A stretch of 64,000 bases of DNA. Origin: Piscinibacter gummiphilus. GTDB lineage: Bacteria > Pseudomonadota > Gammaproteobacteria > Burkholderiales > Burkholderiaceae_C. The position numbers and the translations under genes were made by a program. The notes below the pieces were generated by a model. The model was given only the letters and a program-made list of their open reading frames with translations, did no database searches and was not told the DNA's origin. Location of the stretch: assembly GCF_032681285.1 (NCBI RefSeq), contig NZ_CP136336.1:372001-436000 (forward strand), in the 5' to 3' direction. Below are positions 1 to 64,000 of this stretch, one piece after another. How positions within the stretch are numbered: the first letter of the stretch is position 1; each line of letters opens with the position of its first letter.

Positions 1-752
1 CCGTGGTCGGTGACGACGGTCGCCCCCTGCGGGGTGCGGCGCACGCTGCGCACGGGGGTGTTGAGACGCCGGTCGGCGATGCGCGGCAGCATCTTGCGCA
101 CGTATTCGCGGGCACCGCCCGTGACGGTGAACCAGCGCGGCCGGTTCGCGACCTGCAGCAGCCCGTGGTTGTGGCAGAAGCGGATCATGGTCGCGATCGG
201 GAAACGCAACATCTGGTCGGTCGGGCATGACCAGATGCAGCCGATCATGGGCAGGAAGTACCAGTCGCGGAACGCGGCCGAGAAACGGTGTTCGGCGAGG
301 AACTCGCCGATGGGCTGCTGCAGTTGGGCGTCATCGCCGCGCACGGCGAGCGTGGTGGTGAGCCGGTTGAAGCGCAGGATGTCGCGCAGCATGCCGAGGA
401 AAGCCGGCCTCAGGAGGTTGCGGCGCTGCGCGAAGACGGTGTTGAGGTCGCTGCCGCTCCATTCCAGGCCGAGGTCGGGCACCTGCACGGAAAACGACAT
501 GTCCGACGGGACCGTGGCCACCCCGAGTTCACCGAAGAGGCGGATCAGCTGGGGATAGGTGCGCTCGTTGAAAACGAGGAAGCCGGTGTCGACACCGTGC
601 GTCACCCCATCGAGCGTGAGATCGACGGTGTTGGTGTGGCCCCCGAAATAAGAGCCGGCCTCGAACAGCGTGACGTGGGTGTCGTCGGCCAGCGAGTACG
701 CGGTGGCCAGACCCGAGATGCCCGAGCCGATGACAGCGACGCGGCGGCTCAT
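1..752 (-). CDS. NAD/FAD-binding oxidoreductase (COG2907-type), 3'-truncated by window edge
   Basis: Read on the minus strand from the ATG at 752, the frame stays open to the window edge, giving about 250 N-terminal residues. The start reads MSRRVAVIGSGISGLATAYS, a Rossmann FAD-binding GxGxxG motif. It is followed by an acidic residue ending the second strand (TLFEAG) and a GGHTNTVDL segment typical of flavin amine-oxidase-like proteins. The family is the predicted NAD/FAD-binding oxidoreductases of COG2907, which often sit beside DUF1365 and cyclopropane-fatty-acyl-phospholipid synthase genes in lipid-modification or ChrR-type stress clusters. Those partners would lie beyond the left edge and cannot be seen. 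The substrate is not known. The C-terminus is missing only because the window ends. Confidence 0.85.
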   Translation of the reverse strand, partial: MSRRVAVIGSGISGLATAYSLADDTHVTLFEAGSYFGGHTNTVDLTLDGVTHGVDTGFLVFNERTYPQLIRLFGELGVATVPSDMSFSVQVPDLGLEWSGSDLNTVFAQRRNLLRPAFLGMLRDILRFNRLTTTLAVRGDDAQLQQPIGEFLAEHRFSAAFRDWYFLPMIGCIWSCPTDQMLRFPIATMIRFCHNHGLLQVANRPRWFTVTGGAREYVRKMLPRIADRRLNTPVRSVRRTPQGATVVTDH

Positions 753-1061
753 GCCACCGCCCGCGTCAGGCTGTGAGGGGCGTGCGGCGCGCCGGAACGT
801 GCGGGCCGCGAAATAAAGATTGCTGCACAGCGCCCCGGGGGGAACAAGGGAGGGAGGAGGGAGGAGGAAAACCGCCCCGGGATTCCAACCGGATCAACCG
901 GCTGGCTGTGCAGCATAGAACTGGTCGCTACCGGCCCACAGTGTGCGCCGGCCTGGGGTTTGAAGCACTCCCCAGGTCGAAGTTCCCTGAATCTGATGTT
1001 GGCGTCGGCCATGGCCCACTCCGTTGTGAACTGAGTGGTATGAAATATAACTCATCAGTCT
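753..1061. other. Intergenic region upstream of the FAD oxidoreductase; polypurine tract
   Basis: No gene is supported in these 309 bases; the short frames on both strands have no recognisable product. Positions 846-871 are an uninterrupted A/G run on the plus strand with several GGG/GG runs, which could form triplex or G-quadruplex structure. An AT-rich stretch lies near 1038-1075, close to the end of the glutathione peroxidase gene. The promoter of the minus-strand oxidoreductase should lie here, but I see no convincing -35/-10 pair. Confidence 0.5.
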
Positions 1062-1616
1062 TCATTTTGCATCAAGCAGTTTCTCGACCGTGCTGACGAA
1101 GACGCTGCTGTCGGGTGACGTGGTGCTGCCGAAACTGTGGACGCTGCGTCCGTCGCGAGCGACCACATACTTATGGAAGTTCCAGCGGGGCGCTTCGCCG
1201 GTGATCTGCTGCAGCTCGGCGTAGAGCGGATGGCGCTGTGGACCGGCGGCCGCCGCCACGCGCGTCTTCACGAACATCGGGAACTTGACGCCGTAGGTGT
1301 TCTCGCAGAACTCGGCGATGGTCTTGTTGTCGCCCGGCTCCTGCGAGAAGTCGTTGGACGGGAAGCCCAGCACCACGAGGCCGCGGTCCTTGTACTTGCT
1401 GTGCAGCGCCTCCAGCCCCTTGTACTGGCCGGTGAAGCCGCAAAAGCTCGCGGTGTTGACGATCACCACGACCTTGCCGGCGTACTGGCACAGGTTTTGG
1501 GGTTTCTCGTCCTGCAGGCGCGGCACCTCGCGCTTGAGCAGAGGCGGGCACTCCGCCGCCTGGGAGGCGCCGGCCACGAGGGCGAGGCAGACGAACAGCA
1601 GGTGTCGAACGGGCAT
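1062..1616 (-). CDS. Glutathione peroxidase family protein, secreted
   Basis: 184 residues. The ATG at 1616 is preceded by a GGAGG box about 7 bases upstream, so the longer upstream frame is not used. Residues 1-20 (MPVRHLLFVCLALVAGASQA) look like a Sec signal peptide, so the enzyme probably acts in the periplasm. The catalytic Cys lies in NTASFCGFTGQYKGLE. The partner residues are present as Gln in SQEPGDN and Trp-Asn in RWNFHKY. The second conserved Cys of the usual FPCNQF motif is Ser here (FPSNDF). Family members reduce hydrogen or lipid peroxides using thioredoxin or glutathione; the donor here cannot be told from sequence. It is a single gene, divergent from the diiron protein at 1776. 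Confidence 0.93.
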   Translation of the reverse strand: MPVRHLLFVCLALVAGASQAAECPPLLKREVPRLQDEKPQNLCQYAGKVVVIVNTASFCGFTGQYKGLEALHSKYKDRGLVVLGFPSNDFSQEPGDNKTIAEFCENTYGVKFPMFVKTRVAAAAGPQRHPLYAELQQITGEAPRWNFHKYVVARDGRSVHSFGSTTSPDSSVFVSTVEKLLDAK

Positions 1617-1775
1617 GGTGGGTCCTCCACAGAAACTAGAGAGCGCAATGCTGCGCCCTTCCTGGCGCTTACGCACGCGCCGAAAGTCCGGATGCGCGCC
1701 CGGGATGGTGGCGCGTGCACACGCCTGTCACATCCGACCCCCGTAAAATGCGGGGTCTACCTTTGAAAGCTGATC

Positions 1776-2651
1776 ATGCTTTACCCCGAACTTTTCAAGC
1801 AGCTCGAAGCCGTGCGCTGGAACATGGACACGGACATCCCTTGGGATCAGTTCGATGGCAGCCAGCTCAGCGAAGAGCAAGCCCAGACCATCAAGATGAA
1901 CGCGATCACCGAGTGGTCGGCGTTGCCCGCGACCGAGATGTTCCTGCGCGACAACCGCGATGACAGCGACTTCTCGGCCTTCATGAGCGTGTGGTTCTTC
2001 GAAGAGCAGAAGCATTCGCTGGTGCTGATGGAGTACCTGCGCCGCTTCCGCCCCGACCTCGTGCCCACCGAGCAGGAGCTGCATGAAGTGCGCTTCGAGT
2101 TCGACCCGGCCCCGGCGCTCGAGACGCTGATGCTGCACTTCTGCGGCGAGATCCGCCTGAACCACTGGTACCGCCGAGCCGCCGAGTGGCACACCGAGCC
2201 GGTCATCAAGGCCATCTACGAAACGCTCGCCCGCGACGAAGCCCGCCACGGTGGTGCGTATCTGCGCTACATGAAGCGCGCGCTGCAGAAGTTCGGCGAC
2301 GAGGCGCGTGCCGCCTTCGCCAAGGTGGGCGTGCTGATGGCCAGCGCCCGCCGCACCGCGCAGGCGCTGCACCCGACCAACCTGCACGTGAACGAGAAGC
2401 TCTTCCCGCGCGACACCATCCAGAGCCGTCTGCCCAACCCGCAGTGGCTGGAGCAGTGGCTCGACAAGCAGATCCAGTTCGACGCCGTGTGGGAGACCAA
2501 GGTCGTCGAGCGCATCCTGCACAACATGAGCTTGCTGATGGAGCGCAGCTTTGCGAGCGTCCAGGAACTGAACCGCTTCCGCAAGGAAGTGACGGCCGCG
2601 GTGGCCGCAGCCGCGAAGGGCAAGTCGCAGGGCGGTCCGCTGCCGGCCTGA
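1776..2651 (+). CDS. Ferritin-like diiron protein, acyl-ACP-desaturase-like
   Basis: 291 residues. Two ExxH motifs spaced as in the ferritin-like/acyl-ACP desaturase superfamily are visible: E77xxH80 (EEQKH) and E155xxH158 (DEARH). With E46 and E125 these make a plausible four-helix diiron site. There is no signal peptide, so it is cytoplasmic. The C-terminus is Ala/Lys-rich (AAVAAAAKGKSQGG). The superfamily includes stearoyl-ACP desaturases and N-oxygenases; the substrate is not evident. The ATG at 1776 has only a weak ribosome binding site. A GTAAAAT -10-like box at 1743-1749 lies just upstream, without a clear -35. The gene ends at a strong hairpin shared with the convergent glutathione S-transferase gene. 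Confidence 0.85.
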   Translation: MLYPELFKQLEAVRWNMDTDIPWDQFDGSQLSEEQAQTIKMNAITEWSALPATEMFLRDNRDDSDFSAFMSVWFFEEQKHSLVLMEYLRRFRPDLVPTEQELHEVRFEFDPAPALETLMLHFCGEIRLNHWYRRAAEWHTEPVIKAIYETLARDEARHGGAYLRYMKRALQKFGDEARAAFAKVGVLMASARRTAQALHPTNLHVNEKLFPRDTIQSRLPNPQWLEQWLDKQIQFDAVWETKVVERILHNMSLLMERSFASVQELNRFRKEVTAAVAAAAKGKSQGGPLPA

Positions 2652-2674
2652 TCAACCGCCAGCGCTCGGAACGA

Positions 2675-2706
2675 ACAAGGCCCGCATCCGCGGGCCTTGT
2701 CGTTTT
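2675..2706. terminator. Bidirectional intrinsic terminator between diiron protein and GST genes
   Basis: A perfect 11-bp stem, ACAAGGCCCGC (2675-2685) and GCGGGCCTTGT (2690-2700), closes a 4-base loop and is followed by CGTTTT. It lies 24 bases after the diiron gene stop and 12 bases from the end of the convergent GST gene, so it can serve both. Confidence 0.85.
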
Positions 2707-2717
2707 CAGCCTCTGGC

Positions 2718-3365
2718 TCAGCCCTTGGCCTTTTCCTGGTCGGCCTTGCGGTCGGCCGTCACCTTCTGCGCCGACGGGCGCTCGCCAATGAACTTGGTGT
2801 ACGCGCGGGTGTCGATGCCGGCGGCGGCCAGGAGGTCTTCGCCGTACACCGCCCTGGTGGCCATGCTCACGAGCGGCAGGCTCGGGTAGGCGGCGCAGTC
2901 GGCGAGCGTGAAGGTGTCGCCGGCCACGTAGGGCGAGAACTTCGCCAGGCGCTTGAAGCCGGCGATGTTCTTCTCGAGCTGCTTGCGGATGCGTGCCTGG
3001 TTGGCTTCGCTCAGCTCGCCACCGAAGAAGGCCTTGTAGTGCAGCTCGCGTGCCACGAGCTCAAGGTGCAGGTCGATGAAGGTGCACAGCTCGCGCACCT
3101 TGGCGGCCTGCCACGGGTCGGCCGGCACCAGTGCGGGCGTCGGGTAAGCGGCTTCAAGGTAGTCGGCGATGACCTGGCTTTCGCACATCGCGCCTTGCGG
3201 CGTGCGCAGGAAGGGTACCTTGCCGAGCGGGCTGTCCTTCAGCACCTCGTCGTCGGTGCGGCCGGTCTTCACCATCTCTTCGGCGAAGGGGATGCCTTTT
3301 TCGAGCAGCACCATCTTCACCTTGTTGTAGTAGTTCGAGATGGTCGAGCCGCAGAGCGTGATCAT
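2718..3365 (-). CDS. Glutathione S-transferase family protein
   Basis: 215 residues from the ATG at 3365, which has an AGGAG box upstream. The N-terminal thioredoxin-like domain begins MITLCGSTISNYYNKVKMVL. It carries the cis-Pro element of glutathione binding (GKVPFL) and the Glu-Ser pair that contacts the gamma-glutamyl group (CESQVIADYL). An all-helical C-terminal domain follows from about residue 90. Family members conjugate or reduce electrophiles with glutathione, or act as isomerases or chaperones; the substrate here is unknown. It is monocistronic and divergent from hldE2. Confidence 0.9.
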   Translation of the reverse strand: MITLCGSTISNYYNKVKMVLLEKGIPFAEEMVKTGRTDDEVLKDSPLGKVPFLRTPQGAMCESQVIADYLEAAYPTPALVPADPWQAAKVRELCTFIDLHLELVARELHYKAFFGGELSEANQARIRKQLEKNIAGFKRLAKFSPYVAGDTFTLADCAAYPSLPLVSMATRAVYGEDLLAAAGIDTRAYTKFIGERPSAQKVTADRKADQEKAKG

Positions 3366-3451
3366 GGGAGTCTCCTGTCCTGATGTGACGACGGGCCAGT
3401 CTAGGTGGGGGCTGCGCACGGCGGCTGCCTCGCAGGTGACAATCCCGCGCC

Positions 3452-3928
3452 ATGAGTGCCACCTTCTTCGACAAGCTGTGCCCCCGCGGCGAACTGCCCT
3501 CGCGCCTGGCGCAACTGCCGCGGCCGATGGTCTTCACCAACGGCGTGTTCGACATCCTGCACCGCGGCCACGTGACCTACCTCGCGCAGGCGCGTGCGCT
3601 CGGTGCCTGCCTGGTGCTCGGGCTCAACAGCGACGCCTCGGCACGCCTGCTCGGCAAGGGCCCCGACCGCCCGCTCAACGCCGAGACCGACCGGGCCTGC
3701 GTGCTGGCCGCTCTCGAAAGCGTGAGCCTGGTGACGCTCTTCGACGAGAAGACGCCGGTCGAGCTCTTGAAGATCGTCAAGCCCGACCTCTACGTGAAGG
3801 GCGGCGACTACGACATCGAGACACTCGACGAAACCCAGCTCGTGCGCAGCTGGGGTGGCGATGCGCGGGCGATCTCCTTCGTCGACGGCTACTCGACCAC
3901 CTCGCTGGTCAAGCGCATCCGGGGCTAG
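3452..3928 (+). CDS. rfaE2: D-glycero-beta-D-manno-heptose 1-phosphate adenylyltransferase (HldE C-terminal type)
   Basis: 158 residues forming a stand-alone nucleotidyltransferase. The signature is TNGVFDILHRGHVTYLAQAR, with the HxGH nucleotide-binding motif at residues 37-40. Later motifs are LNAETDRACVLAAL, YVKGGDYD and DGYSTTSLVKRIR. The enzyme transfers AMP from ATP to heptose 1-phosphate to make the ADP-heptose precursor for the LPS inner core. In E. coli this is the C-terminal half of HldE; a separate protein is usual in Burkholderiales. The kinase partner is not in the window. The stop is 1 base from the stop of the convergent EamA gene. Confidence 0.93.
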   Translation: MSATFFDKLCPRGELPSRLAQLPRPMVFTNGVFDILHRGHVTYLAQARALGACLVLGLNSDASARLLGKGPDRPLNAETDRACVLAALESVSLVTLFDEKTPVELLKIVKPDLYVKGGDYDIETLDETQLVRSWGGDARAISFVDGYSTTSLVKRIRG

Positions 3929-3929
3929 C

Positions 3930-4823
3930 TCACTTCCGGTTCACGAGCACCATGCCGACGGCGACGCCGGCCAGTGCGAGAAGCAGGCGCAGCGTCAGCG
4001 GTTCGCTGAGCATCACCACGCCCATCAAGAGCCCGAACACCGGCGTGAGCAGCGTGAAGGCCGCGAGTCGCGTGGCCGGGTAGTGGCGGATGAGCCAGAA
4101 CCACAGCAGGTAGCTGGCGAACACGACGATCACCGTCTGGTAGGCGAGCGAGGCAACGGCCATGATCGACAGCGAACGTGGCATCGGCTCGCCCAGCCAC
4201 CAGGTGCCGATCGCGAGCAGCACGCCCGACACACCGAGCTGATAGGCGAGCGTTTTCTCCGCTGATGCGGACGCCAGCTTCGTTGCGCGGATCGACAGCG
4301 TCGTGGCAGCCCACAGCGCCGCGGCCAGCACGCCCAGCGCATCACCGATCCACTGCTTCGGGCCGATCGCCGGTTGCGTGAAGCCTTCGGCGAAGGCGCT
4401 CGCCACGCCCGTGAACGCGAGCACCAGCCCCGCCGTCTGCACCCAGTCCAGCCGTTCCGACTTCGCGATGAAGGGCATGCCCAAAGCGACGATGAAGGGG
4501 GCGAAGTAGATGAACACGATCATGCGCGACGCGGTCGTGTACTGCAGCCCGATGAAGATGCAGGCGAACTCGGCGGCGAAGAGCGCCCCCGCGAGCAGGC
4601 CGCCGGGCAACGTGCCGTCGCGCTGGAAGAGCGGGATGCGCCGCCACCACGCCCACAGCATCACCAGCCCCACGCCGCCCAGCGAGCGGACGGTGGCCTG
4701 CACCAGCGGCGCCACTTCGCCGAGCGCTGCCTTGGCGGCGACCTGGTTCAGGCCCCAGAGAAAGCTGCAGCCGATGAGCGACACGACGGCCAGCGTGTCG
4801 AGGTGGGTCTTGCGGTCGGTCAT
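3930..4823 (-). CDS. EamA/DMT-family transporter
   Basis: 297 residues with about ten hydrophobic segments in two EamA repeats. The first starts near SLIGCSFLWGLNQVAAKAAL; the second starts near GDALGVLAAALWAATTLSIR and ends with ALAGVAVGMVLVNRK. The ATG at 4823 overlaps the stop of the rhombosortase gene (ATGA), so the two are translationally coupled. The open frame continues far upstream, but only this start gives a transporter. The family exports metabolites or amino acids from the cytoplasm; the substrate is unknown. Confidence 0.9.
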   Translation of the reverse strand: MTDRKTHLDTLAVVSLIGCSFLWGLNQVAAKAALGEVAPLVQATVRSLGGVGLVMLWAWWRRIPLFQRDGTLPGGLLAGALFAAEFACIFIGLQYTTASRMIVFIYFAPFIVALGMPFIAKSERLDWVQTAGLVLAFTGVASAFAEGFTQPAIGPKQWIGDALGVLAAALWAATTLSIRATKLASASAEKTLAYQLGVSGVLLAIGTWWLGEPMPRSLSIMAVASLAYQTVIVVFASYLLWFWLIRHYPATRLAAFTLLTPVFGLLMGVVMLSEPLTLRLLLALAGVAVGMVLVNRK

Positions 4824-5449
4824 GGTGAGAGGCGGGGTGGCGCGTTGAGCCGGCGCAGGGCGTGCGCGGCCAGTGCGAGGGTGGTGCCGGCAAGCACGCC
4901 GGTCACGTGGGCGATGGGGGCGATGGCGATGTCCCAGCCGTCTTGCTGCTGCACGGCGCCACGCCAGGGGGTCTCGCTCAGGATCTTGGCGATGAGGCCG
5001 GCGCACAAGGCGGTGGCGATCAGGCGCTGCCCGCGCGTGCCGGTGATGAAGAGGTGCACGAGGCCGATGGCCACGCCCGCATGCACCACGCCTGACAGTC
5101 CACCGTAGTGGCGCAGATCGGGCGCGAGCCAGAAGAAGGCGAGGTGCGTGAGTGGCCAGGCCAGGGCCCAGCTGATGGTGGCCGAGGTGGGCAGGCGCGA
5201 GACCCAGCCGAACGCGGCCGTGAGCGCGAGCCCGGTCAGGTTGCCGATCAGGTGCAGACGGCTGTAGTGCACGAAGGCCGCGCTCCATGCACGCCAGGGG
5301 TCGTCGACGATCGCATCGGGGCGCCACTCGAGCACCGCCCGCGCTGTCGGGCCTTGTGCGATCAGGCTGCCGGCGAGCAGCACCAGCGCCATGGCACACC
5401 AGGCGACGCCGGGGCGATGCCGTTGGTTCAAGCGAAGACCGTGCGCCAC
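4820..5449 (-). CDS. rrtA: Rhombosortase (rhomboid-family intramembrane serine protease)
   Basis: 209 residues if the GTG at 5449 is used. A TTG at 5431, overlapping the glnE stop as TTGA, would give 203 residues, and the true start is uncertain. There are about six membrane segments. Rhomboid catalytic features are visible: GLSG with Ser119 (HYGGLSGVVHAG), the catalytic His181 in AHVTG, and HLIGN (H66, N70) earlier. The short length and the GLSG/AHVTG context match the rhombosortase subfamily, which cleaves GlyGly-CTERM tails of exported proteins in the inner membrane. Two proteases with such tails are encoded at 25917-27911 and 27954-29591. The gene overlaps glnE upstream and the EamA gene downstream. 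Confidence 0.85.
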   Translation of the reverse strand: MAHGLRLNQRHRPGVAWCAMALVLLAGSLIAQGPTARAVLEWRPDAIVDDPWRAWSAAFVHYSRLHLIGNLTGLALTAAFGWVSRLPTSATISWALAWPLTHLAFFWLAPDLRHYGGLSGVVHAGVAIGLVHLFITGTRGQRLIATALCAGLIAKILSETPWRGAVQQQDGWDIAIAPIAHVTGVLAGTTLALAAHALRRLNAPPRLSP

Positions 5450-8157
5450 AGCGCGAGCACGGCATCGCGCTCGGCCGCGGCGCTGGCCGGGTCGACCTGC
5501 GTGGGCTTCTCGTCGAGCCGTGCACGGTGCTGCGCGCGGCGCAGCTCGCGGTAGGCGTCGGCCGCCGCGCTGCCCACACCGGCGGGCAGCAGGCCGCAGG
5601 CTTCGGCGCGCTGCAGCAGCGCGATGTTGCCCACGTTGTCGAGCAGGCCCGGGTGCTGGCGGCCGTGCGCAAGCACGAGGTACTGCACGGCGAACTCGGC
5701 GTCGACCATGCCGCCCGGGCTGTGCTTCACGTCGAAGAAGCCTTCCTTCACCGGGCGCGCGGCGCGCAGCTTCTCGCGCATGGCCTGAATTTCGCCGCGC
5801 AACGCCAGCGGGTCGCGCTCGGCGCAGATGACCGCGCGGCGCACGGCTTCAAAACGTGACGCCAGGCCGGGCGCGCCGGCGCAATAGCGGGCGCGTGTGA
5901 TGGCCTGGTGCTCCCAGGTCCAGGCGGTGTTGCTGCCGCGGCCTTCCTGGTAGTTCTTGTACGAGGTGAGCGAGGTGACGAGCAGGCCCGAATTGCCGTT
6001 GGGCCGCAGCGCCGTGTCGATGTCGAAGAGTTCGCCGACGGCGGTGCGCGTGGTCAGCCAGTTGATCAGCTTGCGCACGAAGGCACCGTAGGCGACGACC
6101 GCGGTGTCGTTGTCGGTCTCGGCGGTGTCGTCGAAGATGAAGACGAGGTCGAGGTCGCTGCCGTAGCCGAGTTCCTTTCCACCGAGCTTGCCGTAGGCGA
6201 TGACGCCGAACTGCGGCGTGTCGCGGTGGCGCTGCTTCAGGTGCTGCCAGGCCCAGCTGATGCAGCACTCGACGGTGGCATCGGCCAGCGCCGAGAGGTC
6301 GTCGGCCACCTGCTCGACGGTGATGTGGCCTTCGACGTCGCGCACCAGGGTGCGGAAGACCTCGGCGTGGTGCGCGCGGCGCAGCGTGTCGAGCAGCGAT
6401 TCTTCGTCGGCCTGGTTGAAGCGGCTCCAGGCGGTGTGGCGCGCTTCGAGGTCGGCGATGTAGCTGTCGCGCTCGAAGCGGCCGTGCAGCAGGCGCTCGT
6501 CGGCCAGCTCGTCGATCACGCCGGGGTGGCGCATCAGGAACTGCGCCGGCCAGCGTGCGAGGCCGAGCAGGCGCAGCAGGCGGTTCTGCACCTCGGGGCG
6601 CTCGACCAGCAGCGCGAGATAACTTTCGCGGCGCAGCAGCGGCTCGAGCCAGTCGATGAAGCGGCCCGCCGCCTCCTGGCTGCAGCTGCCGTCGGCCACG
6701 GCCTGGGCGGAGCGCATCACGAGCTTGGACAGGCGCAGCTTGCTCTCTTCGCGCAGCATGCGCACGCGCGGGTGGTCGATCCAGCCGCGCACACGGTCGG
6801 CCAGAGCGGGCGGCAGGCGTTCGATGAAGGCGGGGCTGTCGACCGGCTGCGGCGGCAGGCCGCAGGAGCGGCAGCCATCGTTGCTCGCGGGGCTGGCCGG
6901 CGCCTTGCCGTCGTGCAGCAGCGCGTCGAACTCCATCGCCACGAACTCGCGCGTCTCGCCCAGGTGCTGCAGCAGCTCGCAGGTGTCTTCGGTGCAGGTG
7001 AAGCCCATGCTGCGGGCAATCCAGCCGAGGTCGGCATCCGACGTGGGCAGGACATGCGTCTGCTGGTCGTCGAGGAACTGGATGCGGTGCTCCACTCGGC
7101 GCAGGAAGACATAGGCCTCGGCCAGGCGCTTGGCGCTCTCGGGCTTCATCAGGCCGCCGGCGGCGAGCTTGTCGAGGGCTTTCAGCGTCGAACGCGTGCG
7201 CATCTCGGGGAACTGGCCGCCACGCACCACCTGCAGCAGCTGCACGATGAACTCGATCTCGCGGATGCCACCGCGCGAGAGCTTCACGTCGTTGGCGCGC
7301 TCGGGGCGGCCGGCGGCGCGGCGCTGGGCTTCTTCGCGCACCTTGCGGTGCAGCTGCCGCAGGCCGTCGAAGACACCGTAGTCGAGGTAGCGCCGGTAGA
7401 CGAAAGGGGTGACGGTCGCCGCGAGGTGCTTCGCACGGCCGCTCGTGATGCTGGCCGACGGCGCGATCACCCGGCTCTTGAGCCAGGCGAAACGCTCCCA
7501 CTCGCGCCCTTGCACGAGGAAGTATTCCTCCAGCATCGACAGGCTCACGACCGGCGGGCCCGAGTTGCCGTTGGGTCGCAGTGCGAGGTCGACGCGGAAG
7601 ACGAAGCCGTCGTCGGTGGTGTCGCCGATCAGCGTGTAGAGGCTGCGTGCCACCTGCGCGAAGTACTCGTGCGCGGTGATGACCTTGGGGCCGCTCGTCT
7701 GGCCGTCTTCTTCGTAGACGTAGATGAGGTCGACGTCGGACGAGACGTTGAGCTCGTGCGCGCCGAGCTTGCCCATGCCGACGACCCAGAAGTCGATGCG
7801 CTCGCCACGCTCGTTGAGTGGCGGGCCGTGGCGCTCGTCCTGGTCGGCGTAGGCCTGGATCAGCGCGCGGTCAAGGGTGGCTTCGGCCAACTCGGTCATC
7901 GCGCGGGTGATGTCGGTCATCGGCGCGGCCTGCTCGACATCGAGCACGGCCAGGCGTTCGATGACCACGTGGCGTGCCACGCGCAGCGCGCTTGGCAGGG
8001 CGCGGCCTCGCGCCAGCAGTTCGTCGATCAGCGCATCGATGCTCGCGCGCAGCGGCAGGCCCGGCGCCAGCAGCGGCAGTTCGGCTTCATAACGGCGGCG
8101 CACCCGCTGTACGAAGCGGCTGTGGTCTGCGCCGGCGGCGGAGGTCTCGGTGCCCAT
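5428..8157 (-). CDS. glnE: Glutamine synthetase adenylyltransferase/adenylyl-removing enzyme
   Basis: 909 residues from the ATG at 8157 (MGTETSAAGADHSRFVQRVR), the family's usual length. The open frame extends further upstream, but that part reads as shadow sequence. Two nucleotidyltransferase domains are visible. The N-terminal one carries GMGKLGAHELNVSSDVDLIY and the C-terminal one carries GKLGGKELGYGSDLDLVFIF, each with the GS-x-x-D-x-D metal motif. They are separated by the regulatory linker. The enzyme adds AMP to glutamine synthetase and removes it in response to PII, so it controls nitrogen assimilation. The start is 106 bases from the divergent nitrilase-like gene; the end overlaps the rhombosortase gene. 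Confidence 0.97.
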   Translation of the reverse strand: MGTETSAAGADHSRFVQRVRRRYEAELPLLAPGLPLRASIDALIDELLARGRALPSALRVARHVVIERLAVLDVEQAAPMTDITRAMTELAEATLDRALIQAYADQDERHGPPLNERGERIDFWVVGMGKLGAHELNVSSDVDLIYVYEEDGQTSGPKVITAHEYFAQVARSLYTLIGDTTDDGFVFRVDLALRPNGNSGPPVVSLSMLEEYFLVQGREWERFAWLKSRVIAPSASITSGRAKHLAATVTPFVYRRYLDYGVFDGLRQLHRKVREEAQRRAAGRPERANDVKLSRGGIREIEFIVQLLQVVRGGQFPEMRTRSTLKALDKLAAGGLMKPESAKRLAEAYVFLRRVEHRIQFLDDQQTHVLPTSDADLGWIARSMGFTCTEDTCELLQHLGETREFVAMEFDALLHDGKAPASPASNDGCRSCGLPPQPVDSPAFIERLPPALADRVRGWIDHPRVRMLREESKLRLSKLVMRSAQAVADGSCSQEAAGRFIDWLEPLLRRESYLALLVERPEVQNRLLRLLGLARWPAQFLMRHPGVIDELADERLLHGRFERDSYIADLEARHTAWSRFNQADEESLLDTLRRAHHAEVFRTLVRDVEGHITVEQVADDLSALADATVECCISWAWQHLKQRHRDTPQFGVIAYGKLGGKELGYGSDLDLVFIFDDTAETDNDTAVVAYGAFVRKLINWLTTRTAVGELFDIDTALRPNGNSGLLVTSLTSYKNYQEGRGSNTAWTWEHQAITRARYCAGAPGLASRFEAVRRAVICAERDPLALRGEIQAMREKLRAARPVKEGFFDVKHSPGGMVDAEFAVQYLVLAHGRQHPGLLDNVGNIALLQRAEACGLLPAGVGSAAADAYRELRRAQHRARLDEKPTQVDPASAAAERDAVLALWRTVFA

Positions 8158-8263
8158 GGCGCGCGGATTTTGCCGCAGGCTTAACCGCCTTGCGGCAGCG
8201 TGGCTTAGGCGCATCGGTAAGCTTGTGCGACCCTTCTCACACATCCGACACAGGAGAGCCGCC

Positions 8264-9067
8264 ATGTGGATTGCTGCGCTGCAAACGGTCGCCACGCCGG
8301 ATGTGGAACGCAACCTCGAGACCGCCCGCCGCCTGATGGCCCAGGCGGCGCGCGACGGCGCGCAGCTGGTGGTGCTGCCGGAGTACTTCTGCTTCATGGG
8401 CCACCACGACCGCGACAAGCTGGCCCTGGCCGAGGTGCCAGGCGAGGGGCCGATCCAGGCCATGCTCGCCGAGACTGCCAGGCGCCATGCCATATGGGTC
8501 GTGGGGGGCACCTTGCCCTTGCGCAGCGAGCAGGCCGATCGGGTGTTCAACGCGAGCTGCGTCTATTCCCCCGAGGGGGTGCTCGCCGCCCGCTATGACA
8601 AGGTCCACCTCTTCCGTTACGACAACGGCCGCGAGAGTTACGACGAAGGCCGCGTGCTGCAGGCGGGTCAGCTGCCGCAGGCTTGCGAGGTGGGTGGGCT
8701 GCGCCTCGGTCTCAGCGTGTGCTACGACCTGCGATTCCCCGAGCTCTACCGTGCGCTGATGACGCCACCGTGCGACCTGATCGCCGTGCCATCGGCCTTC
8801 ACCCACACCACCGGCCGTGCGCACTGGGAGGTGCTGCTGCGGGCCCGCGCGATCGAGAACCAGTGCTACGTGATCGCCGCCGCGCAAGGCGGGCTGCACG
8901 AGAACGGCCGGCGCACCTGGGGCCACAGCCTCATCGTCGACCCGTGGGGCGAGGTGCTGGCGATGGTCGAAGAAGGCGAGGGCGTCGCGATGGCGCAGCT
9001 CGACCCGAAGCGCATTGCCGAGGTGCGTGCGCAGCTGCCGGCGCTGACACACCGGCGCTTGTGCTGA
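8264..9067 (+). CDS. Carbon-nitrogen hydrolase (Nit1-like amidase)
   Basis: 267 residues from the ATG at 8264, with AGGAGA about 8 bases upstream. The nitrilase-superfamily triad is visible: Glu in VVLPEYFCFMG, Lys in RYDKVHLFRY and Cys in GLSVCYDLRFPELYRAL. The closest functional class is Nit1-type deaminated-glutathione amidase or omega-amidase, which repairs transaminase side products; the exact substrate cannot be read from sequence. The divergent placement next to glnE is a common Burkholderiales arrangement. It is a soluble cytoplasmic protein. Confidence 0.9.
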   Translation: MWIAALQTVATPDVERNLETARRLMAQAARDGAQLVVLPEYFCFMGHHDRDKLALAEVPGEGPIQAMLAETARRHAIWVVGGTLPLRSEQADRVFNASCVYSPEGVLAARYDKVHLFRYDNGRESYDEGRVLQAGQLPQACEVGGLRLGLSVCYDLRFPELYRALMTPPCDLIAVPSAFTHTTGRAHWEVLLRARAIENQCYVIAAAQGGLHENGRRTWGHSLIVDPWGEVLAMVEEGEGVAMAQLDPKRIAEVRAQLPALTHRRLC

Positions 9068-9080
9068 TGACGGCCCCTCA

Positions 9081-9096
9081 GCCGCGTGTACGCGGC
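9081..9096. terminator. Short GC hairpin between convergent genes
   Basis: GCCGCG-TGTA-CGCGGC forms a 6-bp stem just after the amidase gene and before the end of the convergent hydroxylase gene. There is no U tract, so intrinsic termination is only possible, not shown. Confidence 0.3.
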
Positions 9097-9157
9097 CGAT
9101 CCCCCGAGGTGATGCCGGCCGGCTTGGGAGCGGCCCGGCGCTCGGCCGGCGCGCTGC

Positions 9158-10375
9158 TCAGCGCGAGCCGTACATCATCTGGCGCGCGAGCGCCGATTTG
9201 ACCGGCTTCAACACCTGCAGCGCCGCGAGGCCCAGCCCGCGGGCCGCACCGGCGCCCGGCAGCTTCCAGGTGAAGCTGCGCGCCAGAAAATCGGTGGCGG
9301 CGATCATGGCCCAGCGGTCGGGCGCACGTTGCCATTCCAGCTTGCGCAGCACGCCTGGGACGTCGTTCGAGCGGGCCAAGGCCTGCACGAGCTCGAAGCC
9401 ATCGCGCAGCCCGAGGTTGAGCCCTTGGCCGGCGACCGGGTGCAGCGTTTGCGCGGCATTGCCGATGCGCACCGTGCGGCCCTGCGTGAGCGTGCGTTCG
9501 GCGACCAGCCCGAGTTGAAAGCACTTGAGCGGCGAGACCGCGCTGAGCGGGCCGACTTCGGGGTGGAAGAGGGTGTTGAGCACAGCCAGCCGCTGCGTGT
9601 CGTTGAGTTCCAGCACCGGGTCGTCTTCGGCGTTGACACACCACACGAGCGCGGCGCGACCGTCTTTCAGCGGCAGTAGTGCCGCCGGGCCGTGGCGCGT
9701 GAAACGTTCGTAGGCGACGCCGGGGCGGGCCTTGGCGAGCTGCACCGTGCCCACCCAGGCGTGCTGGCCATAGTCGTGGCGCAGGGGAGGCTTCGCCGGC
9801 TTGGCCACCGAGCTGGCTGCTTCGTTCGTGTAGATGCCACCTTCGGCCACCACCACCAGATCGAAGTTGTCGGCGATGCCAGCATCCACTTCGACGCTGT
9901 TGGCCAGGGGCTTCAAGGCGCGCACCGTGGCGCCGAAGCAGGCCTGCAGGCGACCAGGCTCACGCTCGCAGGCGGCCAGCCACGCGGCTTGCAGCGGGGC
10001 CACGATCGCGCCGTAGCTCAACACCGCGCCCAGCAGCGGCACCCGCTCTTCGGCGGCGCTGATGCGCACCTCGGGTTCGCCGATCACCTCGGCCAGCAGC
10101 CCGCCGAGCGAAGGCGCCTGCTGCGACACATGCACTTCGGCGATGGCCTGCGCCCGCTCGCCGTCCCATGCGCCCAGACGCTGCAGCAACTGCACGCTGC
10201 CCAGCGACAAGGCCAGCGTGCGAGGGTCGGCCGATACATCTTGCGTGGCGGCGCGGCTGTCGTAGAGGCTCACGCGGGCCTGCGGCAAGGCGCGTGCGGC
10301 GTGCAGCGCGAGGCTCAGGCCGACCGGCCCGGCGCCCACGACGGCGAGCCGCAAAGAAGGGGCGAGTTCAGACAT
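9158..10375 (-). CDS. UbiH/UbiF/COQ6-family FAD-dependent monooxygenase
   Basis: 405 residues from the ATG at 10375. The N-terminal Rossmann motif is LAVVGAGPVGLSLALHAARA. The family DPRTLALS segment follows, and the second FAD motif is RIGNAAQTLHPVAGQGLNLG, the equivalent of GD(A)AHxxxPxxGQGxNxG. The usual GDAAH is GNAAQ here, a change seen in some Ubi-type members. These enzymes hydroxylate the ring of ubiquinone precursors. Which ring carbon is modified cannot be assigned without the genome's full set of paralogues. It is monocistronic and convergent with the amidase gene. Confidence 0.88.
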   Translation of the reverse strand: MSELAPSLRLAVVGAGPVGLSLALHAARALPQARVSLYDSRAATQDVSADPRTLALSLGSVQLLQRLGAWDGERAQAIAEVHVSQQAPSLGGLLAEVIGEPEVRISAAEERVPLLGAVLSYGAIVAPLQAAWLAACEREPGRLQACFGATVRALKPLANSVEVDAGIADNFDLVVVAEGGIYTNEAASSVAKPAKPPLRHDYGQHAWVGTVQLAKARPGVAYERFTRHGPAALLPLKDGRAALVWCVNAEDDPVLELNDTQRLAVLNTLFHPEVGPLSAVSPLKCFQLGLVAERTLTQGRTVRIGNAAQTLHPVAGQGLNLGLRDGFELVQALARSNDVPGVLRKLEWQRAPDRWAMIAATDFLARSFTWKLPGAGAARGLGLAALQVLKPVKSALARQMMYGSR

Positions 10376-10621
10376 GGGCCGCAGCATACGCGCGCGGTGT
10401 GCGTTCGCCCTTAATTCGGGGAAACCGGCCTCGGCTGAGAGGTATTTCACACCCCGCGGCCACTTCGAAAAAATCTACCGTTCTCTTCCACCTGATCGAG
10501 GGGGGCGTTCCCACGCGCCGCGCCCCGTGAACGGGGGGCCGCGTTGCAACACCGCGGGCATGCGCACTGGCACATTCGGATACGTATTCAGACATCACCA
10601 AAAACACCCCGGAGGTTGTTT

Positions 10622-11149
10622 ATGAAGTTCAAGGCGCTGGCTCTGCTCTTGCTGGCAATGGTTGCAGGCACCCCTGCCTCGGCCGCGTGCACCCAGACAT
10701 TCAACCTCGGCGTGATGGGCCCTCCGGCGCTGCGTGTGTTTGGCAACGACTTCGGGTCGACCACGCACTTCGAGGACTGCTACAACTTCACGCTCACCGG
10801 CGCGGCCGACTCCTTCGGCGCGACCTTCGAGTTCGACCTCTCGTCGCTGCGCAACATCGACATCAGCTCGCTGAGCCTGACCGGCGGCAGCCTGTCCAGC
10901 GCGCTGACCGACACCTCGCCCTCGAGCTTCAGCTTCAGCAACCTCGCCGCCGGTGTCTATCAGTTCGTGGTGACGGGTGACGTCACCGGCCGCAATGGCT
11001 TCGACTGGTTCGGCCAGGTCGGCTATGTCGGCGCGATGGTCACCGCGAACGCCGTGGCGGCGCCGGTGCCCGAGCCCGGGACCTACGCGCTCCTGGCCGT
11101 GGGCCTGCTGGCCGTGGGTGCGACGGTGCGCCGCCGTCAGCAGAGCTGA
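10622..11149 (+). CDS. FxDxF-type PEP-CTERM sorted exported protein
   Basis: 175 residues from the ATG at 10622, with GGAGG about 6 bases upstream. Residues 1-22 form a Sec signal peptide (ending TPASAA). The middle is a small Ser/Thr/Gly-rich beta domain with THFEDCYNFTL near residue 50, resembling the FxDxF motif of one PEP-CTERM family. The C-terminus is the sorting signal: VPEPGTYALL from about residue 149, one membrane helix, and the basic tail RRRQQS. Such proteins are processed by an exosortase (EpsH/XrtA type) and linked to exopolysaccharide or biofilm matrix. No exosortase lies in the window. A strong terminator follows. Confidence 0.88.
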   Translation: MKFKALALLLLAMVAGTPASAACTQTFNLGVMGPPALRVFGNDFGSTTHFEDCYNFTLTGAADSFGATFEFDLSSLRNIDISSLSLTGGSLSSALTDTSPSSFSFSNLAAGVYQFVVTGDVTGRNGFDWFGQVGYVGAMVTANAVAAPVPEPGTYALLAVGLLAVGATVRRRQQS

Positions 11150-11172
11150 TCGTCATTCCGGGTGTGTCTTGC

Positions 11173-11202
11173 AAAGCGGGCTTCGGCCCGCTTTTGCTTT
11201 TT
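11173..11202 (+). terminator. Intrinsic terminator after the PEP-CTERM gene
   Basis: A 9-bp stem AAAGCGGGC (11173-11181) and GCCCGCTTT (11186-11194) with a TTCG tetraloop is followed by TGCTTTTT. It isolates the PEP-CTERM gene from the SPFH operon that starts 53 bases further on. Confidence 0.88.
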
Positions 11203-11254
11203 CCGGGCCCATGTTCGCCCCTATGATCGTCTGCCTCTTCAACGGGAGATCACC

Positions 11255-12292
11255 ATGGGCCTGATGGATTTCATCAAGAAACAGTTCATCGACGTTCTGG
11301 AATGGACGGAGTCCGCCGACGGCGTGCTCGCCTGGCGCTACCCGATGGCTGGCAACGAAATCCAGTACGGCGGCTCGCTCACCGTGCGCGAGTCTCAGAT
11401 GGCCGTCTTCGTGAACGAAGGCAAGGTGGCCGACGTCTTCGGCCCCGGCATGTACAAGCTCACGACGCAGACGCTGCCGGTGCTCACCTACCTCAAGAAT
11501 TGGGACAAGCTCTTCCAGAGCCCGTTCAAGAGCGACGTCTACTTCTTCAGCACCCGCCAGCAGATCGACCAGCGCTGGGGCACCACGCAGCCGGTCACGA
11601 TCCGCGACAAGGACTTCGGCGCCGTGCGCCTGCGTGCCTTCGGCAACTACAGCTACCGCATCGTCGACCCGAAGCTCTTTCACACCGAGATCTCGGGCAC
11701 GCGTGACACCTACACCGTCAACGACCTCGACGGCCAGCTGCGCGGGCTGATGCTGCAGCACATCTCGGATGCGGTGGCCTCGAGCGGCGTGGCCTTCCTC
11801 GACCTCGCGGCCAACCAGATCGAATTCGCCAAGGCGCTGCAGGAAGCGACCGCCCCGTCGTTCGCGGCGCTGGGCCTGAAGCTCGAAGGCGTGACGATGC
11901 AAAGTGTCTCGCTGCCCGAAGAGCTGCAGAAGATCCTCGACCAGAAGATCGGCATGGGCATGGTCGGCAACGACATGGGCAAGTTCATGCAGTACCAGAC
12001 GGCGCAATCGATCCCGAAGTTCGCCGAAGGCGCGGGCTCCGGCGGCGGTGGCGTGGCGGGCGATGCGATGGGCCTTGGTGCCGGCGTCGCGCTCGGCCAG
12101 GTGCTCGCGGGGCAGCTGGCCAGCGGCCTGCAAGGTGGCGGGCAGCAGGCAGCGGCCGCTGCCGCAGCGGCCATCCGCCCCGACGAGGTGATGGCCACGA
12201 TCGAGAAGCTGGCCGACCTCAAGGGCAAGGGCATCCTCACGCAGGAAGAGTTCGACGCCAAGAAAGCGGAACTGCTGAAGAAGCTGGTCTGA
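11255..12292 (+). CDS. SPFH/Band 7-like protein with C-terminal SHOCT domain
   Basis: 345 residues from the ATG at 11255, with GGGAGA upstream; upstream codons in the same frame overlap the terminator. The N-terminal two thirds is a Band 7/SPFH fold of the virion-core-protein-like (YdjI) type: MGLMDFIKKQFIDVLEWTES, then FVNEGKVADVFGPGMYKLTT. A Gly/Ala-rich linker follows (about residues 265-305). The C-terminus is a SHOCT segment (IEKLADLKGKGILTQEEFDA). There is no signal peptide, so it probably assembles on the inner face of the membrane. It is the first gene of a five-gene operon whose later members are DUF4178, DUF350, aminopropyltransferase and amine-oxidase proteins. Its exact role is unknown; scaffolding of a membrane microdomain is an inference. 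Confidence 0.88.
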   Translation: MGLMDFIKKQFIDVLEWTESADGVLAWRYPMAGNEIQYGGSLTVRESQMAVFVNEGKVADVFGPGMYKLTTQTLPVLTYLKNWDKLFQSPFKSDVYFFSTRQQIDQRWGTTQPVTIRDKDFGAVRLRAFGNYSYRIVDPKLFHTEISGTRDTYTVNDLDGQLRGLMLQHISDAVASSGVAFLDLAANQIEFAKALQEATAPSFAALGLKLEGVTMQSVSLPEELQKILDQKIGMGMVGNDMGKFMQYQTAQSIPKFAEGAGSGGGGVAGDAMGLGAGVALGQVLAGQLASGLQGGGQQAAAAAAAAIRPDEVMATIEKLADLKGKGILTQEEFDAKKAELLKKLV

Positions 12293-12314
12293 CCGACCCG
12301 CGCCTGCACCGCTC

Positions 12315-13895
12315 TTGGCAACAGAACCCAGCCCACAGCGCGCCTACCGCGCCGCGTGCCCCAACTGCGGCGCGCCGGTCGACTTCCGCTCGGCCGCGTC
12401 GGCCTTCGCCGTCTGCAGCTTCTGCCGCAGCACCCTCGTCCGCGAGGGCGAGGCTTTGCGCAAGATCGGCGAAAGCGCCGAACTCTTCGATGACCACTCA
12501 CCGCTGCAGTTAGGCGCGGGTGGCAAGTACCAGGGCAGCGGCTTCACGCTCGTGGGCCGCCTGCAGTACCGCTACAAGGACGGCACCTGGAACGAGTGGC
12601 ATGCGCTCTTCGACAACGGCCGCAGTGGCTGGCTGAGCGAAGACAACGGCCGCTACGTCATCGCATTCGATGCGGAGCTGGGTGGCGGCGCCCCGCCGGC
12701 CGAACAGCTGCGCCCCGGTGCGCAGCAGGTCGTTTCGGGCCAGCCGTGGACGGTCGCTTCCGTCACGGCCGCCAAGCTGATCGCCGCGCAAGGCGAACTG
12801 CCCTTCAAGCCGAACACCGAACGTGGCTTCGTGGTCGCCGACCTGCGCAGCACGCGCGACGAGGTCGGCACGCTCGACTACAGCGACGCGGGCGCGCCCA
12901 AGTGGTCGATCGGCCGCTCGGTCGCGATCAGCGAACTCGCGATGACCGGCCTCGCCGAAGGCGCGGAGAAAACACTCAAGGCCCGCAGCATCGAGTGCCC
13001 GAGCTGCGGCACCTCGCTCGAAATCAAGCTCTCGACCACGCAGTCGATCGTCTGCCACCAGTGCCATGCGGTCGTCGACCTCACCTCGGCCGACGGTGCG
13101 GGCAAAGGTGTCGGTGGCGACCTCGCCCACTACGCACAGGACAACGGCGACGAGCCGCAGATCCCGCTCGGCCGGATGGGCACGCTCAAGCTCGGCAAGA
13201 CAGCCCGTGCGTGGCAGGTGGTCGGCTACGTCGAGCGTTGCGAAGAAGGCGAAGACGAGCAAAGCTTCTGGCGCGAGTACCTGCTCTATCACCGCGAGGA
13301 GGGTTTCGCCTTCCTCGTCGACGCCGAAGACGGCTGGAGCTGGTCGGCCCCGATCACCGGCGTGCCCGCCCCTTCGGGCCAGGGCGTGCGCTACCAGGGC
13401 GCGCAGTACCGCGAGATGTACCGCTACACCGGCCGGATCACCTATGTGCTGGGCGAGTTCTACTGGCAGCTCAAGCGCGGCGAGCGCACGAGCAACGTCG
13501 ATTACCAGGGCCCGGGCGGCAAGCGCCTCAACCTCGAGGTGACCGAAGGCGAGCAGGTCTGGTCGGCCGGCGAGACACTGAATGCGGCCGACGTGGCCAA
13601 GGCCTTCCGCCTGGCGCCCGAGACGAGCGCCGCGCTCAAGCGCGATGCCGGCCCGACCTCGGGCAACGCGGCCAGCCTGCTGGCGAAGATCTTCTTCTGG
13701 GTGTTCGTCGTGGTGGTGCTCTTGATGATGTTCCGCTGCAGCGACGACGACCGGCGCGACTGCGAGCCGCTGCGCGCCAGCTACGGCGAAGCCTCGCAGG
13801 AATACCAGAGCTGCCTGGCCAGCAACCGCAGCAGCGGTTACCGCACGAGCGGTGGGTCGTGGGGTGGTTTCTCCAGCGGCGGGGGCCACAAGTGA
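12315..13895 (+). CDS. DUF4178 protein with two zinc ribbons and a C-terminal membrane helix
   Basis: 526 residues if the TTG at 12315 is the start; no ATG fits before the first zinc ribbon. Two CxxC zinc ribbons are present: CPNCGAPV with CSFC near residues 15-40, and CPSCGTSLEIK with CHQCHAVVDL near residues 230-260. Each precedes a DUF4178 beta domain (GKYQGSGFTLVGRLQY, and LKLGKTARAWQVVGYVERC). A membrane helix lies near residue 460 (IFFWVFVVVVLLMMF), followed by a Cys-containing acidic stretch and a Gly/Ser-rich tail. DUF4178 proteins include YjfK of E. coli, which sits with a PspA homologue and YjfL. The function is unknown; a role in envelope stress is suggested by context. Confidence 0.85.
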   Translation: MATEPSPQRAYRAACPNCGAPVDFRSAASAFAVCSFCRSTLVREGEALRKIGESAELFDDHSPLQLGAGGKYQGSGFTLVGRLQYRYKDGTWNEWHALFDNGRSGWLSEDNGRYVIAFDAELGGGAPPAEQLRPGAQQVVSGQPWTVASVTAAKLIAAQGELPFKPNTERGFVVADLRSTRDEVGTLDYSDAGAPKWSIGRSVAISELAMTGLAEGAEKTLKARSIECPSCGTSLEIKLSTTQSIVCHQCHAVVDLTSADGAGKGVGGDLAHYAQDNGDEPQIPLGRMGTLKLGKTARAWQVVGYVERCEEGEDEQSFWREYLLYHREEGFAFLVDAEDGWSWSAPITGVPAPSGQGVRYQGAQYREMYRYTGRITYVLGEFYWQLKRGERTSNVDYQGPGGKRLNLEVTEGEQVWSAGETLNAADVAKAFRLAPETSAALKRDAGPTSGNAASLLAKIFFWVFVVVVLLMMFRCSDDDRRDCEPLRASYGEASQEYQSCLASNRSSGYRTSGGSWGGFSSGGGHK

Positions 13896-13935
13896 CGTCA
13901 CCGCATCTGCTTCTCAATTTCTCAAGGAGAGTCCC

Positions 13936-14157
13936 ATGATGGGTATCGAATGGTTGAAGCCCAGCGTCTTCTTCGGGTCCATCCTGTACGCGCTGGTCGG
14001 CGTGTTCGTGTTCTGGATCAGCTTCGTCATCGTCGACAAGCTCACCCCGTATGACCTGTGGGGCGAGATCGTCGAGAAGAAGAACGTGGCGTTGGCGATC
14101 GTGGTGGGTGCGATGTGCATCGCCATCGGCCTGATCGTCGCGGCGGCCATCCACTAG
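13936..14157 (+). CDS. DUF350 small membrane protein
   Basis: 73 residues from the ATG at 13936, with AAGGAGA upstream. Two membrane helices are visible (SILYALVGVFVFWISFVIV and VALAIVVGAMCIAIGLIVAA), joined by a charged loop DKLTPYDLWGEIVEKKN. This is one DUF350 unit; E. coli YjfL and many homologues have two. It sits in the middle of the SPFH-polyamine operon, with the next gene 4 bases away, so the two are probably translated together. A channel or partner role for the aminopropyltransferase is possible but not shown. Confidence 0.88.
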   Translation: MMGIEWLKPSVFFGSILYALVGVFVFWISFVIVDKLTPYDLWGEIVEKKNVALAIVVGAMCIAIGLIVAAAIH

Positions 14158-14161
14158 TGCG

Positions 14162-15709
14162 TTGAACACCACCGAGCCGGCCGCGCGCATCCGCCCGGCC
14201 GAAGTGGCGCTGCTGGCGTCGGTCTTCGTCGTCGCCGCGTGCGGGCTGGTCTACGAACTCGCGGCGGGGGCGCTCGCGAGTTACCTGCTGGGCGACTCCG
14301 TCCTCCAGTTCTCCACCATCATCGGCAGCTACCTCTTTGCGATGGGCATCGGCTCGTGGCTGTCGCGCTATTTCGAGCGCCAGCTGGTGGCGCACTTCCT
14401 GCGCATCGAGCTGCTGGTGGGGCTGATCGGCGGGCTCATGCCGGCGGCGCTCTTTGCGTTGCAGGCGCTGCCCTCGATGAGCTTCCGCTTCGTGCTGTAC
14501 GGCCTCGTGTTGCTGGTCGGCACGCTGGTGGGGCTGGAGATCCCGCTCGTCATGCGCATCCTGAAGCGCCACTTCAGCGAGCGTTATGCGCTGAAGGACC
14601 TGGTCTCGCAGGTGCTGACCTTTGACTACCTCGGCGCGCTCGCCGTGGCGGTCGCTTTTCCGCTGCTGCTCGTGCCGCACCTCGGCCTCGTGCGCACCGG
14701 CGCCTTCTTCGGCCTGCTCAACGCCGCGGTCGCGGTGTGGGCGCTGTGGCTCTTTCGCGGTGAGCTGCGGCAGCTCGGGTCGCACGTGATCGCCTGCGTG
14801 GGCGTGGTGGCGGCGCTGCTGGGCGCGATGGCCTACGCCGACCGCATCAGCACCTGGGCCGAAGACCGCTTCTACGCCGACCGCATCGTCTACAGCGAGA
14901 CCAGCCGCTACCAGCGTGTGGTCGTCACCTCGGGGCGCGCCGGGGTGCGCCTCTTCCTCAACGGCAACTTGCAGTTCCACTCGCGCGACGAGTACCGCTA
15001 CCACGAGGCCCTGGTGCACCCGGCGATGGCCGCGCACGGTGCGCCCAAGCGTGTGCTGGTGCTGGGCGGTGGCGACGGCATGGCGGTGCGCGAGGTGCTC
15101 AAGCACCCGAGCGTCGAATCGGTGACGCTGGTCGAACTCGACCCGCACATGACGAAGCTCTTCGCCGAGCAACCGATGCTGCGCGAGCTCAACGGCGATG
15201 CGCTGCGTTCGCCCAAGCTCACGATCGTCAACGCCGATGCCTTTGCCTGGCTCGAGCAAAACCCCGGCAGCTTCGACGTGATCGTGGTCGACTTCCCCGA
15301 CCCCACCAATTTCTCGCTCGGCAAGCTCTACACCACGAGCTTCTATGCGCTGCTCGACGCGCATCTCTCGGCCTCGGGTTATGCGGTGGTGCAAACCACC
15401 TCGCCGCTCATCGCACGCAAGAGCTACTGGACAGTGGCCGCCACGCTCGAAGCGGCGGGCCTCACCACCACGCCGTACCACGCGCATGTGCCGAGCTTCG
15501 GTGAGTGGGGCTTCATCCTGGCCAGCCGCCGCCCCTTCCGCCTGCCCACCGCGCTGCCGAGCGGCCTGCGCTTCCTCACCGTCGACGGCCTGCCGGGCTT
15601 GCTGCAGTTCCCGCCCGACATGGCGCGTGTGCCGGCCGAGCCGAACCGCCTGTCGAACCAGGTGCTGGTGCAGACCTTCGAGCAGGAATGGGGCAAGGTG
15701 CACCCGTGA
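14162..15709 (+). CDS. Membrane-embedded spermidine-synthase-like aminopropyltransferase
   Basis: 515 residues from a TTG at 14162. The first ~225 residues hold about seven membrane helices (from VALLASVFVVAACGLVYELA). From about residue 245 a soluble domain of the spermidine synthase fold follows. The nucleotide site is VLVLGGGDGMAVREVL followed by VTLVELDPHMT. The catalytic loop reads VVDFPDPTNFSLGKLYTTSF in place of the classical D-S-T-D-P. The soluble family transfers aminopropyl from decarboxylated AdoMet to putrescine. The membrane-fused form is often found with DUF350 and DUF4178 genes; its amine acceptor has not been fixed by sequence. It overlaps the downstream FAD gene (GTGA), so the products are probably made together. 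Confidence 0.88.
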   Translation: MNTTEPAARIRPAEVALLASVFVVAACGLVYELAAGALASYLLGDSVLQFSTIIGSYLFAMGIGSWLSRYFERQLVAHFLRIELLVGLIGGLMPAALFALQALPSMSFRFVLYGLVLLVGTLVGLEIPLVMRILKRHFSERYALKDLVSQVLTFDYLGALAVAVAFPLLLVPHLGLVRTGAFFGLLNAAVAVWALWLFRGELRQLGSHVIACVGVVAALLGAMAYADRISTWAEDRFYADRIVYSETSRYQRVVVTSGRAGVRLFLNGNLQFHSRDEYRYHEALVHPAMAAHGAPKRVLVLGGGDGMAVREVLKHPSVESVTLVELDPHMTKLFAEQPMLRELNGDALRSPKLTIVNADAFAWLEQNPGSFDVIVVDFPDPTNFSLGKLYTTSFYALLDAHLSASGYAVVQTTSPLIARKSYWTVAATLEAAGLTTTPYHAHVPSFGEWGFILASRRPFRLPTALPSGLRFLTVDGLPGLLQFPPDMARVPAEPNRLSNQVLVQTFEQEWGKVHP

Positions 15710-17307
15710 GCCTGCGTCGGCGCACCTTGCTGTCGGCGGGGGTGGGCTTGCCGCTGGTCGCGGGCTGCTGGCGTGCACCGGAAGTCCGGTACGACGGCGG
15801 CTGGGTCGGCGCGCAGCACGCCCGCGGCCACCGCCTGCGCGACCTGAAGAGCGGCGCGCTGCCCACGCCTGCCGTCACCCGCCGTGCCCAGGTACTCGTC
15901 GTCGGCGCCGGTGTGGCGGGCCTCGCGTGTGCACGGGCGCTGGCGCAGCGCAAGGTCGACGACGTGCAACTCCTCGACCTGGAAGACAGCGCCGGGGGCA
16001 ACAGCCGAGGCCACCGGATCGCCGGCATGGCCTGCCCGCTCGGCGCGCACTACCTGCCGGTGCCTGGCGAGGCCGATGTCGAGGTGGTGGCGCTGCTGGA
16101 AGAGCTCGGCCTGAGCCGCATCGAACACGGCAAGCGTGTCTACGACGAGCGCCACCTCTGTCACAGCCCGCAGGAGCGGCTCTTCATCGGCGGCCAGTGG
16201 CAGGAAGGTTTGCTGCCGGTCCACGATCAACCCGAGGCCACGCTCGCGCAATACCGCCGTTTCGCCGAGGCGGTGACGAAAGCCGCTGCGCTCGGCTTCA
16301 GCCTGCCGACCGCGCACGCCCCGTGGACAGCCGCGCACCAGGCGCTCGATGCGCAGAGCTTCGCGCACTGGCTCGACCAGCATCGTTTCGACGCAGCCGC
16401 CCTGCGCACCTACCTCGACTATTGCTGCCGCGACGACTATGGCGCCGGGGCCGCGCAGGTGTCGGCCTGGGCGGGGCTGCACTACTTCGCCAGCCGGCAT
16501 GGGTTCCACGCGCCGGGTGACGCGGAAGCCGACACCCGCGAGGGCGTGCTCACCTGGCCGCAGGGGAATGGCTGGCTCACCGAGCGCCTGGCTCAGCCGC
16601 ACCGAGAGCGTCTGCATGCGGGTTCGATCGCGCTGCGCGTGGACGAGGGCCGCCATGAAGTGACCGTCGACGTGTGGAACGCGCCCGCCGAGCGCGCCGA
16701 GCGTTGGGTCGCGAGGCAGGTGGTGATGGCCGCGCCGCTCTTCATCGCGCAACGCCTGCTGGCCACAACGCCTTCCGCCCTGCCGGCTGCCGTGGCGCAG
16801 ATGCGCCACGCACCCTGGCTCGTGGCCAACCTGCACATCGACACCCCGCTCGACGACGCCGGTGGCGCCCCGCCCGCCTGGGACAACGTGCTGCACGGCA
16901 GCCCCGCGCTCGGCTACGTGAACGCCATGCACCAGAGCACCCGGCCCCACCCCGGCCCGACGGTGCTCACGAGCTACTGGGCGCTCGGCGGTGACAACCC
17001 GCAGCAGCTGCACGCCAACCGCGCCCGTCTGCTTTCCGACGGCTGGGAGGCCTGGTCGCGCGTGGTGCTGGACGACCTGGCGAAAGCCCACCCCGACCTG
17101 CCCGCCAAGGTGAAGCGCATCGACCTCATGCGCTATGGCCATGCGATGAGCATCCCCGTGCCGGGCCTGCGCGGCAGCGCGGCCCTGCAGGCCTTGTCAC
17201 GCCCGGCCGGGCGGGTGCACTTCGCGCACAGCGATCTGTCGGCGTATTCGGTGTTCGAGGAAGCGTTCTTCCACGGCACGCGTGTCGGGAAGCGTCTCGC
17301 TGTCTAA
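15706..17307 (+). CDS. Exported FAD-dependent amine-oxidase-like lipoprotein
   Basis: 533 residues from the GTG at 15706, which overlaps the stop of the aminopropyltransferase gene. The N-terminus MSLRRRTLLSAGVGLPLVAG then Cys combines a twin-arginine motif with a lipobox, so a folded, FAD-loaded enzyme could be exported and lipid-anchored. The FAD-binding motif is VLVVGAGVAGLACARALAQ, followed by an acidic strand end (LLDLED) and GGNSRGHRIAG. The C-terminal part (SDLSAYSVFEEAF) resembles flavin amine oxidases. Operon context suggests a polyamine or related amine as substrate, but this is inference. Its last 4 bases overlap the convergent pepP stop. Confidence 0.82.
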   Translation: MSLRRRTLLSAGVGLPLVAGCWRAPEVRYDGGWVGAQHARGHRLRDLKSGALPTPAVTRRAQVLVVGAGVAGLACARALAQRKVDDVQLLDLEDSAGGNSRGHRIAGMACPLGAHYLPVPGEADVEVVALLEELGLSRIEHGKRVYDERHLCHSPQERLFIGGQWQEGLLPVHDQPEATLAQYRRFAEAVTKAAALGFSLPTAHAPWTAAHQALDAQSFAHWLDQHRFDAAALRTYLDYCCRDDYGAGAAQVSAWAGLHYFASRHGFHAPGDAEADTREGVLTWPQGNGWLTERLAQPHRERLHAGSIALRVDEGRHEVTVDVWNAPAERAERWVARQVVMAAPLFIAQRLLATTPSALPAAVAQMRHAPWLVANLHIDTPLDDAGGAPPAWDNVLHGSPALGYVNAMHQSTRPHPGPTVLTSYWALGGDNPQQLHANRARLLSDGWEAWSRVVLDDLAKAHPDLPAKVKRIDLMRYGHAMSIPVPGLRGSAALQALSRPAGRVHFAHSDLSAYSVFEEAFFHGTRVGKRLAV

Positions 17308-18722
17308 GCCGCGCCGCGCATCAGCGCCTCGATCTCATCGGCCTGGACCGGCACACCGCGGCTGATCAGCTCACAGCCGTCTGCGGTGACCACCGCGTCG
17401 TCTTCGATGCGGATGCCGAGGTGCCAGTAGCGCTCGGGCACGCCCTCGGCCGGGCGCACGTAGAGGCCCGGCTCCAGCGTCACCACCATGCCGGGTTCGA
17501 GCTTGCGCGACGGGTGCTTGACCACACGGCCGCCCAGGTAGTCGGGCTGCTCGAACGGGGCTTCGTTGCGGGCGAGGTAGTCGCCGGTGTCGTGCACGTC
17601 GCGCCCGAGCCAGTGGCCGGTGCCGTGCATGTAGAACTGTCGGTAGCGGGCGTGTTCGATCACGTCGTCGAGCGTGCCGTGCCGGTCGTGGCTCAAGAGG
17701 CCGGTGTCGAGCAGGCCCTGGGCCAGCACACGCACCGCGGCGTGGTGGGCCTCGCGGTGGCGCAGGCCCGGCCGCGTGGCGGCAGCGGCGGCTTCCTGGG
17801 CGGCGACGACGATGTCGTACAGCTCGCGCTGCGGGGCGCTGTAGCGGCCACTGGCGGGGAAGGTGCGCGTCACGTCGCTCGCATAGCCCTCGACCTCGCA
17901 GCCTGCGTCGATCAGGCACAGCTCGCCCGCCTGCAGGCGGGCCGGGCCGGCGCTGTGGTGCAGCACGCAGGCGTTGGGCCCTGCTGCCACGATGGAGGGG
18001 TAGGCCGGCCCCGCCGCGCCGTGGCGGCGGAATTCGTGCAGCAGCTCGGCCTCGATCTCGTATTCGGCCACGCTGCCGGCCGGGTCGGCGCGGAAGCGTG
18101 CGGCACAGAAGCGCATCGCGCGCAGGTGGGCGCCGGCCGAGATGCTGGCGGCACGGCGCATCAGCGCGAGCTCGTCGTCGCGCTTGACGAGGCGCATCTC
18201 GTCGAGCAGCGCGGCGAGGTCGCGGTGCGCGGCAGGGGGTTCATGGCCGAAGTGCGAATGCGCCCGCACCTCGTCCAGCCAGCCCTCCAGGCGCTGCGCC
18301 AGTGCGCCGCCCCCGCCGAAGATCGTCCACACCGTGGGCGCGTGGTTGAGCAGCTCGGGCAGGCGCTTGTCGAGTTGCGCGTTGGGAAACGCGGCGTCGA
18401 CGCCCAGGGTGTCGCGCGCCGCGTCGGGCCCGAGGCGCACGCCGGTCCACACCTCCTGCTCGGCGTGCTTTTCGCGGCAGAAGAGCTCGCAGCGGCCGTC
18501 GGCCTGCAGCACCAGCGTGGCATCCGGCTCGTCGAAGCCGGTGAGGTAGTGGAAGTAGCTGTCGGCGCGGAACGGGTGCTCGGTGTCGCGGCTGCGGGTC
18601 ACCTCGGGAGCCGTCGTCACGATGGCGATGCCGCCGCCGGCCGCGCTCAGGCGCCGGGCCAACTCGGCGCGGCGTTCACGGGGTGGGGTGCGGCTCGCTT
18701 GCACGGAGGCGGCCGCGCTCAT
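17304..18722 (-). CDS. pepP: Aminopeptidase P family protein (Xaa-Pro aminopeptidase)
   Basis: 472 residues from the ATG at 18722; the frame continues upstream without recognisable sequence. The N-terminal creatinase-like domain includes FRADSYFHYLTGFDEPDATL. The C-terminal pita-bread domain has the dinuclear-metal ligands: Asp in LCLIDAGCEVEGYASDVTRT (two Asp), His in MHGTGHWLGRDVHD, Glu in VVTLEPGLYV and Glu in GIRIEDDAV. The enzyme releases N-terminal residues preceding proline. It lies 4 bases after a PH-like membrane protein gene with which it is probably co-transcribed. In many Burkholderiales pepP precedes ubiquinone hydroxylase genes; here the hydroxylase is 7 kb away. Confidence 0.94.
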   Translation of the reverse strand: MSAAASVQASRTPPRERRAELARRLSAAGGGIAIVTTAPEVTRSRDTEHPFRADSYFHYLTGFDEPDATLVLQADGRCELFCREKHAEQEVWTGVRLGPDAARDTLGVDAAFPNAQLDKRLPELLNHAPTVWTIFGGGGALAQRLEGWLDEVRAHSHFGHEPPAAHRDLAALLDEMRLVKRDDELALMRRAASISAGAHLRAMRFCAARFRADPAGSVAEYEIEAELLHEFRRHGAAGPAYPSIVAAGPNACVLHHSAGPARLQAGELCLIDAGCEVEGYASDVTRTFPASGRYSAPQRELYDIVVAAQEAAAAATRPGLRHREAHHAAVRVLAQGLLDTGLLSHDRHGTLDDVIEHARYRQFYMHGTGHWLGRDVHDTGDYLARNEAPFEQPDYLGGRVVKHPSRKLEPGMVVTLEPGLYVRPAEGVPERYWHLGIRIEDDAVVTADGCELISRGVPVQADEIEALMRGAA

Positions 18723-18726
18723 CGCG

Positions 18727-19488
18727 TCACGCCTTGCCGGAGCCTTCAATGTGCTTGACGGCCGGGGGCAGGTTGGGCGACTGGGCCTGTTTGCGCAGGC
18801 GGCGCAGCTCACGCAGCATTTCGCGGTCGGCCGTGGTGGGCTCGCGCGCGGCCCGCGCCGCGGCGGCGCTGCCTTCGTCGCCCGAGCGTTTGACGGCCTG
18901 ACGGTCGCCGGCCAGCAGCTGGCGCGAGCGGATGTGGTTGGCCAGGGCTTCCACCGCCTCCACCTCGCCGTGTGCATCGGTCTTGGGCAGGGCCACCACG
19001 CGTTTGTCGTTCATGCGCATGGTGAGCCGGCAGGTGCGGTTGCGGTTGAGGTGGCGCAGCGTGTAGCCCGGGGCATCGGCCTCGACCACCGAGACGTCAC
19101 GGATGTTCTCGATGGCCACCTGGTGCACCTTGTGACCGAAGCCTCGCTGGAACCACACATAGCTGGCGCTGACCGTGACCCGCTCCCAGCGCGCCATGTC
19201 GAGCGCCACCGCGCCCAGCAGCATCAGGAAGCCGAGAGCGCCGACCCAGCCGAGTTTCCAGGTCATGCCCACCCACATCACGACGCCCGAGGCCAGCACC
19301 AGGGCCACCACTTCGAGCATTGCGCGGTCGGCGGTGCCGTAGACCCGCCGCTCGTAGCCCACCGCTTCCGGCTCGCCGGTGGCCAGCGGGTAGACGGCCG
19401 AGGCCAGCGCCTTGGCGCCGCGGCTCAGCAGGATGTGGCCGGCCACCGCGATGGCCAGCAGGAACGGCAGGGCGAGAACATGGGTCAC
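18727..19488 (-). CDS. Membrane protein with PH-like domain, function unknown
   Basis: 253 residues from a GTG at 19488. Two or three N-terminal membrane segments are visible (LALPFLLAIAVAGHILL and two around residues 58-95). A bacterial-PH-like beta domain follows from about residue 105 (WERVTVSASYVWFQRGFGHK, then IENIRDVSVVEADAPGYTLR). The tail is charged and Ala-rich. No characterised relative is recognised. It stands immediately upstream of pepP, with stop and start 4 bases apart, and is divergent from the CDF transporter gene. Confidence 0.75.
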   Translation of the reverse strand: MTHVLALPFLLAIAVAGHILLSRGAKALASAVYPLATGEPEAVGYERRVYGTADRAMLEVVALVLASGVVMWVGMTWKLGWVGALGFLMLLGAVALDMARWERVTVSASYVWFQRGFGHKVHQVAIENIRDVSVVEADAPGYTLRHLNRNRTCRLTMRMNDKRVVALPKTDAHGEVEAVEALANHIRSRQLLAGDRQAVKRSGDEGSAAAARAAREPTTADREMLRELRRLRKQAQSPNLPPAVKHIEGSGKA

Positions 19489-19636
19489 AGCCTGAAAGGT
19501 AGCGCGAACCTCCGCCCGGCGAAAGGCCTGCGCGCAAAGCGGTCAAAACCCGGGCGACGCACGGTTGATTCGGTCGCCCGAGCGGCCACACCGCGTGGCT
19601 AAGATGCTTCACCGAGACCTCCGCAGTACACCCGTC

Positions 19637-20605
19637 ATGGCCCACACCCACGACCTGAAACCCTGGCAGCACGCGCATGTGTTCGACACGGGCAATCGCC
19701 AGGGCGAGCGCCGCACGCACTGGGTGCTGGCGATCACGCTGCTGACGATGGTGGTGGAGATCGCCGCCGGCTGGTGGACAGGCTCGATGGCCCTGCTGGC
19801 CGACGGCTGGCACATGGGCACCCACGCGCTCGCGCTCGCGGTGACGGCCGGTGCCTACTGGCTGGCTCGCCGCCATGCCCAAGACCCGCGCTACGCCTTC
19901 GGCACCTGGAAGATCGAGGTGCTGGGCAGCTTTGCGAGTGCGCTGGTGCTGGGGCTGGTGGGCGTGGGCATCGTCGTCGAATCGGCGGGCCGGCTGTGGC
20001 GGGCCGAGCCGCTGCAGGCGGACTCGGCGCTGGTGGTGGCAGTGATCGGCCTGGTGGTGAACCTCGCGTCGGCCTGGCTGCTGCACGGGGCGCAGGGCGG
20101 GCACGGCCATCACGACCACCACGGGCACCACGACCACGGGCACGACCACGACCATCACCACCACGAGCACGCCGACCTCAACCTGCGCGCCGCCTACGCC
20201 CACGTGCTGGCGGATGCGTTGACCTCGGTGTTCGCGATCGGCGCGCTGTCGGCGGCGCTGTGGCTCGGCTGGACCTGGCTCGACCCGGTGGTGGGCATCG
20301 CTGGTGCGGTGGTGATCGGCGTGTGGGCCTGGGGCCTGATGCGCCAGTCGGCGGCGGTGCTGCTCGACCGCGAGATGCACCTGCCGCTCACGCAGCAGGT
20401 GCGCGAGGCGATCGAGTCCGACGGCGACGCCCAGGTGGCCGACCTGCACCTGTGGCGCGTCGGCCGCGAGAAGTTCGCCGCCATCGTGTGCGTGGTGGCC
20501 GACGCACCGCTCGAGCCATCCGCCTACCGCGCGCGCCTGGCGGTGCACGAAGAGCTGGCGCATGTGTCGGTCGAGGTCAACCGCTGCCCGCACGCCGGGC
20601 GCTGA
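19637..20605 (+). CDS. dmeF: CDF-family divalent metal exporter, DmeF-like
   Basis: 322 residues from the ATG at 19637. Six membrane helices form the cation diffusion facilitator core. The metal site regions are ALLADGWHMGTHALAL (helix II, with the DGWHMGTH form typical of DmeF) and AYAHVLADALTSVFAI (helix V). A His/Asp-rich cytoplasmic loop is encoded at about 20100-20175. The C-terminal domain contains VADLHLWRVGREKFAAIVCV. The family exports Co2+, Ni2+ or Zn2+ in exchange for protons; metal choice is not certain. No RcnR/CsoR-type regulator is adjacent. An inverted repeat CGGGCGAC-N14-GTCGCCCG at 19551-19580 lies in its upstream region. Confidence 0.92.
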   Translation: MAHTHDLKPWQHAHVFDTGNRQGERRTHWVLAITLLTMVVEIAAGWWTGSMALLADGWHMGTHALALAVTAGAYWLARRHAQDPRYAFGTWKIEVLGSFASALVLGLVGVGIVVESAGRLWRAEPLQADSALVVAVIGLVVNLASAWLLHGAQGGHGHHDHHGHHDHGHDHDHHHHEHADLNLRAAYAHVLADALTSVFAIGALSAALWLGWTWLDPVVGIAGAVVIGVWAWGLMRQSAAVLLDREMHLPLTQQVREAIESDGDAQVADLHLWRVGREKFAAIVCVVADAPLEPSAYRARLAVHEELAHVSVEVNRCPHAGR

Positions 20606-20611
20606 GCGTCG

Positions 20612-21490
20612 TCAGCGGCTGCGGCGCAGCGCTTCTTCCATGCCGGGCAAGGGAGATGCGCTCGGGTTGCGCCCCTGCAGCAGGTTCTGCATGCGGTGCT
20701 CGACCTGGCCCAGCCATTCCGGGTGCGTGAAGACGTAGAAGCGCCGCTCGCGGATCGCGCCCAGCACCTGCCGGCCCACGGCGAGCGGGTCCAGGCCCTG
20801 TTCGACCTGCTCGTTGAACCACTGCTTCATCGCCTGCGCAAGGGGCGACGAGGCCGGCGCCGACGCGTCGCCGAGCGTGGCCGGCCGGTTGCGCTCGGCG
20901 CTGAGGATGCGGGTGGCGACGAAGCCCGGGCACAGCAGCGAGACGTCGACGTTGGAGCGGCTGCGCTGCAATTCGAGGTAAAGGCTCTCAGACAGGCTCA
21001 CCACGCCCGCCTTGCTTGCCCCGTAGACCGGGTTGCCACCCGCGCTCAGGCCGGCCATCGAGGCGGTGTTGACGATGTGTGCCGGCGTGCCCTGCTTGAG
21101 CAGGATGGGCATGAAGCTGCGGATGCCGTGCACCACGCCCATGAGGTTGACGCCCAGCACCCAGTGCCAGTCGTCGAGCGTGCTGTGCCAGCTGGGCATG
21201 GTGCCGGCGCCCACCCCGGCGTTGTTGCACAGGATGTCGATGCCGCCCCAGCGGTTGAGGGCCGCGTGCGCAAGGCGCTGCACCTGCTCGGGGTCGGAGA
21301 CGTCGGCCACCACGGTGTGCACGTCGGCGCCGGCCGCGCGCAGGGCGTGTGCGGCGCCGTCCAGCGCATCGGTCTCGACGTCGCTCAGCACCACGCGGAT
21401 GCCCGCTTCGGCGAAGGCTTGCGCCATGCCGAGGCCGATGCCGCTTGCGGCGCCGGTGATGACCGCGACTTTTCCGTCGAACGAATCCAT
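20612..21490 (-). CDS. Short-chain dehydrogenase/reductase
   Basis: 292 residues. Classical SDR motifs are present: cofactor TGAASGIGLGMAQA near residue 12, NNAGVGAG near residue 90, and the catalytic YGASKAG with the Ser in NTASMAG. The C-terminus carries an extra ~40 residues (FYVFTHPEWLGQVEHRMQNL). An Asp at the end of the second strand (VVLSDVETDAL) suggests NAD preference. The substrate is unknown. It is 5 bases from the stop of murU on the same strand and likely in the speD-murU operon; it converges with the CDF gene. Confidence 0.9.
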   Translation of the reverse strand: MDSFDGKVAVITGAASGIGLGMAQAFAEAGIRVVLSDVETDALDGAAHALRAAGADVHTVVADVSDPEQVQRLAHAALNRWGGIDILCNNAGVGAGTMPSWHSTLDDWHWVLGVNLMGVVHGIRSFMPILLKQGTPAHIVNTASMAGLSAGGNPVYGASKAGVVSLSESLYLELQRSRSNVDVSLLCPGFVATRILSAERNRPATLGDASAPASSPLAQAMKQWFNEQVEQGLDPLAVGRQVLGAIRERRFYVFTHPEWLGQVEHRMQNLLQGRNPSASPLPGMEEALRRSR

Positions 21491-21495
21491 CGTGC

Positions 21496-22197
21496 TCAGC
21501 CCGCGGACGGGTGGTTGAGGGCGTCGAGCCGCTCCACGGTGCCCACGTCGGTCCAGGGGCCGTCATAGGCGGTGGCGCCGATGCGGCCGGCATCGGCACC
21601 GGCGCGCAGCAGCGGGGTCAGCGGGAGCTTCTCGCCCACGGCCAGGCCGTCCACGATGGCGGCGCGGAAGAGGCCGACGCTGGCCCAGGTGCGCTTCGGC
21701 GTGGCCGTGCGCGAGGCGAGGCCCTGGGCGTCGATGCCGAAATCGCCTCCGGGGTGGTGCGGCGCGTTGGGCACGAGCCAGAGATGGGCGAGGGTAGGGC
21801 CTTCGGCGAAGCGCTGCGCCACGGCTGCGTCGAAGCGGAAGCCGGGGAGGAACACGTCGCCCGAGACGACCCAGAAACAATCCGTCGTGGCATCGGTCAG
21901 CAGCGGTAGCGCCTTGGCGATACCGCCGGCCGTTTCCAGCGCGCCGCCGTGGTCGCGGCCTTCGAGCGAATAACGGATCGACACGCCATACCGCGCGCCA
22001 TCGCCCAGCGTGTCGACGATGCGCTCTTCCAGCCAGGCGGTGTTGATCACGACCTCGCGGATGCCATCGCGTGCCAGCGCCTCCAGGTGCCACACGATCA
22101 AGGGCTTGCCCTGCACTTCGAGCAGGGGCTTGGGCGTGTGGTCGGTGAGTGGGCGCATGCGCTCGCCGCGTCCGGCGGCCAGGATCAAGGCTTTCAT
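21496..22197 (-). CDS. murU: Nucleotidyltransferase, MurU-like (MurNAc-1-phosphate uridylyltransferase)
   Basis: 233 residues from the ATG at 22197, which overlaps the speD stop (ATGA). The signature of sugar-phosphate nucleotidyltransferases is at the N-terminus: [20 protein letters not shown], then PKPLLEVQGKPLI. The metal site Asp is in WVVSGDVFLP, and the C-terminal Asp lies in WTDVGTVERL. MurU makes UDP-MurNAc in the cell-wall recycling bypass of Pseudomonas and many betaproteobacteria. The usual kinase partner AmgK is not in the window, so the assignment rests on the protein alone. Confidence 0.8.
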   Translation of the reverse strand: MKALILAAGRGERMRPLTDHTPKPLLEVQGKPLIVWHLEALARDGIREVVINTAWLEERIVDTLGDGARYGVSIRYSLEGRDHGGALETAGGIAKALPLLTDATTDCFWVVSGDVFLPGFRFDAAVAQRFAEGPTLAHLWLVPNAPHHPGGDFGIDAQGLASRTATPKRTWASVGLFRAAIVDGLAVGEKLPLTPLLRAGADAGRIGATAYDGPWTDVGTVERLDALNHPSAG

Positions 22198-22559
22198 GAG
22201 CTGGCACCTCGTTCGATGGTGTGGTGTTCGACCTGGCGCGGCGCGAATGCGGTCACCAGGCGGTCGAGCAGCGCACGCGCCTTGTGGGAGTTGTCGGCGC
22301 CGAAGTTGCACACGTAGACGTCAAGCGTCACCGCGCCGAGTTCGGGCCAAGTGTGCACGGCGAGGTGCGATTCGGCCAGCAGCACCACGCCCGTCACGCC
22401 GCCCGCGCCGGGGAAGGTGTGGAAGAGCTCGCCCACCGGCTGCAAGGCTGCGCCGGCCACCGCCGCGAGGCACAGGCGCCGCAGCGCGTGCGGGTCGGTG
22501 AACGCGGGAGTCTCCGTGGAGCATCCCCGTAAATCGGCGGTGAGGTGCAGGCCGTGCAT
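22194..22559 (-). CDS. speD: S-adenosylmethionine decarboxylase proenzyme-like (SpeD)
   Basis: 121 residues from the ATG at 22559. The self-processing site is visible as [20 protein letters not shown]: cleavage before Ser makes the pyruvoyl group, and the His is the processing base. The catalytic Cys follows in DVYVCNFG (usually CG). Small class 1b enzymes of this length make decarboxylated AdoMet, the aminopropyl donor for spermidine synthesis. Some SpeD relatives have become arginine or ornithine decarboxylases, so activity needs testing. The nearest aminopropyltransferase is the membrane form at 14162-15709. It is first in an apparent operon with murU and an SDR, and divergent from tkt. 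Confidence 0.85.
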
Positions 22560-22621
22560 CGGGGTCAATTATCGAGCCCCGTAAAATGCCGGGTTTCCCC
22601 CACACCACCCCAAGCGAGCCC

Positions 22622-24649
22622 ATGACCGCGATCGCCTCCAACACTTCCTTGATGGCGAACGCCATCCGTGCCCTCTCGATGGACGCGGTCCAGCAAGCGA
22701 ACTCCGGCCACCCCGGCGCGCCGATGGGCATGGCCGAGATCGCCGTCGCGCTGTGGGGCCGGCACCTCAAGCACAACCCGGCCAACCCGCACTGGGCCGA
22801 CCGCGACCGCTTCGTGCTGAGCAACGGCCACGGCTCGATGCTCATCTACTCGCTGCTGCACCTCTCGGGCTACGACCTGCCGATGAGCGAGCTGCGCAAC
22901 TTCCGCCAGCTGCACAGCAAGACGCCCGGACACCCTGAGGTCGGCATCACGCCCGGCGTCGAGACCACCACCGGCCCGCTCGGCCAGGGCTTCACCAACG
23001 CGGTGGGCCTGGCACTCGCCGAGAAGCTCTTGGCGAAGGAATTCAACCGCGACGGCCACGCGATCGTCGACCACCACACCTACGTGTTCCTCGGTGACGG
23101 TTGCCTGATGGAAGGCATCAGCCACGAAGCCGCCGGCCTCGCCGGCGCGTGGAAGCTCAACAAGCTGATCGCCCTCTACGACGACAACGGCATCTCGATC
23201 GACGGGAAGGTCGCCCCCTGGTTCGTGGACAACACGCCCAAGCGTTTCGAGGCCTATGGCTGGAACGTGATCGCCAAGGTCGACGGCCATGACGTCGACG
23301 CCGTCGACAAGGCCATCGCGCAAGCCAAGAAGAGCGACAAGCCGACCCTCATCTGCTGCCAGACCACCATCGGTAAAGGTTCGCCCAACCGCGCCGGCAC
23401 CGCCAAGGCGCATGGCGAAGCGCTCGGCCCCGACGAGATCAAGCTGACCCGCGAAGCCCTCGGCTGGGGGCACGAGCCCTTCGTCGTGCCCGAAGAGGCC
23501 TACGAGCAGTGGGACGCCCGCCAGGCCGGCCTGCAGGCCGAGACGAAGTGGGTCGATGCCTTCGAGGCTTATGCCAAGGCCCACCCCGAGCTGGCCGTCG
23601 ACCTCGTGCGCCGCCTCGACGGCGAGCTGCCCAAGAACTGGAAGCAGACGGTCGCCGACACCCTGGCCGCCACGCACGCCAAGGCCGAGACGGTCGCCAG
23701 CCGCAAGGCCAGCCAGCTCGCGCTCGAAGCCTTCACCAAGGCCCTGCCCGAGCTGCTCGGTGGCAGCGCCGACCTGACCGGCTCCAACCTCACCAACACC
23801 AGCAGCACGCCGGCGCTGCGCTTCGACGACAAGGGCGAATCGAACGGCGGCCGCCACATCAACTACGGCGTGCGCGAGTTCGGCATGGCCGCGATCATGA
23901 ACGGCGTGGCGCTGCACGGCGGCTACCTGCCCTACGGCGGCACCTTCCTCACCTTCAGCGACTACAGCCGCAACGCCATCCGCATGGCCGCGCTGATGAA
24001 GCAGCGCGTGGTGCACGTCTTCACGCACGACAGCATCGGCCTCGGTGAAGACGGCCCGACGCACCAGTCGATCGAACACGCCGCCGCGCTGCGCCTGATC
24101 CCTGGGCTCGACGTCTGGCGCCCCGCCGACACCACCGAGACCGTGGTGGCCTGGGCCAGCGCCATCGAGAGCAAGAGCCGCCCGAGCGCGCTGCTGCTCT
24201 CGCGCCAGAATCTCACCTACTCGCCCAAGGCCAGCCTCGACGGCATCGCCAAGGGCGCGTATGTGCTGGCTGAGCCGAGCGAAGTGGGCCTGAAGAAGAA
24301 GGCGCAGGCGGTCATCATCGCCACCGGCTCCGAAGTGCAGCTTGCGCTGCACGCGCAGCTGCAGCTCGCGGTGCAAGGCATCGCGGTGCGCGTGGTGTCC
24401 ATGCCGTCGAACTCTGTCTTCGACCGCCAGAGCGTCGACTACAAGGCCTCGGTGCTGCCTGACGGCCTGCCCCGCATCGCCGTCGAGATGGGCGTGACCG
24501 ATGGCTGGTGGAAGTACGGCTGCGCTGCCGTCGTGGGCATCGACAGCTACGGCGAATCGGCCCCGGCCGGCGTGCTCTTCAAGCACTTCGGCTTCACCTC
24601 TGAAAACGTCGCCGACACCGTGCGTGCGGTGTTGCAGAAAAAGCGTTGA
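22622..24649 (+). CDS. tkt: Transketolase
   Basis: 675 residues, the usual length. The thiamine diphosphate motif is [18 protein letters not shown] with the later Asn in [10 protein letters not shown]. The N-terminal signature is [20 protein letters not shown]. The catalytic Glu region is [15 protein letters not shown]. The phosphate-binding His region is [15 protein letters not shown]. The enzyme moves two-carbon ketol units in the pentose phosphate and Calvin cycles. A GTAAAAT box lies about 35 bases before the start, without a clear -35. It is followed after 55 bases by gapA, a common pairing in Burkholderiales. Confidence 0.97.
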
Positions 24650-24662
24650 ACTGACACGTTGA

Positions 24663-25703
<1,041 letters not shown>

Positions 25704-25724
25704 GTTGGCATCTCGCACTGCAAC

Positions 25725-25750
25725 AAAAGGCCTCGCAAGAGGCCTTTTTT
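25725..25750 (+). terminator. Intrinsic terminator after gap
   Basis: The stem AAAAGGCCTC (25725-25734) and GAGGCCTTTT (25739-25748) closes a GCAA tetraloop and runs into six T residues. It lies 22 bases after the gap stop and separates the glycolytic pair from the protease genes. Confidence 0.92.
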
Positions 25751-25916
25751 CTTGTCGGCCTGGACTTTGTTTGCAACTGGGCGTTTCCGTTGGGTGATTT
25801 GCCACGAGTCGTGACACGTGGCGCGGCGGGCCTTGCCTACACTTTGCGGTCACGCCGCCCATTGCCGTACCCACGGAATGGCGTGTTAGCGACCTTGATC
25901 CTTCGGAGTTCTGTTC

Positions 25917-27911
25917 ATGCGCACATCCTGGCCCGCCGTGGTTGCCCTCGCCTTGCTGGCACCCCTGGGTCTTCATTCACCGGCACTGCAGGCGCAAAGC
26001 GTAGTGACGGTCGAGAACGCACGGGTCATCGTGAAATTCAAGGCGGGCTCACCGCTCCTGGGTGACAGGGCGCGGGCGGCGTCGGCGGGTGCCGAGCGTG
26101 CGCTGGTGCTGGGTCAGCGGGTGGGGGTGGCGCTGAGTGCCGGCGCGGCGGTGAGCGAGCGGGCGCAGGTGTTGAGTGCCACTGGCGTCAGCTCGGCCGA
26201 ACTTGCGCGGCGTCTGGCCGCACAGCCCGACGTGGAATACGCCGAGCCCGATGTGCGCCACCGTCGCATGGCAGTGCCCAATGACCCTCGCTATTCCTCG
26301 GTGGCGTTGGGCTCCGGGGGGCCTGTGGCGGGCCAGTGGTACCTGAAACCACCAAATTCGACGCTGGTCTCGGCCATCAATGCCGAAACCGCCTGGGACA
26401 CCACCACCGGCAGCAATTCCGTCGTGGTGGCGGTGCTCGACACCGGGGTGCGCTTCGACCACCCTGATCTGCTGGCTGCGGGCGTGGGCAACCTGCTGCA
26501 GGGCTACGACATGATCTCGGGCGACAGCGCCGTCGCGCTGGCGACCGCCAACGATGGCAACGGTCGTGACAGCGATCCTTCCGACCCGGGTGACTGGGTC
26601 AGCGCCAGCGACCTTCAGACCAGCAACTTCCCTCCGACGCAGTGCATCGAGGAAAACAGCAGCTGGCACGGCACCCAGACTGCGAGCCTGATCGGCGCGC
26701 TCACCAACGAGGGCATCGGCATGGCCAGCGTCGGGCGCACGGTGCGGGTGCTGCCGGTGCGGGTGCTCGGCAAGTGCGGGGGCTTCACCTCCGACATCGT
26801 GGCCGGTATGCGCTGGGCGGCCGGCATCCCGGTGACCGGTTTGCCCACCAATGCCAACCCGGCCAAGGTCATCAACATGAGTCTCGGCGGCAGCGGTGCC
26901 TGCTCCCCGACCTACCAGCAGGCGATTGACGAAGTCGTCGCACTCGGCGTCGTGGTCGTGGTGTCGGCCGGCAATGGCGATGGCCATGCCGTGTCGTCGC
27001 CAGCCAACTGCAACGGGGTCATCGCCGTCACCGCCGTGCGCCACGTCGGCACGAAGGTGGGGTTTGCCGACCTGGGCCCGGAGGTCGCCATCGCCGCACC
27101 TGGGGGCAATTGCGTCAACCCCATTGGTCAGCCGTGTCTGTACCCGATCATGACGGCGACCAACGCCGGCACCACCACGCCCTCGACGTCGACCTACACC
27201 GACGGGGTCGACGCCGCGGTCGGCACCAGCTTTTCCGCGCCGCTGGTGGCCGGCTCTGCAGCCCTGATGCTCTCGGTGCGCCCTGGCATGAGCGTCAACG
27301 AGATCCGCGCCGCCCTGCAGGGCAGCGCGCGTGTCTTCCCCGCCAGTGGTGGCGGCGCCTCTACCGCCGCATGCCGCGCGCCCGACAGCATCGACCAGGA
27401 CGAGTGCTATTGCACCACCAGCACCTGCGGCGCCGGCATGCTCGACACCAACGCCGCCGTGCTCGGCGCGCAGCGCGGCCTGCAGGCCCGCATCACCCAG
27501 AGCGCGACCACGCCTCGCGCGGCCCAGGCGCTGACGCTGAGCGTGGCCAACAGCTATGTGCTGAGCCCGCGCACCCTCACCACCTACCAGTGGACGCTCG
27601 TCGATGGCGGCGGCATCGTGACCACCTTGGGTCCCGACACCGGGCCGACGGTCACGGTGACCCCGTCGGCCCAAGGGCGTTTCAGCGTCAGTGTCACGGT
27701 GACCGACAGCTCGGGTGCGCAATCGACCACGGCTCAGGCGGTGAACGTGGGTGCGCCTGCGCTCATCTCGGGAGGCGGTGGGGGTGGCGGAGGCGGAGGC
27801 GGCGGTGCCCTCGGCCTCGTCTGGCTGGCCGGCCTCGCGATGGCGGTGATCGCCCTGCAACTCCAGCGGAACCGCATTTGCCCCACGAAGGTGTCGCGCC
27901 GGCGGCAGTGA
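25917..27911 (+). CDS. Secreted S8 subtilisin-like protease with GlyGly-CTERM tail (first of tandem pair)
   Basis: 664 residues from the ATG at 25917. A Sec signal peptide (about residues 1-27) is followed by an inhibitor-like propeptide to about 115. The S8 domain has Asp175 (VAVLDTGVRF), His251 (SSWHGTQTA), oxyanion Asn353 (SAGNG) and Ser438 (VGTSFSAPLVAG). An Asp-rich loop (NDGNGRDSDPSDPGDWVSAS) between Asp and His may bind calcium. A Cys-rich YCTTSTCGAGMLD element and a PKD-like beta domain follow. The C-terminus is twelve consecutive Gly, a hydrophobic helix (ALGLVWLAGLAMAVIAL) and a basic tail. This is the GlyGly-CTERM signal processed by rhombosortase. The final tail of about 17 residues is longer than usual. 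The second protease gene starts 42 bases downstream. Confidence 0.92.
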   Translation: MRTSWPAVVALALLAPLGLHSPALQAQSVVTVENARVIVKFKAGSPLLGDRARAASAGAERALVLGQRVGVALSAGAAVSERAQVLSATGVSSAELARRLAAQPDVEYAEPDVRHRRMAVPNDPRYSSVALGSGGPVAGQWYLKPPNSTLVSAINAETAWDTTTGSNSVVVAVLDTGVRFDHPDLLAAGVGNLLQGYDMISGDSAVALATANDGNGRDSDPSDPGDWVSASDLQTSNFPPTQCIEENSSWHGTQTASLIGALTNEGIGMASVGRTVRVLPVRVLGKCGGFTSDIVAGMRWAAGIPVTGLPTNANPAKVINMSLGGSGACSPTYQQAIDEVVALGVVVVVSAGNGDGHAVSSPANCNGVIAVTAVRHVGTKVGFADLGPEVAIAAPGGNCVNPIGQPCLYPIMTATNAGTTTPSTSTYTDGVDAAVGTSFSAPLVAGSAALMLSVRPGMSVNEIRAALQGSARVFPASGGGASTAACRAPDSIDQDECYCTTSTCGAGMLDTNAAVLGAQRGLQARITQSATTPRAAQALTLSVANSYVLSPRTLTTYQWTLVDGGGIVTTLGPDTGPTVTVTPSAQGRFSVSVTVTDSSGAQSTTAQAVNVGAPALISGGGGGGGGGGGGALGLVWLAGLAMAVIALQLQRNRICPTKVSRRRQ

Positions 27912-27953
27912 GTTCACGCTCCCCGCGGCGCTCCGTCTTGAGGAGGCAGCGTC

Positions 27954-29591
27954 ATGGGGGTCTGGAGCAGGATCGGTCGGCAATTCGGGGTGGTGGTGGC
28001 GGTAGGGTTGACGTGCTGCGTCGCCGCCCGCGCTGCGCCGGTCGACGGTCTCATCGTCAAGCTGCGCGATGCGCCGGCCCACGAGCGGGCAGCACGCCTC
28101 GGCGCGGCCGAACAATCGCAGCACACCGAACGCCTGCAGCGCGTGCTGCAGACCGAGCGCATGACCGAAGCGCGCGTGCGCCCGGCGGGGCGTGACGCCC
28201 AGCACTTGAATTTCGGCCGGCGGCTCTCCGAAGGCGAAGCCGAGGCGCTCGCCGCGCGGCTGCGGGCCCGCCCCGATGTCGAATGGGTGGAGCCCAACAC
28301 CCGCGAACGCCTGTTGCAGGCGCTGCCCACGCCCAACGATCCCTACTTCCGCTACGTCTCGCCGACCGACCTCGGCCAGTGGTGGCTGCGCCCCGATGGC
28401 GAAACCACCGGCGGCCAGCTGCCGAGTTACGGTGCCCCGGGGGTGCAGAACGCGTGGGCGTGGCAGACCGGCCGGCCGAGCGCGGTGGTGGCGGTGCTCG
28501 ACACCGGCATCACCGCCCACGCCGACCTGGCCGGCCGCGTGCTGCCGGGCTACGACTTCGTCTCGGAACTCGAATACGCCAACGACGGCAACGGCCGCGA
28601 CCCCGACCCGTCGGACCCCGGCGACTGGGTCTCCCAGGCCGACATCACCGGCAACCCCGCGGTCTTCGGCACCTGCCCCGAGCAGCCCAGCTCGTGGCAC
28701 GGCACCATCATTGGCGGCATCGCCGCCGCCGCCACGAACAACAGCCAGGGCGTGGCGGGGGTGAATTGGAACGGGCGTGTGTTGCCAGTGCGTGTGGCGG
28801 GGAAGTGCGGCGCCACCGTGCTCGACATCACCGACGGCATGCGCTGGGCGGCCGGCCTCGCGGTGCCCGGGGCGCCCCTCAACCCGAACCCGGCGCGCAT
28901 CGTCAACATCAGTTTCGGCGGCAGCGCCGCGTGCGGCGGGCTGTACCAGAGCACGGTCAACGAGCTGGCGAGCGTCGGCGTGGTGGTGGTCGCGGCGGCG
29001 GGCAACGAAGCGGCCGCCATCACGCGGCCGGCGAGCTGCAGCGGTGTGGTCGGCGTCGCGGCACTGGCGCGCGACGGCCTCAAGGCCTCGTATTCGAACT
29101 TCGGCCCCCAGGTCACGGTCGCCACCGTGGGCGGCGACCCCGATGCCGACGATGGCCTGCTCACCCTCATCAACACCGGCACGCAGGCGCCGGGAGCCGA
29201 CAGCTACGGCAATGTGTTCGGCACGAGCTTCGCGACGCCGGTGGTGTCGGGGGTCGTGAGCCTCATGCTCAGCGTGAACGAACGGCTCACGGTGGCGCAG
29301 GTGATCGCCGGCCTGCGCGCCACGGCACGGCCGCATGTGCAGTCGGCGGGCGGGGTGCCGGCGTGTTCGTCGTCGAACCCGAACACCTGCGTGTGCACCA
29401 CCAGCACCTGCGGCGCGGGCGTGCTCGATGCCGTGGGCGCGGTGCGTTATGCGGCGTCGCCGCCGCCGCCAGCGGGCGGGTCCGACGACGGCGGTGGCGG
29501 TGCGCTGGGCGCGCTCTGGTTGCTGGGCCTTGCGCTGGCGGTGGCCGCGCTGCAGTCGCTGCCGCAGGTCAGGGGCGGGCGCAGGGCGTGA
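27954..29591 (+). CDS. Secreted S8 subtilisin-like protease with GlyGly-CTERM tail (second of tandem pair)
   Basis: 545 residues, with GAGGAGG upstream of the ATG. A signal peptide (to about residue 28), propeptide (to about 120) and S8 domain are visible. Asp183 (VAVLDTGITA), His249 (SSWHGTIIGG), Asn351 (AAGNEAA) and Ser425 (FGTSFATPVVSG) form the active site. It shares the Asp-rich loop (NDGNGRDPDPSDPGDWVSQ) and the CTTSTCGAGVLD element with its neighbour but lacks the PKD-like domain. The tail GGSDDGGGGALGALWLLGLA plus basic residues is a GlyGly-CTERM signal. The two genes look like a duplication that diverged in architecture. The stop overlaps the convergent SPOR-like gene by 23 bases. 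Confidence 0.92.
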   Translation: MGVWSRIGRQFGVVVAVGLTCCVAARAAPVDGLIVKLRDAPAHERAARLGAAEQSQHTERLQRVLQTERMTEARVRPAGRDAQHLNFGRRLSEGEAEALAARLRARPDVEWVEPNTRERLLQALPTPNDPYFRYVSPTDLGQWWLRPDGETTGGQLPSYGAPGVQNAWAWQTGRPSAVVAVLDTGITAHADLAGRVLPGYDFVSELEYANDGNGRDPDPSDPGDWVSQADITGNPAVFGTCPEQPSSWHGTIIGGIAAAATNNSQGVAGVNWNGRVLPVRVAGKCGATVLDITDGMRWAAGLAVPGAPLNPNPARIVNISFGGSAACGGLYQSTVNELASVGVVVVAAAGNEAAAITRPASCSGVVGVAALARDGLKASYSNFGPQVTVATVGGDPDADDGLLTLINTGTQAPGADSYGNVFGTSFATPVVSGVVSLMLSVNERLTVAQVIAGLRATARPHVQSAGGVPACSSSNPNTCVCTTSTCGAGVLDAVGAVRYAASPPPPAGGSDDGGGGALGALWLLGLALAVAALQSLPQVRGGRRA

Positions 29592-30240
29592 AGCCCTTGC
29601 CGAGCAGCGCCTCGGCGCGCAGCCCGGCCAGGCGCGCCTGCAGCGTCGCGTCGGCGCGCTCCACGCGCAGGCTGTGCGTCACGGCGGGCGCGGAGAGCGG
29701 CATCACGCGGGCAGTGCGCACGCCGCGCTGCGTGACCTCGGCCAGCGCCTTGTCGGCCGCGGCGCGGTTGTCGTAGCGGCCGAGGGCGAGGCCATCGGCC
29801 AGCTCGGGCGGCACGTTGCGCAGTTCCTCGAAGCCGATCTTCAGGCGCTTGAGCTCGTCGGCCTTCTTCTGCAGCGCCTCGCGGTTGGGGTACTTGCCCA
29901 TGTAGACGATCCACACGCCGGGCGATTCGGTCTTGAGGCTGGCCCAGCTGCCAGCCGGCAGCACGGTCTGCAGCACGCCTTCGGCGGGCCCGATCTGGGC
30001 GGGCGTGTAGGGGCCGGCTTCGAGGCAGACGGGCGGTGTCTCGCTGGCCGTGGTCGCGATGGCCACGGCCGACGCGGCCGGCAGCACGCGGATGGTCTCG
30101 GGCCTCACCTGGCGCGTGAGCCGGTCAGGCTCGCGGTCGCCCTGCGCGCGCACGCCGATCACGTTGTCGAGCAGGCCCTGCGTCCAGGCATAGAACGCGA
30201 GATTGGCCAGCAGCAGCACCACGACCAGCAGGCGCAGCAT
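29569..30240 (-). CDS. SPOR-domain-like membrane-anchored protein
   Basis: 223 residues from the ATG at 30240. One N-terminal helix (MLRLLVVVLLLANLAFYAWT) anchors the protein, leaving the rest periplasmic. Near residues 110-180 the sequence resembles a SPOR repeat pair: WIVYMGKYPNREALQKKADE and ALGRYDNRAAADKALAEVTQ with conserved aromatic and Ala positions. SPOR domains bind denuded peptidoglycan at division sites, but the resemblance here is moderate. The start overlaps the birA stop (TGATG), so the genes are coupled. Its C-terminal end overlaps the convergent protease gene. Confidence 0.7.
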   Translation of the reverse strand: MLRLLVVVLLLANLAFYAWTQGLLDNVIGVRAQGDREPDRLTRQVRPETIRVLPAASAVAIATTASETPPVCLEAGPYTPAQIGPAEGVLQTVLPAGSWASLKTESPGVWIVYMGKYPNREALQKKADELKRLKIGFEELRNVPPELADGLALGRYDNRAAADKALAEVTQRGVRTARVMPLSAPAVTHSLRVERADATLQARLAGLRAEALLGKGFTPCARP

Positions 30241-31148
30241 CAGCGGCTGTCTCCCGTGCCGCCGTCGTCGCGGGCGAGCCGCACGCTCACCTCGCCGCTG
30301 CTCACCTCGTGCAGCTCGTTCTCGTCGCGCACGAGCAGCGCGCCCGTGGGCGAGATGCCGGCGGCCACCCCGTTGGGCACGTTGGCCTGGGTGGTGGTGA
30401 CGGTGCGGCCGCGCAGCAGGTCGCGGGCGGCGTAGCGCGCGGCGAAGGGGGCGAAGCCTTGCCGTTCGAAGCCTTTCAGCGCCCGCACCAGCGGCTCGGC
30501 CACCTGGGCCAGCGCACTCGGGGCGGTGACGTCGGGGTCGAGTTCCTGCAGGCAGGCATAGCCGCTGCTGAGGTCTTCGAGGGGCTGCGGCGTGATGTTG
30601 AGGCCGATGCCGATCACGGCCAGGCGGACCGGGCCCGCCGTCACCGTCTCGATGAGGATGCCGCCCAGCTTGCGGCCAGGGGGAGCGCCGGGGGTGGGCG
30701 CCGGGTCCATCAGCCAGAGGTCGTTCGGCCACTTGAGCCCCACACGCGCGCCCGCAGGGTCCAGCGCATCGGCGATCGCCACGCCGACGGCAAGCGACAG
30801 GCCCGACCAGTCGGCCGGGTTCATCGGCAACGACAGCGAAAACGTGAGCGAGGCGCCGATGCTCGCCTGCCAGGTGCGGCCCAGGCGGCCGCGGCCGCCC
30901 GTCTGGTGCTCGGCCACGAGCAGGCAGGGCTGCACGTCGGCAGCGCGGCGGCCGAAGGCGCCGCTCTCGATGCTGCGGCGCACCTGCACCAGCTCATCGG
31001 TGGGCGGCTCGGCACGCACCCGGGCGCGCTCGAGCAGCGCGCTGTTGGTGGAGACGCTGCGCGCCACCACCTCGACGCTCAAGCCGGGCAACAGCGGCTC
31101 CAGCCGCTGCCACAGCGACTCGGCTCCCCATTGCAATGCTTGGCTCAT
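30240..31148 (-). CDS. birA: Biotin--[acetyl-CoA-carboxylase] ligase
   Basis: 302 residues. The biotin/ATP motif is HQTGGRGRLGRTWQASIG, with KWPNDLWL and KLGGILIETV later and a C-terminal SH3-like domain (GRTVTTTQANVPNGVAAGIS). The N-terminal DNA-binding helix-turn-helix of the E. coli BirA repressor is absent, so this is a monofunctional ligase that attaches biotin to the acetyl-CoA carboxylase carrier protein. A poorly conserved insertion of about 15 residues (DPAPTPGAPPGRK) sits after the KWPN motif. It is the upstream partner of the SPOR-like gene, and 13 bases downstream of the SET gene. Confidence 0.92.
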   Translation of the reverse strand: MSQALQWGAESLWQRLEPLLPGLSVEVVARSVSTNSALLERARVRAEPPTDELVQVRRSIESGAFGRRAADVQPCLLVAEHQTGGRGRLGRTWQASIGASLTFSLSLPMNPADWSGLSLAVGVAIADALDPAGARVGLKWPNDLWLMDPAPTPGAPPGRKLGGILIETVTAGPVRLAVIGIGLNITPQPLEDLSSGYACLQELDPDVTAPSALAQVAEPLVRALKGFERQGFAPFAARYAARDLLRGRTVTTTQANVPNGVAAGISPTGALLVRDENELHEVSSGEVSVRLARDDGGTGDSR

Positions 31149-31161
31149 CGGTGGTGTGCTT

Positions 31162-31698
31162 TCAGCGTTTCGGCGAGAGCATGGTGCCGCGGCAGTTCTT
31201 CGCGCCGCAACGGCATTCGTACTCCTTCTTCAGCTTGGGCGTGTACGGCTCGTCGATGGTGAGGCCATAGTCGTAGAACAGTTCCTCGCCCGGCTTCAGG
31301 TTGCGCAAGGCCTTGATGAAGACACGGCCATTTTGCTCGTCTGCCTCGCAATTGGGGTTGCACGCGTGGTTGATCCAGCGGGCCGAGTTGCCGCCCACGT
31401 TGGCGTCGATCGCATCGCCACTGTCGAGCGAGAAATAGAAGGTGTGGTTGGGGTCGCTCGGGTCGTGCGGATGGCGGCGCAGGGCTTCGTCCCAGGAGAT
31501 GGTCTCGCCCTTGTATTCGATGATGGTCTCGCCCTTGGCGATGGGCGCGATGGCGTAGACGCCCTTGCCGTGCACGCCGCTGCGGCGGACCTGGATGCGC
31601 TTGCCGCCAGCGGCTGCGGCGGACGTGGTGCGGGGCTTGGCGTGGGGCTTGGCGCCCTGGGCTTGCGTCATCGTGCTGATTGGGTACATTGAATTCAT
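31162..31698 (-). CDS. SET-domain protein (putative lysine methyltransferase)
   Basis: 178 residues from the ATG at 31698; starts at 31689 and 31671 are also possible, and none has a clear Shine-Dalgarno sequence. The SET fold is complete: RRSGVHGKGVYAIAPIAKGE at the N-terminus, WINHACNPNCEAD (the NHxCxPN AdoMet/knot motif), ELFYDYG, and a post-SET zinc cluster CRCGAKNCRGTM. Such proteins methylate lysine side chains in eukaryotic chromatin; some bacterial ones act on histone-like or ribosomal proteins. The N-terminal leader is Lys/Ala-rich and probably flexible. The gene is divergent from topB across a Z-DNA-prone tract. The target is unknown. Confidence 0.88.
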   Translation of the reverse strand: MNSMYPISTMTQAQGAKPHAKPRTTSAAAAGGKRIQVRRSGVHGKGVYAIAPIAKGETIIEYKGETISWDEALRRHPHDPSDPNHTFYFSLDSGDAIDANVGGNSARWINHACNPNCEADEQNGRVFIKALRNLKPGEELFYDYGLTIDEPYTPKLKKEYECRCGAKNCRGTMLSPKR

Positions 31699-31700
31699 GG

Positions 31701-31749
31701 GTGCGCGTGCGTGTGTGCACGTACCTGCGTGCGCACGTGCATGCGCGCG
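31701..31749. promoter_or_regulatory. Alternating purine-pyrimidine (Z-DNA-prone) tract in the SET/topB divergent region
   Basis: Positions 31701-31724 and 31726-31749 are each 24 bases of perfectly alternating purine and pyrimidine, mostly GC/GT steps, with a single break at 31724-31726. This is one of the classical sequence types that flips to Z-DNA under negative supercoiling. A TGCACGT/ACGTGCA inverted repeat is embedded (31716-31722 and 31735-31741). It lies 61 bases before the topB start and at the 5' end of the SET gene. Confidence 0.6.
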
Positions 31750-31809
31750 AGAGACCCGGATTGTAGAGAGAGCGCCGGAGACACCGGCACAAGGAACACA
31801 GAAAGAGCC

Positions 31810-34464
31810 ATGAGCAAGTCACTGATCATTGCGGAGAAGCCGTCGGTCGCGCAGGACATCGTGCGCGCGCTGACGCCGGTCGCCGGCAAGTTCGACAAGC
31901 ACGACGAGTACTTCGAGGGCGAGCATCACATCGTGACGTCGGCCGTGGGCCACCTGCTGGAGATCAAGGCACCGGAGGAATACGACGTCAAGCGCGGCAA
32001 GTGGAGCTTCGCCAACCTGCCGGTGATCCCGCCGCACTTCGAGCTGAACCCGATCGACAAGAGCAAGGGCCGGCTGAACGCGATCGTCAAGCTCGTCAAG
32101 CGCAAGGACGTGAGCGAACTCATCAACGCCTGCGACGCGGGCCGTGAGGGCGAACTCATCTTCCGCCTGATCCAGCAGCACGCGAAGAGCAAGCACCCGG
32201 TCAAGCGCCTGTGGCTGCAGAGCATGACGCCCCAGGCCATCCGCGAGGGCTTCGAGCACCTGCGCTCCGACAAGGAACTGCAGGGCCTGGCCGAGGCCGC
32301 GCGCAGCCGTTCGGAAGCCGACTGGCTGGTGGGCATCAACGGCACCCGCGCCATGACCGCCTTCAACTCGCGCGACGGCGGCTTCTTCCTCACGACGGTC
32401 GGCCGTGTGCAGACGCCCACGCTCAGCATCGTGGTCGAGCGAGAAGAGAAGATCAGGAAGCACGTGGCGCGCGACTACTGGGAAATCAAGGCGAGCTTCG
32501 CCGCCCAGGCCGGCGAGTACGAAGGCAAGTGGTTCGACCCCAAGTGGAAGAAGAACGCCGACGACGCCGAGCTGCGCGCCGACCGTGTGTGGGACGCCAA
32601 GACCGCGCAGGCCATCGCCGATGCGGTGCGCGGCCAGCCGGCCACCGTCACCGAAGAGAGCAAGCCCAGCACCCAGAGTTCGCCCGGCCTGTACGACCTG
32701 ACCACGTTGCAGCGCGAAGCCAACTCGCGCTTCGGCTTCAGTGCCAAGACCACGCTCAGCATCGCGCAGGCGCTGTATGAGAAGCACAAGGCGCTCACCT
32801 ACCCGCGGACCGACAGCAAGCACCTGCCGGAAGACTATGTGGCCGTGGTGAAGAACACCATGGAGATGATCGCCAGCGAAGACATGCCGGGCCCGCTCAA
32901 GGCCCTGTCCACCCACGCGAAGACGGCGATCAAGAACGGGTACGTCAAGCCCAACAAGCGCATCTTCGACAACGCCAAGGTGTCGGACCACTTCGCCATC
33001 ATCCCCACGCTCATCGCCCCCAAGAGCCTGACCGAGGTCGAGGCCAAGCTGTACGACATGGTGGTGAAGCGCTTCCTGGCGGTGTTCTTCCCGCCGGCCG
33101 AGTTCATGGTCACCACCCGCATCAGCACGGCGGCGGGCCACAGCTTCCAGACCAACGGCAAGGTGATGGTGAAGCCGGGCTGGCTTGCCATCTACGGCCG
33201 CGAGGTGCAGGAAGACGACGCCAACCTCGTGGCGGTGGCGCCGGGCGAGGTCGTGCGCACCGAGGCGGTCGACGTCAACGCGCTCAAGACCAAGCCGCCC
33301 GCGCGCTACACCGAAGCCACGCTGCTGTCGGCGATGGAAGGCGCCGGCAAACTGATCGACGACGACGAGCTGCGCGAAGCCATGCAGGAGAAGGGCCTGG
33401 GCACGCCAGCCACGCGCGCGGCCATCATCGAAGGCCTGATCCTCGAGAAGTACATCCACCGCGACGGGCGGGAGCTGGTCCCCACCGCCAAGGCCTTCCA
33501 GCTCGCCACGCTGCTGCGCGGCCTGGGCGTGGAAGACCTCACCAAGCCCGAACTCACCGGCAACTGGGAGTTCCAGCTGTCCGAGATGGAAAAGGGCAAG
33601 CTGAGCCGCGACACCTTCATGGCCGAGATCGCCGCGATGACGCAGCGCATCGTCGCCAAGGCCAAGGAATACGACCGCGACACCATTCCCGGCGACTACG
33701 CCACGCTCAAGACGCCGTGCCCCAACTGCGGCGGTGTGGTGAAGGAGAACTACCGCCGCTTCACCTGCACCGGCAAGTCGGGTGACGGCGAAGGGTGCGG
33801 CTTCTCCATCGGCAAGATCCCGGGCGGCCGCAGCTTCGAGTTGCACGAGGTCGAGGAATTCCTCGACAAGAAGCGCATCGGCCCGCTCGAAGGCTTCCGC
33901 TCCAAGGCCGGCTGGCCCTTCACCGCCGAACTCAGGCTGGTGTTCGACGACGAGATCAAGAACTGGAAGCTCGAGTTCGACTTCGGCGAAGACGCGAAGA
34001 AGGAAGGCGAGTCCGGCGAGCCGGTCGACTTCTCCGGCCAGGAGTCGCTGGGGGCCTGCCCCAAGTGCCAGGGCAAGGTGTTCGAGCACGGCACGAGCTA
34101 TGTGTGCGAACACGCCGTGGGCGCGCACGTCACCTGCGACTTCAAGAGCGGCAAGATCATCCTGCAGCAGCCGGTGGCGCGCGAGCAGATGACCAAGCTG
34201 CTCGCCACCGGCAAGACCGACCTCCTGGAGAACTTCGTCTCCAACAAGACGCGGCGCAAGTTCAAGGCCTTCCTCGCCTTCGACAAGAAGGAAGGCAAGG
34301 TGAGCTTCGAGTTCCAGCCGCGTGCCGGCAAGGCGCCTCCCGCGAAGACGGCGGCCAGCAAGGCGTCCGCCAAGGAGGCCGCACCGGCCGAGGCGGCGCC
34401 CGCGAAGAAGGTGGCGGCGAAGAAGGCCCCGGCCAAGAAAGCCGCAGCGAAGAAGGCAGCTTGA
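31810..34464 (+). CDS. topB: DNA topoisomerase III (type IA)
   Basis: 884 residues from the ATG at 31810. The Toprim domain has Glu9 (LIIAEKPSVAQDIV) and the metal motif INACDAGREGELIF (D109, E113; the DAGRE form is normal in TopB proteins). The active-site Tyr331 is in LTYPRTDSKHLP. Cys-rich zinc-finger segments lie at CPNCGGVV...CTG...CGF and CPKCQ...C near residues 640-780, followed by the TopB C-terminal repeats. The last ~47 residues are a low-complexity Ala/Lys/Pro tail (KKAPAKKAAAKKAA), like the tail of histone H1. The enzyme relaxes and decatenates DNA through single-strand passage. Confidence 0.95.
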   Translation: MSKSLIIAEKPSVAQDIVRALTPVAGKFDKHDEYFEGEHHIVTSAVGHLLEIKAPEEYDVKRGKWSFANLPVIPPHFELNPIDKSKGRLNAIVKLVKRKDVSELINACDAGREGELIFRLIQQHAKSKHPVKRLWLQSMTPQAIREGFEHLRSDKELQGLAEAARSRSEADWLVGINGTRAMTAFNSRDGGFFLTTVGRVQTPTLSIVVEREEKIRKHVARDYWEIKASFAAQAGEYEGKWFDPKWKKNADDAELRADRVWDAKTAQAIADAVRGQPATVTEESKPSTQSSPGLYDLTTLQREANSRFGFSAKTTLSIAQALYEKHKALTYPRTDSKHLPEDYVAVVKNTMEMIASEDMPGPLKALSTHAKTAIKNGYVKPNKRIFDNAKVSDHFAIIPTLIAPKSLTEVEAKLYDMVVKRFLAVFFPPAEFMVTTRISTAAGHSFQTNGKVMVKPGWLAIYGREVQEDDANLVAVAPGEVVRTEAVDVNALKTKPPARYTEATLLSAMEGAGKLIDDDELREAMQEKGLGTPATRAAIIEGLILEKYIHRDGRELVPTAKAFQLATLLRGLGVEDLTKPELTGNWEFQLSEMEKGKLSRDTFMAEIAAMTQRIVAKAKEYDRDTIPGDYATLKTPCPNCGGVVKENYRRFTCTGKSGDGEGCGFSIGKIPGGRSFELHEVEEFLDKKRIGPLEGFRSKAGWPFTAELRLVFDDEIKNWKLEFDFGEDAKKEGESGEPVDFSGQESLGACPKCQGKVFEHGTSYVCEHAVGAHVTCDFKSGKIILQQPVAREQMTKLLATGKTDLLENFVSNKTRRKFKAFLAFDKKEGKVSFEFQPRAGKAPPAKTAASKASAKEAAPAEAAPAKKVAAKKAPAKKAAAKKAA

Positions 34465-34519
34465 GGGCTGCTGCAAAATGGCCGCGACCCGTGGTCCAAC
34501 GCAAACCTGGAGGTGGTGC

Positions 34520-35104
34520 ATGAAGACAAAACTCGCGCTTGCCGCGCTGGCGCTGGGCGCCGCACACGGTGCCTGGGCGCAGCCGGTGGTGCGCCCGCTG
34601 GTCGGCATGGGCTTCACGTTCGGTGGCGACACGGTGGCCCGTGTGGTCTACAGCGACGGGGACTCCGACAAGGTGCGCGCCGGCGGCCTGGTGGCGTTCA
34701 CCACCGGCCTCGAGATGGCCTTCAGCCCGCTCGTGTCGGCGCAGGCCCTGATCGGCTACCACGTCGATGGCATCGCCGCCTCGAACGGCGACGTGAAGTT
34801 CGACCGCTACCCCGCCGAGCTGCTGGGCCACTTCCGCCTCACCGACACCTTCCGCGTGGGCGGCGGTGCGCGCTACACGGCGAAGGCCCGCACGCGCTCG
34901 TCGGGCGCGGCCAGCGGCACGGTGCCGAGCGAAGACTTCAAGCCCGCCTGGGGCACCGTGGTCGAAGGCGAGTTCACCATCGGCCGCAACCTGGGGATCA
35001 AGCTGCGCTACGTGTCGGAGAAGTTCGATTCCGACACCATCCCCGGCGCGCCCAAGCTCAAGGGCAATCACGGCGGCATCTACTTCGTCGGCTATTTCTT
35101 CTGA
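34520..35104 (+). CDS. Putative outer-membrane beta-barrel protein (tandem copy 1)
   Basis: 194 residues with GGAGG before the ATG. A signal peptide (residues 1-21, ending GAWAQ) leads to an all-beta protein with alternating hydrophobic strands. It ends in an aromatic C-terminal Phe (YFVGYFF), the usual BAM recognition signal. Internal marks are PLVGMGFTFGGDTVARV, RVGGGARYTAKAR and VVEGEFTIGRNLGIKLRY. It resembles the next gene over its full length. No specific porin or transport family is recognised. The last stretch of topB ends 55 bases upstream, so read-through is possible. Confidence 0.78.
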   Translation: MKTKLALAALALGAAHGAWAQPVVRPLVGMGFTFGGDTVARVVYSDGDSDKVRAGGLVAFTTGLEMAFSPLVSAQALIGYHVDGIAASNGDVKFDRYPAELLGHFRLTDTFRVGGGARYTAKARTRSSGAASGTVPSEDFKPAWGTVVEGEFTIGRNLGIKLRYVSEKFDSDTIPGAPKLKGNHGGIYFVGYFF

Positions 35105-35197
35105 GGTTTTCTGACGGTTCCGGGCCGAGCGGCCTGGCGCAGTGAGGGCTGCGTCACGTCTTCGTTTTCACAACAACAGCGCAACAGGGAGGTTTGA

Positions 35198-35785
35198 ATG
35201 AACAAGAACATCGCCATCGCCGCGGTGGCATGGGCCGCGGCCAGCAGCGTTCCGGCACAGGTGCTGGTCAAGCCAATGGTGGGCCTCGGCATCACCGCCG
35301 GCGGCGACACCATCGCCACCGTCTACTACCAGAACAGCAATGTCGACGAGAGCCGCGTGCACGCCGGAGCGCTCTTCGCCCTGCACGGCGGCATCGAGCT
35401 GCAATTCACGAGCCGGGTGTCGACGCAGTTCCTCGTCGGCTACCACGTCGACCAGGTGCGGGCGTCCAATGCCACCGTGCGCTGGAGCCGCACGCCCGTC
35501 GAGGCGCTCGGGCACTACTACCTCACCGACTGGTTCCGCCTTGGCGGTGGTGCGCGCTACTCGGCCAACGCCCGCCTGCATGCATCTGGCGTGGCGAGCA
35601 ACACCATCCCCAACACCAGCTTCAAGGCGAGCGTGGGCGGTGTGGTCGAAGGCGAGTTCTTCCCCTACCGATCGGTGGGCATCAAGGTGCGCTACGTGAA
35701 CGAGCGCTTCAAGGTCAACAGCAGCTTCAGCAACGAGACGCTCGACGGGTCGCACGGTGGCGTGTACGTGGGCTACTACTTCTGA
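35198..35785 (+). CDS. Putative outer-membrane beta-barrel protein (tandem copy 2)
   Basis: 195 residues, GGGAGG before the ATG. It is a paralogue of the preceding gene with the same order of features: signal peptide (to about residue 20), PMVGLGITAGGDTIATVYY, RLGGGARYSANARL, VVEGEFFPYRSVGIKVRYVN and a C-terminal Phe (GVYVGYYF). Eight predicted strands would fit a small OmpA/OmpW-sized barrel. Function is unknown. It is 93 bases after copy 1, and a GGCCGGG-CCCG-CCCGGCC hairpin at 35810-35827 follows. Confidence 0.78.
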   Translation: MNKNIAIAAVAWAAASSVPAQVLVKPMVGLGITAGGDTIATVYYQNSNVDESRVHAGALFALHGGIELQFTSRVSTQFLVGYHVDQVRASNATVRWSRTPVEALGHYYLTDWFRLGGGARYSANARLHASGVASNTIPNTSFKASVGGVVEGEFFPYRSVGIKVRYVNERFKVNSSFSNETLDGSHGGVYVGYYF

Positions 35786-35809
35786 CGCATCTCCTGTAAA
35801 CGCAACGCA

Positions 35810-35827
35810 GGCCGGGCCCGCCCGGCC
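35810..35827 (+). terminator. Possible weak terminator after the tandem barrel genes
   Basis: GGCCGGG and CCCGGCC form a 7-bp stem with a 4-base loop, followed by GCTTT only. It lies just before the AEC transporter start, so it may attenuate rather than stop transcription. Confidence 0.35.
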
Positions 35828-35836
35828 GCTTTCCAG

Positions 35837-36802
35837 ATGTACTCGGTCATCCTGCTCAAGCTCCTCGCCATCTTGCTGATGGTGGCCATCGGCTACGGGG
35901 CAGGGCGCATGCGCTGGCTGGGTGACCACGACCCGGCGCGGGTGCTGGGCTACGCGGCCTTCTACATCTTCGTGCCGGCGCTGCTCTTCCGCACCACCTC
36001 GCACATCGACTTCACCACGCTGCCCTGGGGCACGCTGGCCGCCTTCTTCGTGCCCATCGTGGTGCTGATGGTGGTGCTCTACGCGTGGCAGCGCCGCACG
36101 CCCTGCCTGCCCACCGCGGGCCCGAGCGTGCGGGCCATCACCGCGAGCTTCGGCAACACGGTGCAACTGGGCATCCCGATGGCGGCGGCGATGTTCGGCG
36201 AGCAGGGCCTGCCCATCCACGTGGCCATCGTGAGCCTGCATGCGCTCACGCTGCTCACCGTGCTCACGGCGCTTGTCGAGCTCGACCTCGCCCGCGAACG
36301 CGCCCGCAGCGGCGATGCCGAGGCGCACATCGGCCGCATGCTCTTCGACACCGCCCGCAAGACCATCATCCACCCGGTGGTGCTGCCCATCCTCGCGGGC
36401 CTGGTGTGGAACGCGCTGGGTGCGCCCACGCCCGCGCTCATCGACGAGGTGCTGGTGCAGTTCGGCAACGCGGTCGTGCCCTTGTGCCTGGTGCTGATCG
36501 GCCTCTCGCTTGCGCAGTACGGCCTGCAGGGCGCGCTGGCCGGTGCCGTGCGCCTGTCGCTGTGGAAGCTGGTGCTGCTGCCCGCGGTGGTGCTGGTGGT
36601 GGGGCACTGGGGCTTCGGCCTGTCGGGCCTGCCGCTGTCGGTGGTGGTGATGGCCGCCGCGCTGCCCACCGGCAACAACGCGCTCATCTTCTCGCAGCGC
36701 TACCACTGCCTCGAAGGCGAGACCACGGCCACCATCACCGTGTCGACCTTCGGCTTCGCCCTGACCGCGCCGGTGTGGCTGTGGATCGTGACGCACCTCT
36801 GA
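35837..36802 (+). CDS. AEC-family (auxin efflux carrier-like) transporter
   Basis: 321 residues with about ten membrane helices in two halves joined by a short cytoplasmic loop (ELDLARERARSGDAEAHIGR). Family marks are SFGNTVQLGIPMAAAMFGE in helix 4 and ALPTGNNALIFSQRY in helix 9. AEC permeases export or import carboxylates, malonate or malate in bacteria; the substrate is unknown. It is followed after 4 bases by an alpha/beta hydrolase gene, so the two are probably co-transcribed. Confidence 0.9.
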   Translation: MYSVILLKLLAILLMVAIGYGAGRMRWLGDHDPARVLGYAAFYIFVPALLFRTTSHIDFTTLPWGTLAAFFVPIVVLMVVLYAWQRRTPCLPTAGPSVRAITASFGNTVQLGIPMAAAMFGEQGLPIHVAIVSLHALTLLTVLTALVELDLARERARSGDAEAHIGRMLFDTARKTIIHPVVLPILAGLVWNALGAPTPALIDEVLVQFGNAVVPLCLVLIGLSLAQYGLQGALAGAVRLSLWKLVLLPAVVLVVGHWGFGLSGLPLSVVVMAAALPTGNNALIFSQRYHCLEGETTATITVSTFGFALTAPVWLWIVTHL

Positions 36803-36806
36803 TGCC

Positions 36807-37685
36807 ATGACGGTTCTCGAAACCTCACACCGCCTCGTCGCCGACGACGGCCACCCCATCGACCTGCACGTGTGGGCCGACGATGCAGCCCCGGTGCGCG
36901 GCGTGGTGCAGATCGCCCATGGCATGGGCGAGCACGCGCGCCGCTACCGCGCGCTGGCCGAGGCGCTCGCGGCGACCGGCGTGGCGGTCTACGCCAACGA
37001 GCACCGCGGCCACGGCGAAGAGGCGCTGCGCCGCCACGAAAAAGGGGAGCTCGGCCCGCGTGGCTTCCCGGGGCTGGTGGCCGACATGCGACGCGTGAGC
37101 GCGTTCGCCCGCGAGCGCCACCCCGGCGTGCCGCTCATCCTCCTCGGGCACAGCATGGGCTCGTTCGCCGTCAAGGTGTACCTGCTCGACCATGCGCACG
37201 AGGTCGACGCCGCGGCCTTCACCGGCACCGTGGCGCTCGACCTGGCAGAGGCCGGCAACGCCTCGGCCTGGAAGCTGGCCGACAAGGCCGCGGCACCGGC
37301 CGTGGTGCGTCGCACGCCCTTCGACTGGCTGAGCCGCGACGAGGCGCAGGTCGACGCCTACATCGCCGACCCGCTGTGCGGCCACCGGCTCAACGTGAAG
37401 TCGCGCCAGTCGATGTATGCGGCCTACGCACGCACCACGCCGGCGGGGGCCTTCCGCGTGGTGCCGCCGTCGATGCCGCTCTTCTTCTTCGTCGGCGGTG
37501 ACGACGCGATGCACCGCCAGCTCGCCTACTTCGAGCCGCTGGTGGAGCGCTTCCGCTCGGCGGGCGCGACCGACATCACGGTCAAGGTGTACCCCGGTGC
37601 GCGCCACGAGGTGCTGCACGAGACCCACCGCGACGAGGTGATCGCCGACGTGGTGGCGTGGGTGCAGCGGGTGCTGGGCGGCTAG
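36807..37685 (+). CDS. Alpha/beta hydrolase, monoglyceride-lipase-like
   Basis: 292 residues. The nucleophile Ser116 is in the elbow LILLGHSMGSFAVKVY. The oxyanion HG motif is QIAHGMGEHARRY, typical of the Hydrolase_4 (lysophospholipase/monoacylglycerol lipase) group. Candidate acid and base are in FFFVGGDDAMH and YPGARHEVLHE. No signal peptide is present, so it is cytoplasmic. It overlaps the stop of the convergent nadR-like gene by 4 bases. Substrate is not known; esters of glycerol or small carboxylates are likely. Confidence 0.88.
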   Translation: MTVLETSHRLVADDGHPIDLHVWADDAAPVRGVVQIAHGMGEHARRYRALAEALAATGVAVYANEHRGHGEEALRRHEKGELGPRGFPGLVADMRRVSAFARERHPGVPLILLGHSMGSFAVKVYLLDHAHEVDAAAFTGTVALDLAEAGNASAWKLADKAAAPAVVRRTPFDWLSRDEAQVDAYIADPLCGHRLNVKSRQSMYAAYARTTPAGAFRVVPPSMPLFFFVGGDDAMHRQLAYFEPLVERFRSAGATDITVKVYPGARHEVLHETHRDEVIADVVAWVQRVLGG

Positions 37686-38713
37686 TCGAGGCCGAGCGCC
37701 TGCTCGACCAGGCGCACGCGCGCTGCCACCGGCCCGCTGGCGCGCAGAGGCGTGATGCCGCGCTGCGCGAGTTGCGTCACGTACCAGTCGGTCTGCCGCT
37801 GCCGAAAGCCCGCGTCGCGCCGCGTGCCGTCCTGCACGAAGGGGAAGTCGGGCTCGCACAGCACCACGAGGTCGTAACGCCGCTCGGCGAGCGCCATCAG
37901 CGCCGGGTCGGCCCGGCCGAACTGGTCGAGCGCATAGAAGAGCGTGGTGAGCGGCGAGGTGTCGCAGGCGAGAAAGGGACCGGCCCGCGCCGCGGCCGCG
38001 TCTTCGCGCCGCACCTGCTCTTCAGCGATGTGCAGCAGGTCGGGCTCCAGCAGGACGCCGCCCTGGCGCTCCCACAGCTCGCGGCCGTATTCCGCGACGA
38101 AGGGCGTGCCGTGGCGTTCGGCGAGCGCTTGCGCCAGCGTGCTCTTGCCGCTGGACTCGCCGCCGAGCAGGCACACGCGTGGCACCCAGTCGGCCCACAC
38201 CGGCGCGGGCAGGTGGTGGCGGTGGGCCACGGGCTGCTGGCGGATGCGCGTGGCGCTCACCGGCACCGTGCTGCGAGCGCGGTCGACCAGCACCGGCGTC
38301 ACCTCGTGGCCGAAGACGCGCGACAGCAGCGCCGCACACGGCACGAGGTAGTCCTCGCTCGCGAACATCGCATCGGGCCTTTGCGGCAGCACCTCGGCCA
38401 GCAGCCACGCGAGAAAGCGCTGCTGCGTGAGGTCGTCGCTCGCATCGGGCGGCAGTGCCTGCGGCGCAAGGCCACGCTCGGCACAGCGCTGCGCGAGCGA
38501 CGCGTCGTCGAACACCCAGGCCTCGTGCTGCGGCCGGCAAGCCTGCAGCCAGCGCTCGCGCGCCGCGGCCTCGCAGCGCGCGGGCTCGGGCTGGCACCAG
38601 CTCAGCAGCAGCACCCGCTCGCACTGCGCCGCCGCGGTGTCGATCAGGTGCAGGTGCCCGTGGTGCAGCGGTGCGAACTTGCCCACCACGAGGCCAAGCG
38701 CGAAGCGGCTCAT
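37682..38713 (-). CDS. nadR: NadR-like nicotinamide-nucleotide adenylyltransferase / ribosylnicotinamide kinase
   Basis: 343 residues from the ATG at 38713, which overlaps the pnuC stop (ATGA). The N-terminal nucleotidyltransferase domain begins ALGLVVGKFAPLHHGHLHLI with the HxGH motif. The signature ISxTxxR-type loop appears as VPVSATRIRQQP. The C-terminal kinase domain has the P-loop VCLLGGESSGKSTLAQALAE. There is no N-terminal HTH, so it lacks the repressor part of enterobacterial NadR. The pair phosphorylates nicotinamide riboside and adenylates NMN to NAD. Confidence 0.9.
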   Translation of the reverse strand: MSRFALGLVVGKFAPLHHGHLHLIDTAAAQCERVLLLSWCQPEPARCEAAARERWLQACRPQHEAWVFDDASLAQRCAERGLAPQALPPDASDDLTQQRFLAWLLAEVLPQRPDAMFASEDYLVPCAALLSRVFGHEVTPVLVDRARSTVPVSATRIRQQPVAHRHHLPAPVWADWVPRVCLLGGESSGKSTLAQALAERHGTPFVAEYGRELWERQGGVLLEPDLLHIAEEQVRREDAAAARAGPFLACDTSPLTTLFYALDQFGRADPALMALAERRYDLVVLCEPDFPFVQDGTRRDAGFRQRQTDWYVTQLAQRGITPLRASGPVAARVRLVEQALGLD

Positions 38714-39264
38714 CGTGCCCGCTCCCTTCGCCAGTGCCACCAGCCATGCCAGGCGTTGAACCAGTACACCGCGTACAGCGTGGCCGTGAGCCAGAGCCCT
38801 CGCGAGGCGAAGAGCGGCACCGAGAGCGTGTTCACCAGCAGCCATGCCGGCCAGGTCTCGATGCGCCGCTGCATCAGCAGCAGCTGCGCCACCACGCTGA
38901 AGGCGAGCACGGCCGAGTCGGTGAACGGTGCGTAGGCGTCGGTCCAGTGCTTGAGCAGGCTGCCATAGAGCGCGGTCACCGCCAGCGCCGCGACGGCGAG
39001 TGCCGCGAGCGTTCGCGGCGAGGTGCGACGCACGGGCGTGGGCGCACCACCCTGCCCGTGCCGCCACAGGTGCCAGCCCCACAGGCTGGTGGCGATGAAG
39101 AACACCTGCAGCGTGGCATCGGCGTAGAGCTGCGTCTTCAGGAAGAGCGCGCCGAAGAGCGCGCAGCCGACGATGCCCGTCCACCACAGGTGCACGTTGT
39201 TGCGCGCGGCCAGCCAGATCGACGCGGTGGCAAAAACGTTGGCCGCGATCTCGAGCGGCGTCAT
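38710..39264 (-). CDS. pnuC: Nicotinamide riboside transporter PnuC
   Basis: 184 residues with about seven membrane helices. Family features are the WWTGIVGCALFGALFLK segment and the WPAWLLVNTLSVPLFASRGL segment with the conserved Trp and Asn that line the substrate site. PnuC takes up nicotinamide riboside, which is trapped by phosphorylation by the adjacent NadR-like enzyme. The stop and start overlap on both sides (ATGA), placing it between a PaaK-like ligase and nadR in one operon. Confidence 0.92.
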   Translation of the reverse strand: MTPLEIAANVFATASIWLAARNNVHLWWTGIVGCALFGALFLKTQLYADATLQVFFIATSLWGWHLWRHGQGGAPTPVRRTSPRTLAALAVAALAVTALYGSLLKHWTDAYAPFTDSAVLAFSVVAQLLLMQRRIETWPAWLLVNTLSVPLFASRGLWLTATLYAVYWFNAWHGWWHWRRERAR

Positions 39265-40628
39265 CGGGCGGTCTCGGCGCCGGCGAGGGCGCTCGTGTAC
39301 TGGCGCACCTTGTCGTCGGCCCGCAGCGCGGCGATCTCGATCGGCGTGTCGCCGAAGGTGGCGGCCAGGGCCGCCCGCAGCCGCGCTGCCAGCGCCGGCA
39401 GCGGCTCGTGCGCATCCACACGCAAGACGAGGCTGGCGTCGGCACGCTGGTGCAGCGCAAAGCGGACGAGCGCAAATGGCGCCATCGCCCGCGTGACCTC
39501 GATGTTGTTGTGCCAGCGGCCATCGGCACCGCGGAAGCGCACCGGCGCCCGCCCCTCCAGCCCCTGCAGCATCAGGCCCTGCGGTGTGCGCACGATCGAC
39601 GCGTGGTCGCCGGTGCGGTAGCGCAGCAGCGGCAGCCAGGGGTTGAAGCCGCCGGTGACCACGATCTCGCCACGCTCACCGGGCGGCAGGCTGCGGCCGG
39701 CGTCGTCGACCACCTCGATCAACAGGCGCGGCTGCAGCGGCACGAAGCCGCCGAGCGTCGGCACTTCGACCGCCACCGGCCCCACCTCGTTCAGCGAATA
39801 GAGGTTAAGCACGGGGCAGGCGAACGCGGCTTCCAGCTCGGCGCGCAGCCCGGCCGAGAGCGCCATCGAGGTCGACAGCAAGGCACGCGGCCGGTGCCGC
39901 AGGCCCAGGCGCAGCAGCTCGGCCAGCGACACCGGGTCGCCCGAGATCAGCTCGGGCGCCATCGCATCGAGGTACGCCGCGCGGTCGCCGGGATGCCGCC
40001 ACTCGCCCGGGTGCAGGTTGATCTTGGCGAGCCCGCATTCGCGCTGCAGCGGGTTGACCGACACGTAGGTGAAGCAACGCTGCTGGAAGCCCGCCAGCAC
40101 GATCCCCACGTCGCCCACGCCCGCCTTCGGCACGATGCCGAACAGCGCCAGCGCGCGCCGGTGGTGGGCGTAGTAGTCGCAGGCCACGCGCGGATGCGAG
40201 GGCACACGCAGCGGGTGGCCGGTGGTGCCGCTGGTGGAAAAGCAGATCAGCTCGTCGAGCGGCAGGCTGCGCGGAACGTGCGCAGCCAGCTGCGTGGCGA
40301 GCGCGTGGCGGTCCATCGTCGGCAGCTGTGCAAACGGCAGCGCGGCCTTGCCGGCATGTGCGTCGACGCCGTGCGCACACCGCGCGACGAACGGGCCGAC
40401 CCACGCGGGCAGCGGCTCGCCGGCCAGCCAGTCGGGCGCTGCGCGGCGCTGCCACCACGCGTGGCGCGCACGCGCCTGCCAGCGCTCGGCCAAGCCGAGG
40501 CGGTGCCCGCTGAAATCGCGGAAGCGTGGCGCCTGCGGGTGCTCGCGCAGGTGGCGCAGCAGGGCGCGTCCGTGGGCCGACAGGCCGGGCAGGCGCGTGG
40601 GGGAGAAGAGCTCGCGCAGGTCGGTCAC
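39261..40628 (-). CDS. AMP-binding enzyme, PaaK/CapK-like
   Basis: 455 residues from a GTG at 40628. The ATP-binding P-loop is ICFSTSGTTGHPLRVPSH. The later motifs are LYSLNEVGPVAVEV and LLRYRTGDHASIV, as in phenylacetate-CoA ligase and CapK-like adenylating proteins. The C-terminal small domain is present (VRFRGADGRWHNNIEVTRAM). The carboxylate substrate is not known. It heads the pnuC-nadR group, which is an unusual neighbour for NAD salvage. A preceding membrane protein gene is 7 bases away. Confidence 0.85.
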   Translation of the reverse strand: MTDLRELFSPTRLPGLSAHGRALLRHLREHPQAPRFRDFSGHRLGLAERWQARARHAWWQRRAAPDWLAGEPLPAWVGPFVARCAHGVDAHAGKAALPFAQLPTMDRHALATQLAAHVPRSLPLDELICFSTSGTTGHPLRVPSHPRVACDYYAHHRRALALFGIVPKAGVGDVGIVLAGFQQRCFTYVSVNPLQRECGLAKINLHPGEWRHPGDRAAYLDAMAPELISGDPVSLAELLRLGLRHRPRALLSTSMALSAGLRAELEAAFACPVLNLYSLNEVGPVAVEVPTLGGFVPLQPRLLIEVVDDAGRSLPPGERGEIVVTGGFNPWLPLLRYRTGDHASIVRTPQGLMLQGLEGRAPVRFRGADGRWHNNIEVTRAMAPFALVRFALHQRADASLVLRVDAHEPLPALAARLRAALAATFGDTPIEIAALRADDKVRQYTSALAGAETAR

Positions 40629-40635
40629 GGGGGCT

Positions 40636-41259
40636 TCAGTCGCGCGTGTACTTGTCGGCCGCTTCCTGCGCCGCGGCGCTGTCGAGCCGCTGTTGCAGCA
40701 GGTCTTCGCGCGGGACGGAGGGGGGTGCCGGTGGCGGTGGTGGTGGCTCGGGGACCGGCGTGCGCAACTGCTTCCACAGCCCGGCCGCCAGCATCGGCAG
40801 CGTGATGAAGAGCAGCGCGTCGTGCAGCCGGTGCAGGCCGGCGAGGCCGCCGAGCCAGAGCGCGATCAGCACGATCCAGCCATGCAGGGCCACGAGTGCC
40901 GACAACGCGAACACCATGAAGAGCGCGCGGCTCGCCGCGAGCGCCACCACGGCCAGCAGCGCCAGCACCACCGGCGCGCCCAGCCAGACGAAGAGCGGCA
41001 GCGGCCACTGCGCGAGGCCGTGCCGCGCGCCGCGCAGCATCAGCACCATCGTCACACCGCCCGCGGCACAGGTGAGCAGCTGGCGCCAGGGCCGCGAGAG
41101 GTCGGTGCGCAGCGCACCGCCGGCCGCCACCAGCGCGGCGAGCGGCAGCAGCACCCAGGCGAGCGTCCAGTGGAGGTGCTGGGCGATGTCCAAGGCGGCC
41201 GATCGAACGCCGGGGGTCAGAACCCGGCCTGCGCCAGCATCGCCTCGCTCACCGCCCAC
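40636..41259 (-). CDS. Hypothetical membrane protein with proline-rich tail
   Basis: 207 residues if the GTG at 41259 is used, overlapping the upstream SDR gene by 43 bases. A TTG at 41193 (185 residues) would remove the overlap and start just before the first helix. About four or five membrane helices are visible (TLAWVLLPLAALVAAGG, PLPLFVWLGAPVVLALLAVV, ALFMVFALSALVALHGWIVL). The cytoplasmic tail is Pro-rich (PVPEPPPPPPAPPSVP) and ends in a charged helix. I do not recognise the family. Confidence 0.7.
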   Translation of the reverse strand: MGGERGDAGAGRVLTPGVRSAALDIAQHLHWTLAWVLLPLAALVAAGGALRTDLSRPWRQLLTCAAGGVTMVLMLRGARHGLAQWPLPLFVWLGAPVVLALLAVVALAASRALFMVFALSALVALHGWIVLIALWLGGLAGLHRLHDALLFITLPMLAAGLWKQLRTPVPEPPPPPPAPPSVPREDLLQQRLDSAAAQEAADKYTRD

Positions 41260-42200
41260 AGCCGGGCGGCGGCGTCACGGTCGCGCACGTGGGCCACGTA
41301 GCCATAGCGGCGCTCGCCTTCGGGCGAGGGCACGGCCTCGTTGCAGTCTTCGAGGTAGAGCCCGCCGTGGCCTTGCAGCTCGGGGGCGGTCGCGGCCCAC
41401 ACCGTGGTGGCCGCACCTTGCTCGGGCGTCTTGAAGCCGGGCGGGAGCTCACCCGGCGCCGCACCGGGCTTCACCCAGCCCATCGCTTCCATCTCTTCGC
41501 GCGTGATGTGGCGCGAGAGGCCCGTCCTGATCCCGCCCGGGTGCACCGCGTTGGCGGTGAGGCCGTCTTTCGCGTGCAGCGTGTCGAGGTGCAGCGCCAT
41601 CAGCGCGTTGGCGGTCTTGGCCTGGCCGTAGGCCTTCCACTTGTTGTACTCGCGCGTCTGAAAGTGGATGTCGTCGAACACGATCGGGCTCAGCCGGTGG
41701 CCCGACGAGCTGAGCGCCACCACGCGGGGCGCCTCGCTCTGCAGGAGCACCGGCAGCAGCGCACGCGTCAGCGCGAAGTGGCCGAGGTGGTTGGTGGCGA
41801 ATTGCGCTTCCCAGCCGAGGGTGTTGCGGCTGAGCGGGCAGGCCATGATGCCGGCGTTGTTGACGAGCACGTGCAGTGGCTCGCCGCGGGCGCGCCAGTC
41901 GTCGGCGAACTGCTTCACGCTCGCGAGGTCGGCCAGGTCGAGCCGGGCCACGCGGATGTTGGGGTTGCCGGTGTCGCCGCTCAGCGCCGTGGCGGCGGCG
42001 TCGCCCTGGGCCATGTCGCGCACGGCGAGCGTGAGCGTCGCACCGGCCTTGGCCAGGGCCCGCGAGGTCTCCAGGCCGAGGCCGGAGGCGCCGCCTGTCA
42101 CGAGCATGTGGCGGCCGGCCAGCGACAGGCCTTCCACCACCTCCAGGGCGGTGCTCTTGCGGTTGAAACGCGAGGTGACGCGTGAGGTGTCGTTGCTCAT
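41217..42200 (-). CDS. Short-chain dehydrogenase, retinol-dehydrogenase-like
   Basis: 327 residues from the ATG at 42200, with AGGAGAGG upstream. The cofactor site is [20 protein letters not shown] with an Arg-Asp (AVRDMAQG) after the second strand, compatible with NADP. NNAGIMACPLS and the catalytic YGQAKTANAL with Ser in ALSSSGHRL complete the active site. The length and C-terminal extension are those of the retinol dehydrogenase/WWOX-like SDR group. The physiological alcohol or carbonyl substrate is unknown. It is divergent from the chemoreceptor gene. Confidence 0.9.
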   Translation of the reverse strand: MSNDTSRVTSRFNRKSTALEVVEGLSLAGRHMLVTGGASGLGLETSRALAKAGATLTLAVRDMAQGDAAATALSGDTGNPNIRVARLDLADLASVKQFADDWRARGEPLHVLVNNAGIMACPLSRNTLGWEAQFATNHLGHFALTRALLPVLLQSEAPRVVALSSSGHRLSPIVFDDIHFQTREYNKWKAYGQAKTANALMALHLDTLHAKDGLTANAVHPGGIRTGLSRHITREEMEAMGWVKPGAAPGELPPGFKTPEQGAATTVWAATAPELQGHGGLYLEDCNEAVPSPEGERRYGYVAHVRDRDAAARLWAVSEAMLAQAGF

Positions 42201-42349
42201 GAAGCCTCTCCTGGTGTGATGTATTTGGGGGTGAACCGACTCTACCCCCGGCCCGTGTCGCCATTGTTCCGATAGCCGCACCGCGGCTTTCAGTTCGGGC
42301 CCCGGCCCGCCGATAAGGAGCGAACGAACCCGGCCCGACGGAGGTCCTC

Positions 42350-43900
42350 ATGCGCTCTCGTTTCCTTTCCTGGTGTTTGCGCCCCGGCCTTGCTGCAATG
42401 CAGCGCCTGCGCCTGCCCGGCAAGCTCGTGCTGCTGGCCGTGCCGCTGCTGGCCGCGTCGCTGCTCACGATGCTCGGCCATCGGCTCGCGCTGCCGCTGG
42501 CCGGGGCCGCCGCGGTGCTGTGGCTCTACGTCGCGCTGTGCTTCCACCTGAGCCTGAGCCGCGCGATGCGGGCGCTCGACGAGATGGTGAACGCGCTGTG
42601 CGCCGGTGACCTCACGCAGTCGCGCGTGCTGCCCGGGCGCGACGAGCTGGCCGACATGGCGCGCAGCCTCGAGGCAATGACCCGCCGCTTCTCGCAGCTC
42701 GTCTCCACCATCCGCAGCGAAGCGCAACTCGTGGCAATGGCCGGCGACCGGCTCTCGGTCAGCGCCCATGAACTGCACGACCGCACCGAAGAGCAGGCCC
42801 GGAGCCTGCACCAGACCTCCGAAAGCATGGCCTCGCTCGTGACCACCGTGCAGGTGAACGCGAGCGATGCACAGGAAGCCGACGGCCTGGCCGCCAGCGT
42901 GCGCCACGCGGCCGAAGGCGGCACCGCCATCGTCGAATCGGCGGTGCACTCGATGCAGGGCCTGGAGAAACGCTCGGGCCAGATGACCGACATCATCGGC
43001 GTCATCAACGGCATCGCTTTCCAGACCAACATCCTCGCGCTGAACGCGGCGGTGGAAGCGGCCCGCGCCGGCGAGGCCGGCCGTGGCTTCGCGGTGGTGG
43101 CGAGCGAAGTGCGCACGCTCGCGCAGCGCTGCGCGCAGGCGGCCACGGAAGTGAAGACGCTGATCGAAGGCTCGGCCGCCGAGGTGTCGACGAGCATGGG
43201 CCGCATCCGCGAGGCGAGCCGGTCCTTGCAGTCGGTGATGCAGGGCATCTCGCAGGTGGCCGACAAGGCGCGCGTGATCTCCGAGTCGAGCGCGGCGCAG
43301 AAGAGCGGCCTGCAGGGCATGGAGCAGTCGGTGCAGAGCCTCGATGGCATCACCCGCAGCAACGCGCGCATGGTCGACAGCTCGGTGAAGTCGGCCGAAA
43401 AGCTGCGCGAGCAGGCACGCCAGCTGTCGGCGGCCGTCGTCTCGATGAAACTGCGCCAGGGCTGTGCCGACGAGGCGCGTGCGCTGGTCGACAAGGCGGT
43501 CGCCTTGATCCACAGCGCGGGTCTGCCGTCGGCCGCGAGCCGCTTCCATGCACGCGACGGCGGCTTCGTCGACCGCGATCTCTTCATCATCGTGATGGAC
43601 CGCAAGGGCTACTTCCGCGCCTTCGGCATGGACCCGAAGAAGGCCGACAAACCAGCCGTCGCCGCCCCCGGCGTCAACATCGACGAGCTCAACGCCAAGA
43701 CCTATGCCGCAGCCGATGCCGGCGGCGGCTGGATCGAGTTCAAGAGCCTGCACCCGCAGACCAAGCTGGCGGTGGAGAAGATGGCCTACGTGCAGCCCGC
43801 GGGCCCCGAGCTGGTGGTGATGTGCAGCGTCAACAAGACCGACGGTGCCGCTGCTCCCGCAGGCGCACCGCCGGCCGCTGCCCTGGCTACTGGCAGGTGA
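42350..43900 (+). CDS. Methyl-accepting chemotaxis protein with C-terminal cytoplasmic Cache-like domain
   Basis: 516 residues. Two adjacent membrane helices (about residues 27-70) are joined by a very short loop, so there is no periplasmic sensor. A HAMP-like stretch (about 70-120) is followed by the coiled-coil signalling domain with the conserved hairpin tip [20 protein letters not shown]. From about residue 375 to 500 comes a domain resembling single Cache 2 ([40 protein letters not shown]). It must lie in the cytoplasm. The tail is Ala/Pro-rich. It probably senses an internal metabolite or energy state. Its end overlaps the convergent esterase gene by 14 bases. Confidence 0.9.
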
Positions 43901-45587
43901 AGCTGGCCGCGAGGTTCACGTCACCCGTGCCGTCGTAGCGCGCCACCTTGGGGTAGGGGCACAGCGGGCGCGTGCGGCTCGCGCCCCAGGCGCCCGGCAC
44001 TTCGGCGTTGGCGCCCGCGGCGTTGCCGGTGCCGCGCGCGGTGGCGGTGATGGCCTGCGGCTCGGTGCCTTGCTCCACCCACGCGACGAGCGGCGTCAGC
44101 ATGTCGAACTGGTCGGTGGCGGGGCCGCCCGAGCAGTGGCCCATGCCGGGCACGCGGTAGAACTTCGCGAAGTTGCTGGCGTCACCGCCGTTGTTGGCGC
44201 GCAGGCCGTCGTACCAGGCCTTGGTGTCGTCGACCGAGAAGATCGGGTCGGCCACGCCGTGGTAGACCATGACTTTCGCGCCACGGTTCTTCAGCGTCGA
44301 CAGCTGCGTCGGGTTGGGCGGCGTCATGAAGCTCATCGCCGACTCGGTGTAGGTGGCATTCGTGGTGTCGATCCACTGCAGCGCGAGGTCGATGTTCATG
44401 TTGAGCGCGAAGCTCGCGCCGTTGAAGCCGGCCACCGGCTCGGGCGGCACCTTCCAGATCTGGCCGACGCCGCCGGTGTCGAGCGCCACGGGCGCGATGA
44501 ACTCCCAGAACGGGATGCCGGAGCTGGCGATGCCCGGGTCGTACGGGAAGCTCGCGTAGAACGAGCGACCCGTGCTGGTGGTGGCACCACTGAAGATCGG
44601 CGCGAAGGCGACCTTCTGGGAGGTGGTGAGGCATGACCCATCGCGGGCGCCGGGGCAGGTGGGCACGTCGGTCGCGAAGTTGAAGGCGCTGCGGCAGGCT
44701 TCCACGTCCTGCACGAGGCCGTCGGTCGCGCCGTCGAGCGCGTCGCACTTGGCAAGCACCGCGTTGGCCACCGTCGTGCGCTCGGCCGGCGTGAAGGCGT
44801 TGGCGAGGTTGGCCGGGTCGATCAGCGCATAACGCTGCGCGCCGAAGATGTTGGCGATGGCGGCCTTGGGCAGGTTGTAGCCCGGGGCGCCGGCGAGGAA
44901 GCCGTCGTACTGGTCGGCAAAGCGGCTCATCGCGACCATCGTGTGGCGCCCGCCGTTGGAGCAGCCGCCGAAGTAGGAGCGGTCGGGCTGCTTGCCGTAG
45001 GCGGTCTGGATCAGGCTCTTGGCCATGGGCGTGAGCTTCTGCACCGCCTGGTAGCCGTAGTCGAGGCGGGCCTGCGGGTCGATGCCGAAGTTGGGGCCGA
45101 GCGCGCCGCTGTGGCCGGCGTCGGAGCTGATCACCGCGAAGCCCATGTGCAGCGCATTCGTGAGGCCGGGGCCGCCGTTGACCGCGCCGGTGGCGGTGCC
45201 CACGTTGCCGTCGATGCCGCCGTTGGCCTGGTAGAAAAAGCGGCCGTTCCAGTTGTTGGGCAGACGCATCTCGAAGCCGATGGCGTAGGCGTTGCCGTCG
45301 ATGCCCGTGCGCGGGTACATCGAGCCGACCACGCGGCAGTGCTGCGCGATCGGCTGGCCGCCAACGAGCAGCGTGCCGGCGGGCACGTCGGTGGTCGAGG
45401 TGATGGTCGTGTTGGCGAGCGTGAGGCGCGATGCGAGGTCGGCGCAGGTGCCCGACAGCGTGGCCGGTGTGGCAGCGGCGAGGCGCGGCAGGCCGCCCGG
45501 CTCGTCGTCGTTGCCGCCGCAGCCGGCGAGCGCGGCGAGCAGGGTGGTGGCCGCCAGCGCGGCCGGTGAAAGTCGTCTTGCGTTCAT
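43887..45587 (-). CDS. Tannase/feruloyl esterase family lipoprotein
   Basis: 566 residues from the ATG at 45587. The lipobox [10 protein letters not shown] marks it as an exported lipoprotein. The alpha/beta hydrolase active site is visible: Ser in [14 protein letters not shown], Asp in [15 protein letters not shown] and His in [16 protein letters not shown]. Paired Cys around the Ser and His match the disulfide of the tannase/feruloyl-esterase family. These enzymes hydrolyse galloyl or hydroxycinnamoyl esters from plant material. Its proximity to the CoA-dependent aromatic operon suggests it may supply free hydroxycinnamates; substrate choice (tannin, ferulate, MHET-type esters) cannot be read from sequence. 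Confidence 0.88.
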
Positions 45588-45912
45588 GCTGATGTCTCCT
45601 GGCAATGGCCGCTCGTGTGACGGCTCGAAGTCCCTAGGGCGTGCGTTCCGGCGTCGCCGAATTGCTTATTGAATTTAAGTAATGTGGTGGCGTCCGGTTT
45701 GCGGGCTATCCCGCAGTCGACCTGGTTCTGGGCGATCACCAGGAGACCCGCGCGCACAGCGGACGTTTTGGAGGCGGGGCCGCTTGATTGCTTATGGAAC
45801 GACAGTGCTTTCGCGCCCCCCGCGTAATACCGGTAGGCGGCCTCCTTCCGCGGGGCTAAGTTCAAAGATCGAACAACCAACAAGGCCCGACGGGGCCGAA
45901 GGAGACAGCACC
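45588..45912. promoter_or_regulatory. Divergent promoter region with repeated ATTGCTTAT-type sites
   Basis: There is no gene in this 325-base space between the divergent esterase and DUF6351 genes. ATTGCTTATTGAA at 45661-45673 is part of a 23-base dyad (ATTGCTTA-N7-TAAGTAAT, one mismatch). A near copy, ATTGCTTATGGAA, lies at 45787-45799. The two are 126 bases apart on the same strand, about twelve DNA turns. Both segments are unusually AT-rich for this genome and could be operator or promoter sites serving either gene. GAAGGAGA before 45913 is the ribosome binding site of DUF6351. Confidence 0.5.
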
Positions 45913-48357
45913 ATGAAGACCTGGAAGGTACAGGCCGTCTCTGCCGCCAGCGCCTTGCTGCTGGCCGCATGTGGTGGCGGCGGCAGTGATGCCGGCGACA
46001 GCGAAGGCAGCGCCCGCGAGACGGCGCAGTCCGCGGGATCGAATGTGCAGGGTGATGGCGAACGCGGTGGCCTCGTCGACCGCCACGGGCCGGTCGATCT
46101 GACCGTGCTCTCCAGCCCGCCGCAGTACGTGTCGGGCGGCGATGCGCGCATCGCGGTGCGTGTGCCGCCGGGCCTGCGCGACAAGCTGGAGCTGCGGCTC
46201 AACGGCCGGCTCGTGCGTGGCGCGCTCGCGCCCACCGCCGACGGCCTGGAAGGCGTGATCACCGGCCTGGTGGATGGCCGCAACGTGCTGGAGGTGCGGC
46301 ACAAGCACCTCGGCTTCCTGCTGCGCGACCGCCTCGTGCTGACGAACTACCCCATCACCGGCCCCATCTTCTCGGGCCCGCAGCAGGAGCCCTTCGTCTG
46401 CACCACCACGCAAGGCGCGGTGGGCCGGCAGCCGCTGGTCGAGTCGGCCACGCCGCCCGGCTTCCCGGTCTTCGACGCCAGCGGCGCGCGCATCGGCTAC
46501 AGCAAGACCTGCTCGATCGAGACCTTCGTCAGCTACGTGTACCGCAGCACCACCAACCAGTGGCGCCCGCTGCCCACCGACGGCTCCACGCCCGTCGACA
46601 TGGCGAAGACGACGCTGGCCGACGGCCGCGAGGTCGACTTCATCGTGCGCCAGGAGCGCGGCACCATCAACCGCTTCCTCTACAGCTTCGCGATGCTGGC
46701 GCCGCGCGGCGAGAACCCGGCGTCACCCGACCTGAGCCTGTGGAACAAGCGGCTGCAGTACTGGTTCCAGGGCGGCGTGGCGGTGGGCCACTCGCAGGGC
46801 ACGCTGCATGGCGGCGCGATGAACGCCGACATCCTGCGCACCGGCACGGCCATCGTGCATTCGAGCGGCAACAACACCGGCACGCACTACAACATGACGC
46901 TCGCCGCGGAGACCGCGATGATGACCAAGGAGCGCTTCGTCGAGCGCTACGGCGTGCCGCTCTACACCTACGGCCTGGGCGGCTCGGGCGGCGCGATCCA
47001 GCAATACCTGCTGCAGCAGAACCAGCCGGGCATCCTCGATGCTGCGCTGCCGGTGCAGTCGTATCCCGACATGGTCACGCAGACCATCCACGTCGGCGAC
47101 TGCGAGCTGCTCGAGCACTACATGGACGCCACCGACCGCGCCAACCCGAAGTGGCGCGTGACGAAGAACCGCACGTGGCTCGTCGGCATGAACGCCGAGG
47201 AAGGCTTCGCGCGTGTCAACGATGCGCTGGCGCCGCTCAAGACCGCGCTCGGCTACAGCACCGCGCCCGGCACCACCGAGTGCGTGCCGGCCTGGCGCGG
47301 GCTCACGCCGCTCGCGATGAACCCCTGGTACGGGCAGGCGCCCAACCAGCAGCTCTACGAGCCGCAGAGCGCCATCGCCGCCATCCGCTGGACGCACTAC
47401 GACGACCTGCGCAACGTCTACGGTGTCGACGCCACCGGCGCGGCGCGCCCGACCTGGGACAACGTGGGCGTGCAGTACGGCCTGCGCTCGTTGAAGGAAG
47501 GCCGGATCACGCCCGACGAGTTCCTCGACCTCAACTTCAAGATCGGCGGCTGGAAGCACCCGAGCGACATGGTGCAGGAGGGCTTCCCCTTCTTCGGCAC
47601 CTCGCAGGCCGAGATCAACCGGGCGCTCACCGAGCCTGGCTACTTCGACCCGTGGAGCCGTCGCAACATGCGCTTGAGCCCCACGCCCGACCAGCCGGCG
47701 CCTCGCACCAAGGGTGACCCGATCGCCACGCGTGCGGCCTACACCTCGGGCCACGTGTTCGACGGCGAGCTCACGCTCCCCACCATCGACCACCGCCAGT
47801 ACATGGAGCGCGAGCTCGATATGCACAACTCGCACCAGTCGTTCGCGGTGCGAAAGCGTGTGCTGGACAAGATGGGCCGTGCCGATCACCTGGTGATCTG
47901 GTTCACCGACACGATGCCCGGCCAGCCCAAGGCCAGCCAGTCGTTCGACGCCATTGCGGTGATGGACGAGTGGATGGCCAACATCCGCGCCAACCCGAAG
48001 AAGGGCATCGCCCGCAACCGGCCCGCGCGGGCGGTCGACAGCTGCTTCGACGTGCATGGCCAGCTCATCTACGCCGGTGACGACGCGTGGAACGGGATCC
48101 TCGACTCGCTGCCGCCGGGCCCGTGCACGCAGCGCTTCCCGATCTACGGCACCTCACGCACCGTGGCCGGTGCGCCGATCGAAGGCGGCATCTACCAGTG
48201 CTCGCTCAAACCGGTCGAGCGGGCGCTGATGGATGGCACCTATGCGCCGTGGATGCCCAACGCGGCGGCGGTGGCGAAGCTCAAGCAGATCTTCCCCGAG
48301 GGGGTGTGCGACTACAGCCGGCCCGACCAGGCCCGGCCGCGCAAGCACCACCACTGA
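45913..48357 (+). CDS. DUF6351 family lipoprotein, alpha/beta-hydrolase-like
   Basis: 814 residues from the ATG at 45913. The lipobox SALLLAACGGGGSDAG indicates an exported lipoprotein. An N-terminal beta domain (to about residue 150) is followed by a large domain with GVAVGHSQGTLHGGAMNADI and a candidate nucleophile elbow YGLGGSGGAIQQYLL. Conserved pairs of Cys suggest disulfides. DUF6351 proteins are uncharacterised; the fold is probably a hydrolase of the esterase/depolymerase type. It is divergent from the tannase-like esterase and may share regulation with it. The C-terminus ends with a short His-rich tail (KHHH). Confidence 0.85.
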   Translation: MKTWKVQAVSAASALLLAACGGGGSDAGDSEGSARETAQSAGSNVQGDGERGGLVDRHGPVDLTVLSSPPQYVSGGDARIAVRVPPGLRDKLELRLNGRLVRGALAPTADGLEGVITGLVDGRNVLEVRHKHLGFLLRDRLVLTNYPITGPIFSGPQQEPFVCTTTQGAVGRQPLVESATPPGFPVFDASGARIGYSKTCSIETFVSYVYRSTTNQWRPLPTDGSTPVDMAKTTLADGREVDFIVRQERGTINRFLYSFAMLAPRGENPASPDLSLWNKRLQYWFQGGVAVGHSQGTLHGGAMNADILRTGTAIVHSSGNNTGTHYNMTLAAETAMMTKERFVERYGVPLYTYGLGGSGGAIQQYLLQQNQPGILDAALPVQSYPDMVTQTIHVGDCELLEHYMDATDRANPKWRVTKNRTWLVGMNAEEGFARVNDALAPLKTALGYSTAPGTTECVPAWRGLTPLAMNPWYGQAPNQQLYEPQSAIAAIRWTHYDDLRNVYGVDATGAARPTWDNVGVQYGLRSLKEGRITPDEFLDLNFKIGGWKHPSDMVQEGFPFFGTSQAEINRALTEPGYFDPWSRRNMRLSPTPDQPAPRTKGDPIATRAAYTSGHVFDGELTLPTIDHRQYMERELDMHNSHQSFAVRKRVLDKMGRADHLVIWFTDTMPGQPKASQSFDAIAVMDEWMANIRANPKKGIARNRPARAVDSCFDVHGQLIYAGDDAWNGILDSLPPGPCTQRFPIYGTSRTVAGAPIEGGIYQCSLKPVERALMDGTYAPWMPNAAAVAKLKQIFPEGVCDYSRPDQARPRKHHH

Positions 48358-48364
48358 GCGCGGG

Positions 48365-49939
48365 TCACGTCAGCGGCCTGGCATGCCGCATCGCCTCTGC
48401 CAGGCCGCCCCATGTCTCCTGGAAGATGCCCGGGTCCATCGGGCGCACGTTCTTCATCACGGGCTTGAAGTCCATGTGCGCGAGCACGTCGCGCTCGAGG
48501 TCGATGCCGGGGGCGACCTCGGTCAGCTCCAGGCCTTCGGCGGTGAGGTGGAAGACGGCGCGCTCGGTGATGAAGAGCACCTGCTGCCGGCGCTGCACCG
48601 AGCCCGGGCCGCTGAAGGTGATCTGCTCGACCTGCGAGATGAACTTGCGGTGTGCGCCTTCCTTGGTCACCTTGAGCAGGCCGCCGCCGATCTCGAGCTC
48701 CAGCCCGTCGGCGGTGAAGGTGCCGCAGAAGACCAGCTTCTTCGCGCTCTGCGTGATGTTGATGAAGCCGCCGCAGCCGACCGGCCGGCCGCTGAACTTG
48801 CTGACGTTGACGTTGCCACTCGCATCGGCCTGCGCGAGGCCGAGGCAGCTCACGTCGATGCCGCCGCCGTCGTAGAAGTTGAACTGCAGCGGCTGCTCGA
48901 TGATCGACTCGGCGTTGAGCGAGAGCGCGAAGTCGCCGCCCATCTGCGGCACGCCGCCATTGACGCCGGACTCCACGCTCAGCTCGAAGGCATCGCCCAG
49001 GCCTTCTTCATGGGCCACGGCGGGCACGCCCGCGGGCACGCCGATGCCGAGGTTCACCACGGCACCCTGGATCAGCTCGGCCGCGGCGCGTCGGGCGATC
49101 ACCTTGCGGGCGTCGAGCGGCATGGGCTTCAACGCACTCACCGGCACGCGGATGTCGCCCGCGAGCGCCGGGTTGTAGGCCGTGCTGATGGTCTGCATGT
49201 GGTTCTCGGGTTTCGAGATCACCACATGGTCGACCACCAGCCCCGGCACCTTCACCGACTTCGGGTGCAACGAGCCGGCCTTCACGATGCGCTCGACCTG
49301 CGCGATCACGATGCCGCCATTGGCCTTCACCGCTTGCGCGACGGAGAGGGTTTCCAGCAGCACGCCTTCCTTGTCCATCGAGAGGTTGCCCTTCTCGTCG
49401 GCGAGCGTCGCGCGGATCAGCGCCACGTCGACCTTGGGCGACGGGTAGAAGAGCCACTCTTCGCCGGCGAACTGCACCACCTCGTTGAGGCTTGCGGTGG
49501 TGGCGCTGTTCATCTTGCCGCCCTCGATGCGCGGGTCGACGAAGGTGCCGAGGCCCACCTTGGTGAGCAAGCCCGGCGTGCGCGCCGCGATGTGCTTGGG
49601 CAGGTTGGCGAGCGACCCTTGCGGGAAGTTGTAGGCCTCGATCTCGCCGGCCATCACCATCTTCATGAGATTAGCGCCGCACTGGCCGTAGTGGCCCGCG
49701 ATCATGCGTTTGAGCAGGCCGGGGTGGGCGAAGTGCACCATGCCGCCGTCCTTCGCGTTGCCGATCGCGCCCGAGGCCCAGGTGGTCAGGTTCTTCGGGT
49801 GGCCGCTCTCCAGGTAACGCGCCTCGATCGCCTTCGCGATCTCTTCGGCGAAACCCATCATCGCCAGACCGCCCAGCCACACCGTGGCGCCATCGGGGAT
49901 CAAGCCGGCAGCGGCCTTCGCGTCTATCAGTTTGCTCAT
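48365..49939 (-). CDS. Fused acyl-CoA:acetate/3-ketoacid CoA-transferase (family I)
   Basis: 524 residues; alpha and beta subunits are joined in one chain as in propionate CoA-transferase. The alpha half has VWLGGLAMMGFAEEIAKAIE. In the beta half the catalytic Glu323 lies in LSVESGVNGGVPQMGGDF, the site of the glutamyl-CoA thioester. The enzyme moves CoA between carboxylates, here perhaps between acetyl- or succinyl-CoA and a product of the neighbouring aromatic pathway. It is divergent from the enoyl-CoA hydratase operon across a 200-base AT-rich regulatory region. Confidence 0.92.
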   Translation of the reverse strand: MSKLIDAKAAAGLIPDGATVWLGGLAMMGFAEEIAKAIEARYLESGHPKNLTTWASGAIGNAKDGGMVHFAHPGLLKRMIAGHYGQCGANLMKMVMAGEIEAYNFPQGSLANLPKHIAARTPGLLTKVGLGTFVDPRIEGGKMNSATTASLNEVVQFAGEEWLFYPSPKVDVALIRATLADEKGNLSMDKEGVLLETLSVAQAVKANGGIVIAQVERIVKAGSLHPKSVKVPGLVVDHVVISKPENHMQTISTAYNPALAGDIRVPVSALKPMPLDARKVIARRAAAELIQGAVVNLGIGVPAGVPAVAHEEGLGDAFELSVESGVNGGVPQMGGDFALSLNAESIIEQPLQFNFYDGGGIDVSCLGLAQADASGNVNVSKFSGRPVGCGGFINITQSAKKLVFCGTFTADGLELEIGGGLLKVTKEGAHRKFISQVEQITFSGPGSVQRRQQVLFITERAVFHLTAEGLELTEVAPGIDLERDVLAHMDFKPVMKNVRPMDPGIFQETWGGLAEAMRHARPLT

Positions 49940-50007
49940 GGCGTCGTCCTCAAAGTCCGGAGTGGATTGCGTAAATGTTTATGGTATTGAACTATATAAC
50001 GCCAAAT

Positions 50008-50025
50008 CCTAGGGTAAACACTAGG
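50008..50025. promoter_or_regulatory. 18-bp palindromic operator-like site in divergent promoter region
   Basis: CCTAGGGTAAACACTAGG is an 18-base dyad of the form CCTAGnGTnnACnCTAGG, with two mismatched pairs. It sits in the AT-rich 49940-50139 region between the divergent CoA-transferase and hydratase genes. Length and symmetry fit a MarR or TetR operator. The MarR gene at 62653-63150 closes the same operon and is the natural candidate to bind it. Confidence 0.55.
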
Positions 50026-50139
50026 GGTTCTGCCATAGCTGAAACTTGCGCGGCTGGGGTGCGGCTCCTAAGATGGCAACATCAAAAAGTAGTTTTATCT
50101 TTTAACTAAATTCTTGGCGATCACCCCCAAGACCCGCGC

Positions 50140-50949
50140 ATGAGCACAGATTTCCGCCCCGCCACCGGCCTGCTCGCCTCGCTCGACCTGCTGCAGGTGA
50201 GCCAGGCCGGCCCGGTGCTGCACCTCCGCCTCAACCGCCCGGCCAAGCGCAACGCCATCTCCGACACGCTGATTCAGCAACTGCACACCGCCTTCGTCAA
50301 CCTGCCCGATGACGTGCGCGTGGCCATCGTCAGCGGCGAGGGCGATCACTTCTGCGCCGGGCTCGACCTCTCCGAGCTCGTGGAGCGCGACGTGGGCGAG
50401 GGCGTGCTGCACTCGCGCATGTGGCATGCGGCCTTCGACCAGGTGCAGTTCGGCCGCGTGCCGGTGGTGGCGGTGCTGCACGGCGCGGTGGTCGGCGGTG
50501 GCCTGGAGCTGGCCTCCTCCACCCACATCCGCGTGGCCGAAGCCTCGGCTTACTTCGGCCTGCCCGAAGGCCAGCGCGGCCTCTTCGTCGGCGGCGGCGG
50601 CTCGGCGCGCATCCCGCGCCTGATGGGCGTGGCCCGCATGGCCGACATGATGCTGACCGGCCGTGTGTATGACGCGCAGGAAGGCCTCGCCGCCGGCCTC
50701 GTGCAGTACGTGGTGCCGCAGGGCGCCGGTTTCGCCAAGGCCTACGAGCTCGCGCAGCGCATCGCGCAGAACGCGCCGCTCTCCAATTACGCCGTCACGC
50801 ACGCGCTGCCGCGCATCGCCGATCAGTCGCAGTCGGAAGGCCTCTTCACCGAGTCGCTGATGGCGGCGGTGGCCGAATCGACGCCCGAAGCGAAAGACCG
50901 CCTGCGCGCGTTCCTCGAAAAGCGTGCGGGGAAGGTGGTGAAGTCGTGA
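50140..50949 (+). CDS. Enoyl-CoA hydratase/isomerase (crotonase family)
   Basis: 269 residues from the ATG at 50140; the Shine-Dalgarno is weak. Crotonase motifs: RPAKRNAISDTLIQQL, the oxyanion segments GDHFCAGLDLSE and GAVVGGGLELASSTHIRVAE, and YFGLPEGQRGLFVGGGGSA with the Glu of the active site. It may hydrate a cinnamoyl-type CoA ester or, if feruloyl-CoA hydratase-lyase-like, cleave it. The rest of the operon (SDR, thiolase) favours hydration for beta-oxidation. The next gene overlaps by GTGA. Confidence 0.9.
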   Translation: MSTDFRPATGLLASLDLLQVSQAGPVLHLRLNRPAKRNAISDTLIQQLHTAFVNLPDDVRVAIVSGEGDHFCAGLDLSELVERDVGEGVLHSRMWHAAFDQVQFGRVPVVAVLHGAVVGGGLELASSTHIRVAEASAYFGLPEGQRGLFVGGGGSARIPRLMGVARMADMMLTGRVYDAQEGLAAGLVQYVVPQGAGFAKAYELAQRIAQNAPLSNYAVTHALPRIADQSQSEGLFTESLMAAVAESTPEAKDRLRAFLEKRAGKVVKS

Positions 50950-52790
50950 GCGCCAGGTACCGCGCGGCATCCGTCGGCGGCGCGATCAGCGCCACGCTGG
51001 AGACGCGCGCCGATGGCATCAAGGTGCTGCGCTCGACCGAGGCGTTGCAGCCTTACCCGGTGCGCCTCACCGATCGTCTGGAGCAGTTCGCTGCCGAGGT
51101 GCCCGAGCGCACCTTCGTCGCCAAGCGCGTGAACGGCGGTGACTGGAAGCGCATCTCTTACGCCGACATGCTGGCCCGCGCCAAGGCCATCGGCCAGGCG
51201 CTCGTCGACCGCCAGCTCTCGGTCGACCGGCCGGTGGTCATCCTCTCCGACAACGACCTCGAGCACCTCACGCTGGTGATGGGCGCGTTGTGGGTCGGCG
51301 TGCCGCACGCCACCATCTCGTCGGCCTACTCGGTTGTCGCGCAGGACTACGGCAAGCTGCAGTACATCCTCGACAAGCTGAACCCGGGACTGGTGTTCGC
51401 GAGCGATGCCAAGGCCTATGCCCGCGCCATCGACTGCTGCGTGCCGGCCGGCACCGAAGTCGTGTTGACGCAAGGCGAGCTGCCCGGCCGCAAGACCACG
51501 CGTTTCGACGCGCTGCTCGACACCGCCTATGGCGCCACAGGCGAAGCCGCGCACGCGACGGTCGACGCCGACACCATCGCCAAGTTCATGTTCACCTCGG
51601 GCTCGACCAAGCACCCGAAGGGTGTGGTCGTGACCCAGCGCATGTGGTGCGCCAACCAGCAGATGCTGCGCCAGAGCATGGCCTTCCTCGCGGAAGAGCC
51701 GCCGGTGCTCGTCGACTGGTTGCCCTGGAACCACACCTTCGGCGGCAACCACAACGTCGGCATCACGCTCTACAACGGCGGCACGATGTACATCGACGAC
51801 GGCAAGCCCACGCCGAAGGGCATTGCCGAGACGTTGCGCAACTTGCGCGAGATCCAGCCCACCGTCTATTTCAACGTGCCCAAGGGCTTCGACGAGATTG
51901 CCTCGGCGATGAACACCGACGCCGCGCTGCGCGAGTCGCTGTTCAAGCGTGTGGCCGCCTTCATGTGCGGCGGCGCCGGCATCTCGCAGGCCACGTGGAA
52001 CCTGCTCGACAAGCACGCCGAAGCGACGGCGGGCGAGCGCATCCGCGTGATCGGCGGCCTGGGCATGACCGAGACGGCGCCCTCGTGCACCTTCGTGCTC
52101 GGCACCGACGCGCGCGCCGGTTTCATCGGCCTGCCGTGCCCGGGTGTCGACGTGAAACTCGTGCCGCTGGGCGACAAGACCGAGGTGCGTTTCCGCGGCC
52201 CCAACGTCATGCCCGGCTACTGGCGTGACGAGGAGAACACCGCGAAAGCCTTCGACGAAGAAGGCTTCTACTGCACCGGCGATGCGGTGACCTGGGTCGA
52301 TGCGGGCGATCACAACAAGGGCCTGATGTTCGACGGCCGCATCGCCGAGGACTTCAAGCTCTCCACCGCCACCTTCGTGAGCGTGGGCCCGCTGAAGGCG
52401 GCGGTGGTGTCGCACGGCGCGCCGCTGGTGCAGGACGTGGTCATCACCGGCCTCAACCGCGACGAAGTCGGCGCGCTCGTCTTCCCGCGCATGGAAGAGT
52501 GCCGCCACCTCGCCGGCCTGCCCGATTCGGCGTCGGTCGAAGACGTGCTCACGCACCCGAAGGTGCTCGACTTCTTCCAGGCGCTCGCCAACAAGCTCTG
52601 GGCCCAAGGCACCGGCAGCGCCAACCGCATCGCGCGCCTGCATGTGCTGCGCGAGCCCCCTTCCATCGACAAGGGCGAGATCACCGACAAGGGCTCGATC
52701 AACCAGCGCAATGTGCTGACGCACCGCGCCGCACTGGTCGATGCGCTCTACGACGGCAGCGTGGCAGGCCTGATCCTGCCGCGCACCTGA
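50946..52790 (+). CDS. Feruloyl-CoA synthase-like acyl-CoA ligase
   Basis: 614 residues from a GTG at 50946. The adenylate-forming P-loop is FMFTSGSTKHPKGVVV. Later motifs are GGLGMTETAPSCTFV, YCTGDAVTWVD and FDGRIAEDFKLSTATF; the catalytic Lys should lie in GEITDKGSINQRN near the C-terminus. Feruloyl-CoA synthases share the SGSTKxPK form and the shortened FKLSTGTFV-like A8 loop, which supports hydroxycinnamate or phenylpropanoid activation over fatty acids. The product is the substrate for the hydratase encoded just upstream. Confidence 0.9.
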   Translation: MSARYRAASVGGAISATLETRADGIKVLRSTEALQPYPVRLTDRLEQFAAEVPERTFVAKRVNGGDWKRISYADMLARAKAIGQALVDRQLSVDRPVVILSDNDLEHLTLVMGALWVGVPHATISSAYSVVAQDYGKLQYILDKLNPGLVFASDAKAYARAIDCCVPAGTEVVLTQGELPGRKTTRFDALLDTAYGATGEAAHATVDADTIAKFMFTSGSTKHPKGVVVTQRMWCANQQMLRQSMAFLAEEPPVLVDWLPWNHTFGGNHNVGITLYNGGTMYIDDGKPTPKGIAETLRNLREIQPTVYFNVPKGFDEIASAMNTDAALRESLFKRVAAFMCGGAGISQATWNLLDKHAEATAGERIRVIGGLGMTETAPSCTFVLGTDARAGFIGLPCPGVDVKLVPLGDKTEVRFRGPNVMPGYWRDEENTAKAFDEEGFYCTGDAVTWVDAGDHNKGLMFDGRIAEDFKLSTATFVSVGPLKAAVVSHGAPLVQDVVITGLNRDEVGALVFPRMEECRHLAGLPDSASVEDVLTHPKVLDFFQALANKLWAQGTGSANRIARLHVLREPPSIDKGEITDKGSINQRNVLTHRAALVDALYDGSVAGLILPRT

Positions 52791-52811
52791 ACCACTTTCA
52801 AGGAACACACC

Positions 52812-54062
52812 ATGGCCAGCAAAGGCTTCTTCGGCGGCTTCGACGACATCTGGATGATCGACGGCGTGCGCACGCCGATGGTCGACTACTGCGGCGAGCT
52901 CGGCGCGGTGAGCGCTACCGACCTCGGCATCAAGGTCGCCCGCGAGGTGCTCGCCCGCACCGGCGTGCCGGCGGCCGACATCGGCTCGGTGATCGCCGGC
53001 AACATGGCGCCTAGCGACTTCTTCCAGTTCATGTACCCGCGCCTCGTGGGCCTCTACGCCGGCGTGCCGGTGGAGGTGCCCGCGATCATGGTGCAGCGCA
53101 TCTGCGGCACCGGCTTCGAGCTCTTTCGCCAGGCCGGCGAGCAGATCAGCAACGGCTACTGCGATGCGGCGCTCGTCGTCGGCGCCGAGTCGATGACGCG
53201 CAACCCGATTGCCGCCTTCACCCACCGCACCGGCTTCAAGCTCGGCGCGCCGGTCGAGTTCAAGGACTTCATGTGGGAAGCGCTGATCGACCCCGCGCCG
53301 AACATCACCATGATCCAGACGGCCGAGAACCTGGCCAAGAAGTACGGCATCACGCGCGCCGAAGTCGATGCCTATGCGTCGCGCTCGTTCGCCCGCGCCG
53401 TGGCCGCGCAGGAAGAAGGTTTCTTCGCGGGTGAGATCGTGTCGGTCACGCCCGAGACCTTCAAGCTCGACGGCTACGCCGACCGCCACATCGAGCTGCC
53501 GCGCAAGGTGACGAGCCTGGACCGCGACACCCACGTGCGCCCTTCGCCGGTGGAAGTGCTGGCCAAGCTGCGCAGCGTGTACCCGAACGGCGTGCAGACC
53601 GGCGGCAACAGCTCGGCGCTGGTCGATGCAGGCGCGGCGGCGGTCGTCGCGAGCGGCTCGTATGTGAAAGCCCACCAGCACAAGCCCCTGGCCCGCGTGC
53701 TGGCCGCGGCCGCCGTCGGCGTGCCGCCCGAGATCATGGGCATCGGCCCGGCGCCGGCGATCCGCCTGCTGCTGGAGCGAACCGGCCTGAAGCTCGATGA
53801 CATCGGCCGCTTCGAGATCAACGAAGCGCAAGGTGCGCAGACCCTCGCGGTCGCCAAGGAGCTCGGCCTCGACCAGGACCGGCTCAACGTCCACGGCGGC
53901 GCCATTGCGCTCGGCCATCCGCTCGCCGCGACCGGCGTGCGCCTGACCATCACCGTGGCCCGAGCGCTGCGCAAGAGCGGCCAGCGTTACGGCATCTCGT
54001 CGGCGTGTGTCGGTGGCGGCCAGGGCATCGCCCTCTTGCTTGAAAACCCTGACGCCGCGTGA
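52812..54062 (+). CDS. Thiolase family protein (acetyl-CoA acyltransferase)
   Basis: 416 residues with AAGGA before the ATG. The catalytic Cys98 lies in VQRICGTGFELFRQAG. The C-terminal His is in GGAIALGHPLAATGVR, and the second Cys is in SACVGGGQGIALLL. The usual NEAFA motif reads NEAQGAQT here, a change from most fatty-acid thiolases that may reflect aromatic substrates. It would cleave a 3-keto-3-arylpropanoyl-CoA to an aroyl-CoA and acetyl-CoA. It is 21 bases after the ligase and 31 bases before the SDR gene. Confidence 0.92.
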   Translation: MASKGFFGGFDDIWMIDGVRTPMVDYCGELGAVSATDLGIKVAREVLARTGVPAADIGSVIAGNMAPSDFFQFMYPRLVGLYAGVPVEVPAIMVQRICGTGFELFRQAGEQISNGYCDAALVVGAESMTRNPIAAFTHRTGFKLGAPVEFKDFMWEALIDPAPNITMIQTAENLAKKYGITRAEVDAYASRSFARAVAAQEEGFFAGEIVSVTPETFKLDGYADRHIELPRKVTSLDRDTHVRPSPVEVLAKLRSVYPNGVQTGGNSSALVDAGAAAVVASGSYVKAHQHKPLARVLAAAAVGVPPEIMGIGPAPAIRLLLERTGLKLDDIGRFEINEAQGAQTLAVAKELGLDQDRLNVHGGAIALGHPLAATGVRLTITVARALRKSGQRYGISSACVGGGQGIALLLENPDAA

Positions 54063-54093
54063 TCGGCTCTTACGTTCAACTCATACACCCATC

Positions 54094-54858
54094 ATGAAGA
54101 TCCAAGGACAAGCAGCCCTCGTCACCGGCGGTGCCTCGGGCCTCGGCGCGGCCACGGCGCGTGAACTCGCCCGCCGCGGCGCCAAGGTCGCGATCCTCGA
54201 CCTCAACACCGCGCTCGGCGAGAAGGTCGCGGCCGAGATCGGCGGCATCGCGCTCAAGTGCGACATCACCGACACCTACTCCGTCACCGCCGCGCTCGAC
54301 GCCGCCGAGAAGGCCCACGGCCCGGCGCGCATCGTGATGAACATCGCCGGCATCGGCACCGCCAAGCGCGTGGTGCAGAAAGACGGCTCGCCGGCGCCGC
54401 TCGAAGACTTCGAGCGTGTGATCCGCGTCAACCTGATCGGCACCTACAACGTGATCCGCCTCGCGGCCGCGCGCATCGTGGCGCTCGACCCGCTGGAAGA
54501 TGGCGAGCGGGGCGTCTTCGTCAACACCGCGTCGGCTGCGGCCTTCGACGGCCAGGTCGGCCAGGAGGCGTACTCGGCCTCGAAGGGCGGCCTCGCCGCG
54601 ATGACGCTGCCGCTCGCGCGCGACCTCGCCCAGTTCGGCGTGCGCGCCTGCACCATCGCCCCGGGGCTCTTCCTCACGCCGCTGCTCGCGGAGCTGCCGC
54701 AGGCCGTGCAGGAGTCGCTCGCGGCCAGCATCCCCTTCCCCAAGCGCCTGGGCAAGCCCGCGGAGTTCGGCCACCTCGCGGCCAGCATCGTCGAGAACCT
54801 CTCGCTCAACGGCGAGGTCATCCGCCTCGACGGCGCGCTGCGCATGGCCGCCCGCTGA
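54094..54858 (+). CDS. SDR-family 3-hydroxyacyl-CoA dehydrogenase-like protein
   Basis: 254 residues from the ATG at 54094. Motifs: [20 protein letters not shown], an Asp after strand 2 ([13 protein letters not shown] preferred), [11 protein letters not shown] in place of NNAG, and the catalytic [11 protein letters not shown]. The arrangement with [13 protein letters not shown] near the C-terminus is that of type II 3-hydroxyacyl-CoA dehydrogenases (HSD10-like). In the operon it would oxidise the 3-hydroxy-acyl-CoA made by the hydratase before thiolysis. Confidence 0.9.
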
Positions 54859-54871
54859 ACCGATTCGACAC

Positions 54872-55291
54872 ATGCCCCGCACCACCACCTACAGCGTGAC
54901 CGTGCAGTTCGGCGATTGCGATCCCGGGGGCATCGTGTTCTTCCCGAATTTCTGCCGCTGGATGGACGCGGCCTCGCTGACCTTCTTCATGCAATGCGGC
55001 GTGAAGCCCTGGCGCATCCTGGAAAACGAGCGGGGCATCGTGGGAACGCCGCTGCTGGAGATCAACACCAAGTTCCACAAGACCGCGACCTACGGCGACA
55101 CGCTCACCGTGCACACGCACATCGAAGAGTGGCGCCGCGTGGCCTTCACCCAGGTGCATCGCGTGATGCGCGGCGACGATCTGATCTGCGAAGGCCGCGA
55201 CGTGCGCGCGTTCGTGAAGCGCGACGAGCACGACCGTGAGCGCCTTCGTGCGATCCCTGTTCCCGAGGACATCCAAGCCCTTTGCAGTTGA
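54872..55291 (+). CDS. 4-Hydroxybenzoyl-CoA thioesterase-like hotdog protein
   Basis: 139 residues. The N-terminal signature [20 protein letters not shown] has Asp17 exactly where the catalytic Asp of Pseudomonas CBS3 4-hydroxybenzoyl-CoA thioesterase lies. The segments [20 protein letters not shown] and [16 protein letters not shown] also match that enzyme from memory. It should release free hydroxybenzoate (or a related aromatic acid) from the CoA ester at the end of the pathway. The start is 13 bases after the SDR stop. Confidence 0.9.
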
Positions 55292-55334
55292 GTTGACCCA
55301 CGACGTTCATCTTTCATCACTGGAGACAAGACAC

Positions 55335-56474
55335 ATGAAAGCCTTCCGACCCCTTGCCATTGCCATGGCTGCCCTGTTCGCTGCAGGTGCCGCGCAGGCC
55401 GACATCACCATCGGCGTGGTGCTCCCGCTCACCGGCCCGGGCAACGGCCTGGGCATCCCGGTCAACAACTACATCAAGCTGTGGCCGACCAGCATCGCCG
55501 GCGAGAAGCTCAACGTCATCGTGCTCGACGACGCGAGCGACCCCACCAAGGGCGTGCAGAACGCGAAGAAGCTCGTCACCGAAGACAAGGTCGACGTGCT
55601 GGTGGGCTCGGCGGTGACGCCGGTCGCGATCGCGATGGCCGGTGTGGCCGCCGAAGCGCAGACGGTGCAGCTGATGATGTCGCCGGCCAACCTGCCCGCG
55701 GGCAAGGACACCTGGTCGTTCCGCCTGCCGCAGAGCAACGCGGTGATGGCCCATGCGCTCATCGAGCACATGAAGAAGAAGGGCATCAAGCAGATCGGCT
55801 TCCTCGGCTACACCGACGCGTACGGCGAAGGCTGGCTCAACGACTTCAAGGCCGAGTCGGCCAAGCTCGGCGGCCCGCAGATCGTGGCGGTGGAGCGCTT
55901 CGCACGGCCCGACACCAGCGTGACCGCGCAGGCGCTGAAGCTCGTCTCGGCCAACCCGCCGGCCATCCTCGTCGTGGCCTCCGGTTCCGGTGCCGCCATG
56001 CCGCACAAGGGCCTGATCGAGCGTGGCTACAAGGGCACGATCTACCAGACCCACGCGGCCGCTTCGCGTGACCTGGTGCGCATCGGCGGCAAGGACGTCG
56101 AAGGCTCCTTCGTCGTCTCGGGCCCGGCGGTCGCGCCCGAGCAGCTGCCCGATTCGCACCCGTCGAAGAAGCTCGCGCTCGACTTCGTGCAGAAGTACGA
56201 GAAGGCCTACGGCGCCGGCAGCCGCAACCAGTTCGGCGCGCACGGCTACGACGCCGCGATCGTGCTCGAGAAGGTGGTGCCGGTGGCCCTCAAGGCCGGC
56301 AAGCCGGGCACGCAGGCCTTCCGCAGCGCGCTGCGCGATGCGATCGAGAACATGGGCCGCACGGTGCTGTCGCAAGGGGTGGTGACGTACTCGAAGGACA
56401 ACCATTGGGGCTTCACGACCGAGACCGGCGTGATCCTTAAGGTGGTCAAGGGCGAGTGGGACGTCGAGAACTAA
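55335..56474 (+). CDS. ABC transporter substrate-binding protein, branched-chain amino acid/aromatic type (LivK-like)
   Basis: 379 residues from the ATG at 55335, with GGAGACAAG upstream. A signal peptide (about residues 1-22, ending AGAAQA) precedes a type I periplasmic binding fold: ITIGVVLPLTGPGNGLGIPV, DDASDPTKGVQNAKKLVTED and VDVLVGSAVTPVAIAMAGVA. Members next to aromatic genes bind benzoates, cinnamates or phenylpropanoids rather than amino acids. The LivH, LivMG and LivF genes that follow complete the importer. Confidence 0.92.
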   Translation: MKAFRPLAIAMAALFAAGAAQADITIGVVLPLTGPGNGLGIPVNNYIKLWPTSIAGEKLNVIVLDDASDPTKGVQNAKKLVTEDKVDVLVGSAVTPVAIAMAGVAAEAQTVQLMMSPANLPAGKDTWSFRLPQSNAVMAHALIEHMKKKGIKQIGFLGYTDAYGEGWLNDFKAESAKLGGPQIVAVERFARPDTSVTAQALKLVSANPPAILVVASGSGAAMPHKGLIERGYKGTIYQTHAAASRDLVRIGGKDVEGSFVVSGPAVAPEQLPDSHPSKKLALDFVQKYEKAYGAGSRNQFGAHGYDAAIVLEKVVPVALKAGKPGTQAFRSALRDAIENMGRTVLSQGVVTYSKDNHWGFTTETGVILKVVKGEWDVEN

Positions 56475-56619
56475 GCCCCCCGGTCGCTGCGCTCCTGCCC
56501 CCGAGGGGCGCCACCCCTGAGGCCCGGCAAAGCCGGTTCCTCGGGGCGTTGCTTGATGTGCGAGGCGCTGCGCGCTCGCGTCGCCTCGAGTTCGGGGCGT
56601 GCTCTTACAAGAATTCATC
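56475..56619. repeat. GC-rich intergenic repeat-like spacer
   Basis: The spacer between the binding-protein and livH genes is rich in short inverted segments (for example CCCCGAGGGGCGCC and CCTCGGGGCG). I recognise its CGGTCGCTGCGCTCCTGCCC start as a common Burkholderiales intergenic repeat type. No gene or terminator with a U tract is visible. Copy number cannot be checked here. Confidence 0.4.
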
Positions 56620-57690
56620 ATGGACTTTTCCATTGCCAGCATCCTCACGCTAGACGGTGTCACCAACGGCGCCATCTACGCGCTGCTGGCCCTGGCCACC
56701 GTGCTGGTGTTTGCCATCACCCGGGTCATCTTCATTGCGCAGGGCGAGTTCGTCGCCTACGGCGCGATCACCCTCGCGATGCTGCAGAACGGCAACCCGG
56801 TCGGCAGCTTCTGGCAGCGCCACGGTGACCTGCCGGGCACGGTCTGGCTGTTGCTCGCGGTCGCGCTGATCGCGGTGGTGGTCGACTCGGTGCGCGGCAG
56901 CGGCCGTGGCCTCGGGGCCGACCAGCTGCTCAAGGATGCGGCCAAGACGCTCGCGGTGCCGGTGCTGGTGTTCGCCGTGGCCTGGTTCGCCGGCCCGCGC
57001 GGCTGGCCGCTGTGGGCGCAGAGCCTCTTCACGCTGGCGGTCGTCACGCCGCTCGGCCCGCTGGTGTACCGCCTGGCCTATGAGCCGGTGGCCGATGCGA
57101 GCGTGCTGGTGCTGCTCATCGTCTCGGTCGGCGTGCACTTCGCGCTCACCGGGCTCGGCCTCGTCTTCTTCGGTGCGGAAGGCTTCCGCAACCCCAGCTT
57201 CTGGGACGAGCGCTTCCAGATCGGCGCGATGACGGTGTCGGGCCAGGCCATCATCATCTTCATCGCATCGATCGCGCTGATGGCGGCGCTCTTCGTCTTC
57301 TTCGAGCTGACGTTGCGCGGCAAGGCGCTGCGTGCGACGGCGGTGAACCGCCTCGGCGCGCGGCTGATGGGCATCTCGACCTCGGGTGCCGGCAAGCTGA
57401 CGCTCGGCCTCGCCGCCTTCATGGGTGCGCTGTCGGGCCTGCTCATCGGGCCGACGACCACGGTCTTCTACGACTCCGGTTTCCTCATCGGCCTGAAAGG
57501 CTTCGTCGCCGCGATCTTCGGTGGCCTCGCGAGCTACCCGGCCGCCGTGCTGGGTGCACTCTTCGTCGGCGTGCTGGAGAGCTTTGGTTCGTTCTGGGCG
57601 AGTGCCTTCAAGGAAGTGATCGTGTTCACCGTGATCATCCCGGTGCTCTTGTGGCGGTCGTTCCTGCATGGGCACGACGACGAGGAATAA
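56620..57690 (+). CDS. Branched-chain/aromatic ABC transporter permease (LivH-like)
   Basis: 356 residues from the ATG at 56620. Membrane helices of the LivH family are visible from residue 10 (TNGAIYALLALATVLVFAIT), with the family segment RVIFIAQGEFVAYGA and the coupling region GKALRATAVNRLGARLMGIS. The protein is longer than the ~300-residue norm because of an extra loop and helix after residue 60 (DSVRGSGRGLGADQLLKDAA). It works with the LivM domain of the next gene. The start of the next gene is 18 bases away. Confidence 0.92.
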   Translation: MDFSIASILTLDGVTNGAIYALLALATVLVFAITRVIFIAQGEFVAYGAITLAMLQNGNPVGSFWQRHGDLPGTVWLLLAVALIAVVVDSVRGSGRGLGADQLLKDAAKTLAVPVLVFAVAWFAGPRGWPLWAQSLFTLAVVTPLGPLVYRLAYEPVADASVLVLLIVSVGVHFALTGLGLVFFGAEGFRNPSFWDERFQIGAMTVSGQAIIIFIASIALMAALFVFFELTLRGKALRATAVNRLGARLMGISTSGAGKLTLGLAAFMGALSGLLIGPTTTVFYDSGFLIGLKGFVAAIFGGLASYPAAVLGALFVGVLESFGSFWASAFKEVIVFTVIIPVLLWRSFLHGHDDEE

Positions 57691-57708
57691 GAAGAAAAGA
57701 AGAACGAC

Positions 57709-59475
57709 ATGAACATCCGTCGCACCTCCCTCATCGTCTTCCTGCTGGCGCTGGCCGTGCTGCCGCTGCTGCCGGTGCCCGAGTTCTGGATCACCCAGGC
57801 CAACTACATCGGCCTCTATGCGCTCGTCGCCCTCGGCCTGGTGCTGCTGACCGGCGTGGCCGGGCTCACCTCCTTCGGCCAAGCGGCCTTCGTCGGCATG
57901 GGCGCGTACACCACGGCCTACCTCTCCACCGCACATGGGTTCTCGCCCTGGGTCACGGTGTGGATCGGCCTCGTGATCACCGCCGTCTTCGCGCTGGTGC
58001 TGGCCTGGGTCACGCTGCGCATGTCGGGCCACTACCTGCCGCTGGCCACCATCGCCTGGGGCCTGAGCCTGTACTACACGCTCGGCAACATCGACGCGCT
58101 CGGCAAGTACGACGGCCTGCTCGGCCTGCCGGCGATCAACTTCTTCGGCACCGAGCTGAGGTCGGGGCGCAGCTTCTACTACCTGCTGTGGGTGATCGTG
58201 GTGCTGGCCTCGTTCGCCACGCTGCACCTGCTCGACTCGCGCGTCGGCCGCGCGCTGCGTGCGGTGAAGGGCGGCACGACGATGGCCGAGGCGATGGGCG
58301 TGAACACCTTCCGCACCAAGGTCATGGCCTTCGTGATCGCGGCGCTCTTCGCCGCGGTCTCGGGCTGGCTCTTCGCGCACTTCCAGCGCACGGTGAACCC
58401 GTCGCCCTTCGGCCTGAACAAGGGCATCGAGTACCTCTTCATGGCGGTGCTCGGCGGCGTGGGCCATGTGTGGGGCGCGATCGTCGGCGCCGGCATCGTG
58501 AAGATCCTGGAAGAGCAGTTGCAGGTCTGGCTCCCCAAGCTCATGGGCAGCAGCGGCAACTACGAGGTGATCGTGTTCGGCATCGTGCTCGTGCTGGTGC
58601 TGCACTACGCACGCGATGGCGTGTGGGCCTTCATCGAAGGCTGGCTGCCGCCGGTCAAGCGCAAGGTCGACTGGCTGGATGCCGCGCCGCTCGCCGAGCA
58701 AACCAAGCCGCCGCAAGGAGAGCTGGTGCTCGACGTGCAGGCGGTGCGCAAGCAGTTCGGCGGACTGGTGGCCGTCAACGACGTGAGCTTCCAGGTCAAG
58801 GCGGGCGAGATCGTCGGCCTGATCGGGCCCAACGGCGCGGGCAAGTCGACCACCTTCAACCTCGTGACGGGGGTGTTGCCGGCGACGAGCGGGGCTGTTT
58901 CCTTCCGCGGGCAGCGCATCGACGGGCTGGCCTCGCGCGACATTGCCAGGCGTGGCCTGTCGCGCACCTTTCAGCACGTGAAGATGATCCCCACGATGAC
59001 GGTGCTGGAGAACGTGGCGCTGGGGGCGCACCTGCGTGGCTCGCGCGGGGTGGCGGCGGCGATGCTTCGGCTCGATCGGGCGGAGGAGCGGTCTCTTCTG
59101 CGCGAGGCCGAGCGGCAGTTGAAGCGCATCGGGATGGAGCAGTACCTGCATGAGCAGGCGGGGAATCTGGCGATGGGGCCGCAGCGCTTGATGGAGATTG
59201 CGCGGGCGCTGTGTGCCGATCCGGCGCTGCTGTTGCTCGACGAGCCGGCGGCCGGTCTGCGCCACAAGGAAAAGCAGGCGCTGGTGGAGGTGCTGCGGCA
59301 GCTTCGGTCTGAAGGCTTGTCGATTCTGCTGGTCGAGCACGACATGGATCTGGTGATGCAGGTGACCGATCGGATCGTGGTGATGGAGTTCGGGACGAAG
59401 CTGATGGAGGGCACGCCTTCTGAGGTGCAGGCGTCGCCGGCTGTGCGGGCGGCTTATCTTGGGACGGAGCACTGA
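57709..59475 (+). CDS. Fused ABC permease and ATPase (LivM-LivG)
   Basis: 588 residues. Residues 1 to about 325 are the LivM permease (helices from [20 protein letters not shown]; coupling region [20 protein letters not shown]). From about 340 the chain continues as a LivG ATPase: Walker [16 protein letters not shown] near 373-381, signature region [15 protein letters not shown] in place of LSxGQ, and Walker [12 protein letters not shown]. The fusion fixes one-to-one permease and ATPase stoichiometry. The signature is further from consensus than in LivF. A 659-bp repeat element follows before livF. Confidence 0.92.
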
Positions 59476-59532
59476 GTGGTGGATGCAGGGGCACTGCGTG
59501 GTGGTTTGCCGGGATTTCGCCCCGGCGGGCGA

Positions 59533-59566
59533 CCTTCTTTTCTTTGCTTGCCCAAAGAAAAGAAGG
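59533..59566. repeat. Left-arm hairpin of the palindromic element
   Basis: CCTTCTTTTCTTTG (59533-59546) and CAAAGAAAAGAAGG (59553-59566) make a perfect 14-bp stem around the loop CTTGCC. The right arm carries a hairpin at the matching place with different bases but equally perfect pairing. Confidence 0.8.
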
Positions 59567-60076
59567 CAAAAGAAAGGGCCCCCCGTTCGCTCGGTCGGCC
59601 TAGGGCCGACTGCTCTGCGCTGCTCGGTCTTGGGGTGTCGGGCAGAACTCACTACGCGAGCTGCGCTCGCTGCGTTCAGACAGCTGCCCGAAGTCAGATG
59701 ACGAAGCCTGCTTCGCACGCCACCCCAAGCCCTGCGCTGCTCGACGGCTCTCAAGGGCCCCGGGAAACCCTCGCCCGCTGCGCGGGCCTCGTACTCTCGG
59801 CTCGCTTCGCCTCGTGCTGGATGGGCGGGGCGCAAGGCGCCCCCGCCACTGATGGCGATGCGTTAGCGAGCCGTAGGGCCACCCGTGGGTGGCGTCGAGG
59901 AGCGCAGGGCTTGAGGGGCGCGCGCTTCAGCGCGCATCAAGAACTGACTTCGCGCCGCCTGTTTGAACGTAGCGAGCGCAGCTCGCGAAGTGAGTTCGGC
60001 GCGGCCCCTCAAGTCCGAGCACCGCAGAGCAGTCCGGCCTCCGGCCGGACCGCCACCGTCGGGTCGCCTTTTCTTG

Positions 60077-60108
60077 GTTACTTCTTTTGGCGAAGCAAAA
60101 GAAGTAAC
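60077..60108. repeat. Right-arm hairpin of the palindromic element
   Basis: GTTACTTCTTTTG (60077-60089) and CAAAAGAAGTAAC (60096-60108) make a perfect 13-bp stem around the loop GCGAAG. It is the counterpart of the left-arm hairpin at 59533-59566, with pairing kept despite base changes. Confidence 0.8.
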
Positions 60109-60162
60109 TCGCCCGCCGGGGCGAGACCCGGCATGCCGCCACGCAGTGCATAGGACATCCCC

Positions 60163-60903
60163 ATGACAACCCCCTTGCTGAAAGTCAGCAACCTCCAAGC
60201 CGCCTACGGCCACGCCGAAGTCCTCCACGGCCTCACCTTCGAAGCCCAACGCGGCACCGTCGTCACCGTCATCGGCCCCAATGGCGCCGGCAAGAGCACC
60301 CTGCTCAACGCCCTGATGGGCGTGATGCCCTCGAAGGGCGAGATCGCTTACGACGGCAAGCCGATCGAGAAGCGCAGCCTCGAAGAGCGCGTGATGCAAG
60401 GCATCGCCCTCGTGCCGGAAACGCGAGCGCTCTTCTCCACCATGCCGGTTGAAGACAACCTCCTGCTCGGCGCCTACCGCCACGTGCGCCAGGGCCCGAA
60501 GGCGGCGCGCGACACGATGGAGGAAGTCTTCACCCGCTTCCCGCGCTTGAAGGAGCGCCGCAAGCAACTGGCCGGCACGCTCTCGGGCGGCGAGCGCCAG
60601 ATGTTGGCCGTCGGCCGCGCGCTGATGAGCAAGCCGCAGCTCCTGATGCTCGACGAGCCGTCGCTCGGCCTCGCCCCGCTGATCGTGAAGGAGGTGTTCC
60701 GCACCATCGCCGACCTGCGCGCGACCGGCGTGACCATCCTGCTGGTCGAGCAGAACGCGCGCGCCGCGCTCGAAGTGGCCGACCACGGCTACGTGCTCGA
60801 GATGGGCGAGATCGCCCTCAGCGGCCCGGCCGCCGAGCTGGCGAAAGACCCACGGGTGATCGACACCTACCTCGGTGCCGCCCGCAAGAAGGCCGAAGCC
60901 TGA
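60163..60903 (+). CDS. ABC transporter ATPase (LivF-like)
   Basis: 246 residues. Walker [10 protein letters not shown] lies at about residues 39-47, the signature is LSGGERQMLAVGRALM, and Walker B is LLMLDEPSLGLAPLI. The H-loop region reads TGVTILLVEQNARAALEVAD. It is the second ATPase of the importer and pairs with the LivG half of the upstream fusion. The gene begins 13 bases after the palindromic element, so its transcription must cross or start near that repeat. The acyl-CoA dehydrogenase gene begins 10 bases after its stop. Confidence 0.95.
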   Translation: MTTPLLKVSNLQAAYGHAEVLHGLTFEAQRGTVVTVIGPNGAGKSTLLNALMGVMPSKGEIAYDGKPIEKRSLEERVMQGIALVPETRALFSTMPVEDNLLLGAYRHVRQGPKAARDTMEEVFTRFPRLKERRKQLAGTLSGGERQMLAVGRALMSKPQLLMLDEPSLGLAPLIVKEVFRTIADLRATGVTILLVEQNARAALEVADHGYVLEMGEIALSGPAAELAKDPRVIDTYLGAARKKAEA

Positions 60904-60913
60904 GCCGTCGACC

Positions 60914-62656
60914 ATGTGGCAGTACCACCCCCCGCTGCGTGACATCCGCTTCGTCACCGAAGAGTTGCTGAACCTGCCCGCGCAGTGGGCGCAGATCCCG
61001 GCCTTCGCCGAGGTCGATGCCGACACCGCGCGCCAGGTGATCGAAGAGGCGGGCAAGTTCGCCTCCGAAGTCCTCGGGCCGCTCAACGCGGTGGGTGACG
61101 TCGAAGGCTGCACGCTGAAAGACGGCATCGTCACCACGCCCAAAGGTTTCCGCGAGGCGTACCAGGCCTTCGTGCAGGCCGGCTGGCCAGCGCTCGCGTG
61201 CGAGCCCGAAGTCGGTGGCCAGGGCCTGCCGCAGTCGCTCAACGCGGTGCTGCACGAGATGCTCAACTCGGCCAACCACGCCTGGAACATGTACCCGGGC
61301 CTGCTGCACGGCGCCTACGAGAGCCTGCTCGCGCATGCCACGCCGGAGCTCAAGGCGCGCTACCTGCCCAAGGTGGTGAGCGGCGAGTGGCTCTCCACCA
61401 TGTGCCTCACCGAAGCGCACGCCGGCTCCGACCTCGGCCTCCTGAAGACCCGCGCCGAGCCGCAGCCCGACGGCAGCTACCGCGTGAGCGGCACCAAGAT
61501 CTTCATCTCGGGCGGCGAGCACGACCTCACCGACAACATCGTGCACATGGTGCTCGCGCGCATCGCCGGTGCGCCGGCCGGCACGAAAGGGCTGTCGCTC
61601 TTCCTCGTGCCCAAGGTGATGCCCGATGGCTCACGCAACACGCTGCGTTGCGACGGCCTCGAAAAGAAGATGGGCATCAAGGGCAGCGCCACCTGCGTGA
61701 TGAGTTTCGAGGGCGCGACGGGCTGGCTGGTGGGCGACGTGAACCGCGGCCTCGCGGGCATGTTCGTGATGATGAACGCGGCGCGCTTGCACGTCGGCCT
61801 GCAGGGCGTGGGCCACGCCGAGAGTGCGTACCAGAACGCGCTGGCCTACGCGCTGGAGCGGGTGCAGATGCGCGCGCCGCTGCGCTCGCCCGAGCGCAAG
61901 GTCGCCGAGGCCGACCCGATCGCGCTGCACCCGGCCGTGCGCCACAACCTGCTGCGCCAGCGGGCGCTGCTCGAAGGCGGCCGGCTGCTCGCCTATGAAA
62001 CCGCGCACCTGCTCGACATCGCCGAGCGTCACCCCGACGAAGCCGTGCGCCACGTCGCGCACGACGAGGTCTCGTTGCTCACGCCGATCTGCAAGGCCTT
62101 CCTCACCGACAACGGCTTTGCCGCCGCGCAGGCGGCGCAGCAGGTCTACGGTGGCCACGGCTACATCCATGACTACGGCGTGGAGCAGTGCGTGCGCGAC
62201 AGCCGCATCTCGCGCATCTACGAAGGCACCAACGAGATCCAGGCGATCGACCTGCTGGTGCGCAAGGTGGTGGCCGATGGCGGCGTGAAACTCGCCGGCC
62301 TCATTGAACGTTTGCAGCGCGAGCTGCCCACGGGCGAGCTCGCCGCGCGGGTGCAACCCTGGCTCGCCAACTGGCAGCAGGCCACACAGCAACTGCTGAA
62401 GCACTCGGCGAGCGACGCCGAATTGCCGTACCGCGTGGCCGACGACTACCTGCGCCTGGCCGGCCTCGTGCTGCTCGCGCAGGGCTGGGCGCGCGCCGAG
62501 GCGGTGGCCGCGTCTCACGCCACGCCGTTCCACACGGCCAAGCGCGAGACGGCGCAGTACTACCTCGACTACCTGCTGCCCGAAGCCGGCCTCTGCCTCG
62601 CGCGCATCCGCGCAGGGCAAAATCCGCTGCCTCAGCTCTCCGCCCCCTCCGCATGA
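60914..62656 (+). CDS. Acyl-CoA dehydrogenase (long, ~580-residue type)
   Basis: 580 residues from the ATG at 60914. The N-terminal extension ([20 protein letters not shown]) and length match the DmdC/FadE-like subgroup. FAD/substrate motifs are [18 protein letters not shown] and [20 protein letters not shown]. The catalytic Glu is expected in [16 protein letters not shown]. It would introduce the alpha-beta double bond in a saturated arylpropanoyl-CoA, feeding the hydratase. This lets the pathway use dihydro (phenylpropanoate) substrates as well as cinnamates. It overlaps marR by ATGA. Confidence 0.93.
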
Positions 62657-63150
62657 ACGCCCCCGAGCTTGCTGCCGACGAGACCCTGGAACCGCGCGCC
62701 CGCTCAGGCCCGCTCGACCAGGCCCGCCTCACGCACCTGATGGGCTATGCGGCCACGCGGGCGTCGGTCGCGTTGAAGAAGGTGTTCGCCAAGCACCTGG
62801 GGCCGCTGCAGCTGAAGGCGGTGGAGTTCTCCATCCTCGTGCTCGTGGCGTCGAACGAGAACGTGAACCAGAAGCAGCTCGGGCAAGCGCTCGATGTCTC
62901 GCCACCCAACCTCGCCGTCACGCTCGACCGCATGGTCGAGCGCGGCTGGGTCGAGCGGGTGCGCAGCACCGAAGACCGCCGCTCGCAGATCGTGGTGCTC
63001 ACGAAGGCCGGCCAGCAGCTGGTGCAGCGTGCCGAGAAGATCGCCGCGACGATGGAGAACGAAGCCCTCTCCGTGCTCTCGCCGGCCGAGCGGCTGCTGC
63101 TGCTCGAACTGCTGCTCAAGGTCTCGCAGCCGCGCCCGCGCCGCGGCTGA
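62653..63150 (+). CDS. MarR-family transcriptional regulator
   Basis: 165 residues, start overlapping the acyl-CoA dehydrogenase stop. The winged helix-turn-helix is visible: NQKQLGQALDVSPPNLAVTL as the recognition region, then the wing RVRSTEDRRSQIVVLTKAGQ with the conserved Asp-Arg-Arg. A helical dimerisation region lies at both ends. MarR proteins of similar operons (for example CouR of Rhodopseudomonas) respond to hydroxycinnamoyl-CoA. Its position as the last gene suggests feedback control of the operon, perhaps through the dyad at 50008-50025. Confidence 0.92.
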   Translation: MNAPELAADETLEPRARSGPLDQARLTHLMGYAATRASVALKKVFAKHLGPLQLKAVEFSILVLVASNENVNQKQLGQALDVSPPNLAVTLDRMVERGWVERVRSTEDRRSQIVVLTKAGQQLVQRAEKIAATMENEALSVLSPAERLLLLELLLKVSQPRPRRG

Positions 63151-63222
63151 TCCGGCCGCGTTCCTCCCCACCGCGTTGCTCCTGAAGGCAAACCCGTATG
63201 GGCCGGGCTGCCGCATTGCCCT

Positions 63223-63252
63223 ATAACGAAAACAAAAGATCAATAACGAAAA
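63223..63252. promoter_or_regulatory. Direct repeat ATAACGAAAA upstream of the hydrolase gene
   Basis: ATAACGAAAA occurs at 63223-63232 and 63243-63252, a 20-base period, on the same face of the helix, in an AT-rich stretch about 75-100 bases before the start at 63326. It may be an activator binding site; no binder is identified. Confidence 0.4.
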
Positions 63253-63325
63253 GAGAAGCGACAAGTACGAGCAAAATCGCAAATAAGCGAGCAGGGGTGG
63301 AGGGCAACACCAGGAGACAACCACC

Positions 63326-64000
63326 ATGTTCACGCGATTCGCATCCCGCCCCTGGCGGGGCTTGATCGGCGCTGCGGCCCTGTGTGCCGCTGCCGGCGCC
63401 ACGGCGGCCGGCACGCCGTTGCCGAGCGTCACCGGCCCGGTGCCGGCCACGGCCACGAGCTACCCCTTCGGCGCGGCCGACCACACCTTGAAGCCGCAGC
63501 AGCTGTGGAAGCTCGGCTACGTCGAAGAAGAGTTCTTCATCAGCGGCAAGGCCAACGTCTATGAGTGGCCGGCGCCCGGCCCGGCGGTCGTGCGCACGGC
63601 CGATGCGCCGTACACCACCCGCGCGCTGGTGCGCCGCCCGGCGCATGGGCACCGCTTCAGCGGCAACGTGATCGTCGAGCTGCTGAACCCGTCGAACCTC
63701 TTCGACCTCAACATCGGCTGGGGCCTCTCGGGCGACCACTTCGTGCGCCAGGGTGACGTGTGGGTGGGCGTGACGGTGAAGCCGGTCTCGATGGTGTCGC
63801 TCCAGACCTTCAACCCGACGCGCTACGCGCCGCTGTCGCTTGCCAACCCGCTGCCGCTGGACCACCCGGACAACTGCGCGACGGTCGCGGCCGACAGCTC
63901 GCGCAGCACCGAGAACGGCCTCGCCTGGGACATCTACAGCCAGACGGCCGCCTGGCTGCGCAGCCAGGACAAGAGCAACCCGCTGCGCCGCGCCCGGGGC
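63326..64000 (+). CDS. Alpha/beta hydrolase domain-containing exported protein, 3'-truncated by window edge
   Basis: 225 residues visible from the ATG at 63326 (AGGAGA upstream); the frame runs off the window. A signal peptide (about residues 1-28, ending GATAAG) precedes YPFGAADHTLKPQQLWKLGY, YEEEFFISG-like and RRPAHGHRFSGNVIVELLNP segments. These match the N-terminal part of the alpha/beta hydrolase domain family PF20091 as I remember it. The nucleophile lies beyond the edge. It is the third exported esterase-like protein near the aromatic operon, after the tannase-like and DUF6351 lipoproteins. Substrate unknown. Confidence 0.8.
   Translation, partial: MFTRFASRPWRGLIGAAALCAAAGATAAGTPLPSVTGPVPATATSYPFGAADHTLKPQQLWKLGYVEEEFFISGKANVYEWPAPGPAVVRTADAPYTTRALVRRPAHGHRFSGNVIVELLNPSNLFDLNIGWGLSGDHFVRQGDVWVGVTVKPVSMVSLQTFNPTRYAPLSLANPLPLDHPDNCATVAADSSRSTENGLAWDIYSQTAAWLRSQDKSNPLRRARG

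Follow-up and report, generated by a model that had tools for sequence, protein, structure and literature searches.

A conserved lysine-ended tail as candidate acceptor in a membrane aminopropyltransferase operon of Piscinibacter gummiphilus

Background

The window analysed here is a 64,000-nucleotide stretch of the Piscinibacter gummiphilus genome (contig NZ_CP136336.1, positions 372,001 to 436,000). It contains an operon of five genes, the fourth of which encodes a seven-helix (7TM) membrane protein fused to a spermidine-synthase-like domain. Membrane fusions of spermidine synthase are common and, to our knowledge and in the parts of the literature consulted, have no known acceptor. Which molecule, then, would receive the aminopropyl group? 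The candidate that we put forward, with about equal weight for and against, is a protein: an exported tail would be aminopropylated on its terminal lysine, and a flavoprotein may oxidise it later.

Gene sets of this kind are on record. Ravi 2024 (PMC11237479), in the parts available to us, describes 7TM-spermidine synthase fusions with DUF350, DUF4178, AdoMet decarboxylase, Band-7/SHOCT variants and polyamine oxidase, and proposes polyamine sensing or 'aminopropylation of other substrates'. The PspA/Band-7 polyamine operons described there share with ours the 7TM-spermidine synthase fusion, DUF350, DUF4178 and a lipoprotein. The Band-7/SHOCT variants are likewise accompanied by AdoMet decarboxylase and polyamine oxidase, and have a C-terminal 2TM. 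In Piscinibacter, a Band-7/SHOCT protein and a protein of amine-oxidase fold are present and speD is about 5 kb off. A sequence-only reading of the window had called the operon its best candidate for an undescribed pathway, which is too strong since such gene sets are already in that paper. The operon is of a known kind. In the available main text of the same paper, the words 'lysine' and 'glycine-rich' have 0 occurrences, and neither the lysine tail nor the micro-proteins discussed below are mentioned. In the open literature that we searched, one paper has DUF4178, and none of those listed concerns a lysine tail of these clusters. The tail appears to be a new, strongly conserved part of a known kind of operon, and its terminal lysine offers a specific candidate, open to testing, for the acceptor that has been missing.

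Results and discussion

The operon and its genes

All five genes of the sequence-only reading lie on the + strand in a tight operon (Table 1), with spacings of 22, 40 and 4 bases and a final overlap of 4 bases. The same reading took the products to be a Band 7/SHOCT protein, a double zinc-ribbon DUF4178 protein with one helix, a single-unit DUF350 protein, a seven-helix protein fused to spermidine synthase and a Tat/lipobox FAD protein, and it is right on these genes. In gene 2, Pfam matches DUF4178 in two stretches, and the sequence has two CxxC...CxxC zinc-ribbon motifs and one hydrophobic helix. Gene 3 covers about half of the DUF350 model (8-65 of 133). Gene 4 matches Pfam Spermine_synth and NF002956, and gene 5 has Rossmann FAD/NAD(P) matches and, by eye, an RR pair and a lipobox Cys close to the N-terminus. 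The gene 1 product is likely a scaffold. That reading overlooked two features. One is the lysine-ended C-terminal tail of gene 2 and the other is speD, which lies on the opposite strand here and inside the operon in some relatives (L037, L041, L042, and L165). The upstream neighbour of the operon is a PEP-CTERM protein. The downstream neighbour, on the opposite strand, resembles an Xaa-Pro aminopeptidase, judged from its ORF translation.

Table 1. Features of the operon and speD in the window
Feature	Position	Strand	Basis
Gene 1, SPFH/Band 7 protein with C-terminal SHOCT	11255..12292	+	Pfam Band_7_1 256.5 bits, SHOCT 32.7 bits
Gene 2, two zinc ribbons, two DUF4178, one TM helix, predicted exported tail	12315 (TTG)..13895	+	Pfam, sequence
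Gene 2 C-terminal tail, residues 477-526, Gly/Ser-rich, ends GGGHK	13743..13892	+	sequence
Lys526 codon of gene 2	13890-13892	+	sequence
Gene 3, short DUF350 membrane protein	13936..14157	+	Pfam DUF350 54.9 bits
Gene 4, 7TM domain fused to spermidine-synthase-like aminopropyltransferase domain	14162 (TTG)..15709	+	NF002956, model, 1uir
Gene 5, Tat-signal/lipobox flavoprotein, amine-oxidase fold	15706 (GTG)..17307	+	model, 2yg6, Arg5/Arg6/Cys21
speD, S-adenosylmethionine decarboxylase	22194..22568	-	PF02675 92 bits

Co-occurrence of the genes

In a single draw of 120 genomes from the order, full-length gene 4, a strong match to gene 5 (E 1.4e-72 or better) and DUF4178 are each found in 18 genomes, DUF350 in 28 and SpeD in 42. 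Any gene 5 match at 0.001 is found in 39 genomes, the other 21 being weak (4.8e-9 or worse) and mostly to the Rossmann part. The gene 4, strong gene 5 and DUF4178 sets are the identical 18 genomes, all of which also have DUF350 and SpeD. This joint presence is more than chance. Homologues mostly found apart would have argued against a single functional unit; the genes are instead together in 18/18 genomes, which supports such a unit, and genes 4 and 5 are adjacent in 15 of them (apart in G077, G032, and G111). Some of the 18 loci are one-direction operons, SPFH-DUF4178-DUF350-enzyme-flavoprotein, with speD last in some. Others are divergent, with flavoprotein-enzyme against DUF350-SPFH-DUF4178-speD.

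Among named loci, the best-scoring 80 of at least 582 and hence close relatives, genes 5 and 3 are each found in 75, gene 2 in 74, gene 1 in 62 and SpeD in 22. A Novosphingobium plasmid carries SPFH, DUF4178, DUF4178, a 48-residue hypothetical protein, DUF350, the aminopropyltransferase, the FAD protein and speD. Across 249 genomes of the phylum, 29 (sorted by hand) have a match spanning the membrane part, and gene 5 occurs in 8, all within the 29. The flavoprotein is a lineage-specific partner, and the remaining clusters are of the PspA or AdoMetDC type. Note that the genome sets share genera; Delftia and Comamonas, for example, are in both the named and unnamed sets.

At 1e-10, 43 genomes match gene 4. 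Besides the 18, they comprise 24 whose sole match is of canonical SpeE size and G119, where an 860-residue frame gives a weak match. SpeD occurs in precisely the 18 with the membrane enzyme plus the 24 with a canonical-type SpeE match, 42 in all. Such a match is also found in G093 and G105, and 16 of the 18 membrane-enzyme genomes are without one. In these 16, source genome included, the only SpeD partner found is therefore the membrane enzyme, which supports the acceptor reading. In the source genome, the speD of Table 1 is the only SpeD match, and a search for another matched aminopropyltransferase found none. Work by Li et al. of 2019 in Biochem J is said to concern AdoMetDC with an MFS-SpdSyn fusion and DUF350, in which the AdoMetDC is functional, spermidine is absent, the fusions fail to rescue a speE mutant and the acceptor is not putrescine. 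The SpeD of such clusters reportedly serves something other than polyamine synthesis, in agreement with the 16/18 pattern. That system has the same donor-making SpeD, membrane SpdSyn fusion and DUF350. It is not known to have come with a proposed acceptor, whereas a protein tail is proposed here.

The lysine-ended tail

Past its TM helix, the DUF4178 protein has a Gly/Ser tail with a C-terminal lysine (...GGSWGGFSSGGGHK); the end after the helix reads ...SSGYRTSGGSWGGFSSGGGHK. In the named loci, complete gene 2 products end in Lys in 74/74 cases and in His-Lys in 73/74. The last residues of genes 1, 3, 4, 5 and SpeD are more variable, with an entropy of 1.0-3.1 bits. A Lys-ended tail or small protein is found in 75/80 named loci, L099 being an end fragment.

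Where gene 2 lacks such an end, a separate tiny gene provides it. In divergent clusters the micro-protein gene lies between DUF4178 and speD (e.g., L048, 53 residues, ...YSSGGSYSGGGHK), and in other clusters between DUF4178 and DUF350 (e.g., L036, 45 residues, ...RSAYHK). A tail or micro-protein with an -HK end is found in 18/18 order genomes carrying the membrane aminopropyltransferase. In G077 the tail is absent from the main cluster (L046). It was predicted beside speD at the other locus and found there, overlapping the speD start, which supports the acceptor reading. Another 27 genomes of the phylum have a Lys end in 22 (-HK, -IK, -GGK, -SGK, -RGK). For one (L175) the stretch examined does not reach gene 2, and in four (L138, L150, L178, and L182) no Lys tail was found, which counts against the acceptor reading. 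Three of these four are lone or broken clusters or short contigs.

For plasmids a rule was fixed beforehand: a frame had to end in Lys, with 5 or more of its last 12 residues being G, S, Y or H. The sample was 7 loci and then 4 more listed with at least 94% coverage, 12 records being counted at 80%. An in-cluster frame follows the rule in 11/11 loci, Gemmatimonadota included, with near-duplicates among the 11 (two Tritonibacter, two Alteromonas, three Novosphingobium, and two Burkholderia), and 14 of the 1347 frames in the plasmid loci do so. These tails sit where relatives predict or, in Alteromonas, in an unnamed gene preceding DUF350. Lysine ends in the 18/18, 75/80, 22/27 and 11/11 sets support a terminal-lysine acceptor. 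Since most micro-proteins were found via a terminal-Lys search, a free test of the lysine comes only from the named loci, the plasmids and G077. Start codons are uncertain for several micro-proteins (L044, L164, L167, L168, L222, and others that lie inside longer frames), and a homologue search with one micro-protein, a short query, gave a single match.

The tail is fused in some lineages and free in others, and in L139-L141 and L169 it adjoins the enzyme gene or overlaps with it; both facts support the acceptor reading. Of the 8 long forms that end in Lys, 7 are lipoproteins with a lipobox. Among frames of at least 40 residues over 119 sources, 97/15908 have an HK end. Of these, 88 are Gly/Ser-rich: 85 lie at or just past DUF4178, and the remaining 3 are tails of this type too. 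The other 9 are 6 micro-proteins and 3 unrelated frames.

Internal lysine is rare and seems to be avoided in the tails, though arginine is common. Over the last 30 residues minus the final one, gene 2 tails (n=75) have 7 Lys vs 121 Arg, which supports the acceptor reading, and the micro-proteins (n=28, selected for a Lys end) have 6 vs 66. Avoidance is weaker in the long lipoproteins (n=8), with 12 vs 36. At the DNA level, the raw motif GG-x-HK-stop has matches in 49/120 genomes and is not enriched over an equally frequent reversed control, which counts against the acceptor reading. Inspection of 39 of the 67 listed sites gave 4 open frames that end in a Gly/Ser tail, each in an enzyme-bearing genome; 3 further listed sites are already known tails. 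The motif discriminates only once the frame is read.

Contrast with ATP-grasp clusters

Nine stretches of the same draw have DUF350 but no membrane enzyme. In eight of them a YjfC-like ATP-grasp gene is present, together with a Gly/Ser tail protein that carries an RGGFG-like motif and is encoded either immediately ahead of it or one gene away. In the ninth (L155, with SpeE and DUF350) neither an ATP-grasp gene nor a tail was detected. The tails of ATP-grasp clusters, including E. coli YjfM and YgiB, end in Gly (9/10) or Ser (1/10) and never in Lys (0/10), which supports the acceptor reading. YjfC and YgiC are annotated by NCBI as peptide-spermidine ligases. An acid-amine ligase needs a carboxyl end while an aminopropyltransferase needs an amine, so the last residue of the tail would match each enzyme. 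This match is our strongest argument, drawn from sequence, for tail and enzyme belonging together. The E. coli clusters resemble ours in that the modifying enzyme is accompanied by an anchored protein with a Gly/Ser tail (YjfM, YgiB) and, in the yjf cluster, by DUF350 (YjfL). They differ in combining an ATP-grasp acid-amine ligase with a C-terminal Gly, whereas ours combines an aminopropyltransferase with a C-terminal Lys. The two types might together make up a single family of envelope tails capped with polyamine, the last residue being set by the chemistry of each enzyme, a view to which we give less than even odds.

The sequence-only reading had placed both DUF4178 and DUF350 in the E. coli yjf region. 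DUF350 is there (YjfL), but YjfK is annotated as DUF2491, and the analogy was rejected for DUF4178. Overall, the genes, the unit and the enzyme types of that reading stand, the DUF4178 analogy and the word 'undescribed' do not, and the gap that it left at the acceptor now has a candidate.

The contrast also bears on the main rival, a wall anchor like Braun's lipoprotein (Lpp), whose terminal lysine side chain is linked to peptidoglycan by L,D-transpeptidases. The terminal lysine of the tails would be joined to peptidoglycan in this way, with the aminopropyltransferase acting elsewhere. That a terminal lysine can serve otherwise counts against the acceptor reading. Lpp is a known case of a periplasmic C-terminal lysine, and the tails likewise have one on an exported, anchored protein, in the long forms a lipoprotein with a lipobox (7/8); their peptidoglycan link is putative. 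However, a wall anchor leaves it unexplained that a terminal lysine tracks the aminopropyltransferase, that Gly stands in its place in ATP-grasp clusters, whose tail is similar and which also have DUF350, and that in G077 the free tail goes together with speD. We consider this explanation unlikely, if the foremost of the rivals.

The gene 4 enzyme and its sidedness

Gene 4 belongs to the NF002956/PRK03612 membrane spermidine synthase fusions (NCBIfam NF002956 693 bits vs a cut-off of 472). Its AlphaFold2 model (35 sequences; pLDDT 91.4, pTM 0.74) has seven long helices and then the enzyme domain, and its best PDB match is 1uir, a Thermus aminopropyltransferase. Compared with six canonical SpeE, gene 4 keeps the Asp of the donor site (GGGDG) and both Asp of the catalytic loop (DFPDP), and D305, D377 and D380 are invariant among 35 gene 4 sequences. 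Sequence comparison thus supports an aminopropyltransferase domain of SpeE fold, as had been read earlier, and the kept Asp residues support the acceptor reading. The catalytic loop is FPDP in most sequences. The segment following PDP differs from canonical SpeE, and PSFGEWG takes the place of its end loop.

These features also weigh on a second rival, in which a small amine is the acceptor. The enzyme would then produce a polyamine such as spermidine, either at the membrane or across it, and the tail would serve only as a structural partner or sensor. As this explanation would have it, the canonical donor-site and catalytic residues examined are all kept, the NCBIfam family is named polyamine aminopropyltransferase, and SpeD is present in all 18 genomes. 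It is set against the unusual post-PDP segment and PSFGEWG loop and against the findings attributed to Li et al., reportedly a functional AdoMetDC with no spermidine and no speE rescue by such fusions. It ranks after the wall anchor and is also improbable. Least likely, and to us a long shot, is aminopropylation of a lipid or other envelope molecule by the 7TM enzyme, with tail, DUF4178 and SPFH sensing or organising the membrane: the invariant polar residues of the 7TM part (E32, D45, E126, R132, and D155) and the membrane-linked SPFH and PspA partners favour it, but no recurring lipid gene is seen in the clusters (unnamed ORFs read by eye) and the terminal Lys is given no explanation.

The mean K+R of gene 4 sums to 9.3 for the N-terminus and loops 2-3, 4-5 and 6-7, vs 1.6 for loops 1-2, 3-4 and 5-6, with 1.1 after helix 7. 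By the positive-inside rule, this bias places the N-terminus inside and the enzyme domain outside, and it supports the acceptor reading. The enzyme domain is thus predicted to be periplasmic, a prediction that flips if one helix fails to span. The tail is probably outside as well, judging from the lipoprotein forms and, in gene 2, from the cytosolic-type zinc-ribbon domain preceding the single helix. With the enzyme domain outside, the decarboxylated AdoMet donor would have to cross the membrane. We know of no donor supply for a periplasmic aminopropyltransferase, which counts against the acceptor reading.

The gene 5 flavoprotein

The gene 5 model (pLDDT 88.7) has as its best Foldseek PDB match the putrescine oxidase 2yg6 (TM 0.67/0.78, 17% identity). 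The closest structures are putrescine oxidase and MAO (15-22% identity), and the matches also include spermidine dehydrogenase and protoporphyrinogen oxidase (PPOX at ranks 21 and 27). In a PDB profile search amine oxidases come first. These results support the earlier reading of an exported flavoprotein with an amine-oxidase fold, oxidation itself being a prediction. Pfam gives no PF01593 Amino_oxidase match in the window protein, while for many close homologues such a match is precomputed. A hydroxysqualene or protoporphyrinogen enzyme was considered and rejected, with NCBIfam matches far below cut-off and a fold nearer to amine oxidases. The closest homologues are named Rhizobacter sp. Among 32 sequences Arg5 and Arg6 are invariant and Cys21 is kept in at least 90%, which suggests that the flavoprotein is outside. 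MAO and PAO carry a flavin-side Lys. The invariant columns of the 32 sequences include no Lys, and this counts against the acceptor reading.

A possible envelope protein-tagging system

The gene content, co-occurrence, terminal lysine and its tie to enzyme type are established by these surveys. What follows on reaction, sidedness, donor export, oxidation and purpose is our inference. The operon would be a cell-envelope protein-tagging system. SpeD would produce decarboxylated AdoMet in the cytosol, and the donor would cross the membrane, perhaps via the 7TM part or DUF350. The 7TM-aminopropyltransferase would add an aminopropyl group to the C-terminal lysine of the Gly/Ser-rich tail, which a single helix or a lipid would anchor in the membrane. 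The acceptor would be the tail of the DUF4178 protein here and a separate micro-protein or lipoprotein in relatives. Enzyme domain, tail and Tat-exported flavoprotein would all be periplasmic. The flavoprotein may oxidise the added amine, either trimming it or leaving a reactive aldehyde, and the SPFH protein may scaffold the gene set.

Polyamine modifications of lysine exist in hypusine and silaffin. There too aminoalkyl groups are on protein lysine side chains, with other enzymes, on internal lysines, and in eukaryotes or archaea. A closer precedent, which supports the acceptor reading, is the fungal NHMT (PMC10349129), a 7TM enzyme that also has a spermidine-synthase-like domain and that methylates the terminal His of secreted proteins. 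The architecture and the target, a terminal residue of secreted proteins, are the same. NHMT differs in being fungal, in its methyl donor, in acting on an N-terminal His, and in having Ile for the Asp/Glu of GxG(D/E)G.

Conclusions

The terminal lysine is kept across lineages where little else of the tail is, and this makes it a concrete acceptor candidate. If true, the acceptor reading would account for SpeD in bacteria without canonical spermidine synthase and would give DUF4178, DUF350 and the flavoprotein a common task. It would also mean that the bacterial envelope has a protein modification of polyamine type.

Gene arrangement around speD and in related clusters

The only speD (S-adenosylmethionine decarboxylase gene) found in the genome overlaps a nucleotidyltransferase gene and not the five-gene operon. 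In six related loci, the interval separating DUF4178 from speD holds a micro-gene roughly 50-63 codons long. One relative (P0121, Deefgea) is labeled 'hypothetical protein' or 'Lipoprotein' in public databases. Micro-genes between DUF4178 and DUF350, found in three loci, form a separate class with few Gly/Ser and yet with the C-terminal His-Lys.

Micro-genes and the speD region
Feature	Location	Strand
speD	window 22194-22568	-
Nucleotidyltransferase gene (NTP_transferase family; MurU/GlmU-like, judged by eye)	window 21496-22200	-
Micro-gene, DUF4178/speD	L044:12768-12929	
Micro-gene, DUF4178/speD	L047:12998-13189	
Micro-gene, DUF4178/speD	L048:14884-15045	
Micro-gene, DUF4178/speD	L049:14356-14520	
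Micro-gene, DUF4178/speD	L052:13062-13214	
Micro-gene, DUF4178/speD	L053:13483-13650	
Micro-gene, DUF4178/DUF350	L036:10605-10742	
Micro-gene, DUF4178/DUF350	L135:10831-10980	
Micro-gene, DUF4178/DUF350	L165:7527-7673	

In genome G111 (L038-L040), stretches of about 19 kb break the cluster into three, with every part still present. At L154 (G061:C24), remote from the main cluster, a second, short DUF4178 protein directly precedes speD. On Alteromonas plasmids (L170 and L224), one member of the cluster bears the annotation 'toxic anion resistance protein'; another encodes an unnamed 510-residue protein that has the Lys end.

Tails adjoining ATP-grasp ligases

Tail proteins adjoining ATP-grasp spermidine ligases (L156-L163, and E. 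coli YjfM and YgiB at L033 and L171) share an RGGFG-like motif and end in Gly, or once in Ser. They are possible natural substrates of YjfC/YgiC.
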